A stretch of 58,936 bases of DNA, taken from assembly GCA_017626555.1 (NCBI GenBank), contig JAGAIM010000076.1:1-58936 (forward strand), in the 5' to 3' direction. Position 1 is the first letter of the stretch. Every line of letters begins with the position of its first letter. A program made the position numbers and the translations under genes. Positions 1 to 58,936 of the stretch are shown here, one piece after another. Source of the stretch: Bacteroidales bacterium. GTDB taxonomy: Bacteria > Bacteroidota > Bacteroidia > Bacteroidales > UBA932. Under the pieces are notes generated by a model. That model was not told where the DNA came from. It did no database searches and saw only the letters and a program-made list of their open reading frames with translations.

Positions 1-1
1 A

Positions 2-1261
2 GGACTGGTTTTCCTGAAAAACCAGGTATATCCTGACGGCAAGACAAACCTTCTGATGAGAAACTGCGACGAAGCACAGATTTCAAATAATAATTTCGCA
101 AGTTATTACAATGCCATCATCGATATTGAAGGTGATGCCAATGTCATCAAGAACAATATGATTGCCTTGACCGGCGCAGTAAGTCATCAGTGCTCATACA
201 AACCTTCAGATTACGGAGTAGTCCGTATCGCTGGAGATGATAACCTCTTCTCAACCAATTCATTGAAGTGCGAGTGGGCAGCTCCGAATGGGGTGACAAT
301 CAGAGCTACAGAAGGAATGAACAATGTGTTCGAGAACTGTATGATCTCTGATGTCAACAGCGAATATGTATTCCTTGTCAATCAGTATGCGACTGTAAAC
401 AATTGCGTGGCAGCAGAAAAGATAAAGAATGAGATTTATCAGCCTGAGGTTGAGGAGTTTACAGCAAACGTCGCTATGCTTCTTCTTGCGGATACAGAGG
501 ACGGTATAACTGATGATGATGAACTTGCGGCTCGCGACTGGTTCAAGAAGATCTGTACCAACGGTACTGTCCTTACATTGGGAAATCTTGCAGGTGCCGA
601 CCTTGCATCGTATGATGTGATCTGGGTAGTTCTTGACAGAGTAGGCCTTGGTCACGGGCTTGAAAGAATTCCTATAACACAGGATGCGGTGAATATCCTT
701 AAGGAGTATTATAAGAACGGAGGAAACATCCTTCTTACCAATCACGCGACACAGTTGATCACAGCTCTTGGACGTACAGAGCGTCATCCTGGAATTTTCG
801 GTGATGGCGAAGGCGGAACAGGCTGGGATTCGTGGTCTATCCAGGCCAACATCGGAATGACCTATGACCGCAGAACACATCCTGTCTATGCTGGAATGAT
901 CGAGTTCTATGACTTCGGCCATCCGACTTTCCCTCTTATCGGCCCTGGTCATCGTGAAGACCATAATTGCAAGTGGGACTTCAACGCATATGGATATCGT
1001 GAGCTTTACCCTGATGCAGAGAATAACGTAGTCGCATTCGAGGCTGAGAACAAAGCCGTAGTTCTGGGAGCCTGGGGACACGTCACTGACTTTGCTTGTT
1101 TTGGTGTGATTGAATTCGAGGCTACAGATGAGTACAAGGGTACTTGTATCGCTAACGGAATGGCTGCATACGAGTGGAATCAGAACTCAGGCCCGAATGT
1201 TCATCAATATAACATCAAGCTGATGACTCGCAATATGTTGGAGTATCTCTCGACAAAGTGA
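2..1261 (+). CDS. Surface beta-helix/DUF4960-like protein, 5' partial
   Basis: The reading frame is open from base 2 to the left edge, so the N-terminus lies outside the window; the first ATG at 56 is internal. The visible part starts in a right-handed beta-helix region with repeated N/D-rich turns (NNNF, VIKNNM). It ends in a domain of about 260 residues that resembles DUF4960, with a ThuA/amidotransferase-like alternation of strands (VAMLLLADTED, YDVIWVVLDR, GGNILLTNHATQ). The next gene is a full-length paralogue with the same architecture, and the fructan enzymes follow. By analogy with Bacteroides fructan loci, an accessory surface glycan-binding protein is the likely role. That function is inferred from context. 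The conserved stretch IGPGHREDHNC could form a ligand or metal site. Confidence 0.75.
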   Translation, partial: GLVFLKNQVYPDGKTNLLMRNCDEAQISNNNFASYYNAIIDIEGDANVIKNNMIALTGAVSHQCSYKPSDYGVVRIAGDDNLFSTNSLKCEWAAPNGVTIRATEGMNNVFENCMISDVNSEYVFLVNQYATVNNCVAAEKIKNEIYQPEVEEFTANVAMLLLADTEDGITDDDELAARDWFKKICTNGTVLTLGNLAGADLASYDVIWVVLDRVGLGHGLERIPITQDAVNILKEYYKNGGNILLTNHATQLITALGRTERHPGIFGDGEGGTGWDSWSIQANIGMTYDRRTHPVYAGMIEFYDFGHPTFPLIGPGHREDHNCKWDFNAYGYRELYPDAENNVVAFEAENKAVVLGAWGHVTDFACFGVIEFEATDEYKGTCIANGMAAYEWNQNSGPNVHQYNIKLMTRNMLEYLSTK

Positions 1262-1294
1262 TTGTAATTGTCTGATAATTAAGGTAATATCATT

Positions 1295-3226
1295 ATGAAA
1301 TTTAATATAAAGAGTTTATTGATTGCAGGTCTTGTCTCTATTTTCGGAGTTTCCTGCAATACGGATGATAACTTTATCAAATGTGAGGATTGCGGTTCTC
1401 AGAAGATCATAGATGTCACACAGTACGGACTGAAGAACGATGCTTCAAGCGATTGTTCTGACTTGGTAAACAGACTGATTGCTGATCTTCCGGCTGAAGG
1501 TGGCGTGATTATGTTCCCTGATGGCCAGTTCCGTCTGGACAGTCCGATCAAGGTTACACGTAACTTTGTGACTATAACAGGTGCGGAAAACACCACACTG
1601 ATTGTAAACAATTCTGAAGCAGGTATCCATCTGGCGTATGTGGCTGATGTCAACGGCCAGAAGAACCGTCTTAGCGGCGTGGAGATCCGTAACATCCACC
1701 TTGTAGGTAATGACTATAACGGTACAGGTGTCTGGGTAGCGCACGACAATGACAGAACGCAACTGATTGACGTCACTGTGGAAAAATGTTATCTGGGAAT
1801 GAGAATCAACGGAGCTGACGCGATTGTCATAAACAACTGTACTATGACAGATGTCACCAACGGTCTGGAAATGTATGGAGGTATCCAGAATTCAGTTACA
1901 GATTGTAAACTCGGCTCTCTTCCAGGAGGCGTAACCTGCTATATTTCAGGCGAGTCCAATCTTCTTTTCAGCGAGAACGAACTGAGTGGTGCAGGAGAGA
2001 ACGGATTGTTGGTGAGCGGAACACGTATCAATGTGTCGGATTGTACCGTTGAGGGTCAGTGTGTCGGATTGTTTGAACTGAACGGTGACAACAACCTGAT
2101 TTCAGACAATATTTTCACTCTTAGAAACACTGGAGCCGACCAACTCGCTGGAAGAAGCGCTGATTATGGTGTCGTTCTTGTGAAGGGTAGTTACAACCAT
2201 TTTACAAACAATACTATTGAGTGCGAGTGGAATCCGGAAATCGAGAACCCTATCACCGTATCTGCCGCAAGTGGTGATGCAAACCGTTTCTCAAACTGTA
2301 CTATCACTGATCAGTCAAGCGAATATGTATTCTATGTAAACGAAAGCACTGAAGTGCTCGGATGTGTAGATGCTGCAAAGATATCAATCAAGACAGAGGT
2401 TAAGAATCTTACTAAAATCGCATACGTGATCGACTATGATGATCCTTCACAGATCGAGGATGATGATGAGCAGGCATCTTATGCGTGGTTCAAGAGAGAG
2501 TTTGTCAATGGAAAGGTGTTGACAACATCTGAAGTTCCGACTACCGATCTTTCGCAGTTTGATGTGATCTGGATCCATATTGACCGTCTGCATATGCCTC
2601 ACGGCTGGCAGAATCTTCCTTCCGGCTTCCTCTCAGACGATGTCCTGAATGCATTGAAGGCTTATTATTACGGAGGCGGAAGCCTGTTGCTGGCAAATCA
2701 CGCGACACAGTATATTGTTCCACTGGGACGTACAGAGCGTGCTCCTGGTCTCTATTCAAGTGCAGAAGGTGGATCGGGTAACGACTCCTGGTCTGTCCAG
2801 GCCAATATCGGAATGGAGTATGACCGCAGGAACCATCCTGTATATGCAGGAGTGATAGAGTTCAATGAATATCATCCGCATCCTACCTTCCCTCTTATCG
2901 GCCCTGGTCATCGTGAAGACCATAACTGTATGTGGGATTTCAATGTATACGGATTCAGAGACTTATATCCTGAGGCTGAGAATGTGTTGAGGGCATTCGA
3001 GATGGAAAACAATGCAGTAGTTCTTGGAACCTGGGGACAGGTAACTGACTTTGCTGTCGGAGGTCTTATCGAGTTTATGCCTACTGAGGAATGCAAGGGT
3101 GCTTGTCTTGCTATGGGTCTTGCCGCTTATGAGTGGAATCAGAATACCAATGTCAACAAGTGGCACGATAACATTATTACAATAACCAGGAATATGGTAT
3201 CATACCTGGCCGATTATAATAAATAA
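1295..3226 (+). CDS. Surface lipoprotein, beta-helix plus DUF4960-like domain
   Basis: A 643-residue paralogue of the preceding gene. The signal peptide ends in a lipobox with Cys21 (FGVSC), followed by NTDDN. Acidic residues after the lipidated Cys fit the surface-export signal of Bacteroidota lipoproteins. Residues about 35-360 form a pectate-lyase-like right-handed beta-helix (TQYGLKNDASSD, many VxNxxx turns). Residues about 375-640 form the DUF4960-like ThuA-type domain, again with IGPGHREDHNC. No beta-helix lyase active site is obvious, so binding rather than catalysis is the likelier role. The gene starts 33 bp after its paralogue and is probably co-transcribed with it. A strong terminator-like hairpin follows the stop. 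Known: fructan loci in this phylum encode a surface binding lipoprotein at this place. Inferred: this is one. Confidence 0.78.
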   Translation: MKFNIKSLLIAGLVSIFGVSCNTDDNFIKCEDCGSQKIIDVTQYGLKNDASSDCSDLVNRLIADLPAEGGVIMFPDGQFRLDSPIKVTRNFVTITGAENTTLIVNNSEAGIHLAYVADVNGQKNRLSGVEIRNIHLVGNDYNGTGVWVAHDNDRTQLIDVTVEKCYLGMRINGADAIVINNCTMTDVTNGLEMYGGIQNSVTDCKLGSLPGGVTCYISGESNLLFSENELSGAGENGLLVSGTRINVSDCTVEGQCVGLFELNGDNNLISDNIFTLRNTGADQLAGRSADYGVVLVKGSYNHFTNNTIECEWNPEIENPITVSAASGDANRFSNCTITDQSSEYVFYVNESTEVLGCVDAAKISIKTEVKNLTKIAYVIDYDDPSQIEDDDEQASYAWFKREFVNGKVLTTSEVPTTDLSQFDVIWIHIDRLHMPHGWQNLPSGFLSDDVLNALKAYYYGGGSLLLANHATQYIVPLGRTERAPGLYSSAEGGSGNDSWSVQANIGMEYDRRNHPVYAGVIEFNEYHPHPTFPLIGPGHREDHNCMWDFNVYGFRDLYPEAENVLRAFEMENNAVVLGTWGQVTDFAVGGLIEFMPTEECKGACLAMGLAAYEWNQNTNVNKWHDNIITITRNMVSYLADYNK

Positions 3227-3235
3227 TTATATTTG

Positions 3236-3273
3236 ACTGCAGGGGCGGTATGAACACCGCTCCGGCAGTTTTT
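3236..3273 (+). terminator. Intrinsic terminator/attenuator inside the fructan locus
   Basis: Bases 3236-3249 pair with 3256-3269 (outer ACTGC/GCAGT, inner GCGGT/ACCGC, one internal mismatch), with a 6-nt loop, then TTTTT ending at 3273. It sits between the lipoprotein stop and the ATG at 3281. It would lower transcription into the enzyme genes rather than end the locus. Confidence 0.65.
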
Positions 3274-3280
3274 AAATGAT

Positions 3281-5401
3281 ATGAAACATTTCGTCTGCAG
3301 TCTGTTTGTCCTGTTTGCTGTGATGTCTGTCGCTAATGCCCGGATTCATTGGAGTTTCGATTCTGATGAGCCGCTGCTTGCATCGGACGGCCGCTCAGAG
3401 TTTCAGTTCCATACTGCAAAACAGAATATTGAACTGGTGAAAGGCATATCAGGCAAGGGTATAAGGACAGACGGCTACTCCTGTTGGCTGGAGACGTCTT
3501 TAGAGGAAGAAATCCAAAGTATATCGGGATATTTTGCTCTGGAGTCATTTCCTACCGATACTGCTGCATTGTTCGGAATCAGGAACGGACAGCATACTCT
3601 GGCTGTATGTGTCGATCGTTTTGGAGGTCTGCAGGTGGAGTTTGGTGATGATAAGAAAATCATTTACCATCCCCTGCACAGGAAAATCAATCGTTATGAA
3701 TGGTTCCATCTGGCATTGTCTGTGACAGATGGTCTTCCTCAGGTGATGTTGAATGGCGATGACATATCTGCCGATATACCACGGAGGGAATGTTGTGCCT
3801 TTACGGAAATACTTGTCGGTAAATCTTTCCAAGAGAGAAAAATCGGTATGTATGATGTGAATGCAATCAACGGAATCATTGATGAAATCTCTGTGAATGG
3901 AAATCTCCCTTCTGAAAATGAGTATTCTGAGTTATTGGCTCAGGTCCCTGTTCTGAAAGTTCCTGAAATCCGTTTCGCAGATGATTTCAGCCGTCCTGAA
4001 TATCATCTTATCCCTGCAGCCAACTGGACAAACGAGACCCACGGCCTTTTCTATCATAATGGAAGTTACCATATCTTCAATCAGAAGAATGCGTCTTCTG
4101 TTATTCTGCGCCAGATCAACTGGGGACATTTTTCCAGCCCGGATCTGTTGCATTGGACCGAAGAGAAGCCTGCCTTGACACCAGACGCCGGTTATGATAA
4201 GAATGGAATCTGGTCCGGTTGTGCCGTGATTGACGATGCCGGTATCCCACGGTTGTTCTATACTTCCGGTGGTGATAAGATGGGTGTCGGAATGGCTTCC
4301 CCGAAAGATGATTCATTGGTGGAATGGGTGAAATCACCGTTGAATCCGGTAATTGTCGAAAAGCCTGAAGAGTATTCACGTACAGATATGCGTGATCAGT
4401 ATGTGTGGAAGGAAGGTGATGTCTGGTATATGATCATAGGATTCGGTCTGGAGGATGCAGGTCAACCTAGAGGAACACTGCTTCTGTATAAATCAGAAGA
4501 CTTGAATGACTGGTCTTTCGTAGGCCTGCTGTTCGAGGGAAATCCTTCTGTTGACCATTCAGGTATTTTCTGGGAGATGCCGGTATTCAAGAAGATGGGT
4601 GAAAAATATGTGCTCCTGGTAAATCGCGTGCCTCAAAGAGGCATACCGGCCAGGACACAGTATTGGGTCGGAGATTTCAGGAATGAGAGGTTCATCCCTG
4701 ACAATCCTGTGCCGAAGAATCTGGAGGTGATAAATCGTCTCCTCTCGCCGTCTGTGGCGGATACTCCTGATGGCAAGGTGGTGGCGATAGCGATTATTCC
4801 TGACGAGATTTATGAGGCAGCAAACTATGCACAAGGATGGGCCCATCTTTACAGTATGCCGAGAGTCTGGAATCTGAAAGACGGAAAGATATGTCAAAGT
4901 CCTCATCCGGTAATGGAAGAACTCAGGAACGGTCATCAGTGCTTCTCGAAGCAGATTCTTTCAAAAGATGATACTTTGATGATCAGCAATGATGGTCACC
5001 AGAAGGAGATCCGGGCGACGTTCTATCCTGCTGATGCGAAGCGTTTTGGTTTCATATTATGCAAGAATCCTGATAACAGTGAATATACGAAGATTTATTA
5101 TGATGCTGAGAACAGGGAACTTGTGATAGACCAGACTCATTCGTCGAAGCGCAGGTTCATTCCACTTAGGACGAGAAAGGATTCTTATGAACTTGACCTG
5201 TCAGAGCCTGTCGATATCCATCTTTTTATTGATGGTTCTGTTGTCGAAGGCTTCATCAATGGTGAGGATGCATTTACAACCCGTATTTTTCCTTTGGATG
5301 AAAAGAGTTCCCAAGTGGGATTGTTTGCTGATGGAACACATTCGGAAGTGGCTGTTGATTTCTGGGAGTTGGACAGTGCAAAAGTCAGAATGAATTTCTA
5401 G
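3281..5401 (+). CDS. Secreted LamG/GH32-like protein with altered active site
   Basis: 706 residues. A signal peptide ends near ANA20. Residues about 21-215 look like a concanavalin/LamG domain (RIHWSFDSDE, EWFHLALSVTDG, IIDEISVNG). From about residue 235 the GH32 five-bladed propeller begins (RPEYHLIPAANW), followed by a C-terminal beta-sandwich (VDIHLFIDGSVVEGFING). The usual WMNDPNG nucleophile motif reads W249-T-N-E252-T-H-G, with Glu for the nucleophilic Asp. The RDP motif reads R371-D-Q. The ECP acid/base motif reads W431-E432-M-P, so the acid/base Glu is kept. It may be a weakened or differently acting glycosidase, or a fructan-binding protein. Family membership is clear from the rest of the fold. 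The gene follows a terminator-like hairpin and precedes two canonical GH32 genes. Confidence 0.8.
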   Translation: MKHFVCSLFVLFAVMSVANARIHWSFDSDEPLLASDGRSEFQFHTAKQNIELVKGISGKGIRTDGYSCWLETSLEEEIQSISGYFALESFPTDTAALFGIRNGQHTLAVCVDRFGGLQVEFGDDKKIIYHPLHRKINRYEWFHLALSVTDGLPQVMLNGDDISADIPRRECCAFTEILVGKSFQERKIGMYDVNAINGIIDEISVNGNLPSENEYSELLAQVPVLKVPEIRFADDFSRPEYHLIPAANWTNETHGLFYHNGSYHIFNQKNASSVILRQINWGHFSSPDLLHWTEEKPALTPDAGYDKNGIWSGCAVIDDAGIPRLFYTSGGDKMGVGMASPKDDSLVEWVKSPLNPVIVEKPEEYSRTDMRDQYVWKEGDVWYMIIGFGLEDAGQPRGTLLLYKSEDLNDWSFVGLLFEGNPSVDHSGIFWEMPVFKKMGEKYVLLVNRVPQRGIPARTQYWVGDFRNERFIPDNPVPKNLEVINRLLSPSVADTPDGKVVAIAIIPDEIYEAANYAQGWAHLYSMPRVWNLKDGKICQSPHPVMEELRNGHQCFSKQILSKDDTLMISNDGHQKEIRATFYPADAKRFGFILCKNPDNSEYTKIYYDAENRELVIDQTHSSKRRFIPLRTRKDSYELDLSEPVDIHLFIDGSVVEGFINGEDAFTTRIFPLDEKSSQVGLFADGTHSEVAVDFWELDSAKVRMNF

Positions 5402-5434
5402 CCACTGAGTATTTATGAATAGATAATCTGTATT

Positions 5435-6961
5435 ATGAGACTTTTCACAAAGACTTTAATACTTCTGGTCGCTGCTGTTGTATGTGGCTGTGGGGATGCT
5501 GAAATTGATGAGGATCTTCCACCTTCCGGTGAAACGGAAGAGCAGGAAAAGCCTTTCTCGTCATCATACGATGAACAGTATCGTCCGCAGATTCATTATA
5601 CTCCGGCAAAGAACTGGATAAATGACCCTAACGGACTGGTGTATGCTGATGGCGTCTATCATTTGTTTTACCAGTACAATCCACGCGGAAAAGATTGGGG
5701 AAATATGAGTTGGGGCCACGCTGTCAGTCCTGATCTTCTCCATTGGGAGGAGCAGCCGGTGGCACTGATTGCCGATCATCTGGGAGCGATTTTCTCCGGA
5801 TCCGCAGTCGTGGATAAGGACAACACGGCTGGATTCGGGAGAAATGCTATCGTGGCGTTATATACTTCTGCCGGTGCCAGCCAGCAGCAGAGTATCGCAT
5901 ACAGCCTTGACGGAGCGAAGTCCTTCAAGACTTATGAGGGCAATCCCGTAGTTCCGAATACTGTAAAGACCGATTTCCGTGATCCTAAGGTGTTCTGGCA
6001 TTCTGAGAGCGAGTCTTGGGTTATGGCTCTTGCTCTGGGATGGTCTTACGGAATAGAAATCCTTACATCCAAGAACCTCAAGAACTGGACCTCGCAGAGT
6101 GTGTTCACCTCAGACCTGTCTTCGTGCCGCAACGGTCAGTGGGAATGCCCGGATCTTCTCCGCTATGAATGTGATGGTGAAGAAAAATGGGTTATGCTTG
6201 TGAGTGTCAATCCAGGTGGCCCTGTATCTGGCTCGGGAACTATGTATTTTGTCGGAGATTTCGATGGCAAGAAGTTCGTCGCAGACGATATGACCTATCC
6301 TCTCTGGCTTGATTACGGTACTGACAACTATGCCGGTGTGACCTGGAGCAATGTTCCGGACAGGACGATCTACATCGGATGGATGAACAACTGGCTTTAT
6401 GCCGGGGTAGTTCCTGCACATCCGTGGCGTTCTGCGATGACTCTGCCTCGTGAGATCGATCTCAAGAAGATCGACGGTAAGTATATGCTTACATCCAAGG
6501 TGATCCGGGAAATCGAGACCATAGCAGGGGAGTGGGAGGATGTCGAAGACGGAATGTTCGGCGAAAGAATGTTCGGTGTCCGTGATTCTTATCAGTTGCG
6601 ACTGGAGGTGGATATGACCACTGAAGCATCATATCTCCTTTCAAATAGCAAAGGTGAGTATCTGGAGTTCACTGTCAATCCGAAAACGAGGATGATTGTT
6701 GCAAAAAGAACACAGAAGACAGGCAAGGCCGAATTCTCACCTTCATACCCCCTTTCATCGTTGAAGATGCCTGTTCCGGGTGATGAAGCGGTGGTCGGAC
6801 TTGATCTGTTTGTGGATAAATCCTCTGTGGAGATGATTCTTTCGGATGGATCTTCCGCAATGACTATGCTTGTGTTCCCGAAAGAGATATATAACGGCAT
6901 ACATTGTACAGGGGCTGACCTGAATGGAAAGGTACGTACTCTCTCAAGTGTATGGAAATAA
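5435..6961 (+). CDS. GH32 fructan hydrolase, lipoprotein
   Basis: 508 residues with a lipoprotein signal (lipidated Cys17 or Cys19 in AVVCGC), then an acidic linker (DAEIDEDLPP) that fits surface display. The GH32 motifs are all present: WINDPNG with nucleophile Asp64, FRDP with transition-state stabiliser Asp183, and WECPD with acid/base Glu237. A C-terminal beta-sandwich follows (LDLFVDKSSVEMIL). It hydrolyses beta-linked fructose polymers (levan or inulin type) or sucrose-type ends. Linkage and endo/exo mode cannot be read from the sequence. Position and lipidation resemble the surface endo-levanase of the Bacteroides thetaiotaomicron levan locus, so it may make the first outside cut. This is inference. 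Confidence 0.9.
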   Translation: MRLFTKTLILLVAAVVCGCGDAEIDEDLPPSGETEEQEKPFSSSYDEQYRPQIHYTPAKNWINDPNGLVYADGVYHLFYQYNPRGKDWGNMSWGHAVSPDLLHWEEQPVALIADHLGAIFSGSAVVDKDNTAGFGRNAIVALYTSAGASQQQSIAYSLDGAKSFKTYEGNPVVPNTVKTDFRDPKVFWHSESESWVMALALGWSYGIEILTSKNLKNWTSQSVFTSDLSSCRNGQWECPDLLRYECDGEEKWVMLVSVNPGGPVSGSGTMYFVGDFDGKKFVADDMTYPLWLDYGTDNYAGVTWSNVPDRTIYIGWMNNWLYAGVVPAHPWRSAMTLPREIDLKKIDGKYMLTSKVIREIETIAGEWEDVEDGMFGERMFGVRDSYQLRLEVDMTTEASYLLSNSKGEYLEFTVNPKTRMIVAKRTQKTGKAEFSPSYPLSSLKMPVPGDEAVVGLDLFVDKSSVEMILSDGSSAMTMLVFPKEIYNGIHCTGADLNGKVRTLSSVWK

Positions 6962-6978
6962 TACTAAAATATAATAAT

Positions 6979-8772
6979 ATGCAAATCAGAAGAATAATCC
7001 TGGCGTTATGCGCCATCGTGATGAGTATGCCTGTCTTTGCGCAGGGACTCAGGGTTGATGATCTGGGCAACAGGAATGTGATTGTCCGTATCGACGACCT
7101 CTCGAAGAAGTATCTTCTTCTCCCTGTTCAGGAAAATGTTCCTGAATCAGGAGTGTTCGTTACTGTGAATGGAGTTGCGGAGCCTGTAAGAAATGTAAGG
7201 CTTGCAATTGACCGCGTGGATTATATGGTTCCGCTCGACCTCGCTCCATATAAGGGTAAGGTGGTGGCTCTTGACATCCATATCGGTGAAGGACATCGCC
7301 GTACGAATGTGATCAATGATCTTTGCTGGTCAAAGATGGAACTCAGCGATGAGTTCTCGGCTGAAAACATCGAGAAATATCGTCCTGTATTCCATCATAC
7401 TCCTCCGTACGGATGGATGAATGACCCTAACGGAATGTTCTACAAGGATGGAGTATGGCATCTGTATTATCAGTTCAATCCATACGGATCTATGTGGGGC
7501 AATATGACTTGGGGACACTCTGTCAGCAAGGATCTCGTCAATTGGGAGCACCTTCCGGCTGCTATAACAGCGGATCAGTGGGGAACCATCTTCTCTGGTT
7601 CGGCAGTTGTCGATGTGAACAATACATCCGGTTTCGGTGAGAATGCTGTTGTCGCAATGTACACTTCTGCAGGAATCACACAGAAGCAGAGCATTGCTTA
7701 CAGTCTTGATGGTGGCCGGACATATACGAAATATGATGGAAATCCTGTCATTACCGCACCTGTAGAGTGCCGTGACCCGAAGGTGTTCTGGAACGAAGAG
7801 ACCGGATGCTGGAATTGTGTACTCGTAAGCCCTCTTGAATATGAGGCTTGGTTCTATACCAGCAAAGACCTCAAGAACTGGACAAAGGAGAGCGAGTTCG
7901 GCGGACACGGTGTGACTTCAGCCATCTGGGAGTGCCCTGATATAATAAAACTTACCGACCCTGAAACAGGTGTGAGCAAATGGGTGCTTCTTATCAATAT
8001 CAATCCGGGTGGCCCTGCAGGCGGCAGCGCAACACAGTATTTCGTCGGTGATTTCGATGGAAAGACATTTGTGTGCGACTCTGCTCCGGAGGTTGTCAAC
8101 TGGCTTGACTATGGTAAGGATCATTATGCAACAGTTACCTGGAATCACGCTCCTGAAGGTCGTACAGTCGCAATAGCGTGGATGAGCAACTGGCAGTATG
8201 CTAACCAACTTCCTACAAGGCAGTTCCGCAGTGCAAACTCAGTAGCAAGAGACCTTGCTCTGATCAAGACTCAGGACGGTTCTTACCGTGTAAGCGTAGT
8301 TCCTTCCAAGGAGATCGAGACCCTTCGCAACGGCAAGCCTATGACTTCTTCATTCTCTGCAGGTTCAAAGGGCAGGGCAGTCGCTCTTCCTTCATCTTTA
8401 TGTGACATTGATATGAAGTTCACTGCTCGCAAGGGAAGCAAGGTGACTATCCGCCTTTCAAATGAGAATGGAGAGCACGCAGATCTCGTATATGACGGCA
8501 AATCATATCTGTTTGACAGGTCAGAGTCAGGAATCGTTGATTTCAGCAATGATTTCGCAGTTCTTACAACGGCTCCGGCATCACCTGCGTCAGAGCAGCA
8601 TATCAGGATGATCCTGGATGTGTCTAGTGTAGAGATGTTTGATGGAAAGGGCTGGTGGGCAATGACTAATCTTGTCTATCCAACTTCTCCATTCACAAAG
8701 GTCGAGGTGATTTCAGAGAATGGAACTTGCCGTGTGAAGTCGCTTAAAGTCTATAATTTATCACAGAATTAA
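6979..8772 (+). CDS. Secreted DUF4980-GH32 fructanase
   Basis: 597 residues from the ATG at 6979. An in-frame ATG at 6952 would overlap the upstream gene and put extra residues before the signal peptide, so 6979 is preferred. The signal peptide ends VFAQ22. Residues about 24-125 are a DUF4980-like beta domain, as often fused in front of GH32 in this phylum. The GH32 motifs are intact: WMNDPNG with nucleophile Asp149, CRDP with Asp266, WECP with acid/base Glu318. A C-terminal sandwich follows (MILDVSSVEMF). No lipobox is seen, so the enzyme is probably periplasmic and would release fructose from imported oligosaccharides. It sits between the surface GH32 and the fructose permease. Confidence 0.9.
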   Translation: MQIRRIILALCAIVMSMPVFAQGLRVDDLGNRNVIVRIDDLSKKYLLLPVQENVPESGVFVTVNGVAEPVRNVRLAIDRVDYMVPLDLAPYKGKVVALDIHIGEGHRRTNVINDLCWSKMELSDEFSAENIEKYRPVFHHTPPYGWMNDPNGMFYKDGVWHLYYQFNPYGSMWGNMTWGHSVSKDLVNWEHLPAAITADQWGTIFSGSAVVDVNNTSGFGENAVVAMYTSAGITQKQSIAYSLDGGRTYTKYDGNPVITAPVECRDPKVFWNEETGCWNCVLVSPLEYEAWFYTSKDLKNWTKESEFGGHGVTSAIWECPDIIKLTDPETGVSKWVLLININPGGPAGGSATQYFVGDFDGKTFVCDSAPEVVNWLDYGKDHYATVTWNHAPEGRTVAIAWMSNWQYANQLPTRQFRSANSVARDLALIKTQDGSYRVSVVPSKEIETLRNGKPMTSSFSAGSKGRAVALPSSLCDIDMKFTARKGSKVTIRLSNENGEHADLVYDGKSYLFDRSESGIVDFSNDFAVLTTAPASPASEQHIRMILDVSSVEMFDGKGWWAMTNLVYPTSPFTKVEVISENGTCRVKSLKVYNLSQN

Positions 8773-8782
8773 TACCTAGGTT

Positions 8783-9946
8783 ATGACTAAGAAAAATTCT
8801 TTGGCAGTCCTGCTGCCAGTGATGCTCTGCTTCTTTACGATGGGCTTCGTTGACCTCGTAGGTATTGCGTCAAACTATGTGCAGAAGGATCTCGGACTCA
8901 GTGATGCGAAAGCAAATATGATGCCTTCGCTCGTATTCTTCTGGTTCCTGATTTTCTCGGTTCCGACCGGAGTTCTGATGAACAGGATCGGAAGAAAGAA
9001 GACAGTACTCCTCAGTATAATCGTTACTGCGGTTTCGCTCCTCCTTCCTATATTCGGCAACAGTTACCCGCTGATGCTGATATCGTTCTCTCTTCTTGGA
9101 ATCGGTAATGCTCTTATGCAGACATCGCTCAATCCGCTGATCAGCAATATCGTCAACCCTGACCGCCTGGCTTCTACGCTTACATTCGGTCAGTTTGTCA
9201 AGGCCATCGCTTCATTCCTGGCTCCATATATCGCTATCTGGGGTGCTGTGCAGGCTATTCCTTCATTCGGACTTGGCTGGCGTGTGCTCTTCCCGATATA
9301 TATGGTGATTGCCGTGATTGCTATCTTCGCTTTGTCATCAACAAAGATTGAAGAGGAGAAGAGTGACAGCGCTTCAGGATTCAAGGAGTGTTTCTCGCTG
9401 CTTGGCCGTCCGTTCATCCTTCTTTGCTTCCTTGGCATTATGTGCCACGTGGGTATCGATGTGGGAACAAACACGACTGCTCCGAAACTTCTTATGGAAA
9501 GACTTGGATATACCCTTGATGCGGCTGCTGTTGCGACAAGTGTATATTTCATTTTCAGGACTATCGGCTGTTTCTCCGGATCGTTCATCCTTCGTGTTAT
9601 GAATCCTAAGGTTTTCTTCGGAATCAGCGCTGCAATGATACTTGCAGCAATGGGAGGACTCTTCGTGGCTGATACCAAGATTCTTCTTTACGCCTGCATC
9701 GCCCTCATCGGATTCGGAAACTCGAACATTTTCTCTATCATCTTCTCTCAGGCTCTCCTGAATGAACCGGAGCAGAAGAATGCTGTTTCCGGATTGATGA
9801 TTATGGGTCTCTTCGGCGGTACGATATTCCCGCTTGCTATGGGTTATGCTGCTGATATGATGGGACAGAACGGCAGCGTAGCAGTGATGACTGTGGGCGC
9901 AATCTATCTGATGGTCTATACATTCTTGATTAAAAAGGCAAGATAA
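8783..9946 (+). CDS. MFS sugar (fructose) permease, FucP/FGHS type
   Basis: 387 residues with about 12 hydrophobic segments and the major facilitator loop 2-3 motif GVLMNRIGRKKTV. The N-terminal FFTMGFVDLVGIA and the GIGNALMQTSLNPL segment resemble the fucose/glucose/galactose-proton symporter branch (FucP, GluP). It starts 10 bp after the GH32 gene and ends 2 bp before the fructokinase ATG, so transport and phosphorylation are tightly coupled in expression. The substrate is inferred from context as free fructose brought through the inner membrane. Confidence 0.88.
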   Translation: MTKKNSLAVLLPVMLCFFTMGFVDLVGIASNYVQKDLGLSDAKANMMPSLVFFWFLIFSVPTGVLMNRIGRKKTVLLSIIVTAVSLLLPIFGNSYPLMLISFSLLGIGNALMQTSLNPLISNIVNPDRLASTLTFGQFVKAIASFLAPYIAIWGAVQAIPSFGLGWRVLFPIYMVIAVIAIFALSSTKIEEEKSDSASGFKECFSLLGRPFILLCFLGIMCHVGIDVGTNTTAPKLLMERLGYTLDAAAVATSVYFIFRTIGCFSGSFILRVMNPKVFFGISAAMILAAMGGLFVADTKILLYACIALIGFGNSNIFSIIFSQALLNEPEQKNAVSGLMIMGLFGGTIFPLAMGYAADMMGQNGSVAVMTVGAIYLMVYTFLIKKAR

Positions 9947-9948
9947 TT

Positions 9949-10827
9949 ATGGAAAGATATATAATCGGAATGGGTGAGGCACTCTGGGACTGCCTGCCTG
10001 AAGGAAGAAAAATCGGTGGTGCTCCGGCGAACTTTGCTTATCACGTAGGGCAGTTCGGATTCAAGTCCCTTGCCATAAGTGCAATAGGTGATGACCAACT
10101 TGGACGTGAGATCAAGGAAAAGTTTGACCAGAGAGGACTTGATTACAGGCTCGAGACCGTCCCTTATCCCACCGGAACCGTCCAGGTGACTTTGGATGAA
10201 AAGGGAATCCCTTGCTATGAAATCAAGGAGAATGTGGCTTGGGACAATATCCCATATTCTTCCGCTTTGGAAGAACTTGCAAAGAATTGCAAGGCTGTAT
10301 GTTTCGGTTCCCTGGCTCAGAGAAATGAAGTTTCAAGGGAAACTATCAACCGTTTCCTTGATGCTATGCCTGACTCGGATGATACTTACAAGATCTTCGA
10401 CATCAATCTCAGACAGCATTTCTATTGCAAGGAGACTGTAGAGAATTCTTTCGGAAAGTGTAATGTGCTGAAGATCAATGATGAGGAATTGGTGGTTGTG
10501 TCAGAGATGTTCGGATGTCAGGGACTCTCTCAGGAAGAGGCCTGCAAGAAACTCCTGAAAGACTACGGATTCAGAATGCTTATACTTACCTGTGGTACTG
10601 ACGGCAGTTATGTCTTCAGTGCTGATGAGGTCTCGTTCCTGAATACTCCGAAGGTCGAGGTGGCTGATACTGTGGGTGCCGGTGATTCATTTACCGGATC
10701 ATTCATAGCATCTATCCTCAGAGGAAAGACTATTCCGGAAGCCCATAAATGTGCTGTAGAAGTTTCTGCATTTGTATGTACACAGAATGGTGCAATGCCG
10801 GTGCTTCCGGAAGATATGATTCATTAA
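9949..10827 (+). CDS. Fructokinase, PfkB (ribokinase) family
   Basis: 292 residues, the normal length for the family. The N-terminal GMGEALWDCLP, the substrate-binding GGAPANFAYHVGQFG (residues 23-37) and the C-terminal DTVGAGDSFTG (240-250), with catalytic base Asp246 and the anion hole, are all present. It phosphorylates fructose at the expense of ATP in the cytoplasm and feeds glycolysis. It is the last gene of the fructan locus, 2 bp behind the permease and followed by a strong terminator. A closely related sugar kinase role cannot be excluded by motif alone, but the context makes fructose by far the likeliest substrate. Confidence 0.9.
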   Translation: MERYIIGMGEALWDCLPEGRKIGGAPANFAYHVGQFGFKSLAISAIGDDQLGREIKEKFDQRGLDYRLETVPYPTGTVQVTLDEKGIPCYEIKENVAWDNIPYSSALEELAKNCKAVCFGSLAQRNEVSRETINRFLDAMPDSDDTYKIFDINLRQHFYCKETVENSFGKCNVLKINDEELVVVSEMFGCQGLSQEEACKKLLKDYGFRMLILTCGTDGSYVFSADEVSFLNTPKVEVADTVGAGDSFTGSFIASILRGKTIPEAHKCAVEVSAFVCTQNGAMPVLPEDMIH

Positions 10828-10852
10828 TTGGTTAGTGTGTCAGTATGTGTGT

Positions 10853-10892
10853 CCCCGAAAGATTTCAAGAAATCTTTCGGGGATTTCATTTT
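10853..10892 (+). terminator. Terminator of the fructan locus
   Basis: A perfect 14-bp inverted repeat (CCCCGAAAGATTTC at 10853-10866 with 10869-10882) has a 2-nt loop and is followed by ATTTCATTTT. It closes the fructokinase transcript. Confidence 0.85.
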
Positions 10893-10903
10893 CTACGATT
10901 TAT

Positions 10904-10936
10904 ATTGCTTGTTTGATTATTTTTTGATTAAATTTG
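10904..10936 (+). promoter_or_regulatory. Candidate promoter of the glycine cleavage operon
   Basis: The -7 element TAAATTTG (10929-10936) fits TAnnTTTG. A weak -33 ATTG (10904-10907) lies 21 bp upstream. The leader to gcvT is about 30 nt, too short for a glycine riboswitch. Confidence 0.5.
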
Positions 10937-10971
10937 AAAGATTAATCGAATAATTATAACACATACATACA

Positions 10972-12075
10972 ATGGAAGATAACCTCTTGAAGACCTGTCT
11001 TTATGACAAACACGTCGCTCTCCGAGCGCAGATGAGCCCTTTCGGCGGCTTCATTATGCCGATCCAATATACTACCATTACCGATGAGCACAATGCTGTT
11101 CGTCATCGTGCGGGAATGTTTGATGTTTCGCATATGGGCGAGATTTTTGTCAGCGGCCCGGATGCAGAGAAATTTGTGAATCATATCTTTTCCAACAATA
11201 TAGCCGGTATTCCGGATGGAAAGATTTTATATGGTATGCTTCTGTATCCGAACGGAACGGTTGTGGATGATCTTCTGGTATATAAGGAATTCGAGCCTGA
11301 CAGATATCTGCTTGTCGTGAATGCCTCGAACATTGCAAAGGATTATGATTGGATCTGTGCTCAGAAGGAAGGATATGATGTGGAGGTTGTGAATGCTTCA
11401 GACTCCTGGGGAGAGATCGCTCTGCAAGGCCCTGAGGCGGAGAAATTTGCAGTGGAGACACTTGGCCTTGAATCAGTTGCTGCATTGGGCTTCTATACAT
11501 ATTGTGAGGCTGAATGGAAAGGCACCAGGATGATCGTCAGCCGTACAGGATATACAGGTGAGGACGGTTTCGAGATTTATTGCTCTCACGAGGCGATAAA
11601 TGAAATATGGGATATTCTTCTTGAGGCTGGGGTAGTGCCTTGCGGTCTTGGATGCCGTGACACTCTTCGTTTTGAGGCAGGACTTCCGCTTTACGGTCAC
11701 GAACTCAGTGACGAGATCACTCCTCTTGAGGCTGGTCTGGGTATGTTCGTGAAGGTGAAGGATAAAGAGGAATTCATAGGACGTGAGGCCATAGTGGCAC
11801 AGAAGGAAGCAGGCTTGACCCGCAAGATTGTCGGTATAGAACTTCAGGATAAGGCAATTCCACGTGCCGGATATCCGGTTGAAGTGAATGGAGAACAAGT
11901 TGGAACCGTGACTACAGGTTACCGTTCTATCTCGACTGACCGCAGCGTATGTGTGGCAATGGTCGATAAGGAATATACCGAACTCGGAACTGCAGTGGAA
12001 ATACGTATCCGAAAGAAGGTGTTCCCTGGTACCGTTACCAAAAAGCGCTTCTACGAAACCAATTATAAGAAATAA
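10972..12075 (+). CDS. gcvT: Glycine cleavage T protein (aminomethyltransferase)
   Basis: 367 residues, the usual length. It takes the aminomethyl group from the lipoylated H protein and gives it to tetrahydrofolate, releasing ammonia and making 5,10-methylene-THF. The signatures visible are FGGFIMPIQY, GMFDVSHMGE (folate/active-site Asp), SRTGYTGEDGFEIY, LGCRDTLRFEAGLPLYGHEL and the C-terminal barrel YRSISTDRSVCVAMV. It is the first gene of a gcvT-gcvH-gcvPA-gcvPB-lpd operon. The ATG at 10972 follows a short A/T-rich leader. Confidence 0.96.
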   Translation: MEDNLLKTCLYDKHVALRAQMSPFGGFIMPIQYTTITDEHNAVRHRAGMFDVSHMGEIFVSGPDAEKFVNHIFSNNIAGIPDGKILYGMLLYPNGTVVDDLLVYKEFEPDRYLLVVNASNIAKDYDWICAQKEGYDVEVVNASDSWGEIALQGPEAEKFAVETLGLESVAALGFYTYCEAEWKGTRMIVSRTGYTGEDGFEIYCSHEAINEIWDILLEAGVVPCGLGCRDTLRFEAGLPLYGHELSDEITPLEAGLGMFVKVKDKEEFIGREAIVAQKEAGLTRKIVGIELQDKAIPRAGYPVEVNGEQVGTVTTGYRSISTDRSVCVAMVDKEYTELGTAVEIRIRKKVFPGTVTKKRFYETNYKK

Positions 12076-12103
12076 GTATAACATTCAATAAAGAGATAAA
12101 ATT

Positions 12104-12487
12104 ATGGCAAAGACAGTTGAAGGACTCTATTACAGCGAGTCACACGAATGGGTAAAGGTTGAAGGTAATGTAGCAATCGTAGGCATTACTGATTTCGCTC
12201 AGCACGCAATGGGAGATCTCTCATACGTGGATATGCCTGAAGTTGATGACGAACTCGAAAAAGGCGAAGAGTTCGGCGCAGTAGAAAGTGTAAAGGCGGC
12301 CAGCGACCTATATAGCCCTGTGACAGGTACTGTTGTTGAGATCAATGAAGAACTTGAAGATGCTCCTGAACTTCTTAATCAGGATGCGTTCGCTAACTGG
12401 ATTATGAAGGTGGAGATGAGCGATCCTGCTGAACTTGAGACTCTGATGGATGCAGCCGCTTACGAGGCTATGTGCGCTAACGAGTAA
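12104..12487 (+). CDS. gcvH: Glycine cleavage H protein, lipoyl carrier
   Basis: 127 residues. The motif VESVKAASDLYSPVTG contains the lipoylated Lys64. H protein shuttles the aminomethyl intermediate between the P, T and L proteins. The start (MAKTVEGLYYSESHEW) is typical. It lies 28 bp after gcvT and 10 bp before the gcvPA ATG. Confidence 0.97.
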   Translation: MAKTVEGLYYSESHEWVKVEGNVAIVGITDFAQHAMGDLSYVDMPEVDDELEKGEEFGAVESVKAASDLYSPVTGTVVEINEELEDAPELLNQDAFANWIMKVEMSDPAELETLMDAAAYEAMCANE

Positions 12488-12497
12488 ATTAAATATT

Positions 12498-13826
12498 ATG
12501 GCATTCGCTTATTTCCCACATACGGAAGATGACATACGTCAGATGCTGGACAGAATCGGAGTAGGATCCCTTGAGGATCTCTACTCCGATGTTCCTCAGG
12601 ATGTCATCTACCGCGAAGAATATGACCTTCCGGATGCAATGTCCGAGCACGAGGTCCGTCAGTATTTTGAGGGTCTGGCAGAATTCAATACAAGCCTTTT
12701 CTGCCTTTGTGGTCTTGGAGCATACGACCATTATTCTCCGGCTGTAATCCCTCATATCATATCACGCTCGGAGTTCCTTACCGCATATACTCCATATCAG
12801 CCGGAGGTGTCTCAGGGTACTCTCAGATATATCTTCGAATATCAGTCGATGATTACTGAACTTACCGGTATGGATTGTACGAATGCGTCTATGTATGACG
12901 GTGCTACAGCCGCTGCAGAGGCGATGATGATGGCGATGGCTTCTACGAAGAAGAAGACCCGCGTCCTTCTTTCTGAAGGTCTTCTACCTCAGGTCGTGAA
13001 GGTCGTAAAGACATACGCAAAGTTCAATGGCGTGGAATTGGGATTCATCCCTTGTCAGGACGGAGTTACTTCATACGGGGCAATGCTGACCGAACTGGCT
13101 GTTGGAGATGTGGCTGGCGTTCTTGTGCCGGGCATCAATAAGTATGGTATCATTGAGGATCTGACTGGTTTCGCTGATGCTGTACACGCGCAGAAGGGAC
13201 TGTTGATGGTATATTCCGATCCTTCCTCTCTTGCAGTGATCAAGACTCCTGGCGAGTGGGGGGCTGACATTGTATGTGGTGATTCTCAGACTCTCGGTGT
13301 TCCTCTCTGTTACGGAGGACCATACGTCGGCTTCCTTGCCTGTACGAAGGATCACGTCCGCAAACTTCCTGGCCGTATCGTGGGTGCGACTAAGGACGTG
13401 GACGGAAAGCGTGCATACGTGCTGACTCTTCAAGCGCGTGAACAGCATATCCGTCGTGAGAAGGCAACAAGCAACATCTGCTCGAATCAGTCTCTGATGG
13501 CGCTGTATGTGACTGTATATATGTCACTTATGGGACCGAAAGGCCTGCGTGAGGTAAATGAACTCTGCTATGGAGGCGCTCATTATCTTTATGAAGGACT
13601 TCTTGGTACGGGCCTTTTCGAAAAGGTCTTCGACAAGCCGTTCCTGAAGGAATTTACGCTCAGGGCTCTGGTTCCTGTGGAAAAGATTCAGGACGCTCTC
13701 CTGATGATAGGTGTATTTGGCGCTGTCGAGGTGGAAAAGGGTCTTGTGAATTTCTGTGTGACAGAAAAGGTATCGAAGGATAATATTGACGCTGTTGTTG
13801 AATATCTTAAAGGACTTGAGTTATGA
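12498..13826 (+). CDS. gcvPA: Glycine dehydrogenase (decarboxylating) subunit 1
   Basis: 442 residues from the ATG at 12498. An in-frame ATG at 12450 lies inside gcvH and is not used. The start [17 protein letters not shown], the motif [21 protein letters not shown] and the catalytic-fold segments are typical of the alpha subunit in organisms where P protein is split. Together with GcvPB it decarboxylates glycine and loads the methylamine onto lipoyl-GcvH. The final codons overlap the gcvPB start by 4 bp, which suggests translational coupling and equal stoichiometry. Confidence 0.96.
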
Positions 13827-15358
13827 AGTACTACGATAAACTGATCTTTGATCTTTCCAAGGCCGGAAGACAGGGATATTCATTGCCGTCAAACAAGTGG
13901 GGAAATTCTGTTTCCGAACTTCCTGCAGGTCTTAAGCGTGCAAATGCTCCGGCTCTTCCCGAGGTGAGCGAACTCGATGTGGTACGTCATTATACGAACC
14001 TCTCGCAGATGAATTTCGGTGTTGATTCGGGATTCTATCCTCTTGGCAGTTGTACGATGAAATATAATCCTAAGATCAATGAAGAGATTGCGGCAATGCC
14101 TGCATTTGCGGGACTTCATCCGTTGCAGCCTGCTTCCACCGTGCAAGGAGCATTACGTCTCTACAAAGATCTTTCTGCGGCCCTCTCTGCTATCACTGGT
14201 ATGGCGGAATTCACTCTGGATCCGTTTGCCGGTGCTCACGGGGAACTTACAGGACTTATGGTAATCAGGCAGTATCATATTTCTCGTGGAGATCTGAAGC
14301 GTACCAGGATAATCGTTCCGGACAGTGCCCACGGAACCAATCCTGCTTCTGCTGCAGTGTGCGGCCTTCAGATTGTGCAGGTGAAGTCAAATGCAATGGG
14401 ACTCGTTGATGTTGAGGATCTTAAACCTCTTCTTGATGACACCATTGCCGGCATTATGATGACCAATCCGAACACTTTAGGTCTTTTCGAGAAGGATATA
14501 AAGGAAATTGCCGCTCTTGTCCACCAGTGCGGCGGTCTGCTGTATTATGACGGAGCGAATATGAATCCTCTTATGGGTGTGGTACGTCCGGGCGATATGG
14601 GATTCGATGTGCTTCATCTTAATCTGCATAAGACTTTCTCGACTCCTCACGGAGGCGGAGGTCCCGGTGCTGGACCGGTAGGTGTTGCAGCACACCTTGT
14701 TTCACATCTTCCGGTTCCTAAGGTGATGGAGGCTGAAGACGGATCATTATATGTCGCTGATGGCACTTGTCGCTGTGACTCTTCTCCGGAAGGTGCCGGT
14801 ACATTCGGTCCGGCCTGCGGCTGTGCTCCTGAATGCAAGTGCGGATGCCAGGCTTGCGGTCAGATTTCCGGCTTTATGGGCAATTTCGGGGTTCTCCTGA
14901 GGGCTTATACATATATTCTGATGTTGGGCAAGCAGAATATAAAGATGGTCGGTCCTCTTGCAGTCCTTGGTGCGAATTATATCAAGGAATCGCTTAAGGA
15001 TGTGTATAATCTTCCGATCGAGTCAGTCTGCAAGCACGAATTCGTGTTTGACGGTCTGGCTGACCAGTCAACGGGAGTTACTACCCTTGATATAGCAAAG
15101 AGGCTTCTTGACTACGGCTTCCACGCTCCGACTATATATTTCCCACTGCTTTTCCATCAGTCGATTATGATCGAGCCTACTGAGACAGAGTCGAAGGAGA
15201 CTTTGGATGGATTCATAGAAATAATGCAACACATTGCTGCAGAGGCGATTGCAGATCCTGAGTCCCTCAAGACCGCTCCTCATACAACGCCTGTACGCCG
15301 TCTTGACGAAACAACGGCCGCACGTCAGCCTATACTTCGCTATATCAGCGAAGTATAG
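13823..15358 (+). CDS. gcvPB: Glycine dehydrogenase subunit 2 with eight-Cys insertion
   Basis: 511 residues, somewhat longer than the usual 480-490. This is the PLP-bearing subunit: the Schiff-base lysine is Lys270 in [21 protein letters not shown], and [11 protein letters not shown] (167-177) contacts the cofactor. Between the DGSLYVADG strand and [13 protein letters not shown], where Bacillus-type proteins have only a short plain loop, this protein has an insertion with eight cysteines: 316, 318, 332, 334, 338, 340, 342 and 345, mostly as CxC pairs. The frame is intact and the flanks align well, so it is not a frameshift. The insertion looks able to bind metal or form disulfides. The end of the gene lies in an inverted repeat (15328-15360). 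Confidence 0.96.
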
Positions 15359-15370
15359 GCTGCGCCTATA
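15328..15370 (+). promoter_or_regulatory. Three-armed inverted repeat between gcvPB and lpd
   Basis: GCCTATACTTCGC (15328-15340) pairs perfectly over 13 bp with 15348-15360 around a 7-nt loop. A third arm GCCTATA (15364-15370) can instead pair with TATAGGC (15354-15360). The gcvPB stop TAG lies in the middle arm. The arms are mutually exclusive, as in an attenuator or processing site. There is no T-tract, so a plain terminator is unlikely. Confidence 0.55.
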
Positions 15371-15394
15371 TATTAACAATATAGTTGTATTTGT

Positions 15395-16774
15395 ATGAAA
15401 ATAATAATCATTGGTGCCGGACCGGGAGGATATGAGACCGCTTTGCTGGCTGCGAAAAGGGGAGTAGAGGTAGTGTTGGTCGAATCGGGAAATCTTGGAG
15501 GTACGTGCTTGAATGAGGGATGTATCCCTACAAAGGCTTTCTGCAGGAATGCTGAGGTGCTTGATGGATTGAAGGAAGCCGAGACATTCGGAGTGACCGG
15601 GCTTTCATACGGTTTTGACTTTGGTTCTGTCATCGCGCGAAAGAATGCCATAGTCGGGCAGTTGAGAAGCGGGGTAGAGTCTTTGATGGGGCATAAGATG
15701 ATAACTCTTGTGCGCGGAAAGGCTGTATTCAAGGATCAGCACACAGTCGTTGTTGCTTTTGATGATGGGCTTTCCCAGGAGTATTCCGCCGACTATATAA
15801 TCATTGCAACCGGCTCTGTATCAGCCTCTCTGCCAGTTCCAGGCTCTGATCTTCCGGGAATACTGACATCCCGTGAAATCCTTGATATAGAGGATGTGCC
15901 GCGCAGACTTTGCGTCATTGGCGGTGGTGTCATCGGTCTGGAGTTCGCGTCCATATTCCGTAGTTTCGGAAGTGAGGTGACCGTTCTGGAGTATTGTAAG
16001 GATATCCTTCCCCGTTTCGATACTGATCTTGCGAAGAGGCTCAAGCAGAGTCTCGGTAAGAGGGGAATCGAGATCAACACCCAGGCTCAGGTGACTTCCA
16101 TTGCCGTGAATGAGGGGGTATATTCTGTTTCGTTCATACGTAAAGGCAAGGAAGAAATTATTGAGGCAGATAAGGTGTTGATGGCAGTCGGGCGACGCGC
16201 CAATGTTGACTCTCTCAATCTTGCAGATGCCGAAATCGAATTCACACCACGAGGCATCATCGTGAATGATTCGATGCAGACAAATGTTCCTCATATTTAT
16301 GCTGTAGGAGATATCAATGGAAAAATGATGCTGGCTCACGCTGCAACATTCCAGGGTATCGTCGCTCTTGATCATATTATGGGAATCAGCAATGACATCG
16401 ATCTGACTGTTATGCCGGCAGCAGTGTTTACTTCTCCAGAGGCTGCAAGTGTGGGAATGACGGAAGATGAATGCAAGGAAAAGGGTATTCCAGTCAGATG
16501 CTTCAAGTCATTCTTCCGAGCCAATGGCAAGGCTGTTACAATGGGACAGACAGATGGTTTCTGTAAGGTTGTTGTGGCTGCGGAGCCTGATGAAGGTGGC
16601 ATTTATGAGGCAGGAAGAGTCCTCGGATGTCATCTTTATGGCCCTCATTCATCCGATATTATTCAGGAGGCTTGCGCTATGATTACACGGAAAGCGACTC
16701 TGGAAGAGTTCCAAAGTATAATTCATACTCATCCGACTCTCACGGAAGTACTTCAGTCGGCGTTGCATTCATAA
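15395..16774 (+). CDS. lpdA: Dihydrolipoyl dehydrogenase (L protein)
   Basis: 459 residues. An FAD-binding Rossmann motif IIIIGAGPGGYETALLA lies at the N-terminus. The redox disulfide is Cys38/Cys43 in GGTCLNEGCIPTK, the second NAD motif is CVIGGGVIGLEFAS, and the C-terminal dimer-interface HTHPTLTE supplies the catalytic His/Glu. It reoxidises dihydrolipoyl-GcvH with NAD. Its place in the gcv operon suggests service to glycine cleavage first, although 2-oxoacid dehydrogenases elsewhere may share it. The transporter gene follows 4 bp after the stop. Confidence 0.95.
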   Translation: MKIIIIGAGPGGYETALLAAKRGVEVVLVESGNLGGTCLNEGCIPTKAFCRNAEVLDGLKEAETFGVTGLSYGFDFGSVIARKNAIVGQLRSGVESLMGHKMITLVRGKAVFKDQHTVVVAFDDGLSQEYSADYIIIATGSVSASLPVPGSDLPGILTSREILDIEDVPRRLCVIGGGVIGLEFASIFRSFGSEVTVLEYCKDILPRFDTDLAKRLKQSLGKRGIEINTQAQVTSIAVNEGVYSVSFIRKGKEEIIEADKVLMAVGRRANVDSLNLADAEIEFTPRGIIVNDSMQTNVPHIYAVGDINGKMMLAHAATFQGIVALDHIMGISNDIDLTVMPAAVFTSPEAASVGMTEDECKEKGIPVRCFKSFFRANGKAVTMGQTDGFCKVVVAAEPDEGGIYEAGRVLGCHLYGPHSSDIIQEACAMITRKATLEEFQSIIHTHPTLTEVLQSALHS

Positions 16775-16778
16775 GGTA

Positions 16779-18269
16779 ATGGGAAAGTTCAAGGTACCGA
16801 ATACATACGTAATCATTTTCACGGTTCTGATACTGTGTGCTGTTTCAACCTGGTTTGTTCCGGGAGGCAACCCTCAGACCTGGCAGGTGTTTTCGGCTTT
16901 GTATGAAGGTTTCAGTCAGCAAGCCGGCATAATAGCATTTGTACTTGTCATAGGAGGTGCTTTCTGGGTCGTGAACAGCACCAAGGCCGTTGATCAGGGT
17001 ATAATGAAGATAATATCCAAGATCCAGGGACTCGAGCGTTACAGCCTTATTCGTCGGCTCGGTGCCGGAAATATAGTCATTACACTAGTGATGCTGCTTT
17101 TCGGGCTTTTTGGGGCGGTATTCGGAATGAGCGAAGAGACGATCGCTTTTGTCGCAGTGGTCATTCCATTGGCCAGATCGTTGGGCTATGATGAGTTCGT
17201 AGGAGTATGTATGGTCTATGTCGCAGCGCACGTGGGCTTTGCTGGAGCGATGCTTAATCCTTTTACGGTAGGAATCGCTCAGGATATGTCCGGTCTGCCT
17301 CTGTTCTCCGGAATAGAGTATAGGATAATATGCTGGATCGTACTTATGGCTGTAGCCATAACATTCACGCTTTGGTATGCATCTCGTATCAGGAAACCGG
17401 TAGAGATTACTCAGACGGAGGTAGAAAGTATCGTGGAAAGTACTGGAAGCAATGCCGGATCCTGGATATGCTTCTTGCTGATAACTGCTGCTCTTGTTCT
17501 GTTCTCGGTATTTTACGGTTCTTCCTGCGTTGTGAGCATAGGGCAGTTCACGCATAATGCTCCTTGGCTTATGTGGACACTGACTGCCTTATTTGCGGTG
17601 ACTTCCTTTTGCGCATTGCGTAGATCATCCGGAATGTTCATCCTCAATCTCCTGATATTTACGATTGTGTTTATGGTCGTTGGCGTAATGGGGTATGGGT
17701 GGTATCTCCCTGAAATATGTGCTCTTTTCCTCGCTTTGGCCATAGCATCAGGAATCTCTGCAGGTTATTCGGCAGATGATGTTGCGAAAGAATTCATAGC
17801 AGGAGCAAAAGATATTTTCTCTGCTGCACTGATCATTGGTTTTGCTGCCGGCATAATCGTCATACTTAAGTATGGGCAGGTGATTGATACAATGTTGAAC
17901 TCGATGGCCTCTGCTCTTGAGGGATCAGGACGTGTCGGTGCTTTGGGCACAATGTACGGAATCCAGACTTTCATCAATATCTTCATACCGTCTGCTTCGG
18001 CAAAGGCGGCTGTCACAATGCCGATTATGGCTCCTTTCTCCGATCTTATCGGCGTATCCCGTCAGGCTACAGTTCTTGCTTTCCAGTTCGGCGATGGTTT
18101 CACCAATATGATAACTCCTTGTTCCGGGGTTCTGATGGCTGTGCTTTCCGTGGCCAAGATTCCATACGAAAAATGGTTCAGATGGATATGGAAATTCATA
18201 CTCTTTATGATTCTTGCAGGTTTTCTTCTGCTTCTCCCGACTTTATTCCTGGATCTTCCTGGATTCTGA
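16779..18269 (+). CDS. YfcC-family membrane transporter
   Basis: 496 residues with about 12-13 transmembrane segments. The start KVPNTYVIIFTVLILCAVSTWFVPGG and the segments GGAFWVVNSTKAVDQGI, FGAVFGMSEETIAF and FIPSASAKAAVTMPI are typical of the YfcC / C4-dicarboxylate-anaerobic-carrier-like family. Members move organic or amino acids; the substrate is not known here. It starts 4 bp after lpd with no promoter between, so it is probably the last gene of the glycine operon, and a terminator follows. Import of glycine, serine or another amino acid, or export of a product, is a reasonable inference but unproved. Confidence 0.85.
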   Translation: MGKFKVPNTYVIIFTVLILCAVSTWFVPGGNPQTWQVFSALYEGFSQQAGIIAFVLVIGGAFWVVNSTKAVDQGIMKIISKIQGLERYSLIRRLGAGNIVITLVMLLFGLFGAVFGMSEETIAFVAVVIPLARSLGYDEFVGVCMVYVAAHVGFAGAMLNPFTVGIAQDMSGLPLFSGIEYRIICWIVLMAVAITFTLWYASRIRKPVEITQTEVESIVESTGSNAGSWICFLLITAALVLFSVFYGSSCVVSIGQFTHNAPWLMWTLTALFAVTSFCALRRSSGMFILNLLIFTIVFMVVGVMGYGWYLPEICALFLALAIASGISAGYSADDVAKEFIAGAKDIFSAALIIGFAAGIIVILKYGQVIDTMLNSMASALEGSGRVGALGTMYGIQTFINIFIPSASAKAAVTMPIMAPFSDLIGVSRQATVLAFQFGDGFTNMITPCSGVLMAVLSVAKIPYEKWFRWIWKFILFMILAGFLLLLPTLFLDLPGF

Positions 18270-18278
18270 TAAAAGAGA

Positions 18279-18303
18279 AAGGCTGTCTCACGACAGCCTT
18301 TTC
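18279..18303 (+). terminator. Terminator of the gcv-yfcC operon
   Basis: AAGGCTGTC (18279-18287) pairs perfectly with 18292-18300 around a 4-nt TCAC loop. A run of four T begins in the 3' arm (18299-18302). Confidence 0.85.
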
Positions 18304-18427
18304 TAATGTACTTTAACTTGGTATCAGGTTTTATCTTTAACCTGTATGTGCAAAATTACACTCAATCCCTCATAGTATGAAATATGTGTGACGGTTGGGG
18401 CGAAAAAGTTATTTTAGGGGTAATTTA

Positions 18428-18476
18428 GGGATTAAAACGTAATATTTGGGATTAAAAAGGATATTTTATATTTTTG
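18428..18476 (+). promoter_or_regulatory. Promoter and direct repeats upstream of LytTR gene
   Basis: A -33 TTTG (18445-18448), a 20-bp spacer and a -7 TATTTTTG (18469-18476) match the Bacteroidota housekeeping promoter. GGGATTAAAA occurs twice, at 18428-18437 and 18448-18457, exactly 20 bp apart and overlapping the -33 region. Spaced direct repeats are the known form of LytTR binding sites, so autoregulation is possible. Confidence 0.65.
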
Positions 18477-18499
18477 TCACACCAAAATTGTGATTAAAT

Positions 18500-19300
18500 A
18501 TGAGCCAGGTCGCCAGGATTTTCAGGAGGTTCATTCCTCAATTGCTACATATTATTGTTCTGCCTGTATTCTTCTTTGCATTTATGCTTATGTACAGGCC
18601 GTTCTCATCTGTCGATTTCTTAGGACAGGAATGGTATGGTGTGCATCTTACCATTGCATCCTGCATTATCTTTCTGTCAATAGTGGTGATGAGACTTCTC
18701 TATTATTATCTGCCTTTGAAAATCAATTACACTCTGTACGCATTCTGGTGCCTTGCTGAGATTATATTCACTTCTTTTTTTGTAGCCCTTTACTTCTGGC
18801 TTGTACTGCATCGTCCTGTGCCATATTTTGAAACTTTGGCGCTTGCTCTTCAATATCTTTGTCTTTCTCTTGTCTTTCCTTATACGATACTTGCGCTGTC
18901 TATCCGAATTTACCAATATCATAATAAGTCGGCCGATGAAGATGCTTCTGATAATCAGCGGATGCGTTTTTATGACGAGAGACATAATCTTAAGATTGTT
19001 CTGACATCATCGTCAATATTTTATATCACGGCAGAGGAGAATTATGTCAATATTTTCTATGTTGAGAATGACAAGGTTCGAAAATATGTGTTGAGGAGTT
19101 CTATGAAGGCCTTGGATGAGTTGTGCCAGGATCACGGATTGGTCAGATGCCACAGGTCATATTATGTCAATCCATCTCACGTCAGGGTTTTGCGCAAGGA
19201 TAAGGATGGAATAATCTTCGCGGAACTTGATGCCCGTGAAGAAATGCATATACCTGTGTCAAAAAAATATTATGACCGCCTCGTTGAAATGCTTATGTAG
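18500..19300 (+). CDS. Membrane-bound LytTR transcription regulator
   Basis: 266 residues. Four hydrophobic segments (about 14-36, 50-70, 76-98, 108-133) are followed by a C-terminal LytTR DNA-binding domain (about 160-262), recognisable from IFYITAEENYVNIFY, YVLRSSMKALDEL, LVRCHRSYYVN and IPVSKKYYDRL. There is no receiver domain, so the membrane part probably senses the signal or binds an inhibitor. Known: membrane LytTR proteins are often autoregulated or control a neighbouring gene. Its own promoter carries a tandem repeat. No obvious partner kinase or inhibitor gene is adjacent. It converges on the deoxynucleoside kinase, with 2 bp between the stops. Confidence 0.85.
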   Translation: MSQVARIFRRFIPQLLHIIVLPVFFFAFMLMYRPFSSVDFLGQEWYGVHLTIASCIIFLSIVVMRLLYYYLPLKINYTLYAFWCLAEIIFTSFFVALYFWLVLHRPVPYFETLALALQYLCLSLVFPYTILALSIRIYQYHNKSADEDASDNQRMRFYDERHNLKIVLTSSSIFYITAEENYVNIFYVENDKVRKYVLRSSMKALDELCQDHGLVRCHRSYYVNPSHVRVLRKDKDGIIFAELDAREEMHIPVSKKYYDRLVEMLM

Positions 19301-19302
19301 GA

Positions 19303-19914
19303 TCAGAACAGTCCGAAGAGTTGAGCGTCGATCTTGTCAGTGATCATTGCGAAATCTTCCGGTCTGTGTTCGAAGTCCAGGTCGTCTGCTTCGATTATAA
19401 GGACTTTACCCTTATAGTTGCCGATCCATTCATCATACCTGTCGTTCAGATTGCTCAGGTACTCGATGCTTATGCTCTTTTCGTAATCTCGTCCTCTTTT
19501 TTGTATCTGGGATACGAGAGTAGGTACTGAAGATTTCAGATATATCAGAAGATCCGGTTCTCTTACCATCGACATCATCAGATTGAAAAGTTGCATATAT
19601 GTGTCGAAGTCACGGTCGGAAAGATTTCCCATTGCTTTATTGTTGGCGACAAAGATATGAACTCCTTCCATAATGGTTCGGTCCTGGATTATGACTTCAT
19701 CGGATTTTGCAATCTCAAGCAGATCCTGGAATCTCTGAGCAAGGAAATAGGTTTCAAGGTTGTATGACCATCTTTGGATATCCTTGTAGTAGTCTTCAAG
19801 ATATGGATTATATGTTACAGCCTCATATTTGGGTGTCCATCCATAGTGCTGCGACAACATTCTTGTGAGCGTGGTCTTTCCGCATCCTATATTTCCGGCT
19901 ATTCCGATATGCAT
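19303..19914 (-). CDS. Deoxynucleoside kinase
   Basis: 203 residues. The P-loop GNIGCGKTTL (7-16), the DRTIMEGVHIF motif (DR plus catalytic/substrate Glu region) and the LID-like region QIQKRGRDYEKSI mark the dCK/dGK-type deoxynucleoside kinase family, which phosphorylates salvaged deoxynucleosides with ATP. Deoxyadenosine or deoxyguanosine specificity is likely for this bacterial branch but cannot be proven by eye. It starts at the ATG at 19914, downstream of gdhA on the same strand but separated from it by a terminator. Confidence 0.88.
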   Translation of the reverse strand: MHIGIAGNIGCGKTTLTRMLSQHYGWTPKYEAVTYNPYLEDYYKDIQRWSYNLETYFLAQRFQDLLEIAKSDEVIIQDRTIMEGVHIFVANNKAMGNLSDRDFDTYMQLFNLMMSMVREPDLLIYLKSSVPTLVSQIQKRGRDYEKSISIEYLSNLNDRYDEWIGNYKGKVLIIEADDLDFEHRPEDFAMITDKIDAQLFGLF

Positions 19915-19940
19915 AATGTCTAATGGTATGATATTGAATG

Positions 19941-19982
19941 AAAAACAGGCTGTAATATCTTTGTTTCAGATAAAACAGCCTG
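19941..19982 (-). terminator. Terminator of gdhA
   Basis: Read on the minus strand, CAGGCTGT (19982-19975) pairs with 19953-19946. An inner ATCT/AGAT pair is added, and TTTTT follows at 19945-19941. It lies 24 bp after the gdhA stop. Confidence 0.8.
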
Positions 19983-20005
19983 CTAATTTACGATTTTTTT
20001 GTTTG

Positions 20006-21361
20006 CTATACAAGACCGTGAGCCATCATCGCTTCAGCAACTTTGATGAAGCCGGCTATATTCGCACCCTTTACGTAGTTGATATATCCGTCTTCCTCAG
20101 TACCATATTTCACACACGCCTCGTGGATATCAGTCATAATCTGCTTGAGATGCTGATCGACTTCTTCTCTTGTCCATCTGAGTCTCATTGAGTTCTGTGT
20201 CATTTCAAGTCCTGATGTCGCTACACCACCGGCGTTTGAAGCCTTTCCTGGTGAATACAGAAGTCTTGCGTTCTGGAACACCTCTATAGCCTCAGGTGTA
20301 CAAGGCATATTCGCACCTTCTGCAACGCAGATACATCCGTTTGCAACGAGTGTTCTGGCCTGCTCTTCATTGAGTTCGTTCTGGGTGGCACAAGGCATTG
20401 CTATGTCGCATTTTACACTCCAAGGACGCTCTCCTGCGTGATATTCGGCAGTCGGATATTTCTCTACATACTCTCTGATGCGGCCTCTATATACATTCTT
20501 GAGTTCCATAATGTATGCGAGTTTCTCTTCATCGATGCCATCAGGGTCATATATATAACCGTTTGAGTCCGACATAGTAAGTACTTTCGCTCCAAGTTGA
20601 AGTGCTTTCTGTGCTGCAAACTGTGCTACATTACCTGATCCTGAGATCGCCACTGTCTTGCCTTTGTAACTGTCACCGCGGGTTGCGAGCATTGCACTGG
20701 CAAAATAGCAGGTGCCGTAACCTGTCGCTTCAGGTCTGAGCGGGCTTCCTCCCCACATCTGTCCCTTTCCGGTGAGGACTCCTGTAAATTCGTCGCGAAG
20801 TCTCTTGTACTGTCCGAACATATATCCGATTTCACGTCCGCCTACTCCTATGTCACCTGCCGGAACGTCGGTGTCGGCTCCGATATGTTTCTGAAGTTCA
20901 GTCATAAAACTTTGGCAGAAGCGCATCACCTCATTATCGGATTTGCCTTTAGGATCGAAGTCTGATCCACCCTTTCCTGCTCCCATAGGCAGGGTAGTGA
21001 GGCTGTTCTTGAAAGTCTGTTCAAAGGCAAGGAACTTCATAATGCTGAGGTTTACGCTCGGATGGAAGCGTATTCCGCCTTTGTATGGACCTATAGCACT
21101 GTTGCACTGAACTCTGTATCCTCTGTTTACCCGCACTTCTCCTTCATCGTCAAGCCAAGGAACCCTGAATATTATGATGCGTTCAGGTTCAACTATCCTT
21201 TCAAGGATCTTCTGATCCATAAGGTAGGGGTGTTCTACAATATATGGAGCGACGCTTTCCAATACCTCTTTAACCGCTTGATGAAATTCTTTTTCTCCTG
21301 GATTTCTGGCTATGAGGTCTGCCATAAATCCATCCACATAATTCTGAGTGAACTGATCCAT
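20006..21361 (-). CDS. gdhA: Glutamate dehydrogenase, hexameric type
   Basis: 451 residues from the ATG at 21361 (MDQFTQNYVDGF). The frame is open further upstream, but that part reads as noncoding leader. It interconverts 2-oxoglutarate, ammonia and glutamate, and is the main ammonia-assimilation enzyme of many Bacteroidales. The motifs are GPYKGGIRFHPSVN, the catalytic Lys130 in LPMGAGKGGSDFDPKGKSD and the nucleotide-binding VAISGSGNVAQFAA. Length and motifs fit the small (about 450-residue) hexameric class, most often NADP-dependent. It is monocistronic, with its own promoter and terminator. Confidence 0.96.
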   Translation of the reverse strand: MDQFTQNYVDGFMADLIARNPGEKEFHQAVKEVLESVAPYIVEHPYLMDQKILERIVEPERIIIFRVPWLDDEGEVRVNRGYRVQCNSAIGPYKGGIRFHPSVNLSIMKFLAFEQTFKNSLTTLPMGAGKGGSDFDPKGKSDNEVMRFCQSFMTELQKHIGADTDVPAGDIGVGGREIGYMFGQYKRLRDEFTGVLTGKGQMWGGSPLRPEATGYGTCYFASAMLATRGDSYKGKTVAISGSGNVAQFAAQKALQLGAKVLTMSDSNGYIYDPDGIDEEKLAYIMELKNVYRGRIREYVEKYPTAEYHAGERPWSVKCDIAMPCATQNELNEEQARTLVANGCICVAEGANMPCTPEAIEVFQNARLLYSPGKASNAGGVATSGLEMTQNSMRLRWTREEVDQHLKQIMTDIHEACVKYGTEEDGYINYVKGANIAGFIKVAEAMMAHGLV

Positions 21362-21424
21362 ACTACTAACAAATTTAAAGGTTAGAAATAAAAAATGTGC
21401 CTCCGTGAAATTGGCACGAAAGCA

Positions 21425-21456
21425 CAAAAATATCAAAATATTTTCGGATATACAAT
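21425..21456 (-). promoter_or_regulatory. Candidate gdhA promoter
   Basis: On the minus strand the -7 reads TATTTTTG (21432-21425). A -33-like ATTG (21456-21453) lies 20 bp upstream. The leader is about 55-60 nt. Confidence 0.55.
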
Positions 21457-21458
21457 AT

Positions 21459-22901
21459 TTAGAAAAGGAATCCTGTGTTGATGTAGAATGCTCCGTTTCC
21501 ATCCTGCTTGTTGAAGCATCTTGCATATTCCAATGCTACGATGAAGTTCTGGTTCATTATGAAGCGCAGACCTGCACCAGCCGAGCCGTGAAATCCGTCC
21601 GCCTTTCTGTTCACATCCACGAATTTCTGATACAGATCTTCGTACTTCCCGGTCTGGTTCTTCATATCATAACCTTTGAAAATGTGTGCTCCGTCGGTGA
21701 ATGCGCTGACAGCAAAGGCAATGTTCTGTTTCCAGAGTTTGAAGTCGATGAATCTCCAGCGGAGTTCGGCGTTGTAGAAACCTACGTCCTGACCCTGAAC
21801 TCTGTTCAGCATCAGACCTCTGACTGTGCGGTATCCGCCGAAACCATCGTTGTCAGCCTTAGGACCCATATTGGTGTAGAAAGGCATTGCGTACCAAGGA
21901 GCATTACTTCCGAATGTGCCTTGATATGCTGCTCTGTAGGCAAATGTGAGTTTATCCGGAACGATAGGAAGATACTGACGCATTGTTACACAGAATTTAT
22001 AATGAGGATCAGTGGTTCCGAGCCACTTCGGTGCGGCAATGACGTGAGCCTCTGCCCAGATACCCTTGGTCGGGTTATTCTCTACGTTTCTGCTGTCATA
22101 CATAAGTCCGGCACGGATGGATGAGATAATACCTCCGTTTGCCTGCTCAGGTGAAATTATTCCCCATTCCTTGTAGAGATTGAACAGGGTGGTTCCATTC
22201 TGAAAATCCTGGCCTGCAAGGACTTCATATCCTTTTGGAGTGAAGTCTGAAGCCTTGGTCCAGGAGAAATTATAACCTGCTTCCCAATAGAAATTCTTCA
22301 GAATCTCCCCGGTGAAATCCACTTTAGCCTTGATGAGATCGCGTCCGAAACGATAGAATCCCTTAGGATATTTTCCTTTTTCCTGAAGTTTCTTTCCGGC
22401 CTCGTTATCAAGATACTTGAAATCGCCGTCTTCAGCAAGTTGCTTAGGAGCAATGTAATTGCTCTCGTATCCGTTGAATCCGTAGAAGTCCAGGGCTGCG
22501 TCCTTGTAATATCCTGAGCATATAGACATTCGTACTCCCGGAATGAGCGTCTTGTTGTCATAGTTTACGATAAACTTGTAACTTCCGACGCTGCCTTCCT
22601 TTGTATATGCGGATGCCTCGAAATACCAGGTTGACTTAGGATTAGGATATGTGTCACCGTTTCCGAAATTGTAGAGGTTGAGCAAGGCTCCGAACTGGAA
22701 TCCGCGGTCGGCGTCAAATGCTACGACAGGAAGCGGACCGAAGTTGGTGCCGGTCTTGATGATTTCTCCCTTTTCGTTGTATCTTACCTCTTTTTTCTTC
22801 TTCGCGTCTTTGGTCTCGCTGTCAGCGGTTCCTGTCTCAGTTGCAAAAGAAGGGATGCAGAGCAGTGCTGCAGCAAACGCTGTGATGAATGTTCTTTTCA
22901 T
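21459..22901 (-). CDS. Outer-membrane beta-barrel protein, BamA/TamA-like
   Basis: 480 residues with a signal peptide (MKRTFITAFAAALLCIPSFA) and a charged linker (DAKKKKEVRYNEKGEI). The remainder is amphipathic beta-strands ending in Phe (FYINTGFLF), as needed for outer-membrane insertion. PVVAFDADRGFQFGALLNLYNF and the barrel pattern with GGYRTVRGL fit the bacterial surface antigen (Omp85-type) barrel. No POTRA repeats are present, so it is not BamA itself. Its function is unknown. It lies 15 bp after the acyltransferase gene, so an operon with that gene and the symporter-like gene is likely. A lipid or envelope link is inference from neighbours. Confidence 0.75.
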   Translation of the reverse strand: MKRTFITAFAAALLCIPSFATETGTADSETKDAKKKKEVRYNEKGEIIKTGTNFGPLPVVAFDADRGFQFGALLNLYNFGNGDTYPNPKSTWYFEASAYTKEGSVGSYKFIVNYDNKTLIPGVRMSICSGYYKDAALDFYGFNGYESNYIAPKQLAEDGDFKYLDNEAGKKLQEKGKYPKGFYRFGRDLIKAKVDFTGEILKNFYWEAGYNFSWTKASDFTPKGYEVLAGQDFQNGTTLFNLYKEWGIISPEQANGGIISSIRAGLMYDSRNVENNPTKGIWAEAHVIAAPKWLGTTDPHYKFCVTMRQYLPIVPDKLTFAYRAAYQGTFGSNAPWYAMPFYTNMGPKADNDGFGGYRTVRGLMLNRVQGQDVGFYNAELRWRFIDFKLWKQNIAFAVSAFTDGAHIFKGYDMKNQTGKYEDLYQKFVDVNRKADGFHGSAGAGLRFIMNQNFIVALEYARCFNKQDGNGAFYINTGFLF

Positions 22902-22916
22902 AATGATGAAGTTTTA

Positions 22917-24236
22917 TTATTTCACTTTATCAAATTTCTTTACGATCTCCTTGAATTGTTTTCTCATTTTCTTGTCCCCCAGCACTTTAATATCTGAGAT
23001 GAATCTGCGCATTCCCTCATTATAATCGAAAAAATAACTGTATGAAGGGATGGTCAGAAGGCAGGCTGCAAGTGCGTATGGCCAAGGCAGAAGGCAGAAT
23101 GCCAGTGCAGTGTAGATGGGAAAAAGAACTATTCCCAAAGCCAGTTTGACACCGAATCCTACCGTGTTGTGGAATGCTTTGTCTTTTATTCTGCTCTTGA
23201 GGAGTCTGTATGTGATCCACATAGGAGCGCTTACAATTGCACTGAATATGTAATATGGCAGTCCTATGATTGCGGCAAGTGTCTTCCCGAGAACTTTCGT
23301 GAGGCTGTTTTTTCTGCTGAATGAATAAACAGAGAGCCCTTTCCTGCGTCTCTTCTTTTCGAATTCCTCCACCTTCTCCAGCAGTTCCGCCATAGCCTCA
23401 GGATCTGCTTCAAATCCTTTTTCAATCTTCGCTACAGTCTCTCTGTTGGCAAGCATTCCTTCATATAGGCTTGTGCCGTAATTGCCGTACATCCTGCCTT
23501 CAGATACAGCCAGCATCTTGGTCAGAGCCCATTTCCTATACAGATTTTCATCATCCTTTATGAAGGTTATGAGTCCGGACATCCTGGCTGCCAGTTCCTT
23601 TTTCAAAGGCTCTATCAACTGGACTTCGTTCTCGACATTATTCTCCTTTACATATTCCGTAACATTGATAGGCTTTCCGAATGTGACAAGGGAAGTACTT
23701 CTGTAGCGGAAATAGTCTCCGTATTCGATACCGGTCGGGATGATGTACACAGGCATCTTGTCTCCGAATTTCGCATTTGCGGCCAGCACTGCCCTGAATG
23801 TACCTTTACCAAGCGTCTGGAGAGAATGGGCCGGTCTGTGGCGGCCTTCTGGATACATACAGAATCTTACCCCGTGCTCAAGTGTTTCAACTATGGTCTC
23901 CTGGGTCTCGTGGTTCTTCAGTACGTTTCTCAGGCCGTCTCTCTGGCGTACCATAGGAAGAATCCTGAGGAAGTACATTATCTTGGCAATCAGCGGCTTG
24001 TTGAAGATATCCGCTCGGGCTCCGAACACTGTTGGGTCGTCGAATGCCCTCAGTATCACCAGAGCATCCATAAGAGTGTTGCAATGGTTCGGAGCAATCA
24101 TTACGGCACCGTTTTCAGGAATGTTTTCCTTGCCTCTTACTTCGACCTTTCTGTAACTATGCTTGAGATTCCAGTCAACAACAGGTTTCAGGAGTGTGTA
24201 TCGCCAATCCTTTTCGTATATCTTGTTTCTTCCCAT
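22917..24236 (-). CDS. PlsC-like 1-acyl-glycerol-phosphate acyltransferase
   Basis: 439 residues from the ATG at 24236, 1 bp downstream of the symporter-like stop; an earlier in-frame ATG at 24287 would lie inside that gene. The acyltransferase block is clear: APNHCNTLMD gives a His51-Asp57 pair with five residues between instead of the usual four, and MYPEGRHR (127-134) replaces EGTR. IPTGIEYGDYFRYRS and VTFGKPINV follow as in glycerophosphate acyltransferases. Two or three hydrophobic segments lie near residues 325-415. It probably acylates a lysophospholipid-like acceptor at the inner membrane. It is longer than classical PlsC (about 240), and the acceptor is not certain. Confidence 0.85.
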   Translation of the reverse strand: MGRNKIYEKDWRYTLLKPVVDWNLKHSYRKVEVRGKENIPENGAVMIAPNHCNTLMDALVILRAFDDPTVFGARADIFNKPLIAKIMYFLRILPMVRQRDGLRNVLKNHETQETIVETLEHGVRFCMYPEGRHRPAHSLQTLGKGTFRAVLAANAKFGDKMPVYIIPTGIEYGDYFRYRSTSLVTFGKPINVTEYVKENNVENEVQLIEPLKKELAARMSGLITFIKDDENLYRKWALTKMLAVSEGRMYGNYGTSLYEGMLANRETVAKIEKGFEADPEAMAELLEKVEEFEKKRRRKGLSVYSFSRKNSLTKVLGKTLAAIIGLPYYIFSAIVSAPMWITYRLLKSRIKDKAFHNTVGFGVKLALGIVLFPIYTALAFCLLPWPYALAACLLTIPSYSYFFDYNEGMRRFISDIKVLGDKKMRKQFKEIVKKFDKVK

Positions 24237-24237
24237 A

Positions 24238-25209
24238 TTATTCTTCCTCTGCTTCTTTTCTACCACGAAGTCTCCATATAAATGCAAGGGTCAGGCCTGA
24301 AATGATGTGCCACACACCCCACCAGGCAGTGATTACGAGCATTCCTCCATTATTGGCCCACGCTCCGACCTCCGGGAAGATATTTGGGTTGAGGAGTAGG
24401 ATGAGTCCGAGTCCGGAGTTCTGGATTCCGGTCTCAATGGTTATGGTTCTTCTGTCTTTATACGGCAGTTTAAGAATGGTACTTGTGGTGAATCCGATGC
24501 CCAGCGCAAGAAGGTTGTGGATAAGCACAATGAGGAATATATACTTTATGGCCTTCATAAAGACATCGAAGTTGCCTTTGAATATGATGATGACCATAGC
24601 GATGAACACTATGATGGACAGGTGCTGAAGAGGCTTCTTCAGGAACTTTGTCACTTTTGGAAAGTACTGGCCGCACAGGATTCCCAGTACAAGAGGGATT
24701 CCCATTATGATGAAGATGCTCTGGAAGATGTCTCCGAGAGGAATTTCAAGTTCAGGAAGTGTACCGAAGTTGCGGTTGCCGGCAAAATTCAGGTACATCT
24801 TTCCCCAGAATGCGAAGTTGAGCGGAGTGGTGAATATGCAGGCAGCAGTATTGAATGCTGTGAGCGATACCGAAAGTTCCGAATTTCCTCTGGAAAGGGA
24901 GGTGATGAAGTTTGAGATGTTTCCGCCAGGGCAGGATGACACCAGTATCATTCCGAGTGCGATCATCGGAGAAATCCAGTCTCCGCACAGCATAATGAGA
25001 ACTAATGTAAGTGCCGGCAGAAGTATCAACTGGCAGACGATTCCAGTCAGAATAGACTTAGGATTCTTTATGATATCGACAAATGTTGCTGGCTTGATGC
25101 CGAGAGCGACGCCGAACATTACGAAAGCGAGAACTATGTTGAGAAGTGTCGAACCTCCGTTCATAGTTACATTGAGAGCGTCAAGATTGCGAATTGCTTC
25201 TGGACTCAT
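24238..25209 (-). CDS. Bile acid:sodium symporter (BASS) family transporter
   Basis: 323 residues with about 9-10 transmembrane segments in the two-repeat BASS pattern. SSCPGGNISNFITSLSRGN is the conserved crossover region, and FNTAACIFTTPL and GIQNSGLGLILLL are further family segments. The family exchanges sodium for bile acids, pantoate, 2-keto acids or other organic anions; the substrate cannot be told. It is the first gene of a three-gene operon with the acyltransferase (1-bp gap) and the barrel protein, and is transcribed divergently from the ResB-like gene. Confidence 0.87.
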   Translation of the reverse strand: MSPEAIRNLDALNVTMNGGSTLLNIVLAFVMFGVALGIKPATFVDIIKNPKSILTGIVCQLILLPALTLVLIMLCGDWISPMIALGMILVSSCPGGNISNFITSLSRGNSELSVSLTAFNTAACIFTTPLNFAFWGKMYLNFAGNRNFGTLPELEIPLGDIFQSIFIIMGIPLVLGILCGQYFPKVTKFLKKPLQHLSIIVFIAMVIIIFKGNFDVFMKAIKYIFLIVLIHNLLALGIGFTTSTILKLPYKDRRTITIETGIQNSGLGLILLLNPNIFPEVGAWANNGGMLVITAWWGVWHIISGLTLAFIWRLRGRKEAEEE

Positions 25210-25237
25210 TGCGATTCAGGTTTAGTTGTTATCCTTG

Positions 25238-25267
25238 CAAAGATACGATTTTTATCATAACCTCAAA
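25238..25267 (-). promoter_or_regulatory. Candidate promoter of the BASS operon
   Basis: On the minus strand the -7 is TATCTTTG (25245-25238) and a -33 TTTG lies at 25267-25264, with an 18-bp spacer, slightly short. Confidence 0.5.
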
Positions 25268-25315
25268 GCGATTGGTTTAATAGGTTATCAAATAAGTGGT
25301 GAAATCGCTTATGAT

Positions 25316-25347
25316 GTTGCGGATTTCTGATTTTTTATTTAATTTTG
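25316..25347 (+). promoter_or_regulatory. Candidate promoter of the cytochrome c maturation operon
   Basis: -33 GTTG (25316-25319), a 20-bp spacer, and -7 TAATTTTG (25340-25347). The ATG at 25366 lies about 13 nt after the expected start of transcription. An in-frame TTG at 25345 overlaps this box and is therefore not the start. Confidence 0.6.
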
Positions 25348-25365
25348 TCAATAAACGGAAACGCA

Positions 25366-26199
25366 ATGCCATATATCATTCTGATCATTTGTCTTGCTGC
25401 ATTCTCTGCCATTCAGTTGATGGTGGGCAATCTTCCTGTCCGTTTTTTTGCTTTCCCTCTCAATCTGATTCTTGCTTTGATCTGGGCTTTCGGAATCGTG
25501 ACTTTGTGGCGGTCGAAGCGTAAGTCCGCCTTTGTCCGATTTATGTTGTCCAAAGGAGCGACCTTATGTGCTGTCTCCTTGTTTCTTGTCTTCTGCCTGA
25601 TCATAGGAATTACAGGAGTCAGAACCATAACTCAAAGTTGGCCTTTTGCATTTGTTCTTCTGTATTTTCAAAGCGTACTCCTTTTTGTCATCTTGCGTGG
25701 ATGGAGGACACCGTCAGCCACTGGCTCCGGTGAGATACGATGGAGATTCATTCTCAATCATTGTGGTATCCTGCTTGCTGTATCAGCGGCATTCTGGGGG
25801 GCTCCGGATTCCGAAACCTTGAGGATCCGTGCCATCAGGGATGTTCCGGTGAATGAGGCTTACAGGATGGATGGCAGTATGACTATGCTTGATTACAGGA
25901 TTGAACTTAAGGACTTCCGGATGGATGTCTATGAGAATGGGACTCCTTTGATGTATGAGGCTTCATTGCTGATAGATGGTGTCCCGGCAGATCTGCGCGT
26001 CAATAAGCCTTATTCCAGATCTGTCGGAGAAGATATTTATCTGACAGGCTATAATGCCGATGATTCATCTGCTTGTATATTGCAGGTTGTACGCGAGCCT
26101 TGGAAATATGCAGCGGTTGCCGGTATTGTTATGATGCTCACAGGGGCTTTGCTGCTTTTTGTAGCGGGACCTCGCAAAAGATATGTTGAGGAGGAATGA
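25366..26199 (+). CDS. ResB/CcsB-like cytochrome c biogenesis protein
   Basis: 277 residues with about four or five transmembrane segments and a periplasmic beta-rich part (about 155-235: YRIELKDFRMDVYENGTP). VRTITQSWPFAFVLLY, the segment around NHCGILLAV and the closing VREPWKYAAVAGIVMMLTGALLLF are typical of the ResB half of system II, which holds apocytochrome and delivers haem with CcsA. It is short compared with full ResB (about 400-500 residues), as in NrfI-type N-terminal halves. CcsA starts 1 bp later and a tri-haem cytochrome gene follows, which supports the role. Confidence 0.82.
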   Translation: MPYIILIICLAAFSAIQLMVGNLPVRFFAFPLNLILALIWAFGIVTLWRSKRKSAFVRFMLSKGATLCAVSLFLVFCLIIGITGVRTITQSWPFAFVLLYFQSVLLFVILRGWRTPSATGSGEIRWRFILNHCGILLAVSAAFWGAPDSETLRIRAIRDVPVNEAYRMDGSMTMLDYRIELKDFRMDVYENGTPLMYEASLLIDGVPADLRVNKPYSRSVGEDIYLTGYNADDSSACILQVVREPWKYAAVAGIVMMLTGALLLFVAGPRKRYVEEE

Positions 26200-26200
26200 T

Positions 26201-27013
26201 ATGGGTTTCTGGAATTCTTTTATATGGTTCGGCATATCTGCTGTAATTCTCTCCCTCATAGGAGCCGTGTTGTCTGTTTGTACCAATGAGCATCTGGCTG
26301 GCTTGTCTCAGGCAAATCGACGCCGTCGTGCTTTGGCCGTCTTTTTTGCTTCATCTGCTCTGGTCGTAATGGCAACTTTCATAGTCCTTTTATGGATCGA
26401 CCTTGAAAGGCCTCCTCTAAGGACAATGGGCGAGACCCGCCTGTGGTATTCTTTCTTTGCACTTTTTGCCGGATTGTTTACATATCTGCGCTGGAGGTAC
26501 AGATGGATTCTTTCATTCTCGACTGTGCTTGCCACTGTGTTCATAATGATCAACATATTCCGCCCGGAGATACACGACCAGACTTTGATGCCAGCGCTTC
26601 AGAGTCCGTGGTTCATACCTCACGTGACTGTTTATATGTTCTCATATTCCTTCCTCGGCTGTGCTTTTCTGCTTGCCTTGGCGGGGCTTTTTTCATCAAA
26701 GGATAATGTGATGTCTGCTGCAGACACCCTAGTTTATATAGGAATGGCATTTCTCACGTTCGGAATGCTTTCCGGTGCTCTTTGGGCCAAGGAAGCCTGG
26801 GGACATTACTGGAACTGGGATCCAAAGGAGACCTGGGCTCTTGTCACCTGGCTTGCATATATGCTTTACATCCATCTCCGTCTGCTTGGTTCAGGTTCGC
26901 GTAAGGCTTTATGCCTGCTCCTTATATTCTGTTTTATATGCCTGCAGATGTGCTGGTGGGGTGTAAATTACCTGCCGACAGCCCAGGATAGTGTGCATAT
27001 TTATAATCGTTAA
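26201..27013 (+). CDS. ccsA: Cytochrome c haem-lyase subunit CcsA
   Basis: 270 residues from the ATG at 26201; an earlier in-frame ATG at 26183 overlaps the ResB-like gene. Seven or eight transmembrane segments. The tryptophan-rich haem-handling WWD motif reads WAKEAWGHYWNWDPKETW (195-212), and His141 and His225 are candidates for haem-ligand histidines. With the ResB-like protein it would export haem and attach it to CXXCH motifs in the periplasm. The likely client is encoded 5 bp downstream. In several Bacteroidota these two parts are fused; here they are separate. Confidence 0.93.
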   Translation: MGFWNSFIWFGISAVILSLIGAVLSVCTNEHLAGLSQANRRRRALAVFFASSALVVMATFIVLLWIDLERPPLRTMGETRLWYSFFALFAGLFTYLRWRYRWILSFSTVLATVFIMINIFRPEIHDQTLMPALQSPWFIPHVTVYMFSYSFLGCAFLLALAGLFSSKDNVMSAADTLVYIGMAFLTFGMLSGALWAKEAWGHYWNWDPKETWALVTWLAYMLYIHLRLLGSGSRKALCLLLIFCFICLQMCWWGVNYLPTAQDSVHIYNR

Positions 27014-27018
27014 CTTAT

Positions 27019-28440
27019 ATGATGCGTATGAAAAAAACAGTAAGATTATTGACGGTTCTGCTGCTTGTTGCGGCAGCCGTACTGGTTGTGGTCTATAGGG
27101 CTGTCAACCGTGTCCCTTCTGCAGATCTGCCTCAGTATGAACGGGTTTACAGAATATTCGAGGACGGTGGTTGTCTCAGTTGTCACTCAGCCGATCCGAA
27201 GGTTCCTTTCTATGCCAATTTCCCTGTTGCCGGAAAAATCGTGATGAAGGATATAGATTCCGGCTATCGTGCATACGATATGAAGCCTTTTATGGAGTCA
27301 TTGAAGGAAGACGGCGAATTCTCTGCTGTCGATCTTGCAAAGATTGAAAAGGTCGTTCTGGATGACAGGATGCCGATGCCTAAATATTACCTAGTGCATT
27401 GGGGCAGTTCACTCACCTCTGCCAAGAGAGATATCGTGCTTGATTGGATACGTAATGAGCGTATTGAAATGTATGCAGACAATCTTCCGGCAGATCGTGC
27501 GGCAGAGCCGGTACGTCCTATAGATCAGAGTATTGAGGTGGATGATGCCAAGGCTGCTCTCGGCTTTGCTCTTTTCCACGATCCTCGTCTTTCTGTTGAC
27601 AATACCGTTTCCTGCTCGACCTGTCACGCTCTTGAGACAGCCGGTGTTGACAATCATCAGTATTCTCACGGTGTCAACGACCAACTTGGCGGAGTCAATG
27701 CGCCGACTGTATATAATGCCGTATATAATTTCGTCCAGTTCTGGGACGGGCGTGCGGCTACACTTGCTGCTCAGGCTGCCGGACCACCTCTCAATCCTGT
27801 AGAGATGGCCTCTCCGTCATTCGATGACATAATTGCTAAACTCAAGGCCGACCGGGAGTTCTCAAAAGCATTCAACGCTGTTTATCCTGACGGACTTACA
27901 GAGGCTAATATCACAGATGCAATTGAGGAGTTCGAGAGGACGCTCATCACTCCTAATTCACGTTTTGACAAATGGCTTTTAGGAGATGATTCTGCGTTGA
28001 CTGCTGATGAACTCAATGGATATGAACTATTCAAGCAATATGATTGCGCAACCTGTCACGTAGGACAGAATCTCGGCGGTCAGTCGTACGAACTTATGGG
28101 TCTTCGCAAGCATTATTTCGCGGACCGCGGCCTTGAACTCACCGTTGAGGACAACGGACGTTTCAAGGAAACCCAGGATGAACGCGACCGTCATCGTTTC
28201 AAGGTGCCGGGTCTGCGTAATGTTGAACACACCTGGCCTTATTACCACGATGGTACACGTGAGACCCTCGAAGAGGCTGTACGTGATATGGGCATCTATC
28301 AGAGCGGAGTGGAACTTACATCGGCAGAGGTTGACAAGATCACAGCATTCCTGAAAACTCTCACAGGAGAATATCAGGGCAAACTCCTGACCAACGATAC
28401 ATCCCGTGATGTAATACACAACCACGATCACGAGCATTAG
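27019..28440 (+). CDS. Tri-haem cytochrome c peroxidase (CCP/MauG family)
   Basis: 473 residues. An N-terminal membrane anchor (about 8-28) is followed by three CXXCH motifs: CLSCH (52-56), CSTCH (199-203) and CATCH (343-347). The first belongs to an added N-terminal haem domain (about 40-150) and the other two to the standard di-haem CCP/MauG fold (about 170-455). It would take electrons from the quinol pool or a cytochrome and reduce hydrogen peroxide in the periplasm. The C-terminus is His-rich (HNHDHEH). It sits in an operon with its own haem-attachment genes. MauG-type oxidation of another substrate is the alternative. Confidence 0.9.
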   Translation: MMRMKKTVRLLTVLLLVAAAVLVVVYRAVNRVPSADLPQYERVYRIFEDGGCLSCHSADPKVPFYANFPVAGKIVMKDIDSGYRAYDMKPFMESLKEDGEFSAVDLAKIEKVVLDDRMPMPKYYLVHWGSSLTSAKRDIVLDWIRNERIEMYADNLPADRAAEPVRPIDQSIEVDDAKAALGFALFHDPRLSVDNTVSCSTCHALETAGVDNHQYSHGVNDQLGGVNAPTVYNAVYNFVQFWDGRAATLAAQAAGPPLNPVEMASPSFDDIIAKLKADREFSKAFNAVYPDGLTEANITDAIEEFERTLITPNSRFDKWLLGDDSALTADELNGYELFKQYDCATCHVGQNLGGQSYELMGLRKHYFADRGLELTVEDNGRFKETQDERDRHRFKVPGLRNVEHTWPYYHDGTRETLEEAVRDMGIYQSGVELTSAEVDKITAFLKTLTGEYQGKLLTNDTSRDVIHNHDHEH

Positions 28441-28445
28441 AATTG

Positions 28446-28540
28446 TGGCACGTAAGTGCCTGATTAGTATATATTTATGTAAAATGCCTGCTGCGTCTGT
28501 GCAGCAGGCATTTTACGTAACTCCTTGAGATATAGCGCGT
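28446..28540. repeat. REP-like intergenic repeat, copy 1, with bidirectional terminator
   Basis: This element aligns without gaps to 52811-52905. Its core is a perfect 16-bp inverted repeat (GTAAAATGCCTGCTGC at 28479-28494 with 28501-28516) around the loop GTCTGT. A small palindrome GGCACGTAAGTGCC (28447-28460) lies at its left end. It lies between the convergent peroxidase and yicC genes, where the hairpin could stop transcription from both sides. Confidence 0.75.
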
Positions 28541-28553
28541 TGTGTGTCACGCT

Positions 28554-29441
28554 TTATAGTATGTTCAGGCTCTGTTCCTTTATCTTCTCCAACTCATCCT
28601 TCATCTTTACTACGATTTTCTGTATCTCTGTGTGATTGGCTTTGGAACCTGTGGTGTTTATCTCACGTCCCATTTCCTGAGCGATGAAGCCAAGTTTCTT
28701 TCCGGGGTTAGGTTCATTGGCCAATGTGTCCAGAAAATAACGGCAATGCTGGCGAAGGCGTACCTTTTCTTCATTGATGTCGAGTTTTTCGATGTAGAAT
28801 ATCATCTCCTGCTCAAGGCGGCTTTGATCAGGTTCGGCCTTAAGTTCTGCAAACCTGCTCAAAATTTTTTCCCTGACAGCATCGATTCTTTCCTTTTCAA
28901 ACATCTCAATCTGTGCAGAGTATTCCAGTATGTTGTTCACTTTTTCAGTGACATCCTTGCAAAGGATTTCTCCTTCCCTGGCACGGAAATCATTGATGTT
29001 CTTCAAAGCCTCGTCAATGCAATTCTCAACCACGTGCCAGTTGTCTTCAGTGATCACATCCTGTTTCTTTGCATCCATCACTTCAGGCATACGGAGAATC
29101 ATTGCCAGGAGGTCGTTGGGGTTGTGTGACCATAGGTTGTGGGCTCCCAGTCTGCCTCCCAGGTCTGCAATCTGCTGGTAATACTCCATAGCCAGATCCA
29201 TATTGATTTTCTTTGCGCTGTCGGCAGCATTGGGCTCGAACGTGGCAAAGAAATCAATGTTACCTCTCGTGAGAGCATCGGCAATCTTGTGCCTTATGGT
29301 CATTTCCTTATCTTTCGGAAGAATGGATGTCTTGATGCTTATATCTGCAGTCTTTCCGTTCAGGGAACGGATTTCCACTGTAATCTTACCTGTTTCCAAT
29401 ATGGCCTCGGACTTGCCGTAGCCTGTCATTGATTTTATCAT
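28554..29441 (-). CDS. YicC family endoribonuclease
   Basis: 295 residues from the ATG at 29441 (MIKSMTGYGKSEA); the frame runs further upstream but without family similarity. The YicC N-terminal domain (SMTGYG, VEIRSLNGK, LPKDKEMTIR) and the C-terminal DUF1732 helices (RLRQHCRYFLDTL, KKLGFIAQEMGREINTTGSK) are complete. E. coli YicC is an endoribonuclease linked to stationary-phase growth and small-RNA turnover. The natural substrate here is unknown. Monocistronic. Confidence 0.93.
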   Translation of the reverse strand: MIKSMTGYGKSEAILETGKITVEIRSLNGKTADISIKTSILPKDKEMTIRHKIADALTRGNIDFFATFEPNAADSAKKINMDLAMEYYQQIADLGGRLGAHNLWSHNPNDLLAMILRMPEVMDAKKQDVITEDNWHVVENCIDEALKNINDFRAREGEILCKDVTEKVNNILEYSAQIEMFEKERIDAVREKILSRFAELKAEPDQSRLEQEMIFYIEKLDINEEKVRLRQHCRYFLDTLANEPNPGKKLGFIAQEMGREINTTGSKANHTEIQKIVVKMKDELEKIKEQSLNIL

Positions 29442-29467
29442 AATGCTGTTCTGATTATTACCGGTTG

Positions 29468-29524
29468 CAAAAATACAAAATATAATCATTCGCTGCTTTA
29501 TGTATCATAAATTTCATAATTTTG
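29468..29524. promoter_or_regulatory. Divergent candidate -7 elements, yicC and GH5
   Basis: For yicC (minus strand), TATTTTTG lies at 29475-29468. For the GH5 gene (plus strand), TAATTTTG lies at 29517-29524, 26 bp before the ATG. Neither has a clear -33 TTTG. Confidence 0.45.
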
Positions 29525-29549
29525 TGGAAAATAAACTGTTCATAAAATT

Positions 29550-31193
29550 ATGAAAACAATCAGGCTTACATTGTTTACCGGTATTGCACTGTCACTTCTG
29601 AATTGCTGCACTCCTGAAGTGTTACCAGAGGAACTTCCTGATGAGCCTCAGGAAGTTCTGCCGGAGGATCCGGAAGAAGAACCGGTGCCTGATGATGAAC
29701 AGGAAGAGCCGGAAATCAACGACCCGGGATGGGAAACGGCCTGTTCGGCTGTAGAAAATATTCGTATCGGATGGAATCTGGGGAATACTTTGGATGCGTA
29801 TTCTGCCGAGGGAGGCAGGGGTGATGACTGGCTTTATTGGGAAACCTATTGGGGGCAATCGAGGACGACTCCGGAACTTATGCAGATGTTCAGGCAGGCA
29901 GGATTCGGTGCAATCCGTGTTCCCGTCACCTGGGGCATCCATATCTCTCCTGATGGAACCGTTTATGAAGAATGGATGAACAGGGTGCACGAGATTGTTG
30001 ATTATGTCATTGATGCCGGAATGTACTGCATCGTTAATGTACATCACGATACAGGAGCCGGAGAAGGAGTCTGGCTATATGCCGGTATGGAAGAGTATGA
30101 ACGTGAACGAGAAAGGTTTGCCTCGCTCTGGACTCAGATTGCGGAAGAGTTCAAGGATTACGACCATCATCTTCTTTTTGAAAGTTATAACGAGATGCTT
30201 GATACCAGACGGTCCTGGTGTTTTGCTTCATTCAATGACGGATATGATTCTGATTTTGCCGCAGATGCATATCAGGCCATCAATTCCTACGCCCAGTCAT
30301 TCGTTGACGCTGTGAGGGCTACAGGTGGCAACAATATTGCCCGGAACCTCATTGTAAATACGTATGGAGCCTGTTCCGGAGGCGGTACCTGGAGCGACCA
30401 TCTGAAGGATCCTCTCAAGGAAATGAAACTGCCGGAAGATGTTCTGAAGGATCATCTTATCTTCGAGGTCCATTCATATCCGGGCATCGACAATCTGGCC
30501 TCTATGAGAACCGAAGTAGATGATATGTTTGATGCTCTTCACACTCACCTTGCCTTGAAAGGTGCTCCAGTAATCATAGGGGAATGGGGAACATTCACAG
30601 AAAATCCTTCACCTGAGTCCAAGGCTGAGTTCATACGGTATTTCGTGCAGAAGGCTAAAGACTACAGGATGGGAACATTCTATTGGATGGGACTCTCTGA
30701 TGGAGTAGCCCGTTCATTTCCCGCATTCAGCGATCCGGAATGTGCAGAGGCTATTCTGAAGGCATTTTACGGAGAAGATTATGACCCGGTGCTTCCTACA
30801 ATAGATGATTTTGACTGCAGATACGTAACAACATTTACCAGTCAGTGGGGGGAGTTGTATCTTTCGCCTCATTCTATCAGCCTTGATCAGTATGATTCTG
30901 TATATCTTCTGCTTGATTCCGTTCCTGGCGCCGGGGATCTGGCCATCAAGGTATATGGTGAAGATGGAAAGGAGCAGTATAATCATTTCGCTACCGCTGA
31001 AGTGGAGGTAAAACTTGACAGAAACAAAGTTGGGGATGTTTCGCCTCGCATAACTCTCCAGTATATGAAGACCGGTACATATACGATTGAAGTAAAGCGC
31101 GCTGCATTACGACGGAAAGATGGGACTCTGGAGACGACCAGTCCGAGGCCTTTCTGGGGATGTGAGATGTCATTGCACTCTTCACCACATTAA
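29550..31193 (+). CDS. GH5 cellulase-like lipoprotein
   Basis: 547 residues. A lipoprotein signal (Cys19 or Cys20 in LSLLNCC) is followed by a linker (21-58) made almost only of Pro, Glu and Asp, then a GH5 TIM barrel (about 60-385). IRIGWNLGNTLDAY, FGAIRVPVTW, VNVHHD and FESYNEM (acid/base Glu215) and VIIGEWGTF (nucleophile Glu345) are all present. A C-terminal beta-sandwich (about 400-540) may bind carbohydrate. It most likely cuts beta-1,4-glucan or a related glycan at the cell surface. No SusC/D genes or other glycosidases lie beside it. The exact GH5 subfamily was not determined. Confidence 0.9.
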   Translation: MKTIRLTLFTGIALSLLNCCTPEVLPEELPDEPQEVLPEDPEEEPVPDDEQEEPEINDPGWETACSAVENIRIGWNLGNTLDAYSAEGGRGDDWLYWETYWGQSRTTPELMQMFRQAGFGAIRVPVTWGIHISPDGTVYEEWMNRVHEIVDYVIDAGMYCIVNVHHDTGAGEGVWLYAGMEEYERERERFASLWTQIAEEFKDYDHHLLFESYNEMLDTRRSWCFASFNDGYDSDFAADAYQAINSYAQSFVDAVRATGGNNIARNLIVNTYGACSGGGTWSDHLKDPLKEMKLPEDVLKDHLIFEVHSYPGIDNLASMRTEVDDMFDALHTHLALKGAPVIIGEWGTFTENPSPESKAEFIRYFVQKAKDYRMGTFYWMGLSDGVARSFPAFSDPECAEAILKAFYGEDYDPVLPTIDDFDCRYVTTFTSQWGELYLSPHSISLDQYDSVYLLLDSVPGAGDLAIKVYGEDGKEQYNHFATAEVEVKLDRNKVGDVSPRITLQYMKTGTYTIEVKRAALRRKDGTLETTSPRPFWGCEMSLHSSPH

Positions 31194-31243
31194 TCTTCAC
31201 AGCAACTTACCTCTTTAATATAGCGAATAAAGCATTTTTTCCG

Positions 31244-31251
31244 TATATTTG
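31244..31251 (+). promoter_or_regulatory. Candidate -7 element of glnS
   Basis: TATATTTG fits TAnnTTTG and lies 34 bp before the glnS ATG. No good -33 TTTG is seen upstream. Confidence 0.4.
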
Positions 31252-31285
31252 CCCGATTATTTGCAAATTCAAATTACCAACAGAT

Positions 31286-32956
31286 ATGGAAGAGGTAAAC
31301 AAGGACGCAGTTGAGACCAGAAATCTCAACTTTTTGGAGGAGATCATCGAGGCTGATCTCGCAAGCGGAAAGTGTGAATCGGTAATGACACGTTTCCCGC
31401 CTGAACCTAACGGATATCTTCACATAGGACACGCGAAGAGTATCTGCATCAATTTCGGACTCGCAAAGAAATATGGCGGAAAGACCAATCTCCGTTTTGA
31501 CGATACAAACCCTGTAAAAGAAGATACGGAGTATGTTGACTCGATCAAGGAGGACATCAAGTGGCTCGGTTTCGAGTGGGAAAACGAGAGATATGCTTCG
31601 GATTATTTTGACCAACTCTACGAGTGGGCTGAGGAACTTATCAAGAAGGGATTGGCATACGTTGATGATCAGACTCAGGAGGAAATCCGTGCAGGACGTG
31701 GAACAGTCCAGGTGCCTGGTACAGAGAGCCCTTACCGCAACAGAAGCGTCGAGGAGAATCTCCAACTTTTCCGTGAAATGAAGGCAGGAAAGTATGCTGA
31801 CGGTGAGAAGGTTCTTCGTGCGAAGATCGATATGGCTCATCCGAATATGCTTTTCCGTGACCCTCTCCTTTACCGCATCATTCACGCACATCACCACCGT
31901 ACAGGTGACAAGTGGTGCATCTATCCGATGTACGACTATGCTCACGGACAGTCAGACTCCATCGAGAATATCACTCACTCGATCTGTACTCTTGAGTTCG
32001 ATGTACACCGTCCTCTCTATGACTGGTTCATCGAGAAACTCGGCATATTCCCGTCACATCAGTATGAGTTCGCAAGACTCAACCTCACATACACAGTGAT
32101 GTCGAAGCGTAAACTTCTCGAACTCGTGAAGAACAATTTCGTAAGCGGCTGGGATGACCCTCGAATGCCTACTATCTGTGGTATCCGCCGTCGTGGATAT
32201 ACTCCTGAATCGATGCGTATGTTCGCTGAGAAAGTCGGAGTCGCAAAACGCGAGCAACTGATCGATCTCCAGTTGATGGAGTGGTGTGTACGTCAGGATC
32301 TCAATGAACGCTCTAATCGTTATATGGTGGTTCAGGATCCGGTCAAACTTACCATTACCAACTGGGAGCCTGGCAAGGTAGAATGGTTCGATGCGCCTCT
32401 CAATCCTGCTGATCCTGAAGGACCATCACGCAAGGTTCCTTTCACTGGCGAGATCTATATCGAGAGAAACGACTTTATGGAGGAACCTCCAAAGAAGTAT
32501 TTCCGTCTCAAGCCTGACGGAGAAGTTCGTCTGAAATATACATACATCATCAAGTGTCAGGAGGTCGTGAAGGACGCGGAAGGCAATATTGTGGAGATCA
32601 AGTGTACATACGATCCTACTTCAAAACCTGGTGCAGGCGAGTGGCGTTCTGTAAAGGGCACCATCCATTGGGTGTCAACTGAGCACGCTAAGGAAGTGGA
32701 ACTCAGACTCTATGACAAACTCTTCACAGAGGCTCAGATGGGACAGATTCCGGAGGGTGAGGACTATAAGAACTACCTCAATCCTGAATCTCTCGTTATC
32801 GGCAAGGGTTATGCAGAACCGGCTCTTCTCGAAGACAATTCAGGTATTGCAGTTCAGTTCGAGCGCGTCGGCTACTTCTTCAAGGATCCGGACAGCACAC
32901 CTGATCACTTCGTGTTCAACAAGACTACATCTTTGAAGGACAGTTTCAAATTCTAG
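31286..32956 (+). CDS. glnS: Glutaminyl-tRNA synthetase
   Basis: 556 residues. Class I synthetase signatures: RFPPEPNGYLHIGHAKS with HIGH at 46-49, LRFDDTNP, and VMSKRKL as the KMSKS-type loop. DDPRMPTICGIRRRGYTPE is typical of GlnRS rather than GltX. The C-terminal anticodon-binding beta-barrels are complete (KGTIHWVS, LYDKLF). It charges tRNA-Gln directly, so this organism need not rely on GatCAB for Gln-tRNA. Monocistronic and followed by a long terminator. Confidence 0.97.
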   Translation: MEEVNKDAVETRNLNFLEEIIEADLASGKCESVMTRFPPEPNGYLHIGHAKSICINFGLAKKYGGKTNLRFDDTNPVKEDTEYVDSIKEDIKWLGFEWENERYASDYFDQLYEWAEELIKKGLAYVDDQTQEEIRAGRGTVQVPGTESPYRNRSVEENLQLFREMKAGKYADGEKVLRAKIDMAHPNMLFRDPLLYRIIHAHHHRTGDKWCIYPMYDYAHGQSDSIENITHSICTLEFDVHRPLYDWFIEKLGIFPSHQYEFARLNLTYTVMSKRKLLELVKNNFVSGWDDPRMPTICGIRRRGYTPESMRMFAEKVGVAKREQLIDLQLMEWCVRQDLNERSNRYMVVQDPVKLTITNWEPGKVEWFDAPLNPADPEGPSRKVPFTGEIYIERNDFMEEPPKKYFRLKPDGEVRLKYTYIIKCQEVVKDAEGNIVEIKCTYDPTSKPGAGEWRSVKGTIHWVSTEHAKEVELRLYDKLFTEAQMGQIPEGEDYKNYLNPESLVIGKGYAEPALLEDNSGIAVQFERVGYFFKDPDSTPDHFVFNKTTSLKDSFKF

Positions 32957-32975
32957 AATACAGAATCTTATAAAG

Positions 32976-33025
32976 CGATGCCCCGTCATTCAGGAAGCAA
33001 ATGCTTCTGTAATGACGGGGCATCG
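32976..33025. terminator. Long bidirectional terminator after glnS
   Basis: CGATGCCCCGTCATT (32976-32990) pairs perfectly over 15 bp with 33011-33025. The loop holds a second pair GAAGCA/TGCTTC (32994-32999 with 33002-33007). TTTATAT follows on the plus strand. It separates the convergent glnS and the 33068 gene. Confidence 0.8.
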
Positions 33026-33067
33026 TTTATATACCATAATCATTATAGCAAATCAACCCTATGGAAG

Positions 33068-33805
33068 TCAGAAATTTAATGCCAGTCCGATGCCGCTGCC
33101 GGTCGCACCAAGAGTCAGATTAGGACTCTGGCCTTTTCTTTCCGGATTGATGTATGTCCTGTTATAATCGTCTGCAATCTTTCTCAACCCTTTGTTTCCC
33201 TTTACCCATAGCGGAATTCCTGCTCCGATACATCCTGCACTTGCAATATATCCGGCTGCTACTCCCACTCCATATCCTCCGGAACTTCCCATTCCGTGCT
33301 GATTGATGAATTCATCTCTCCTGATGAAAGCAATATGGGTGGCGATGGTCATAATGACTCCGCTTATTCCTATGCACGTAAGGGACATTCCCCACAGATA
33401 CTGATCCTTTGCCTTCATATATTCACTGCCATAAAGCGAATAACCTATATAATCGGCTATCTGATTTTGCGACATCCTTCCATATGGACTGTAGTAATGT
33501 CCCCATCTGTAATTCATCGGATGCGATCCGTATCTTCCTGGACCTATGTATGGAGTAACAGGAGCAAAGACTTTTGTGGTGCCATTTTCGAAGACAACTT
33601 TTATGACCCGTGACAATGACAAGTTGTAGAGAGGCCCGTCGGGGTTGTCCCAGGTCTTGTAGTACATATAATCGTCACCTATTTCAAGAATCTTCGCCCT
33701 GATAGGTGCAGAATCGTATGTGTGGATTATATCTTGTGCCATTGATATTTGCGACATTATCAATGACATTGCAATAACTGATAGTGCTGTCAATATCTGT
33801 TTCAT
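33068..33805 (-). CDS. Secreted/envelope protein of unknown function
   Basis: 245 residues, not recognised as a named family. The signal peptide is likely cleaved at SMAQ. A beta-rich N-terminal part (about 25-85: IHTYDSAPIRAKILEIGDDYMYYK, with NGTTKVFAP) is of a type common in Bacteroidales secreted proteins. A Tyr/Gly-rich stretch follows, then two hydrophobic segments (about 135-160 and 175-205, GYGVGVAAGYIASAGCIGAGIPLWV), and the chain ends in Asn-Phe. It is the last of three minus-strand genes for exported proteins (35247 to 33068), 47 bp behind the previous gene. No function is proposed. Confidence 0.6.
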   Translation of the reverse strand: MKQILTALSVIAMSLIMSQISMAQDIIHTYDSAPIRAKILEIGDDYMYYKTWDNPDGPLYNLSLSRVIKVVFENGTTKVFAPVTPYIGPGRYGSHPMNYRWGHYYSPYGRMSQNQIADYIGYSLYGSEYMKAKDQYLWGMSLTCIGISGVIMTIATHIAFIRRDEFINQHGMGSSGGYGVGVAAGYIASAGCIGAGIPLWVKGNKGLRKIADDYNRTYINPERKGQSPNLTLGATGSGIGLALNF

Positions 33806-33852
33806 AATTATTCTTCTATTTCTTTAAGTATGTTCTCATCTATCCCGCTGTT

Positions 33853-34566
33853 TTATTTCCTTTCGCTTCCTCTCACTTCAATGCCGATATTCGCTCCCCA
33901 TTTAGAGAGAGGCTGGTCCGGGCGTTCACGGGTGTAACTGCTTTTCAGATAAAGCGGAAAGAAGATCCGGTCCTGTCTGTATTTGTCGAAACGCTCTCCT
34001 TCGCTCCAGGTTTCGGCTTCAGCCCATTTGTCCATAATCTCCCGGCTTATTTCTGAAAGACAGAAACTGATGTAGTATTCTCCCGGTTCGAGTATGATGC
34101 TTTCTTCCGGTGCGATGCTGAAGACCGTCTCTTGGGCTGCTTTCGGAATATCCTGATATATAGGTATGGTCACTATGTTCACAAGGCTGTCGCCGCTTTC
34201 CATCCTATATATCCTGAGGTTGGCCTTGCATCCTTCCATACGGTTCTCTTCGACAGTGAAACTGATGGTCTTGACCAGAAACGGATGCTTTGTCTTCACA
34301 AGGCTTCCGATCTCTTTGCCAACGCTTTCCGGAGTCATAAATATCCTTCCTCCAGGAAACTTCATTCCTTTGCCGCCCAGGTTCTTATCCTTAGACTTGG
34401 ATTCTGTAAGTACCGCTGCCTCAAGTTCTTCGAAACTGTCTTTGCCATCAAGAAGATATCCTCCGATGATCTGCGGCTCCTGAGCAATCGCCGATTGCGA
34501 GCATAGGCTGTTGAGCATCAGGCCTAAAACTAAAATGTAGAGGGGGAGTGTGAAATTCGTTTTCAT
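33853..34566 (-). CDS. Secreted beta-sandwich protein of unknown function
   Basis: 237 residues. The signal peptide ends AIAQ. The body reads as a beta-sandwich: TKHPFLVKTISFTVEEN, KANLRIYRMESGDSLVNI and LEPGEYYISFCLSE. The same pattern occurs at the end of some Bacteroidota carboxypeptidase-regulatory-like surface proteins. Here it stands alone. It lies 9 bp after the preceding barrel-like gene and is probably co-transcribed. The function is not known; a binding or scaffold role at the envelope is a guess. Confidence 0.6.
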   Translation of the reverse strand: MKTNFTLPLYILVLGLMLNSLCSQSAIAQEPQIIGGYLLDGKDSFEELEAAVLTESKSKDKNLGGKGMKFPGGRIFMTPESVGKEIGSLVKTKHPFLVKTISFTVEENRMEGCKANLRIYRMESGDSLVNIVTIPIYQDIPKAAQETVFSIAPEESIILEPGEYYISFCLSEISREIMDKWAEAETWSEGERFDKYRQDRIFFPLYLKSSYTRERPDQPLSKWGANIGIEVRGSERK

Positions 34567-34575
34567 TGTCTTTAA

Positions 34576-35247
34576 TCAAATCATTATGTTTATACTGAAT
34601 GATAATGATAACTGCCATCTTTCGAATGAACTCAGCCGGACTTTATGTGTACCCATATTGACCGAGTCCGTAAGGAGATAATGCATTGCCGGATTTATGC
34701 TGAGGTTGAACCGCCAGATACGCCACGATGTCTTTAGGCCTAAGTCTCCTGTCATATAGAATGAATCCGCTCTTTTGCCGAAGAGATATCCCGGAGTCAC
34801 TCCGGCATCTATTTCGATGTTGCTGGCAATCTGGGTTATGAAGCGCAGAAGTCCACTGGCTATCTGTTCTTTTACATAATCGGAATAATCCTGATGCAGC
34901 ATATAGTCAGGATCATAGTTGCCGTAATCTATAGGGTCGGTTGAATATGATCTGTCAAGCCGTAATGTCCTCCACGCGAATGCGACCGGGACTCCGACTG
35001 CCTTCCCGATTTCCAGCATTTCCGGGGTATATGTAACTCCTGTCCTGAATCCGATTCCTTTATATGAGAAGTATCCGTATGAGAGGTCCAGCCTCAGATC
35101 GACCCCGTTATGACTGTTAGGTATTCCCTGGATGCCGACTCCTGCTTCAATGTCGCTGTGATACCTTTCAGGATCAATGGTCTGTGCTGATATGCTATGA
35201 CATATAAGGATGAGTACGGCATATATGATGAATTTTTTCTGGCTCAT
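34576..35247 (-). CDS. Secreted beta-barrel-like protein of unknown function
   Basis: 223 residues with a signal peptide (to ISAQ). Short amphipathic beta-strands follow, with alternating aromatic residues (SYGYFSYKGIGFRTGVTY, VTPGYLFGK, WQLSLSFSINI), as in small outer-membrane barrels. No family is recognised. It is the first gene of a three-gene run of exported proteins on the minus strand. No canonical promoter was found in the 87 bp before it, which also holds the end of the XRE gene. Confidence 0.55.
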   Translation of the reverse strand: MSQKKFIIYAVLILICHSISAQTIDPERYHSDIEAGVGIQGIPNSHNGVDLRLDLSYGYFSYKGIGFRTGVTYTPEMLEIGKAVGVPVAFAWRTLRLDRSYSTDPIDYGNYDPDYMLHQDYSDYVKEQIASGLLRFITQIASNIEIDAGVTPGYLFGKRADSFYMTGDLGLKTSWRIWRFNLSINPAMHYLLTDSVNMGTHKVRLSSFERWQLSLSFSINIMI

Positions 35248-35334
35248 TCAAGTATATGTTAGGTTCATCAGTAAGACGGAATGTTATGGAAATACTACTA
35301 TGACAAACCGGACGGAAGTATGATTGTCCCATAC

Positions 35335-35559
35335 TTAATCTTCATATTCTTCGTCTCCGGGCTGATATTCCAGGATATCTCCCGGCTGGCAGTCAAGAGC
35401 CTTGCAGAGGGCAGCCAGGGTTGTGAAGCGTATGGCCTTCGCCTTGCCTGTCTTGAGGATGGACAGGTTTGCGGCCGTGATCCCGATTTTCTCCGCCAGT
35501 TCTCCGGAGGACATCTTCCTCCGGGCCAGCATTACATCTACGTTTACTATAATTGGCAT
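35335..35559 (-). CDS. XRE-family HTH regulator
   Basis: 74 residues, almost all one Cro/CI helix-turn-helix (MLARRKMSSGELAEKIGITAANLSILKTGKAKAIRFTTLAALCKALDCQPGDILEY). This YozG-like type is commonly encoded beside DUF2975 membrane proteins, as here. It is the last gene of the operon 36516-35335 and 13 bp after the disrupted DUF2975 gene. A 15-bp inverted repeat around the operon promoter (36531-36579) is a candidate for its own operator. Confidence 0.88.
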   Translation of the reverse strand: MPIIVNVDVMLARRKMSSGELAEKIGITAANLSILKTGKAKAIRFTTLAALCKALDCQPGDILEYQPGDEEYED

Positions 35560-35572
35560 AATCGATCCTTCT

Positions 35573-36031
35573 TTAGATGGTTAAATTGTTTTCTTCACTG
35601 GCTTTTACTGCGAGTTTGTGCAGCAGTCCAAGGATAATGATCAGGAGAGGATATATGAATATGTCGGTGTCAATGGAGTTTACGTGCTTGGCAGTTGCCG
35701 CATTCATTGCTGTATATGCATAGAAAGAATATAAGGTGTAGATGGCAGCGCCAGCAAATATAACGGTGGTATTGCATCTGCTGAATATGACCCCTTTCTT
35801 TAATCCTCTGAATATATTTATGATGAAAGTCACCATAACGGCGGCAAGAAGATATGTAGTTACTATATTGCTGATGATTATTCTGCGCTGCCAGCCGATG
35901 ATTTCTGCATTCCATTCCACATTCCGCTATCTTTCACTCCAGAAGTATGTGTCAAGCCCTGTTTCGAGTGCTATCATTACTAAGACGGCGATGGATATGC
36001 CTTTGATGGCTTTGATTGTCTTTTCTTTCAT
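35573..36031 (-). pseudogene. DUF2975 membrane protein, interrupted by amber stop
   Basis: From the ATG at 36031 the frame gives 34 residues (MKEKTIKAIKGISIAVLVMI to TYFWSER). It then meets TAG at 35929-35927 and continues in the same frame for 117 more residues to the stop at 35573, ending KASEENNLTI. The joined product of about 150 residues matches in length, hydrophobic pattern and C-terminus its neighbour paralogue (ending QVSEENSLTI), which has no stop. So one nonsense change splits a DUF2975 gene. A GTG at 35920 could restart translation of a shorter form. Sequencing error, readthrough or a true pseudogene remain possible. The downstream XRE gene is intact. Confidence 0.75.
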
Positions 36032-36042
36032 AATTGGGGAAT

Positions 36043-36516
36043 TTAGATTGTGAGACTGTTTTCTTCACTGACCTGTACGGCATTTCTGTATATGAGTGCC
36101 ACGATGCATATAATTATTGGAGCGATGAGTTCAGCGAGTCCTATATTTATATGTCTCTCTCCCATTATTATGTGCATATTGCCCCTGCATAACAAGGTAA
36201 TGAATGACGAGGCGGCGAGACCGAACAATATGCCTATATTCTTTCGTGGGAAGAGTACTCCGTTCTTCTGTGCTTTGATCGCGTTGAACAGAAAAGCCAG
36301 GAGAAGGGCGAAACAGGTGATTGCTCCGATAAACCTCAGGATTATTATCGAAACCTGCATACCCTTGAACCCTTCGATCCAGACGGCTTCCTGCCGTACA
36401 GGATATCCATAGAAGAAACCGAATGTCTGGCACGTGATGACCGACAGTGCCAGAAGGCCGAGAACAATGATTGCTCCTGTGAGCCATTTTAGGGATTTTG
36501 TTGAGTTCTTTTTCAT
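36043..36516 (-). CDS. DUF2975 family membrane protein
   Basis: 157 residues from the ATG at 36516; an in-frame TTG lies 6 bp earlier. Four transmembrane segments (about 13-33, 55-80, 95-112, 125-145) in the DUF2975 pattern, with the loop KAQKNGVLFPRKN between segments 2 and 3. The function of the family is unknown; members usually pair with a small XRE regulator. It is the first gene of the operon, 11 bp before the interrupted paralogue. The promoter TATATTTG at 36555-36548 and a palindrome around it suggest control by the operon's XRE protein. Confidence 0.82.
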   Translation of the reverse strand: MKKNSTKSLKWLTGAIIVLGLLALSVITCQTFGFFYGYPVRQEAVWIEGFKGMQVSIIILRFIGAITCFALLLAFLFNAIKAQKNGVLFPRKNIGILFGLAASSFITLLCRGNMHIIMGERHINIGLAELIAPIIICIVALIYRNAVQVSEENSLTI

Positions 36517-36530
36517 AATCAATAAGTATT

Positions 36531-36579
36531 TATTGTTTTTCGATATGCAAATATAGGACCTTTTTATTGAAAAACAATA
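36531..36579 (-). promoter_or_regulatory. Promoter and operator-like inverted repeat of DUF2975 operon
   Basis: On the minus strand, -33-like ATTG (36578-36575), a 19-bp spacer and -7 TATATTTG (36555-36548). A 15-bp inverted repeat with one mismatch (TATTGTTTTTCGATA at 36531-36545 and TATTGAAAAACAATA at 36565-36579) brackets the -7 box. This is a good layout for a repressor dimer or loop. Confidence 0.6.
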
Positions 36580-36689
36580 ATTTTATCAAGAAAATTGATA
36601 ATTTTTTATTTTAAAGTGATAGAAATAGCGGATGCATCATTTAATGAATCTGCTGCAAGTTAAATTTACGTGATAAAATGTTAAATATA

Positions 36690-36720
36690 TTTGACATTTA
36701 GAAGAATGTGTTTAACTTTG
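36690..36720 (+). promoter_or_regulatory. Promoter of the membrane protein/XRE pair
   Basis: -33 TTTG (36690-36693), a 19-bp spacer and -7 TAACTTTG (36713-36720) give a full consensus match. The leader is about 35-40 nt. Confidence 0.7.
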
Positions 36721-36761
36721 CCGCAGGAATTCCTGATAAGTTGTATATTTAAACGGATTTT

Positions 36762-37244
36762 ATGAAAATGAAAAATAAGACTTATATGCTCCCGCACTCA
36801 TTAAGAAAGTATGGATATGGCCTGATGATAGCTTCTGTTCTGTCGCTTTTGCTGGGCTTGCTTCTGGCTAATGTCTTTGAAATCATCCCTCAGACCCACA
36901 CAAGGTTCATATCTATGGTGATGTACCTCCTGTTTTTTCTTGGTGTGTTCGTCCTCGTGATGACGGAAGAAAAGGATGAGGATGAAATGATCGGCTCCAT
37001 CAGACGCAGATCCATCGTCACGACAGCCTTCATCGCTTTCGGATTCTATATGGTCATTAACCTCGTTATGGCATTCCTGCACGGTTTCAGAAGTCTTTAT
37101 TCCGTACCATCTGTATCGTCGTTGGTGACATTTATGACCAGACCAATATTTACAAGTGTCAATACATACATATACCTTTATCTGATAATATTCCGCATCT
37201 CGATCTGGAAGATGCGAAGACAGTGCAAGGAGGACGAGGTATGA
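36762..37244 (+). CDS. Four-TM membrane protein of unknown function
   Basis: 160 residues with four transmembrane segments (about 17-36, 47-67, 84-107, 130-148) and a charged loop (EEKDEDEMIGSIRRRS). It ends in a basic/acidic tail (KMRRQCKEDEV). It is not recognised beyond similarity in layout to small membrane proteins partnered with XRE regulators (compare DUF2975 across the divergent promoter region). It overlaps the XRE start by 4 bp, so the two are translationally coupled. Confidence 0.7.
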   Translation: MKMKNKTYMLPHSLRKYGYGLMIASVLSLLLGLLLANVFEIIPQTHTRFISMVMYLLFFLGVFVLVMTEEKDEDEMIGSIRRRSIVTTAFIAFGFYMVINLVMAFLHGFRSLYSVPSVSSLVTFMTRPIFTSVNTYIYLYLIIFRISIWKMRRQCKEDEV

Positions 37245-37441
37245 AGAATACAGTAAAGGTAGAAAGGGCCATCAGGAACATCACCCAGCAGGAACTGGCA
37301 GAGGCTGTCGGAGTGTCGCGACAGACCATCAACTTCATCGAGACCGGCCGATATATGCCCTCGACGGTCGTTGCTCTGAAGATCGCCAGATACTTCGGCA
37401 GACACGCTGACGAAATCTTCCAACTCGAAGATGGCGACTGA
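37241..37441 (+). CDS. XRE-family HTH regulator
   Basis: 66 residues from the ATG at 37241, which overlaps the upstream stop (ATGA); an in-frame start 18 bp earlier is less likely. This is a complete short Cro/CI fold (ERAIRNITQQELAEAVGVSRQTINFIETGRYMPSTVVALKIARYFGRHADEIF) of the YgzD/YozG type. It probably represses its own operon or the small ABC genes downstream. A complex inverted repeat (37472-37528) follows. Confidence 0.87.
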   Translation: MKNTVKVERAIRNITQQELAEAVGVSRQTINFIETGRYMPSTVVALKIARYFGRHADEIFQLEDGD

Positions 37442-37471
37442 TCGGAGAATCACCGGACTTGACAAATAGAC

Positions 37472-37528
37472 AAGCGATTCCACGGCAGTGAGGAATATAA
37501 GCCGGGGAATCGCTTCAGATTCTGCCGT
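37472..37528 (+). promoter_or_regulatory. Interleaved inverted repeats before the small ABC genes
   Basis: AAGCGATTCC (37472-37481) is complementary to 37506-37515, and ACGGCAG (37482-37488) to 37522-37528. The order A1-B1-A2-B2 gives pseudoknot geometry or two exclusive folds. A possible -7 element TATCTTTG follows at 37537-37544, with no good -33. Confidence 0.45.
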
Positions 37529-37562
37529 TAAATTGATATCTTTGTCGTTAACTCAGACGGAT

Positions 37563-37883
37563 ATGACAATATTCAGGAAAATAGGATTATCAAAACGGTA
37601 TGGCAAGGTGATTTATGCCATATCTGCTGTGCTGACCTTGGCTTTATCTTCCCTTGTCTTCTTCAACCCATACGCAATCCCGATGTGCATACTGCTGAAA
37701 CTGCTCAGTATCCCGATCATTCAGTATCTTTATACTGCTATGACCAGAAAGATGGACATATACTTCTATCTCAATCTCGGCATCAGCAGGAAGGAATATC
37801 GGTTCATCCCGTTTGTGGTGGAATTCATCGGCTTCATATTGTTTATAACCCTCATTGGATATTCAGGAAATGCAATCCGTTAA
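37563..37883 (+). CDS. Small three-TM protein, likely ABC partner
   Basis: 106 residues from the ATG at 37563, chosen over an in-frame start at 37488 that would translate through the hairpin region. Three hydrophobic segments (about 15-33, 38-58, 84-103) with a charged loop TRKMDIYFYLNLGISRKEYR between the second and third. That loop resembles the coupling region of small ABC permeases, including the lone NLGISRKEYR motif seen in ABC-2-like membrane proteins. It overlaps the ATPase gene by 14 bp, which supports partnership. It is short for a permease, so it may form oligomers. Confidence 0.65.
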   Translation: MTIFRKIGLSKRYGKVIYAISAVLTLALSSLVFFNPYAIPMCILLKLLSIPIIQYLYTAMTRKMDIYFYLNLGISRKEYRFIPFVVEFIGFILFITLIGYSGNAIR

Positions 37884-38532
37884 CCGACTTCTTGTTGACA
37901 GCGTACATCTGGAATTTGACAAACTGCAGGTGCTCCAGAGTGCCTTCATCACTGCGCAGACCGGCAGGGTGACCGGCGTGCTCGGAAGGAACGGCTGTGG
38001 CAAGTCCTGCCTCTTCAAATGCATTATGGGCGGAATAAAGCCGCAGAACATATTCATCCGTTTCAATGATGAACCCGAAACCGATTACGGACATATAGGC
38101 AGACGGGTCAAGTATCTTCCGCAGAATGTGTTCATCCCGTCCTATATGACCCTCGGTGAAGCATTCGAACTGTACGGAGTCGATTATGACGGTCTTGTCG
38201 CCTTCGACAATAAGTTCCATACATATCAGAGAATGACCCCCGGCCAGTTGTCCGGGGGTGAGGTAAGGATTGCAGAAATGTATATGGTTCTGAACTCAGA
38301 TTCCGAATTCTGCATATTGGACGAACCGTTCTCCAATGTCGCTCCCAAATATGTCGAGATGATGCAGGAACTCATCCGGACGCATAAAGCCACCAAAGGA
38401 ATCATCATCTCCGACCATTTGTACGAACAGGTAATGGATATAACCGATGACCTTTTCCTCCTCCGCGACGGCTATACCTTCCCGATAAAAGTCAGAGAGG
38501 ATCTGATTCATCACGGATATATCCTTCGGTGA
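37870..38532 (+). CDS. ABC transporter ATP-binding protein
   Basis: 220 residues from the ATG at 37870; a TTG 15 bp upstream is also in frame. Walker A GRNGCGKSCLF, Q-loop PQNVFIPS, signature LSGGEVRIAEM, Walker B FCILDEPFS and H-loop IIISDH are all present. The signature is LSGGE rather than LSGGQ, which is common. With the three-TM protein it forms a minimal ABC unit under or near control of the XRE gene. Substrate unknown; peptide or antibiotic export or self-protection are typical for such cassettes but unproved. It converges on the next gene with a 10-bp gap. Confidence 0.9.
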   Translation: MQSVNRLLVDSVHLEFDKLQVLQSAFITAQTGRVTGVLGRNGCGKSCLFKCIMGGIKPQNIFIRFNDEPETDYGHIGRRVKYLPQNVFIPSYMTLGEAFELYGVDYDGLVAFDNKFHTYQRMTPGQLSGGEVRIAEMYMVLNSDSEFCILDEPFSNVAPKYVEMMQELIRTHKATKGIIISDHLYEQVMDITDDLFLLRDGYTFPIKVREDLIHHGYILR

Positions 38533-38542
38533 TCCTTTCCTG

Positions 38543-38890
38543 TCAGATCCTAGGTTTCTGGAATGTACTGATAAGGATGGAAATCAGGTAGATGAACATA
38601 GAATACACTATAGGCAGGAGAGAGCAGAGGATTCCTCCCCATACGACCGGGGCGGATACATCCGGATTTACCATAAGGGCTGTGCTCATCTGTACGAGAG
38701 TTATGGATACCCAGCATAGTGATGCTATCAGGGCTGCGAATCCTATATCCCTTACCCAGTTCGGTGCTTTCCAAGCCGCTATGAGCACGCCTATAAGAAA
38801 GATGGTCAGTATGGTCATTGGGCCGGAACCTCCCATAAAGAAATAGTCTAAAAGATTGTAGTTTGTGTCAAGAATTTCTGTAGATTCCAT
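38543..38890 (-). CDS. Three-TM membrane protein of unknown function
   Basis: 115 residues. Three transmembrane segments (about 22-42, 47-69, 82-108) follow an N-terminal stretch NLLDYFFMGGSGPMTIL. The start has a faint look of the first part of MotA/TolQ/ExbB proteins, but too little is conserved to assign it. It is monocistronic with a good promoter at 38943-38975, convergent with the ABC ATPase and divergent from the LytTR gene, which may regulate it. Confidence 0.6.
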   Translation of the reverse strand: MESTEILDTNYNLLDYFFMGGSGPMTILTIFLIGVLIAAWKAPNWVRDIGFAALIASLCWVSITLVQMSTALMVNPDVSAPVVWGGILCSLLPIVYSMFIYLISILISTFQKPRI

Positions 38891-38942
38891 TTTGATGTGG
38901 TTTTGATTGTGTTAGACTTCTAAGTTTTGGAATTCCATAGGG

Positions 38943-38975
38943 CAAAGGTATGCAGGTATCACGAAAAATGCCAAT
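38943..38975 (-). promoter_or_regulatory. Candidate promoter of the three-TM gene
   Basis: On the minus strand: -33-like ATTG (38975-38972), a 21-bp spacer and -7 TACCTTTG (38950-38943). The leader is about 50 nt. Confidence 0.55.
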
Positions 38976-39046
38976 TCAAATCCATCCGACCTATTGTTAA
39001 AAGCCTATGATTACCGGATCGGCTGTTCCAGATGCGTTTTTTTTAC

Positions 39047-39064
39047 TAATTTTGACATTGTCAA
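39047..39064 (+). promoter_or_regulatory. -7 element and palindrome before LytTR gene
   Basis: TAATTTTG (39047-39054) is followed at once by the perfect palindrome TTGACA-T-TGTCAA (39052-39064), which would cover the start of transcription. The ATG is at 39075. Confidence 0.5.
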
Positions 39065-39074
39065 TTGATATAAG

Positions 39075-39791
39075 ATGAAACGAATCCTGCTCACTGTCTC
39101 TTACTGGTCAGCCTCTGTTCTGATGATATCCCTTATGCTTATTAGTCTGGGATATTGCTTTTCAGATGCTATGTTCGTAAGTATGTCTTTTGTACCGGGA
39201 TGTCTTGTGTTGAGGTGGCTCCTGCCCCATATATCGTTTTCGGATCTGAAGAGGGGAGTCTTGAACCTGATATCTGCAGTACTTGCAGTCATTCTGACAG
39301 ATATTCTTCTGGTGATATGGTGTCATATACTTATGAACGGTATGATGGCTTCCTTTTATTCCGGATTTCCGACTCTTCTTGTCAATCCAGCCTTCCTGGC
39401 GCTTGTAATGATTGTGCTGACAGGCGGGGATTATGTGCTGTCGCGTTATCTGAAGTCTCGTTTCCGGGATGAACCGCATCCGGTGACATTCACTTCTGAC
39501 TATCGTAAAGTGACCCTCGATCTGTCGGAGATCATATATGTCGAGTCCCGCGATACAGAAGTATGGGTATATGCCACTGAAGGACGACATTACCGCAACA
39601 AGACCGGCATCACCCAGTGGGAGAATCTTCTCGGAGAAGACTTCATAAGAGTCCACAGAGCATTTGTCGTCAGAAAAGAATCGATTCAAGATACCTTGTA
39701 TGATTCGCTTACACTTGCGGATGGCACTTCTGTTCCGGTTTCAAGGAAATACCGCGAGATAGTTGCAACGTTAAAAGGCATTCAGGAGTGA
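39075..39791 (+). CDS. Membrane-bound LytTR transcription regulator
   Basis: 238 residues. Four hydrophobic segments (about 5-27, 30-50, 62-85, 98-120) come first, then a LytTR domain (about 135-235): VTLDLSEIIYVESRDTEVWVY, GITQWENLLGEDFIRVHRAFVV and VPVSRKYREIV. It has the same layout as the LytTR gene at 18500 but low identity, so it is a different subfamily member. There is no receiver domain. A palindrome at its start site is a candidate autoregulatory operator. Likely targets are itself or the divergent three-TM gene. Confidence 0.85.
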   Translation: MKRILLTVSYWSASVLMISLMLISLGYCFSDAMFVSMSFVPGCLVLRWLLPHISFSDLKRGVLNLISAVLAVILTDILLVIWCHILMNGMMASFYSGFPTLLVNPAFLALVMIVLTGGDYVLSRYLKSRFRDEPHPVTFTSDYRKVTLDLSEIIYVESRDTEVWVYATEGRHYRNKTGITQWENLLGEDFIRVHRAFVVRKESIQDTLYDSLTLADGTSVPVSRKYREIVATLKGIQE

Positions 39792-39803
39792 TCTGAATGC
39801 CTT
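39775..39803. terminator. Hairpin between convergent LytTR and M56 genes
   Basis: AAGGCATTCAG (39775-39785) pairs perfectly with 39793-39803 over 11 bp. It overlaps the LytTR stop. There is no T-tract on the plus strand, so termination strength is uncertain. Confidence 0.45.
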
Positions 39804-39861
39804 GACTGTTTAATAGCGTTTCCGCTTTGTTATCTTGCTGCTTGCTTTGTGAACTTCTCCG

Positions 39862-41583
39862 CTATTCCTTTGAATCAGGTAACTGGAATATGACAGGGAA
39901 GACATATTTTACCGGAACGACTTCTCCATTCTCATCTCTTCCTGGAGTCCAAAGTGGTGATTCGCTTACAACACGCACGGCTTCCTTGTCCATTTCGTCG
40001 TTTACGCTTCTTAACACCTTTACGTCACGGACCTTACCTTCTTCAGTGACTGTAAACTGCAATGTAACCCTGCCCTGAACCCTTGACTGACGGCATTTCT
40101 CAGGATATCTGACATTTTCGCTGACCCATTTTGAGAACTCATTGGCGTCTCCTCCATTGAAGCCAGGCTTCTGGGCCACCAGCTGGAAAGGTATTACCTT
40201 CTTCTCCTCACTTTTCTGAGACTCTTCTATCTCTATATACTTTCCGCCTCTGACCTTATACTGCTTGCCCTTCATATGATAGACAGTTTCCTGCTCGTCA
40301 GGATGCTTGGTGGCATCCCAAACGCCTGTGACATAATTGTTATTAGGCGTGACTATACCTAATATTTTCTTGCCATTCGACCGATATGTCGTGAAGGTGA
40401 CAGCACCTTCCTCTTTCAGATATATTTCATACGCAGCAGGCGTTGCCATATTGCCGTTATGGAAGTAGTATTCATCCTGGCCCAGAGGCATTCCTTTGTG
40501 CTGTGATCTCAGTTCATTGCCATTATGGTCGAAATAAATCATTGTAACTGAGCCGGCTTCTTCATCAATAATGAAGCGTCCTTCCGACAAATTCTTCTCC
40601 CTGAAAGAATTTTTATTATCTTTGCCGTCGGGAGTGTTATGGACCTTGACCACTCTAGCTTTCAGAGTGTCAGCCGCAGCGACAGGCTCCTGGCCTTCAT
40701 ACTGGTAATCTACCTTTGTCTCGGCAGTTGCCGCGAGAGAGATTCCCACGAGAGGGATGACGTAGAGAGCCTTCCAGGCACTCATACGAGATGATTTTTT
40801 GTTCAACATCATAGTAATACGAGCTTTAAGTGTACTGTGATTAAAGCTGTTAGCAACTGAGTAGCCGCTCTTGCTGACAGCTTTTCTTATTAATAGATAT
40901 TGGTATTCCTTGATATTCGCTCCGCTTCGCAGGACTGCATCATCCGCCTCGAACTCGTGAAGGGCACGAAGGTCAGCCTTGAGCATCCATATTGCCGGGT
41001 TGAACCACTGGAGAGCCGTGATCATATCGACAAAGAGGATGTCTGATGAATGTCTGAGAGCGATGTGTGCTTTCTCGTGAGTCAGGATCTGAGAGTAGCC
41101 GCTCTCGTAATCCTCACGAGAAATCACGATGTATTTCATCCAACTGAACGGGGCAGTATCAGTTTCAGTAATTATAAGTGTCTCACCGCTTTCAAGAGTC
41201 TGGCTGCTTCCGCTGCTGATGATTCTCCTGATGCCGATGATCGAGATGACAGTGTTTGCCAGGACAGTCAAGGCTCCAATGCAGAAAATAATGCAGAGGA
41301 TGATCGGCCATATCGGCTCGGAGGCTTCGGGAACCATAGTAACTGCCGTTCCGGTCACTTCACTGACGACGGTTTCTGATGAGGCTGTCATTGCGGGAAG
41401 GACCACGACCTTCTTGAACGTGATGACGCAGAGGGGGAGTATGAATGATAGCGCCGCTGTTCCGAGAAGTACGATGCGGTTGAAACGATGGAAAGTCTCC
41501 TTGCTGAGCAGCAGACGGTAGAACATATAGAATACAGCCAATGCTACTGCAGCCTTTCCTTGATATATTAAGAAATCGGTCAT
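39862..41583 (-). CDS. M56 (BlaR1-type) peptidase with TonB C-terminal domain
   Basis: 573 residues. N-terminal transmembrane segments (about 5-25, 36-57, 92-118) enclose the M56 zinc-peptidase region with ILTHEKAHIALRH (HExxH, His169-Glu170-His173) and the third ligand in HEFEADD (210-215). A further segment near 265-283 follows. A long periplasmic stretch (290-470) has MORN-like or wedge motifs (FDHNGNEL, YFHNGNMATPAAYEIYLKEEG). The C-terminal TonB domain spans about 478-570 (VRYPEKCRQSRVQGRVTLQFTV, SPLWTPGRDENGEVVPVKYVFPV). It probably senses an envelope signal and cleaves the BlaI-type repressor encoded 47 bp upstream. The TonB tail suggests contact with outer-membrane receptors. Known layout in this phylum; function untested. 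Confidence 0.85.
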   Translation of the reverse strand: MTDFLIYQGKAAVALAVFYMFYRLLLSKETFHRFNRIVLLGTAALSFILPLCVITFKKVVVLPAMTASSETVVSEVTGTAVTMVPEASEPIWPIILCIIFCIGALTVLANTVISIIGIRRIISSGSSQTLESGETLIITETDTAPFSWMKYIVISREDYESGYSQILTHEKAHIALRHSSDILFVDMITALQWFNPAIWMLKADLRALHEFEADDAVLRSGANIKEYQYLLIRKAVSKSGYSVANSFNHSTLKARITMMLNKKSSRMSAWKALYVIPLVGISLAATAETKVDYQYEGQEPVAAADTLKARVVKVHNTPDGKDNKNSFREKNLSEGRFIIDEEAGSVTMIYFDHNGNELRSQHKGMPLGQDEYYFHNGNMATPAAYEIYLKEEGAVTFTTYRSNGKKILGIVTPNNNYVTGVWDATKHPDEQETVYHMKGKQYKVRGGKYIEIEESQKSEEKKVIPFQLVAQKPGFNGGDANEFSKWVSENVRYPEKCRQSRVQGRVTLQFTVTEEGKVRDVKVLRSVNDEMDKEAVRVVSESPLWTPGRDENGEVVPVKYVFPVIFQLPDSKE

Positions 41584-41630
41584 AGTTGTTCAGTTCCTAA
41601 GTGATTGATAATCTATATGCTTGGTGGTCT

Positions 41631-41993
41631 TTATGCGTCCCCTTTTTCTATCTGTTCTATCAGATTCTTGAGTTCTTCCACGGTGATCTTCTCTTCCTTT
41701 ACAAGGGTAGAGACAGCGCTGAGATATGAGTTGTTGAAATAACTGCTGATGACACCCTTGAACGACCTTCCGGCGTAATCCTCACGGGAGACTACAGGGT
41801 AGTACTGGTAGGAATTGCCATACGCCTTGTGGCTCACATATCCGTTTGCCTCCAGGTTGCGCACCATTGTAGAAAGGGTGTTGAAATGCGGCTTCGGTTC
41901 ATCATAATGCTCCAGAAGTTCACGCACGAACATCGCCCCTTTATCCCAAAAGAGATTCATAATCTCTTCCTCTTTTTTAGTCAGTTTCTTCAT
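41631..41993 (-). CDS. BlaI/MecI-family repressor
   Basis: 120 residues. The winged helix is clear (LTKKEEEIMNLFWDKGAMFVRELLEHY, FNTLSTMVRNLEANGYVSHKAYGNSYQYYPVV), followed by the dimerisation helices (KITVEELKNLIEQIEKG). It would repress its operon until cut or released by the M56 peptidase downstream. Three palindromes with ACTA/TAGT half-sites (42021-42078) overlap its promoter and are likely operators. Confidence 0.92.
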   Translation of the reverse strand: MKKLTKKEEEIMNLFWDKGAMFVRELLEHYDEPKPHFNTLSTMVRNLEANGYVSHKAYGNSYQYYPVVSREDYAGRSFKGVISSYFNNSYLSAVSTLVKEEKITVEELKNLIEQIEKGDA

Positions 41994-42012
41994 TTGGATT
42001 CCCTTTACGACA

Positions 42013-42078
42013 CAAAGGTAACTAAATTTTCTTTTAGTGCAACTATTTTTTATAGTTTATTAACTAAAATTTTTAGTT
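42013..42078 (-). promoter_or_regulatory. BlaI promoter with three operator-like palindromes
   Basis: On the minus strand, -33-like GTTG (42043-42040), a 19-bp spacer and -7 TACCTTTG (42020-42013). Palindromes: ACTAAA-N6-TTTAGT (42021-42038), AACTAT-N5-ATAGTT (42041-42057) and AACTAAAA-T-TTTTAGTT (42062-42078), about 20 bp apart centre to centre. Confidence 0.65.
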
Positions 42079-42087
42079 TTGTCTGTA

Positions 42088-42702
42088 TTACTTGGAAAAA
42101 GTGTAATACAGATAGTTCTCATTCAACGTTTGTGAACCGTCGGCTCTGTCGTGCGGTAATGTGCAATGGATGCCTACTTTGAATGATTTGTCATCAAGGG
42201 CTTCTACATACAGGCTGATATCCTGAATATTCAAGAGAAATACATCGTCCTGGTCGGTATATCCGGGGTAGATCCAGCAGCAGTTTGATACCAGGTTGAA
42301 AGTCGCTTCCGTTGCTCTCAACGTGACTTTGATGTTGCGTATGTCAGTGCAGAGCCATTTCCCTTCTGATATTATATAGTGTGGATAGGGGAGGGTCACA
42401 TTGAAAGCGGCTGTCGGCTCTGCCCAAGGCTCATCGCTGCTGAATATGATTCCGTCGGTTACATTGGCAGTGTAGTCCGGCTCGTAATACCCGACCTTGT
42501 TCTGAAACTCGTAAAGAAGACTCCAGTATCCGGTGCCATCTGCATTGAGGTCAACCGCCAGTCCCGGCCAATGAATGTCAGATAAGTTGTAGTCGCCATA
42601 CAATTTTTGTATGTCTGACTCAAAGGTTGGTGTTATGACCTCTTTGTCGCAAGAGCACAGGCAGATCAATGCTGCCCAGACAAAAATAAAAATCCGTCTC
42701 AT
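42088..42702 (-). CDS. Small lipoprotein of unknown function
   Basis: 204 residues from the ATG at 42702 (MRRIFIFVWAALICLCSC). In-frame ATGs at 42708 and 42726 could add two or eight residues. The lipobox LCSC gives lipidated Cys18. The rest is beta-rich (GLAVDLNADGTGYWSLLYEF, NIKVTLRATEATFNLV, FLLNIQDISLYVEALDDKSFKVGIHC) and resembles lipocalin- or calycin-like Bacteroidales lipoproteins, without clear family. It stands between two BlaI/M56 modules. Its start codon lies in the stem of a terminator-like hairpin (42694-42737), so expression from the upstream gene is probably attenuated. Confidence 0.65.
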   Translation of the reverse strand: MRRIFIFVWAALICLCSCDKEVITPTFESDIQKLYGDYNLSDIHWPGLAVDLNADGTGYWSLLYEFQNKVGYYEPDYTANVTDGIIFSSDEPWAEPTAAFNVTLPYPHYIISEGKWLCTDIRNIKVTLRATEATFNLVSNCCWIYPGYTDQDDVFLLNIQDISLYVEALDDKSFKVGIHCTLPHDRADGSQTLNENYLYYTFSK

Positions 42703-42737
42703 ATACATAGAATTTAATTGGTTCATATATGAGACGG
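42694..42737 (-). promoter_or_regulatory. Terminator-like hairpin over a lipoprotein start
   Basis: CCGTCTCATATA (minus strand, 42737-42726) is perfectly complementary over 12 bp to 42705-42694 with a 20-nt loop. On the minus strand ATTTTTATTTTTG follows, giving a terminator shape. The start codons at 42702 (in the 3' arm) and 42708 and 42726 (loop and edge of the 5' arm) lie within it. Confidence 0.6.
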
Positions 42738-42790
42738 AATGTCTATGAAAAAATACTATTGTCTGATTGCTTTAGGATATTTCTGTCTTC

Positions 42791-45313
42791 TTATCTTCTT
42801 GCAGGAACGTCTTTAGGCTCCGCTTCGCAGACATTCATAGGTATTGCCTGTCTTATGATGGACATTTCTTCATCGGACAATTCAGCAAGGGATCTTCCGA
42901 AAAGTTCTGCAGCGAGATCGTTGCGAAGTTCACTATAGGCTTTCTGGACGAATGCGTTTACCGCCTGATATCCCTCGAAACTGGTTCCTCTATCGTTCTG
43001 CATCAGTATCATTGCCTGGGATACGGGATAAGTTATGATTCTGCCATCCGGCAGAGTGAATTCCTTAATAGTTTTCCCAGGACAGTCGGGATTGTTTTCC
43101 TTATTGAGAATATAACTTTTCACTCTTTCCAGAGCGTTGTCATTAAGATAGTCCGGCCTATCTCCTATCAGATATCTGTCGGAGGCATTGGTCTTGATGA
43201 CAATGATATTGTTGCGGCTTTCTTTGTAGGTCTCTACCTTGTAGTATTCGTCTATTTTGGTTTCTGCATACGGATGGTCAGGAGTTACCATTTCGTTCAA
43301 TGTATAGAGCAGACGTATTCCATTGATGGTACGGAGTTCTTTCTTTATGTCGGTAATGATTCCCATTCTGGTGTCGCCAGAAGCATTGATATGGACAGTG
43401 AAGTCATTCGGCTTATCGGATGATTCCCTTTTTGCTCCGATTATTTCAGCGATTTCATCAAGGGAATATCTGACGCCGTCGATATGGATCAGGCTTCCGT
43501 CAGGATCATATATTACGTCTATCAAGGCACCGTTTGCAATTCTGCTCACCGTTGTGGTAGCATCTTTCAGGACCACGATTTCACCTGGATTACTCTCAGT
43601 TACAGTCTTGCTGACCTTCAATGTCTGAACCTTTCTCAATTCTTCGGATACCTTAGCCATAATTTCTTCAGGTACATCCTTGTCTGCTTCAAGTTGGATG
43701 GATGCATACGCCGGATCATCAATTCCCGCAAAATATCTGCTGACAGCCTCGCCGATCTCCTCATTTATCTTGCAGAGTTTTCCGTTGCAGATCGCGAAAT
43801 ATTCTTCTCCCGGTTTGTTTGTACCTTCTACTACATAGATAGGGAAAGGAGCGGTCACCGGCTTGTCCGATGTGAACATAGTAATCGGATCTACAGGCTT
43901 TCCATCCTTGCGGACCTCGAAATGGAGGTGAGGACCAGTAACGCGTCCTGTAGAGCCGGCATAGCCGATCAATTGGCCACGATTCACCTTTCCGCTGATC
44001 TTCTGGTTCGAATGGTCGGCATCCGTGATAAGATTATAGGTGTTGTTTACCGTCATCATACCACCTTCAATTCTCAGATGCGATACGATCTGGATCTTGG
44101 AAAGATGGGCATACCTTGTCTCGATGCCGTCATTGTGTTTCAATACAAGCATAAGTCCGTTACCGTCGTCACGTGTAATGGATGATATTTCACCATCCGC
44201 TGCCGCATAGACAGGATCACCTTCGTCAAGGACATAGTCGATGCCCTGATGAGTACCCGCACCTGAAGGATCCGTTTTTGCGCCGAACGAATTTCTTACG
44301 GTAGCGTCGCAAGGAGGACACATCTGGATATATGTCTTTTCCGTGCCATTTGTCAAGTTCGTTGAAACTTCGCTTGAAGCCTTTGCTTCTTTAGTGCCGC
44401 AGCCGAAGGCTATAAAGACTGCAGCGATTACGGGGAGTGTGGCAGCCAGCCTGATCCAGGCTCCTTTGCCACGGCGTGATTGAGTCATCATAATGAATCT
44501 TTGTTTTGTCAATGAATGATTCAACCCACAGGATATATCCGGATTATAACCAAAGAGTTGTTTGAAAATGGTTGTTCTATATGCGTCAAGTTCGTATCCT
44601 TCGCTGAGCACATCCTTGTCAGCCTCCCATTCCTGCACCTCTTCCAGATCTTTCTCGGCCATCCAGAAGAAGGGATTGAACCAGAAGAAAGAGCGTAGGA
44701 ATGAAAGGAATATACGCTCGAAGGAGTGTCTGTGGCGTACGTGGCTCGCTTCGTGAGTCAGTATCTGCCTGCGCTCCTGAGCCTCGTAGTTGAATCCCAG
44801 GAATATGGTCCTGAGAAATGAGAAAGGAGTCTTTATATCCTCGTGTTCAGCAAGGGTATAGTCTTTCGTATGCGTCAGTCTGGAATGTCTGCGAAGCCGT
44901 TGTATCTTTATTATATTATATACTGTCAGTCCGAGTGAGGCAAGGGCTACAATCATATAGATGACATATACCGCAAAGCCCGCTGCAGCCTTGATGTCGA
45001 TATTCTTCTTGGCCGGAACGATTTCTGCGGCACTTTCCTGGACTTCGGCCCTGACGTCAGATTCAGTGGCTGCTGCATCAGCGGGATCTTCTCCGAAGAA
45101 ATCAAAACCGGTCAGAACCGTCTGCTGCGTTGCTGCCTTCTCCGGAAATACCGGGATATTCATAGCCGGGATGGCTACAGCCAGCAGCATCGACGTAAGA
45201 ATGAACGCCCTGCACATTTCGAAACTGACTTTTTTTGCCAGCAGCCAGCGGTAAACCACCAGGAAGATTCCGCTGCAGATTATCAATTCAAGTATGTAGC
45301 CGATTGTTGTCAT
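42791..45313 (-). CDS. M56-M23-ExbD-like fusion membrane protein
   Basis: 840 residues with three parts. Residues 1-305: transmembrane segments (about 5-25, 36-55, 110-135, 287-305) and an M56 peptidase with ILTHEASHVRH (His187-Glu188-His191) and EVQEWEADKD (225-234). Residues about 335-478: an M23/LytM endopeptidase with all zinc ligands (His355, Asp359, His463 in GPHLHFEV; His402 and His461 in support). Residues about 570-700: an ExbD-like stretch (FTVHINASGDTRMGIITDIKKEL). A final charged tail has no match. It likely senses or cuts peptidoglycan in the periplasm and relays this to the BlaI-type repressor encoded upstream. M23/M56 joint proteins are known in this phylum; their mechanism is not. 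A lipobox-like FGCG at 303-306 lies inside the chain. Confidence 0.85.
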   Translation of the reverse strand: MTTIGYILELIICSGIFLVVYRWLLAKKVSFEMCRAFILTSMLLAVAIPAMNIPVFPEKAATQQTVLTGFDFFGEDPADAAATESDVRAEVQESAAEIVPAKKNIDIKAAAGFAVYVIYMIVALASLGLTVYNIIKIQRLRRHSRLTHTKDYTLAEHEDIKTPFSFLRTIFLGFNYEAQERRQILTHEASHVRHRHSFERIFLSFLRSFFWFNPFFWMAEKDLEEVQEWEADKDVLSEGYELDAYRTTIFKQLFGYNPDISCGLNHSLTKQRFIMMTQSRRGKGAWIRLAATLPVIAAVFIAFGCGTKEAKASSEVSTNLTNGTEKTYIQMCPPCDATVRNSFGAKTDPSGAGTHQGIDYVLDEGDPVYAAADGEISSITRDDGNGLMLVLKHNDGIETRYAHLSKIQIVSHLRIEGGMMTVNNTYNLITDADHSNQKISGKVNRGQLIGYAGSTGRVTGPHLHFEVRKDGKPVDPITMFTSDKPVTAPFPIYVVEGTNKPGEEYFAICNGKLCKINEEIGEAVSRYFAGIDDPAYASIQLEADKDVPEEIMAKVSEELRKVQTLKVSKTVTESNPGEIVVLKDATTTVSRIANGALIDVIYDPDGSLIHIDGVRYSLDEIAEIIGAKRESSDKPNDFTVHINASGDTRMGIITDIKKELRTINGIRLLYTLNEMVTPDHPYAETKIDEYYKVETYKESRNNIIVIKTNASDRYLIGDRPDYLNDNALERVKSYILNKENNPDCPGKTIKEFTLPDGRIITYPVSQAMILMQNDRGTSFEGYQAVNAFVQKAYSELRNDLAAELFGRSLAELSDEEMSIIRQAIPMNVCEAEPKDVPARR

Positions 45314-45417
45314 TCTTTAATTTGTTGATTATCAGTCTCTTGCTTGAATTGCGTGCCGCACAATGGGGAGCACGCAGTTTGCGTAAGTTGTTGATGGCTA
45401 GGGGTTTGCTGATGTCG

Positions 45418-45801
45418 TTATTTGTTTCCGTTCAATATCTTCATTATCTCATCGGTCTCTTTCAGAGAAATTGACTTCTGTGATGAGAAGAAGTTCACCA
45501 TACGGCTGATGGATCCCTCGAAGAAATTGTCAAGTACGGTCCGCATATATGTATTGGTGTAGTCCTCTTTAGCCACGACAGGGAAGTACTCGTATGTCCT
45601 TCCGTATGCCTTGTGCGACACGAAGCCTTTGTTCTCAAGGATTCGCACAATCGTCGATACCGTATTATATGCCGGCTTAGGTTCGGGCAGTTCCGCAAGG
45701 ATATCGTGTACGAGTACCTTCTCCTTCTGCCAGATCACCTGCATTATCTCCAGTTCCGCCTTTGTAAGTTCCTGTGGCTTGTTTCTTATATTTTCTCCCA
45801 T
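45418..45801 (-). CDS. BlaI/MecI-family repressor
   Basis: 127 residues. Winged helix LTKAELEIMQVIWQKEKVLVHDIL and YNTVSTIVRILENKGFVSHKAYGRTYEYFPVV, plus C-terminal dimerisation helices. It is a paralogue of the repressor at 41631 with the same domain order. It lies 104 bp upstream of the M56-M23 fusion and is likely its partner. Its promoter region carries an AACTAA-N4-TTAGTT palindrome like those of the first module, so the two repressors may share operators. Confidence 0.92.
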   Translation of the reverse strand: MGENIRNKPQELTKAELEIMQVIWQKEKVLVHDILAELPEPKPAYNTVSTIVRILENKGFVSHKAYGRTYEYFPVVAKEDYTNTYMRTVLDNFFEGSISRMVNFFSSQKSISLKETDEIMKILNGNK

Positions 45802-45851
45802 AACTCTTGTTTAAAGATCCTTCGCTATCGCTAAGGATGAAATTATAAATC

Positions 45852-45889
45852 TGCATCGGAAAGAACGGTCTTCCTAACTTTCCGATGCA
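45852..45889 (-). promoter_or_regulatory. Hairpin between DUF2723 gene and BlaI gene
   Basis: TGCATCGGAAAG (45852-45863) is perfectly complementary to 45878-45889 with a 14-nt loop. It may end the upstream DUF2723 transcript. There is no T-tract, and it also touches the -7 box of the BlaI promoter. Confidence 0.45.
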
Positions 45890-45932
45890 AACATAAAACT
45901 AATTTCCTAATTATGCAACTAAAATCTTAGTT
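45888..45932 (-). promoter_or_regulatory. Second BlaI promoter and operator-like palindrome
   Basis: On the minus strand, GTTG (45919-45916), a 20-bp spacer and -7 TATGTTTG (45895-45888). The palindrome AACTAA-AATC-TTAGTT (45917-45932) overlaps the -33 element. Confidence 0.6.
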
Positions 45933-45952
45933 AATTAACGAATTTTTTCTTT

Positions 45953-48900
45953 TTAGCCTAGTAAGTTGTTGAATCTGAGCCGTATTGAAGAGGCGAGTGA
46001 AGCATCTCCATATTCCTCTGCTACTGAAGCCAGGACTGCAAGGACATTGTAGCACGAGTCAAAATAGTTTTCAGCATCTTCATAGTGGTTGAGGAAAAAC
46101 TCGCTGGAAACAAGTACTTCATCTGCCATTGATGAACATAAGGCAGAAGCCTTTTCAGGTGCTCCGGCAAGATAATATGCCTCGATCATACTGATAAGAT
46201 CTCTTTCGTTCCCCAGACCATATAAGATTATGTCAAGCGGAAAGTTTTCTTCCGGAATGACCGACTGGCATTTGTCGAGTATTTCTACCGCCCGTTCATA
46301 TTCGCCGGCCTCAATCATTTCCATTGCCACAGATGCAAATATTCCGCGCTGGGACATAACTCCGGTAAATGTATATATATTCTGATAGTCAACAAACCAG
46401 TCACTCCTCTCCAGCGTATCCCACGTATAGACAGAGGTAAACTTTTCATATAGTTCATCCGTGTCAGTAAATCCTCTTTCAGATAGGTTCGTCTTGTTTC
46501 TGATCGGAACAAAACGGTAGGTGAATCCGTCATACATAAGGTAATCCTTTATGCCGATCTGAATGTCACCTCCAGCGCTGAGAAAATTCAATGGCCTGTC
46601 CCATTTGTATTCCGAAAGAAGATCCAGAAAGAAGAGTTCCGGTTTTGTAATGCCATTTTTACCCTCCGGAATGGTCAATACAATTTCCGACGGAATCATA
46701 TCCGCGTATTTCTCATCAAGTATTCCGTATTTGATCACATTCTCCTTGTTTACAGGAATGCTGAATTTTCTGGACACAATATAATCGGCATAATCCCCGT
46801 TGGTCAATGGTATCTTTGCCTCAGGATGCCGGAATACTTTCATAACATCGGCAAGCGGATATACCGAATCCCTTGGGTCATAAATAAGGACATATTCGTT
46901 TTCTCCCTGCATATATTGCCTCTTTCCGATGCTCAGATCAAGCGGAGCAGATTCATTTGAGGCATACTTCATCTGGTCGATATGCCAGTCGGCGCCAAGA
47001 AGCGAAGTGTTGACGATACGGACATCTGTGCGGAATCCCTCGACCTCCTGGGCATACCATATAGGAAAAGTGTCATTGTCTCCGTGTGTGACCAATATGC
47101 CGTTTTCTCCGATTCCTCTGAGGTAGTTGAAAGCAAGTTCGCGTGCTGTGTATCTGTTGCTTCTGTCGTGATCATCCCAATTCTCTGCAGCCATCAATGC
47201 CGGGATTCCAGCGCAGGCACACACGGCGAGTGCAGAGGCATATTTTTCCCACTTTTTGTCTCTAACTACAGATAGTATCCTTTCTGTTATTGCAAGTACT
47301 CCGATGCCTATCCAGGCGCTGAAGAAATAGAATGAACCAGCGTATGCATAATCTCGCTCCCTTACCTGGAGAGGAGACTGGTTAAGATAGACTACGACCG
47401 CTAGTCCGGTCATAAAGAACATCAGGAAAGTTATCCAGCATCCTCTTTTGTCTCTCGAATATTGGAAAAAGATACCGATGAGCCCAAGCAGCAGCGGAAG
47501 CATATAATAGTGGTTCTTTCCCTCGTTTTCAGCCAGATATGACGGGGCATCCGACTGGTCTCCCAATCTTATTCTGTCAATGAAACCTATTCCGCATTCC
47601 CAGTTACCTTTGAAAATGTCTCCCGGTGATGGACTGTGAATGTCGTTCTGACGACCGGCAAAGTTCCACAAGAAATATCTCCAGTACATCCAGTTGATCT
47701 GGTAGTCGAAAAAGAATATCAGATTTTGGATAAATGTGGGCTTCATCTCTTTGCATCCCTGTACCTTGATACCTTTGTTTCCTATATAACTTTTATAGAT
47801 ATCTATATATGACTCTTCTCTGTAGTCCCACATACGTGGAAAGAACATCTTTGATTCAGGAGTATATGCAACATCCACGTTATTGCCCTTTACATATCTG
47901 TCACCCATTCTCGCCCAATATTCTTTCTCTATTATATCATAGTCCGCACCGAAGAATTCTCCATATACAATAGGACCTTTGGGGTATTGGTCACGACCGA
48001 GGTAACTCATCAGTGTGAAAGGATTGTCGGGTTTGTTTTCGTTCATTGGCGTATCGGCGTTTGACCTTATTATGACCGTCGCATATAATGAAAAGCCGAT
48101 GATTATTGTTGTCAGGCACAGGAGGACTGTATTGAGTATGACCTTGCCTTGTTTAAGACTCCGGAATAATGCAAGGAAGAGTCCTGCAAACAATATCAGC
48201 ATAAATGTGACCGCCCCGCTGTTGAACGGAAGTCCGAATACATTGACGAAAAGAAGGTCGGTATAGGCGGCCGCTTTCGGGAGAATCGGAATTATTCCGA
48301 AGAGAATTGCTGCCAATATCACGCAAGATAGCAGGAATATTACGCACAATTCCTTTAAAGTATATCTGCCGTGTTCGCGGATGCGGTAAAAGTACATAAA
48401 TACTATTGCCGGAATTGTGAGCAGATTCAGCAGATGTACTCCGATCGACAAGCCCATCAGAAAACATATAAGAATAATCCATCTGCTTGAATGAGGGCGG
48501 TCTGCCTCTTCGTACCATCTGGTCATAGCCCAGAATACGACGGCTGTGAATAATGATGACATTGCATATACTTCAGCCTCTACGGCTGAGAACCAGAATG
48601 TATCACTGAAACAGTAGGCAAGTGCTCCCACGGCTGAGGAACCACAGATTGCAATGATGTCCCCAGCATTTTCAACCTTCCGCAGCAGGAGTCTTCTGGT
48701 GAAGAAAACAATAGTGAGGTATAGAAAGAATATGGTTAGAGCCGAACATATTGCACTCGACGCATTAATGGCTGCTGCGGCATATTCGGAAGGAACAAAC
48801 AGTGTGAATATTCTGGCGAATATCTGCCAGGTCGGATTTCCTGGCGGATGCCCGACTTCAAGCCTGTATGACGATGCAATGAATTCGCCGCAGTCCCAGA

Positions 48901-49003
48901 ACGAGACAGTCGGTTCGATGGTCAGAAGGTAGGTGGTCGCTGCTATGGCAAGTACTGCAAGCGATGTGATGGTGTTGCATTTTCTGAAACTTTTCTCAGT
49001 CAT
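45953..49003 (-). CDS. DUF2723 GT-C-like multi-TM protein
   Basis: 1016 residues. About 12 transmembrane segments fill the first 600 residues. The start TYLLTIEPTVSFWDCGEFIASSYRLEVGHPPGNP is the DUF2723 signature, with acidic residues in the first periplasmic loop as in GT-C glycosyltransferases. The soluble part (about 620-1016) has ILVTHGDNDTFPIWYAQEVEG, and a helical, TPR-like end (EYERAVEILDKCQ). The family is nearly universal in Bacteroidota and is thought to act on lipid-linked sugars at the periplasmic face, perhaps in protein O-glycosylation. That role is inference. Monocistronic. Confidence 0.85.
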   Translation of the reverse strand: MTEKSFRKCNTITSLAVLAIAATTYLLTIEPTVSFWDCGEFIASSYRLEVGHPPGNPTWQIFARIFTLFVPSEYAAAAINASSAICSALTIFFLYLTIVFFTRRLLLRKVENAGDIIAICGSSAVGALAYCFSDTFWFSAVEAEVYAMSSLFTAVVFWAMTRWYEEADRPHSSRWIILICFLMGLSIGVHLLNLLTIPAIVFMYFYRIREHGRYTLKELCVIFLLSCVILAAILFGIIPILPKAAAYTDLLFVNVFGLPFNSGAVTFMLILFAGLFLALFRSLKQGKVILNTVLLCLTTIIIGFSLYATVIIRSNADTPMNENKPDNPFTLMSYLGRDQYPKGPIVYGEFFGADYDIIEKEYWARMGDRYVKGNNVDVAYTPESKMFFPRMWDYREESYIDIYKSYIGNKGIKVQGCKEMKPTFIQNLIFFFDYQINWMYWRYFLWNFAGRQNDIHSPSPGDIFKGNWECGIGFIDRIRLGDQSDAPSYLAENEGKNHYYMLPLLLGLIGIFFQYSRDKRGCWITFLMFFMTGLAVVVYLNQSPLQVRERDYAYAGSFYFFSAWIGIGVLAITERILSVVRDKKWEKYASALAVCACAGIPALMAAENWDDHDRSNRYTARELAFNYLRGIGENGILVTHGDNDTFPIWYAQEVEGFRTDVRIVNTSLLGADWHIDQMKYASNESAPLDLSIGKRQYMQGENEYVLIYDPRDSVYPLADVMKVFRHPEAKIPLTNGDYADYIVSRKFSIPVNKENVIKYGILDEKYADMIPSEIVLTIPEGKNGITKPELFFLDLLSEYKWDRPLNFLSAGGDIQIGIKDYLMYDGFTYRFVPIRNKTNLSERGFTDTDELYEKFTSVYTWDTLERSDWFVDYQNIYTFTGVMSQRGIFASVAMEMIEAGEYERAVEILDKCQSVIPEENFPLDIILYGLGNERDLISMIEAYYLAGAPEKASALCSSMADEVLVSSEFFLNHYEDAENYFDSCYNVLAVLASVAEEYGDASLASSIRLRFNNLLG

Positions 49004-49022
49004 AAATGTATCGGTTTTGATA

Positions 49023-49030
49023 CAAAATTA
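49023..49030 (-). promoter_or_regulatory. Candidate -7 element of the DUF2723 gene
   Basis: TAATTTTG on the minus strand, 20 bp before the ATG at 49003. No clear -33 TTTG. Confidence 0.4.
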
Positions 49031-49144
49031 TGAAGAGAAAGTTTTACATTTATCTTTTTAAGATAATATTATTAGGCTCTAATTTGTTGATATACAGTGT
49101 GTTTGGTAAATATTGCAAAAACCTGAAGATATAAAAGTCTTACA

Positions 49145-50095
49145 TCAGGCATTTTTGAGCCTCTCAGTCTCCGAAATCAACGTCCTCAGCCAGATTCCGA
49201 TATTCGTGTCGTGCTCTCCGAGCCCTAGTTTCTTGCGGATCTCACTGCTGATGATATAGTGACGTTTCTTTTGTATGAATTCTCCGACCTCCTTTCCTTT
49301 CAGACCGAGAGTATAGAGGCAGCAGTATCCGATTTCCCAATCGGTCAGTCCTTTGTCTTCGAGTGCGGAAATGAATTCTGGATGATTCTCCTTGAAAACT
49401 ATTTTGGTGGAAATCAGGAATGATTCCCGGTCGGAAATAAGGTTCTCTATCTCTTCCTCTGAAATCCTGTATGCTTTGTCATCCGATGAAATATGTGATG
49501 CGAGGATCTTGTCCAATACCGAAAGTCTTTGTCTTATCAGTGCCATTGCCTTATCATCTGGCTTCTGCTTCAGCCTGTGAGCATACTTTCTGATTAATGT
49601 AATGCAAAATGCAAGGATGCTTAAAGATATCAGAATGATGGCCCAGGTCTGTCTTCGCTTCTCGACAAGTTCCAGTTTATCGACGTACCTTTCCTGTATT
49701 ATTCTGGCATTCTGCCTCTTCAGTGTGTCAGTCGCTTCAATATTTTCAGCCTGCTCCAGAATTATGTCCCTCCACAGAATTGCTTTTTCAGCCCTTTCTC
49801 TGTCACCTGTGCTGCTGTAGTAATTTACGGCAATATTGATGATGCTGTCATTCATTATGCTTATTCCACATTTTTCAAGTGCAATGGAATATAGCAGGGC
49901 GTGACGTGCACGTAGTTCAGGGGTATTGAGTTCGCGTCTGTCGAGCGAGTCCAGTGCTACGAAAGCACTGTCCGGATGCAGTTCCAGATGTGCTTCAGCA
50001 TTGTCCATAAGCGCTCCTGCATCATTATGGTGCATACACGAGCCGACGAATATGGATAGTGTCAGGATGAATATGATGTTTGATAATCTTGTCAT
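49145..50095 (-). CDS. Membrane-tethered TPR/HTH regulator-like lipoprotein
   Basis: 316 residues. A lipobox VGSC gives Cys20. An alpha-helical, TPR-like periplasmic part follows (about 25-145), then one transmembrane segment (about 150-167, WAIILISLSILAFCITLI), then a cytoplasmic part with a LuxR-like helix-turn-helix near the end (LTDWEIGYCCLYTLGLKGKEVGEFIQKKRHYIISSEIRKKLG). Proteins of this layout are frequent in Bacteroidales and are seen as signal-dependent transcription factors; targets are unknown. It stands between the DUF2723 gene and the two-component kinase on the same strand, 77 bp behind the latter. Confidence 0.75.
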   Translation of the reverse strand: MTRLSNIIFILTLSIFVGSCMHHNDAGALMDNAEAHLELHPDSAFVALDSLDRRELNTPELRARHALLYSIALEKCGISIMNDSIINIAVNYYSSTGDRERAEKAILWRDIILEQAENIEATDTLKRQNARIIQERYVDKLELVEKRRQTWAIILISLSILAFCITLIRKYAHRLKQKPDDKAMALIRQRLSVLDKILASHISSDDKAYRISEEEIENLISDRESFLISTKIVFKENHPEFISALEDKGLTDWEIGYCCLYTLGLKGKEVGEFIQKKRHYIISSEIRKKLGLGEHDTNIGIWLRTLISETERLKNA

Positions 50096-50172
50096 AGGTC
50101 CGTTTTGATAAGGCTCCGAGCACAGAGCAAAATCTGTTCCACAGAAATCTATATCGACGTTTAAAATTGTAA

Positions 50173-51381
50173 TTATTTAAACATCAGAGTAAATACAGTG
50201 CCGTTTTCATCACTTCTGGTGAGAGACAGCGTTCCGTTATGCATCCTCATAATCTGACGTGAAAGGCTGAGTCCGATACCCGTGCCCTCCTGTTTGGTCG
50301 TATAGAAAGGAACAAATATCTCATCTTGACTTTCACGGCTGATAGGGGATCCGTCATTAGTCACATTGATGATTATATGTTCAGACAGATTGATTTCCGC
50401 TGAAATCTCGATATGCTTTGCATCGGCCTGAATGGCATTCTTTACAAGATTTATGAGGATCTGCGTGATCTGGCCCTCATCCGCATATAGGATGATATCT
50501 TCTGATCGTTCTTCATACTTGCATACTGCTCCGTCCATTACCGCCTGTTCTCTTGTCAGGCTGATGACCCTCTCTGCGAGTTCTCTGAAATAGAAAGCCT
50601 TTCTCACAGGAGGAGCGACCCTGGTAAGATTTCTGTATGAGTCCACAAACTTGATCAGGCCCTTGGAAGACTCCGAAATGGTACTGAGTCCATTTTTGAT
50701 TTCCCCACTTATATCATCAAAATTCAGCAGAGTATCGCTGAGAGAAGCAATCGGCGTAATCGTATTCATAATCTCGTGTGTCAGAACTCTGATGAGTTTT
50801 GACCAAGATTGCTGCTCATTTTCAGCAATCTCATTACTGATGTCGTTGAATGCTATGATCCGCACTGTTTCTTTACCGATTGTCGCTTCAGAGGCAGTCA
50901 GTGAAACTGTCATCTTACCGCTCTCATTATAATAACTTGCCCTTTCCTCACTGCCGTCAGCGATGGTCTGGAACGACTCATACAGCGAGTCGCTCACTGC
51001 TCGAAGTTGTCTGATGTGACCGAAAGTCGCAATGCCGAGCAGATTGAGTGCAGTGTTGTTGCAGTAGGTTACCCGACCGTCCTTCTCAACCACAGCGATT
51101 CCAGTCTTCACGTGATCCAGCATCAGACCGAAGTACTTTTCCTGTTCGATGATCTCGTGCCTTTCCTTGTCAAAGATGTTGCGCAGACGGTTGAGAGTAC
51201 GGTTGAATTTCCGGCCTCTGAGCCGCCTTTCGTCAAAACGGAAGTTCAGTTCCTTGTCTTCAAGGGCATCCAGCATATAGGCAACCTTAGCCCTCATCTT
51301 TCTTGATGTGACCAAAGAAGTAATGGCTGACGATATCACTATCGCTGCCAGGACAATCAATATGACGGTTGTGGTTGTCAT
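50173..51381 (-). CDS. Sensor histidine kinase, NtrB/NtrY-like
   Basis: 402 residues. One N-terminal transmembrane segment (4-24), a short coiled stretch, a PAS domain (about 80-185: MLDHVKTGIAVVEKDGRVTYCNNTALNLLG) and a HisKA-type helix with the phospho-acceptor His202 in LTHEIMNTITPI. The HATPase ends it (ILINLVKNAIQADA as N box, VTNDGSPISRE, TTKQEGTGIGLSLSRQI). It has almost no periplasmic part, so it senses a cytoplasmic or membrane cue. Its start overlaps the response-regulator stop (ATGA), so both are made together. Confidence 0.92.
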   Translation of the reverse strand: MTTTTVILIVLAAIVISSAITSLVTSRKMRAKVAYMLDALEDKELNFRFDERRLRGRKFNRTLNRLRNIFDKERHEIIEQEKYFGLMLDHVKTGIAVVEKDGRVTYCNNTALNLLGIATFGHIRQLRAVSDSLYESFQTIADGSEERASYYNESGKMTVSLTASEATIGKETVRIIAFNDISNEIAENEQQSWSKLIRVLTHEIMNTITPIASLSDTLLNFDDISGEIKNGLSTISESSKGLIKFVDSYRNLTRVAPPVRKAFYFRELAERVISLTREQAVMDGAVCKYEERSEDIILYADEGQITQILINLVKNAIQADAKHIEISAEINLSEHIIINVTNDGSPISRESQDEIFVPFYTTKQEGTGIGLSLSRQIMRMHNGTLSLTRSDENGTVFTLMFK

Positions 51382-52724
51382 CAGATATTATACTTTTTCA
51401 GTTTTGCATAAAGCGTAGGCCTACTTATCTCCAGCGATCTGGCCACCATAGACAGATTGCCTCCATAACGAACCATAGCCGCACGGATAGCCTTTTCTTC
51501 AGTTTCCTCTAATGTATCAGTGCTTGAAACCTCAATAGATCCAGATGGCCTTGCAGGCTGAATCTCAATGTCTCCGGCAGTAAGAAATTCATTATCAGAC
51601 AGTATCACAGCCTTCTCGATGCAGTTTGACAACTCACGGATATTTCCGCTCCATAAATGTCCCTTAAGTAGTCCGAGGGCATCAGCAGATAAGCCTTTGA
51701 CATCTCTCCTGTATTTTTCGGCAAACTTAGCGATGAACATCTCGGCCAATGGAGCGATTTCATCAGTCCTTTCTCTCAGGGCAGGCAGATGCAGTTCAAA
51801 TGTGTTGATTCTATAGTACAGATCCTCACGGAACTTGCCTTCTGCCACCATTTGCTTAAGATTCTTGTTCGTTGCGCATATAAGCCTGATATCTACAGGG
51901 ATATCCTTGCTGTCACCGACTCTTGTGATACATCTGTTCTGGAGAGCACGAAGCAGTTTGGCCTGAAGATGTAGCGGGATGTTACCGATCTCGTCAAGGA
52001 ATAGCGTACCTCCGTTGGCTTGTTCGAATTTGCCGATGTGATCAGTGTGTGCATCTGTAAATGCCCCCTTTATATGACCGAATAGTTCGCTCTCGAAAAG
52101 AGTTTCCGTTATTGCTCCGGCATCTACGCACACCATCGGTCTTAGAGACCTGTCCGACATCCTGTGGATTTCACCTGCCAGGACATCCTTTCCTGTACCG
52201 TTTTCACCGGTAATGAGCACAGTTGCATCTGTTGCCACTAGCTTATCCACCATCTGCCTGATGGCAGTCATTGCAGTACCTTTGCCCCAGAACATTTTCA
52301 TAGATGAAGGCGGAACTGCTGTTCTGGCCTCTTTGTTTCTGCTGTTATATGCATTCTTCAGGGTCTCGATCAACTTGTCATTATCCCAAGGCTTCACTAT
52401 GAAGTCGAACGCACCGCGTTTCATTCCTTCGACTGCCAATTGGATATCCGCGTATGCAGTGAAGAGCACGACCTCCGTATCCGGCGAACGCTTCTTGATT
52501 TCCGAAAGCCAGAAAAGTCCTTCGTTCCCTGTATTGATGTCAGTGTGGAAATTCATATCCAGCAGCACCACATCCGGACGAAAGTCAGCCATTCTGCTTA
52601 TCAGTTCTTTCGGTGATGGAATCAACTCCACCTGTGAGAAATACATAGGGAGCAGCAACTGCAACGCCGCCCTGATTCCGCTGTTGTCATCGACAACGAG
52701 TATTTTTGCCTTGCTCTTTGCCAT
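51381..52724 (-). CDS. Sigma54-dependent response regulator, NtrC family
   Basis: 447 residues. Receiver domain with phospho-acceptor Asp56 (VVLLDMNF) and the switch TAY/K111-P pair, a sigma54 AAA+ domain with Walker A GENGTGK (173-179), Walker B GGTLFLDEIGN, and a C-terminal Fis-type HTH (about 405-447, GGNLSMVARSLEISRPTLYAKLKKY). The sigma54-contact loop reads GAFTDA (220-225) instead of GAFTGA. It is the partner of the kinase gene and lies downstream of three FtsX-type genes on the same strand, which it may regulate. Confidence 0.94.
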   Translation of the reverse strand: MAKSKAKILVVDDNSGIRAALQLLLPMYFSQVELIPSPKELISRMADFRPDVVLLDMNFHTDINTGNEGLFWLSEIKKRSPDTEVVLFTAYADIQLAVEGMKRGAFDFIVKPWDNDKLIETLKNAYNSRNKEARTAVPPSSMKMFWGKGTAMTAIRQMVDKLVATDATVLITGENGTGKDVLAGEIHRMSDRSLRPMVCVDAGAITETLFESELFGHIKGAFTDAHTDHIGKFEQANGGTLFLDEIGNIPLHLQAKLLRALQNRCITRVGDSKDIPVDIRLICATNKNLKQMVAEGKFREDLYYRINTFELHLPALRERTDEIAPLAEMFIAKFAEKYRRDVKGLSADALGLLKGHLWSGNIRELSNCIEKAVILSDNEFLTAGDIEIQPARPSGSIEVSSTDTLEETEEKAIRAAMVRYGGNLSMVARSLEISRPTLYAKLKKYNI

Positions 52725-52742
52725 TTCAGATTTATTGTCTTA

Positions 52743-52750
52743 CAAAAATA
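52743..52750 (-). promoter_or_regulatory. Candidate -7 element of the two-component genes
   Basis: TATTTTTG on the minus strand, 19 bp before the regulator ATG at 52724. No TTTG is seen at the -33 position. Confidence 0.4.
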
Positions 52751-52810
52751 GTCAAAATATCGCCTTCCGCTATATTTCCTCCTGTTATTTTCTGACCAGA
52801 TATTTTCGTG

Positions 52811-52905
52811 TGGCGCATAAATGCGTGATTGTCAGCGTTTTATGCGAAATGCCTGCTGTGTCTGTGCAGCAGGCATCCGGCGTAAGCGCCTGTGGTATAG
52901 GGGGT
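52811..52905. repeat. REP-like intergenic repeat, copy 2
   Basis: It aligns base for base with 28446-28540 without gaps. The core ATGCCTGCTG (52849-52858) pairs with 52867-52876. A small palindrome GGCGTAAGCGCC (52879-52890) lies on the right. It lies between the last FtsX gene and the response-regulator gene. The arms outside the core have lost the pairing seen in copy 1. Confidence 0.75.
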
Positions 52906-52927
52906 TGCTTGCCACCACTGCGTCGCG

Positions 52928-55285
52928 TCATTCCTTCTTCAGCGTTTCGGCAGGGTTCGTCCGCGTAAGCCGGAGAGCCTGGAACATTACTGCAGCCACA
53001 ACAATCAGAAGGACAATGATAACTGCTGAAGTGTATATGAGAGGGGAGTTGTCGATCTTGACAATGTAATTCTTCAGCCAATGTTCGGCGTAGATATATG
53101 CTGCCGGAACAGCAACGACTGCGGCAACGAGTACCGGAGCAGTAAATCCCCAGACAGTATTCCAGAAGATTTCCTTACGTGAGATTCCGAATACCTTTCT
53201 GATGGCTGAAGTGCGAGCGTTGATCTTTGCATAATAACTGCTCAGAGCCGTGATCGCAATGATTGTGATGATGATGGAGACGATTGTGAAGAGGATGAGG
53301 AGTCTTCTGAGGTTGAGTTCTTCCTTATAGGCCTCCTCAAGAACACCTGTCGCAGATTTTATGTCAATATGCAGGTCGCCATAGCCCTTCTCTTCATAGA
53401 ACTTCCTTATCTTCTCAATTCCTTCCCTTTCATTGACATTTATCTTTGCAATGATGCTGTCCGGAGTGTCGTATTGTATAAGTTCATCCGGAATCACATA
53501 TATCGATGTAAGTCCTTCTTCCGGCTTTCTTTTCAATGTTCCCAACTTGAAGTCGGAAGCAGTGCCGCTCAAATGCTGGTAGATGGGATAAACTGCTCTG
53601 CCCTGGGAGTACAATGTATTGTCATTCAACAGGAACGAATAATCCTTATATGAGTTTTCGCATAAGTACAGATAACCTAGATATGCATTTCCGGCAATCC
53701 TTCTGTCTCTGTCATATCTCTCGATGCCAAGTATGTCGAAGGCCGTGCTGTCGCCTTGCAGGTAGAAATTCTTATAATGGTTTTCGTTCGCTTTGTCGGA
53801 GAAGTATCCCTGCCACCAGCCTTCAGAAGGTAGTGCTGACAAATGTCCGGCTTTGTCGATGAAGGCTTCGGAACGAAGTTCATCTATGAATCGGTTGCTC
53901 TGCTCGGAATGGAAATCGATATATATGATGTTGTCTGTTTCATAACCTCTCGGCTCATTCAGCATTGAATTCGTCTGAAGGACTATGACCAGACAGGAAG
54001 CGACAGCGAAAATGCTGAGGAATCCTTCGAAAAAGATGAAGCCTTTGCTTAAGTACATCTTGTCGATGAACCGCTCTTCTCCTTTTATCACAATGATCGG
54101 ATTATGGCGTACTGCTGCAACAGATGGCAGCAGGCTGGCAATGACCGCCATCAGGCCTATGATGAGCACCAGAAGCAGATATTCACCCGAATGCTGCATC
54201 GGATCAAGTTGAACGCCAAGGATACTGCCTACCTGCGTCTTCAATGCGGTTGCGATGAGAATTGCGAATATTGCAGACACGGTCAGAAGCAGCAGTGCTT
54301 CAAGAATACATCTGGTTATTACCCCTGACTTGTCGGTACCGAGCAGTCTTCTGGTCGCTATTTCCTTCATCCGGAAACGTGAGAAGGCTATGGTGAGTGC
54401 AATGTAGTTGAACAGGGAAGCGAGTACAATGAACAGGCACATTACCCAATATGTGTTCAAGGTATCCTTATCCTTTATGTTGTCGAATGCGTATGAGAAA
54501 TTGTCATCGGCCTGATTTCTTATCTCGTTGAATTCAAGAAGCGACTTTGTCCTTGGGGCGCTGAATATACTGGCAGAATTATGGACATCTGCAAGTCCGG
54601 CCTCTATTTCCGGAACAGATGCTTCCTTGTGGATCCTTACGAAATCTATGGATCCGCTGAAGGCGCTACCGCCATTTGCCTTGTACTCATAGTCACGATA
54701 GACTTCCAGATTGATGAAAACGTCCGGCTGCTTGATTACGCTCTTTGAAAATTCCTTGAAGACTCCGCTGACTGTAAATTCATTGTCAAAGAAATCTGCC
54801 GAGAAGAGTTTTAAAGACTGCCCGATAGGGCTCTCTTCAGGAAAGAGCCTGTTTGCGAGGGCTTCGGAAATGACGATGCTGCTGTTTGATGCAAGCACAT
54901 CTTCCGGATTTCCCTCAAGCAGGGGAAAGGTAAAGAATTCAAAGAAGTTCCTGTCCGATGCCATCAGCGACACGGCATTGTCCTGACCGTCCTTGATGAT
55001 ATGGGCTATGTCATTCCATATCCTTTCCGGACGTAAAAGAATGCAGCATCTCTCCTCGATAGCCGGGATGTCGCTGTAGATATCGGTCCTGTTGAAACTA
55101 TAAGGCTTGTTGTCCTCCAGACATAAGTAAACATTGTCGGTATTCTTCAAGACCTTGTTCACATTTATATCATCGACAATATAACTGCTCAAAAGTATCA
55201 CGAACGCTAGCGCGACACTCAATCCAACCACTTCGATCGCCGTGTATAATTTGTTTCTGCTCAGGAATCTCAGGTAACTTTTCAT
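52928..55285 (-). CDS. FtsX/MacB-like ABC permease (array member 3)
   Basis: 785 residues. An N-terminal transmembrane helix (about 15-36), a large periplasmic MacB-type core (about 40-275), three helices near 278-300, 330-352 and 370-395, a second anchor near 425-445 and a second periplasmic domain, then three helices near 665-690, 710-740 and 750-775. The end LTRTNPAETLKKE is typical. Two FtsX modules thus sit in one chain, as in Bacteroidota MacB-like permeases that work as mechanotransmission pumps with a separate ATPase. No ATPase gene lies in the window. The first 45 residues are nearly the same as in the upstream paralogue. Confidence 0.87.
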   Translation of the reverse strand: MKSYLRFLSRNKLYTAIEVVGLSVALAFVILLSSYIVDDINVNKVLKNTDNVYLCLEDNKPYSFNRTDIYSDIPAIEERCCILLRPERIWNDIAHIIKDGQDNAVSLMASDRNFFEFFTFPLLEGNPEDVLASNSSIVISEALANRLFPEESPIGQSLKLFSADFFDNEFTVSGVFKEFSKSVIKQPDVFINLEVYRDYEYKANGGSAFSGSIDFVRIHKEASVPEIEAGLADVHNSASIFSAPRTKSLLEFNEIRNQADDNFSYAFDNIKDKDTLNTYWVMCLFIVLASLFNYIALTIAFSRFRMKEIATRRLLGTDKSGVITRCILEALLLLTVSAIFAILIATALKTQVGSILGVQLDPMQHSGEYLLLVLIIGLMAVIASLLPSVAAVRHNPIIVIKGEERFIDKMYLSKGFIFFEGFLSIFAVASCLVIVLQTNSMLNEPRGYETDNIIYIDFHSEQSNRFIDELRSEAFIDKAGHLSALPSEGWWQGYFSDKANENHYKNFYLQGDSTAFDILGIERYDRDRRIAGNAYLGYLYLCENSYKDYSFLLNDNTLYSQGRAVYPIYQHLSGTASDFKLGTLKRKPEEGLTSIYVIPDELIQYDTPDSIIAKINVNEREGIEKIRKFYEEKGYGDLHIDIKSATGVLEEAYKEELNLRRLLILFTIVSIIITIIAITALSSYYAKINARTSAIRKVFGISRKEIFWNTVWGFTAPVLVAAVVAVPAAYIYAEHWLKNYIVKIDNSPLIYTSAVIIVLLIVVAAVMFQALRLTRTNPAETLKKE

Positions 55286-55305
55286 TTCTTTTTCTTATTT
55301 GGGGG

Positions 55306-55416
55306 GTTCTAGTGAAGTTCATAACTTTATTCTTCACTAGAACTATCTCTTTCTGTTGTTTTTTCTTCTTTTCCTATGGTTCTAGTGAACTTTTACCTGT
55401 TGCTGTTCACTAGAAC
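55306..55416. repeat. Double hairpin spacer 1 of the FtsX array
   Basis: Hairpin 1: GTTCTAGTGAAG (55306-55317) with 55332-55343, loop 14 nt. Hairpin 2: GTTCTAGTGAAC (55379-55390) with 55405-55416, loop 14 nt. The two begin 73 bp apart. Each arm of hairpin 2 is itself a GTTC-N4-GAAC palindrome. The same arrangement, with the same spacing, occurs at 57844-57954. No TAnnTTTG or sigma54-type -24/-12 promoter was found on the minus strand here. Confidence 0.85.
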
Positions 55417-55439
55417 TGGGTGTGATCCCCGACCGGATA

Positions 55440-57824
55440 TCACTCCTTCTTCAGCGCCTCGGCCGGGTTGGTACGCATCAGGCGGAGGGCCTGGAGGACG
55501 ACCGCTGATAGAGTAACTGCCAGGACGGCCGCGAAGGCTCCTATGTAGATGAGAGGGGAGTTGTCGGTGCGGATGACATAGTCCTCCAGCCAGCGGCCGA
55601 TGACGGTATATGCAATCGGGATTGCCACGACAGCGGAAATGACCATCGGAAGCGTGAAATCGAGGGTAATCTTGCATATCATCTCCTTCCTTGAACATCC
55701 GAAGACATTGCGAACAGCATTGCTCCTTTCATTTGACTTCGCGTGATAACTGCTGAGTCCGACTATGGTCATAATGGTCATAAGGATGCAGATGATGGAG
55801 AATCCTGTCAGGAGTTTGAGGATATTCTGCTCTTCCTGTATTTCTTCTTTGAGAGATTCTTCCAATGTCTTGATGAAAAAGAGATTATCGTCATATCCCT
55901 TCGAATAGTAGAACTCCTTGATTTTCCTGATAGCCTCATTTATATTTTCATCAGTCTTTATGCATAAACTCTGTCCGGTGGTGGCTTCAAAGTCATTCAA
56001 AATACTGATTCCCATAAACTTACCAGAGGTTTCCTCTGTGATTGTACCCAGTTTGATATCAGAGATTGTTCCGCAGACAGGAGTGTCATTCCATTGGTAG
56101 TTGATGACGTTGTCCTCCATAAAGCCTCCAATGCTTTCATAGGTGCTCCGGCACAGATATATGTTTTCTTTCCCCTTTGCAGCAGAAAAGTCCTCAAGAA
56201 ATTCTATCCCCAGAATCTCGAAATATGCGCGGTCACCTTCCACAACTCTCAATTCGCCCGACTGTCCGTCTTTATCAGCGATGACAGATATTCCTGTTGC
56301 GTCCGGTGTATTTACATATGATCCTACCCTGCTGACATAAGACTCTGCCTGCAATTCATCGGAATATCTATGGATATTCTTGTCCAGAAATGAAACCAAT
56401 ATGATATTTTCAGTATCATATCCTAACGGCTGATTCATCAGATGTCTCGTCTGGCGGGTGATACCGAAGCAGATTGATAATGCTCCTATGCTGAGAAGTC
56501 CGGCTATGCCGATGAAAATCTTGCCGAATGCCATTTTGTCTTTGTATCTTGCCTCGCCCTTGATGACATTGATGGCACTATAGGATGACAATATGATCGA
56601 AGGTACAGCACTTGCCAGACCGACCATCAGCAGTATTATACCGATGAGTACCAGATATTCGGTAAAATGTGTCAATGGATGAATTTCTGCTCCAAGTGTC
56701 TGCCCTACAGGGTCTTTGAATGCCAATGCAATCAGTACAGCCAATAGGCAGGATACCACGAGGAGGGTGAATGCTTCTGCGAAACATCTTCCGATTATGC
56801 CCCTTCTGCCGGTACCGAGAAGTTGGCGTGTAGCGATCTCCTTTATTCTGAATCTTGAGAATGCGATGGTAAGGACAACATAATCGAGAAGTGCGACAAT
56901 TGTCAGGAATATGCACATTATCAGGTATATGCCGAATAACTTGCCGTTTCTGATGTTGCTGAAAAAGAAGTTGACGCCTGGACTCTCTTCCTCTGAAAGT
57001 TTCTTGATATCATCGAATTTTGTCAGTCTGATTTCCTTTCTGAAAGGATCCTCTCCGGACTGGTTCGGGGTCTTTCTGTATTCCTCGGTCAGTTGGCGTG
57101 ACAGCGTCTCTATGTCCGTCCCTTCCCTGGTCCTGACAAAACTGAGTTCACTCAGACGCAACATTCCTCCGTAGTTGATCTTTTGCATCTCCCGGAACAG
57201 ACCGATCCCAATGATCATATCCGGATTATTGAATATTGATTTCGGGAAAGGCTTGAAAACGCCTGTAACAATCAGGTTTACATCAATATCAGTAAAATCA
57301 GTGAAGAAACCGCTATAGGCATTTCCTTCGTATAAATTTATAACTTTACCCAGTGCATCTCCATCAGGGAAAAATGTACTGGCCAGATCTTCGGAGATAA
57401 TTACGGAATTCTTAGAAACCAATGCTTCCTTGGGATTGCCTTCAGCCAGTTGGAAAGTGAAGAAATCCAGGAGATCCTGTTCTGCTGCCACTGTCGCCAC
57501 ATTTAATTCTTTGTCACCGTAACTTGCGACACTTGCACCGGAAAACAGCATTTTCCCGTCTTCAGGTCTGGCAAAGTATGCGAGAGATTCCTCAATCTCA
57601 GGAAATCTTTCGTATAGTTCCGGCACTTCATAAACCGATTCAATCCCGCTGTCGTAGTGACAGATATAGATATTCTCAGTATTCTTCAAGCCTTTGTTCA
57701 CACTCATATCATCTACGATGTACGAACTCAGTACGATCACGAAAGCCAGCGCTACACTCAATCCCACGACCTCAATCGCGGTGTAGAGTTTGTTTCTGGA
57801 TAAGAATCTCAGGTAACTTTTCAT
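55440..57824 (-). CDS. FtsX/MacB-like ABC permease (array member 2)
   Basis: 794 residues with the same two-module layout as its neighbours: N-terminal helix (15-36), periplasmic core, helices near 300-325, 350-370 and 388-412, second periplasmic part, closing helices and end LMRTNPAEALKKE. MKSYLRFLSRNKLYTAIEVVGLSVALAFVI is shared with member 3 almost to the letter, whereas the periplasmic domains differ widely. This suggests a common ATPase or partner contact at the N-terminus and different ligands outside. The spacer behind it carries the double hairpin. It may export or sense an antimicrobial or envelope component; the substrate is unknown. Confidence 0.87.
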   Translation of the reverse strand: MKSYLRFLSRNKLYTAIEVVGLSVALAFVIVLSSYIVDDMSVNKGLKNTENIYICHYDSGIESVYEVPELYERFPEIEESLAYFARPEDGKMLFSGASVASYGDKELNVATVAAEQDLLDFFTFQLAEGNPKEALVSKNSVIISEDLASTFFPDGDALGKVINLYEGNAYSGFFTDFTDIDVNLIVTGVFKPFPKSIFNNPDMIIGIGLFREMQKINYGGMLRLSELSFVRTREGTDIETLSRQLTEEYRKTPNQSGEDPFRKEIRLTKFDDIKKLSEEESPGVNFFFSNIRNGKLFGIYLIMCIFLTIVALLDYVVLTIAFSRFRIKEIATRQLLGTGRRGIIGRCFAEAFTLLVVSCLLAVLIALAFKDPVGQTLGAEIHPLTHFTEYLVLIGIILLMVGLASAVPSIILSSYSAINVIKGEARYKDKMAFGKIFIGIAGLLSIGALSICFGITRQTRHLMNQPLGYDTENIILVSFLDKNIHRYSDELQAESYVSRVGSYVNTPDATGISVIADKDGQSGELRVVEGDRAYFEILGIEFLEDFSAAKGKENIYLCRSTYESIGGFMEDNVINYQWNDTPVCGTISDIKLGTITEETSGKFMGISILNDFEATTGQSLCIKTDENINEAIRKIKEFYYSKGYDDNLFFIKTLEESLKEEIQEEQNILKLLTGFSIICILMTIMTIVGLSSYHAKSNERSNAVRNVFGCSRKEMICKITLDFTLPMVISAVVAIPIAYTVIGRWLEDYVIRTDNSPLIYIGAFAAVLAVTLSAVVLQALRLMRTNPAEALKKE

Positions 57825-57843
57825 TTCTTTTTCTTATTTTGGG

Positions 57844-57954
57844 GTTCTAGTGAAGTTCATTACTTTATTCTTCACTAGAACTATGTATTTCTGTTGTTTT
57901 TTCTTCTTTTCCTATGGTTCTAGTGAACTTTTACCTTTTGATGTTCACTAGAAC
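57844..57954. repeat. Double hairpin spacer 2 of the FtsX array
   Basis: GTTCTAGTGAAG (57844-57855) with 57870-57881, and GTTCTAGTGAAC (57917-57928) with 57943-57954; both loops 14 nt; starts 73 bp apart. It is nearly identical to 55306-55416, including most loop and linker bases. Confidence 0.85.
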
Positions 57955-57962
57955 TGGTTGGG

Positions 57963-58030
57963 ATCCCCGTTCAGGTCGGGGATAACGTTCTGGATGATAT
58001 TCCGTCCCGTCATACCCGGCTCCGACCGGG
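57963..58030 (-). promoter_or_regulatory. Two GC-rich hairpins after the third FtsX gene
   Basis: ATCCCC (57963-57968) with GGGGAT (57978-57983), and CCCGG (58015-58019) with CCGGG (58026-58030). They lie just after the stop of the partial permease gene on the minus strand. There is no T-tract; they may reduce read-through or stabilise the 3' end. A shorter remnant (GATCCCCGACC) is seen in spacer 1. Confidence 0.4.
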
Positions 58031-58032
58031 CG

Positions 58033-58936
58033 TCACTCCTTCTTCAGCGCCTCGGCCGGGTTGGTACGCATCAGACGGAGGGCCTGGAGGGTGACGGTGG
58101 CGAGGGTCACCAGCAGGACGATGGCGAGGGCTGCGGCGTAGATGGCAGGGGAGTTCCCGATGCGGACGGGATATGCCTGGAGCCATCGGCCGAAATATGC
58201 GTACGCTAGAGGCAGGGCAACGGCTGCTCCGATCAGGACTGGTGCGATGAAACCCCATACCGTCTTCCAGAAGACATCCCCGCGCGAGATTCCGAATACT
58301 TTACGTACGGCAGTGTCGTGCCTGTTAGTCTGTGCGTAGTAACTGCTGAGTGCGATGATTGCAAGAGCGGTCATAATCATACTGATGATGGCAAATACCG
58401 CGATGAGCCTCATCATCCTGTTCTCATCCTCATAATTCATCATTGCCCATTCCTCAAGGGTGTGGATGCGCAACTGGTCATTGTACAATCCCTTGTCCAT
58501 ATAGAACTGACGGATCGCATCCCTGGCTTCATACTGGTCGCCGGACACCTTTACAAGAAGGTTATTGCCGACCCATTGGATTGTTCCTTCATCTATCGAA
58601 ACATCGAATATGGTCTTCTCCTTGACTACTTCCTTGATGTTTCCCAGGTGGAAGTCTTCGAGTACTCCGATGAATTTGTTCGACCAATCCACTCTCTTCA
58701 ATGATTTTGAGAGCCCCAGACTGCTTTCTGTCGTAAAGTTTTCCCCTCTTACCATTCCCGCCACATCAAGATACTCCTTGATCTTGAATCCCAGGATATC
58801 GAATGCAGCCTGATCGCAATCCAGTATGCACCAGTCGATGCCGTCTTCAAGAGGCTGAGTATGAGCATATTGTATGAAATCTCCTACTGTGCATCCTATG
58901 CTTTCCACAAAATGCAGATTGCGGAGATCATCCTTG
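58033..58936 (-). CDS. FtsX/MacB-like ABC permease (array member 1), 5' partial
   Basis: The frame is open to the right edge (before the first visible start-like codon at 58908 it reads KDDLRNLHF, matching SDELQAESY and IDELRSEAF in the paralogues), so the N-terminal half lies outside the window. The visible 300 residues are the second periplasmic domain and three closing helices (about 170-195, 220-245 and 255-278 of the visible part), ending LMRTNPAEALKKE. The 3' end is nearly identical at DNA level to that of member 2. It is the first visible gene of the array. Confidence 0.85.
   Translation of the reverse strand, partial: KDDLRNLHFVESIGCTVGDFIQYAHTQPLEDGIDWCILDCDQAAFDILGFKIKEYLDVAGMVRGENFTTESSLGLSKSLKRVDWSNKFIGVLEDFHLGNIKEVVKEKTIFDVSIDEGTIQWVGNNLLVKVSGDQYEARDAIRQFYMDKGLYNDQLRIHTLEEWAMMNYEDENRMMRLIAVFAIISMIMTALAIIALSSYYAQTNRHDTAVRKVFGISRGDVFWKTVWGFIAPVLIGAAVALPLAYAYFGRWLQAYPVRIGNSPAIYAAALAIVLLVTLATVTLQALRLMRTNPAEALKKE

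Follow-up and report, generated by a model that had tools for sequence, protein, structure and literature searches.

What is a run of eight cysteine residues doing inside an otherwise ordinary subunit of glycine dehydrogenase? This question is raised by a 58,936-nucleotide stretch of DNA (the window) from a Bacteroidales bacterium, contig JAGAIM010000076.1, whose closest named relatives are Bacteroidales. In the window, five genes of glycine cleavage stand in a row on the + strand, followed by a DcuC-type carrier: gcvT (10972..12075; PF01571 and PF08669), gcvH (12104..12487; PF01597), gcvPA (12498..13826), gcvPB (13823..15358) and the dihydrolipoyl dehydrogenase gene lpd (15395..16774; TIGR01350, 484 bits). 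The gcvPB product, glycine dehydrogenase subunit 2 of 511 aa, matched NF003346 with 714.4 bits, above the curated cut-off of 441, and the P-protein chain 1wyt_B with E 4.6e-145. Its partner gene gcvPA lies directly upstream and overlaps it; the GcvPA match (NF001696, 549.5 bits) begins at residue 20 of a longer ORF, and the ATG at 12498 is a likelier start than the listed ORF opening at 12450. Lys270 in the HKTF segment of GcvPB (14630..14632, + strand), which we take to be the catalytic PLP lysine, showed no substitution across the 53 proteins aligned. The window's genus has split GcvPA/GcvPB, unlike the sister genera in the family (e.g., loci L118-L137), where the listed frames were mostly 930-1100 aa, corresponding to fused GcvP. 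One labelled relative (L010) prompts the guess that the genus may be Cryptobacteroides. No Rfam family reached its gathering score in the window.

The eight Cys residues fall within residues 316-345 of GcvPB (14768..14857, + strand), at positions 316, 318, 332, 334, 338, 340, 342 and 345, in the pattern CxC-x13-CxC-x3-CxCxC-x2-C. The remaining 481 aa contain only four Cys (77, 180, 236 and 403), and the binomial probability of finding at least eight Cys in 30 aa is ~1e-10. When open frames of at least 250 aa, read from stop to stop in six frames, were collected from the window together with 20 related stretches, each 15-16 kb long, more than five Cys in some 30-aa stretch occurred in 14 of the 265 frames, and these 14 were the insert-bearing GcvPBs. 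The initial annotation had described this region as a 30-aa insertion with eight Cys at nucleotides 14768-14857. All eight residues were confirmed in frame, while the part that is actually inserted relative to the nearest insert-free relatives is only 26 aa and brings seven Cys. Its premise that ordinary GcvPB has a short non-Cys loop at this site did not hold across the genus, where the loop is variable in length and often has one to three Cys.

The Cys residues and their spacing were invariant in all 14 species with the insert, with no indel in the module, although the linker columns between them hold up to five different residues each and the 14 GcvPBs share 83-99% pairwise identity. At all eight Cys codon columns both TGC and TGT were present with zero replacements, and dN/dS was ~0.15 at the non-Cys positions of the insert versus 0.027 at residues 45-504 outside it. 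The 14 invariant columns among the 30 include all eight Cys (hypergeometric P 5e-4, with columns treated as equal and kinship ignored); the other six are Gly 324, 326, 329 and 341, Phe 328 and Gln 343, and no conserved His was seen in the insert among the 14 species. The Cys residues at 77, 180, 236 and 403 were also invariant in these species, and a Cys at GcvPB column 394 was present or absent depending on the species. Fixed Cys at fixed spacing beside variable linkers, and the use of both codons at every Cys, make chance, neutral drift or an assembly error an unlikely origin of the insert. An assembly or frameshift artefact was also rejected since the stretch is common to 14 genomes without indels. 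These patterns suggest that the insert is a real, lineage-specific module in an ordinary enzyme, apparently kept by selection. The proposal of a functional Cys module, for which random variation of the Cys in close relatives had been named as the refuting outcome, is supported accordingly by the invariance in 14 of 14 species.

We searched for the insert with a profile (A2) built from five inserts over the 38-aa stretch of residues 312-349 (14756..14869, + strand). Of 400 genomes searched within the genus, 14 had the module, one copy each and the window's own among them, in GcvPB frames of 512-524 aa. Five of these 14 genomes, again including its own, belong to a 101-genome sample of the genus, in which 88 genomes had a match to the GcvPB protein. 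At the level of the order, the insert was present in 1 of 393 genomes, namely its own, and in 80 relatives taken from named genome contigs the loop differed in length and had at most three Cys, although some of these rows extend past the loop; neither search found the Cys pattern in Bacteroidales at large. In the phylum, profile matches occurred in 3 of 395 genomes: its own and two weak hits (E 5e-4 and 8e-4). The weak hits were set aside as chance, one lying in a frame with an internal stop and the other in a 43-aa frame, and neither locus had a frame of at least 30 aa with six Cys in 30 aa. No second copy of the insert was detected in its own genome at E up to 10. A mobile origin was rejected, as tblastn searches of plasmids and of phages with the 38-aa stretch, run with the low-complexity filter on, gave no match up to E 1; among viral contigs there were 27 matches to the Cys pattern, none of them confirmed as a relative of the insert. 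Tandem duplication was rejected as a source too, since 14700-14900 holds repeats of only 8-10 nt.

The loop that houses the module, measured from GGGGPG to GNF, ranged from 25 to 73 aa in the genus, the common insert-free lengths being 26, 46 and 47. We compared 96 GcvPB loci, one of which (L178) gave no frame; 87 of the other 95 loops were bounded by script and 8 were read by eye, and the 27-aa loop row of L173 is cut short. Among the 87 bounded loci, 31 loops had no Cys, 31 had one, 11 had two and 14 had eight, counts that do not represent a frequency because 9 of the 14 insert loci were chosen for bearing the insert; the 8 loops read by eye had 0-3 Cys. Loops of 25-26 aa, in which the preceding hairpin is apparently absent, made up 42 of the 87 bounded ones (e.g., L094 and L183), pointing to a tolerant site. 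L087 and L169 (G044) have a different, longer loop of ~61 aa, which apparently expanded independently and holds two Cys in the added portion.

All 14 insert species fell within one clade of 18 species with a support of 100 in a quick tree, which used 92 of 95 rows after three short rows were dropped and for which the careful search is unfinished. The four insert-free sister species (L165-L168) all have loops of 47 aa versus 73 aa with the insert, and all four possess Cys345. The module therefore consists of 26 new residues, seven of them Cys, added beside the Cys345 of the older loop. As these four clade members lack the insert, their GcvPB does without the module, which is evidently dispensable to some close kin.

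The species with the insert did not form one group when trees were built from gcvT, gcvPA and gcvPB, in which support within the clade was low in places. A single insert clade was rejected by the joined gcvT, gcvPA and gcvPB alignment (AU 0.0015) and by gcvT alone (4.5e-6), and was not rejected by gcvPA (AU 0.12) and by gcvPB without the loop (0.29). When gcvPB was split, the part after the loop came near rejection (AU 0.057) and the 600 bases before the loop gave 0.42, the split being approximate. The histories of gcvT and gcvPB seem to differ among close species (L152-L168 and the window), suggesting interspecies exchange of gcv genes. Because all four insert-free sisters share the 47-aa loop length, a single gain of the insert, combined with a swapping of gcv genes among close species, seems no less probable than repeated loss; we read the history as such a gain, with repeated loss a plausible alternative.

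An AlphaFold model, computed from an alignment of 53 sequences in which the insert is present in the window's sequence alone, was used solely for the place of the loop and the confidence. It contains strands at 300-303 and 309-312, an insert that is mostly coil and then a helix at 355-391. Mean pLDDT was 69 for residues 311-320, 43 for 321-330, 59 for 331-340 and 81 for 341-350, and confidence in the insert is accordingly low. The segment that precedes this helix often lies near the subunit contact in PLP enzymes of fold type I. When the model was used for a structure search, the best 19 of the 50 listed chains were P-proteins and the others shown were enzymes of other kinds, mostly PLP enzymes by title. 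The insert alone had no match among PDB sequences, and none of the five inserts scanned, out of the 14, matched a Pfam family up to E 10, a scan in which the HMMER filters may mask weak hits.

The initial annotation had proposed that the module may couple glycine cleavage to metal or redox state, or aid assembly with GcvPA/GcvH. That proposal found no direct support: over the 14 species with the insert and the 4 without, no Cys of GcvT, GcvH, GcvPA or Lpd tracked its presence, and the signal at GcvH column 51 is weak. Under a loose rule applied to the 18 species with kinship ignored, the columns tracking the insert were 77, 110 and 209 in GcvT and 51 in GcvH, with none in GcvPA or Lpd. GcvH column 51 is Leu in 14 of 14 species with the insert and another residue in 3 of the 4 without, kinship again being ignored, and offers only a hint that the insert may contact the H-protein. 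The absence of a tracking Cys argues, weakly, against a bridge from the insert to another gcv protein. Within GcvPB itself, tracking columns lie both near the loop (294, 310, 312, 314, 343 and 347) and at a distance (110, 116, 123, 133, 190 and 373). A Cys-x-Cys pair in GcvPA (residues 69 and 71, numbered from 12498) was kept throughout the 18-member clade, in insert-bearing and insert-free species alike; in three outgroup sequences these residues are Val or Ala.

Densely spaced CxC motifs typify thiolate metal sites, and a metal or disulfide role of the Cys module is plausible because its pattern is rich in CxC. Bacteroidales are largely anaerobes, in which stable cytosolic disulfides are less likely; since the closest named relatives belong to this order, disulfides in the insert are the less likely of the two. 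Judging from the sequence, we favor, with a probability of roughly 0.6, the reading that the insert is a metallothionein-like thiolate metal site, with zinc as the likeliest metal, that stabilises a surface loop or a docking face. According to this reading, a tolerant loop of GcvPB would have given rise to a compact metal-thiolate module between the hairpin at 300-312 and the helix at 355-391. The metal, most probably a pair of Zn(II) ions, would be held by the eight thiolates, either as one shared cluster or as two Cys4 sites (316/318/332/334 and 338/340/342/345). Once bound, it would turn the insert into a rigid knob and stabilise the loop or an interface with a partner subunit, with no change expected in the chemistry that GcvPB catalyses. 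The invariance of Gly 324, 326, 329 and 341 would suit tight turns. The points that count against a metal site are the lack of a conserved His that might point to a particular metal, the lack of a match in Pfam or among sequences of known structures, the low pLDDT and the absence of the insert from four members of the clade.

The same residues could instead serve redox chemistry. CxC and CxxC pairs can be redox-active and both occur in the insert, and the Cys might form disulfides under oxidative stress that shut or protect glycine cleavage. A precedent comes from a flexible loop of a bacterial P-protein that is said to take a disulfide-bridged or an open form (PMC7259800, citing a Synechocystis structure paper with a title that points to redox regulation), but that loop corresponds to human residues 360-384 and GcvPB aligns from human residue 487 onward, so that the two sites differ. 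Eight invariant Cys would also exceed the needs of a simple switch, and none of the remaining gcv proteins has a Cys that varies with the insert; we regard a redox switch as unlikely. An iron-sulfur site for sensing oxygen or iron seems unlikely as well: eight Cys could hold two 4Fe-4S clusters and the hosts are presumably anaerobes, but the insert has no Pfam match, and by eye it contains one CxxC spacing only (342-345), while common 4Fe-4S motifs use several.

The other two alternatives start from the tolerance of the loop. An abundant enzyme with a metallothionein-like appendage might buffer or sink metal while glycine cleavage goes on unaffected, as a density of eight Cys in 30 residues within a length-variable loop would allow. 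None of the eight typed neighbouring genes, the only ones considered here, is a metal gene, and the fixed spacing and the invariant Gly suggest a defined fold, making such a sink quite improbable. A neutral or selfish insertion with no function would explain why the loop varies in length and why four clade members lack the insert, but it is hard to reconcile with zero Cys replacements despite synonymous change at every Cys column, and we consider it very improbable.

The thiolate metal site thus remains our preferred reading. A bolder version, in which the P-protein of one Bacteroidales species cluster is a metalloenzyme whose new Cys8 metal-thiolate fold tunes glycine breakdown or the H-protein contact to zinc or redox state, is doubtful. 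No metal site in a P-protein was found in the open-licence papers searched, and to our knowledge none was known before. If it binds metal, the insert would therefore be the first such site that we are aware of, and would cleanly illustrate how a small new fold can arise within a conserved enzyme. As things stand, a central enzyme carries, on a tolerant loop, a lineage-restricted and evidently selected candidate metal site, and the insert-bearing and insert-free sister species allow a comparison.

Metallothioneins are characterized by high Cys density and CxC repeats, and by eye the insert is alike in both; it differs in lying inside a 511-aa enzyme, and it had no Pfam match to the metallothionein family. 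Pre-SET/CXC domains have nine Cys, with CxCxC runs that share zinc ions (Zn3). The insert has similar CxCxC runs but, with eight Cys, departs from the nine-Cys Zn3 pattern, and again had no match in Pfam. A Cys-based control has been proposed for the Synechocystis P-protein, similar to what is considered here for GcvPB, although that protein is fused and its Cys site lies elsewhere in the protein than the GcvPB insert (PMC7259800). The P-protein beta chain of Thermus thermophilus (1wyt_B) has the same HKTF and GGGGPG segments and aligns with the window's GcvPB at residues 7-308 and 344-510, on both sides of the insert; between these matched parts, the window's GcvPB has 35 residues (309-343), whereas 1wyt_B has 8.
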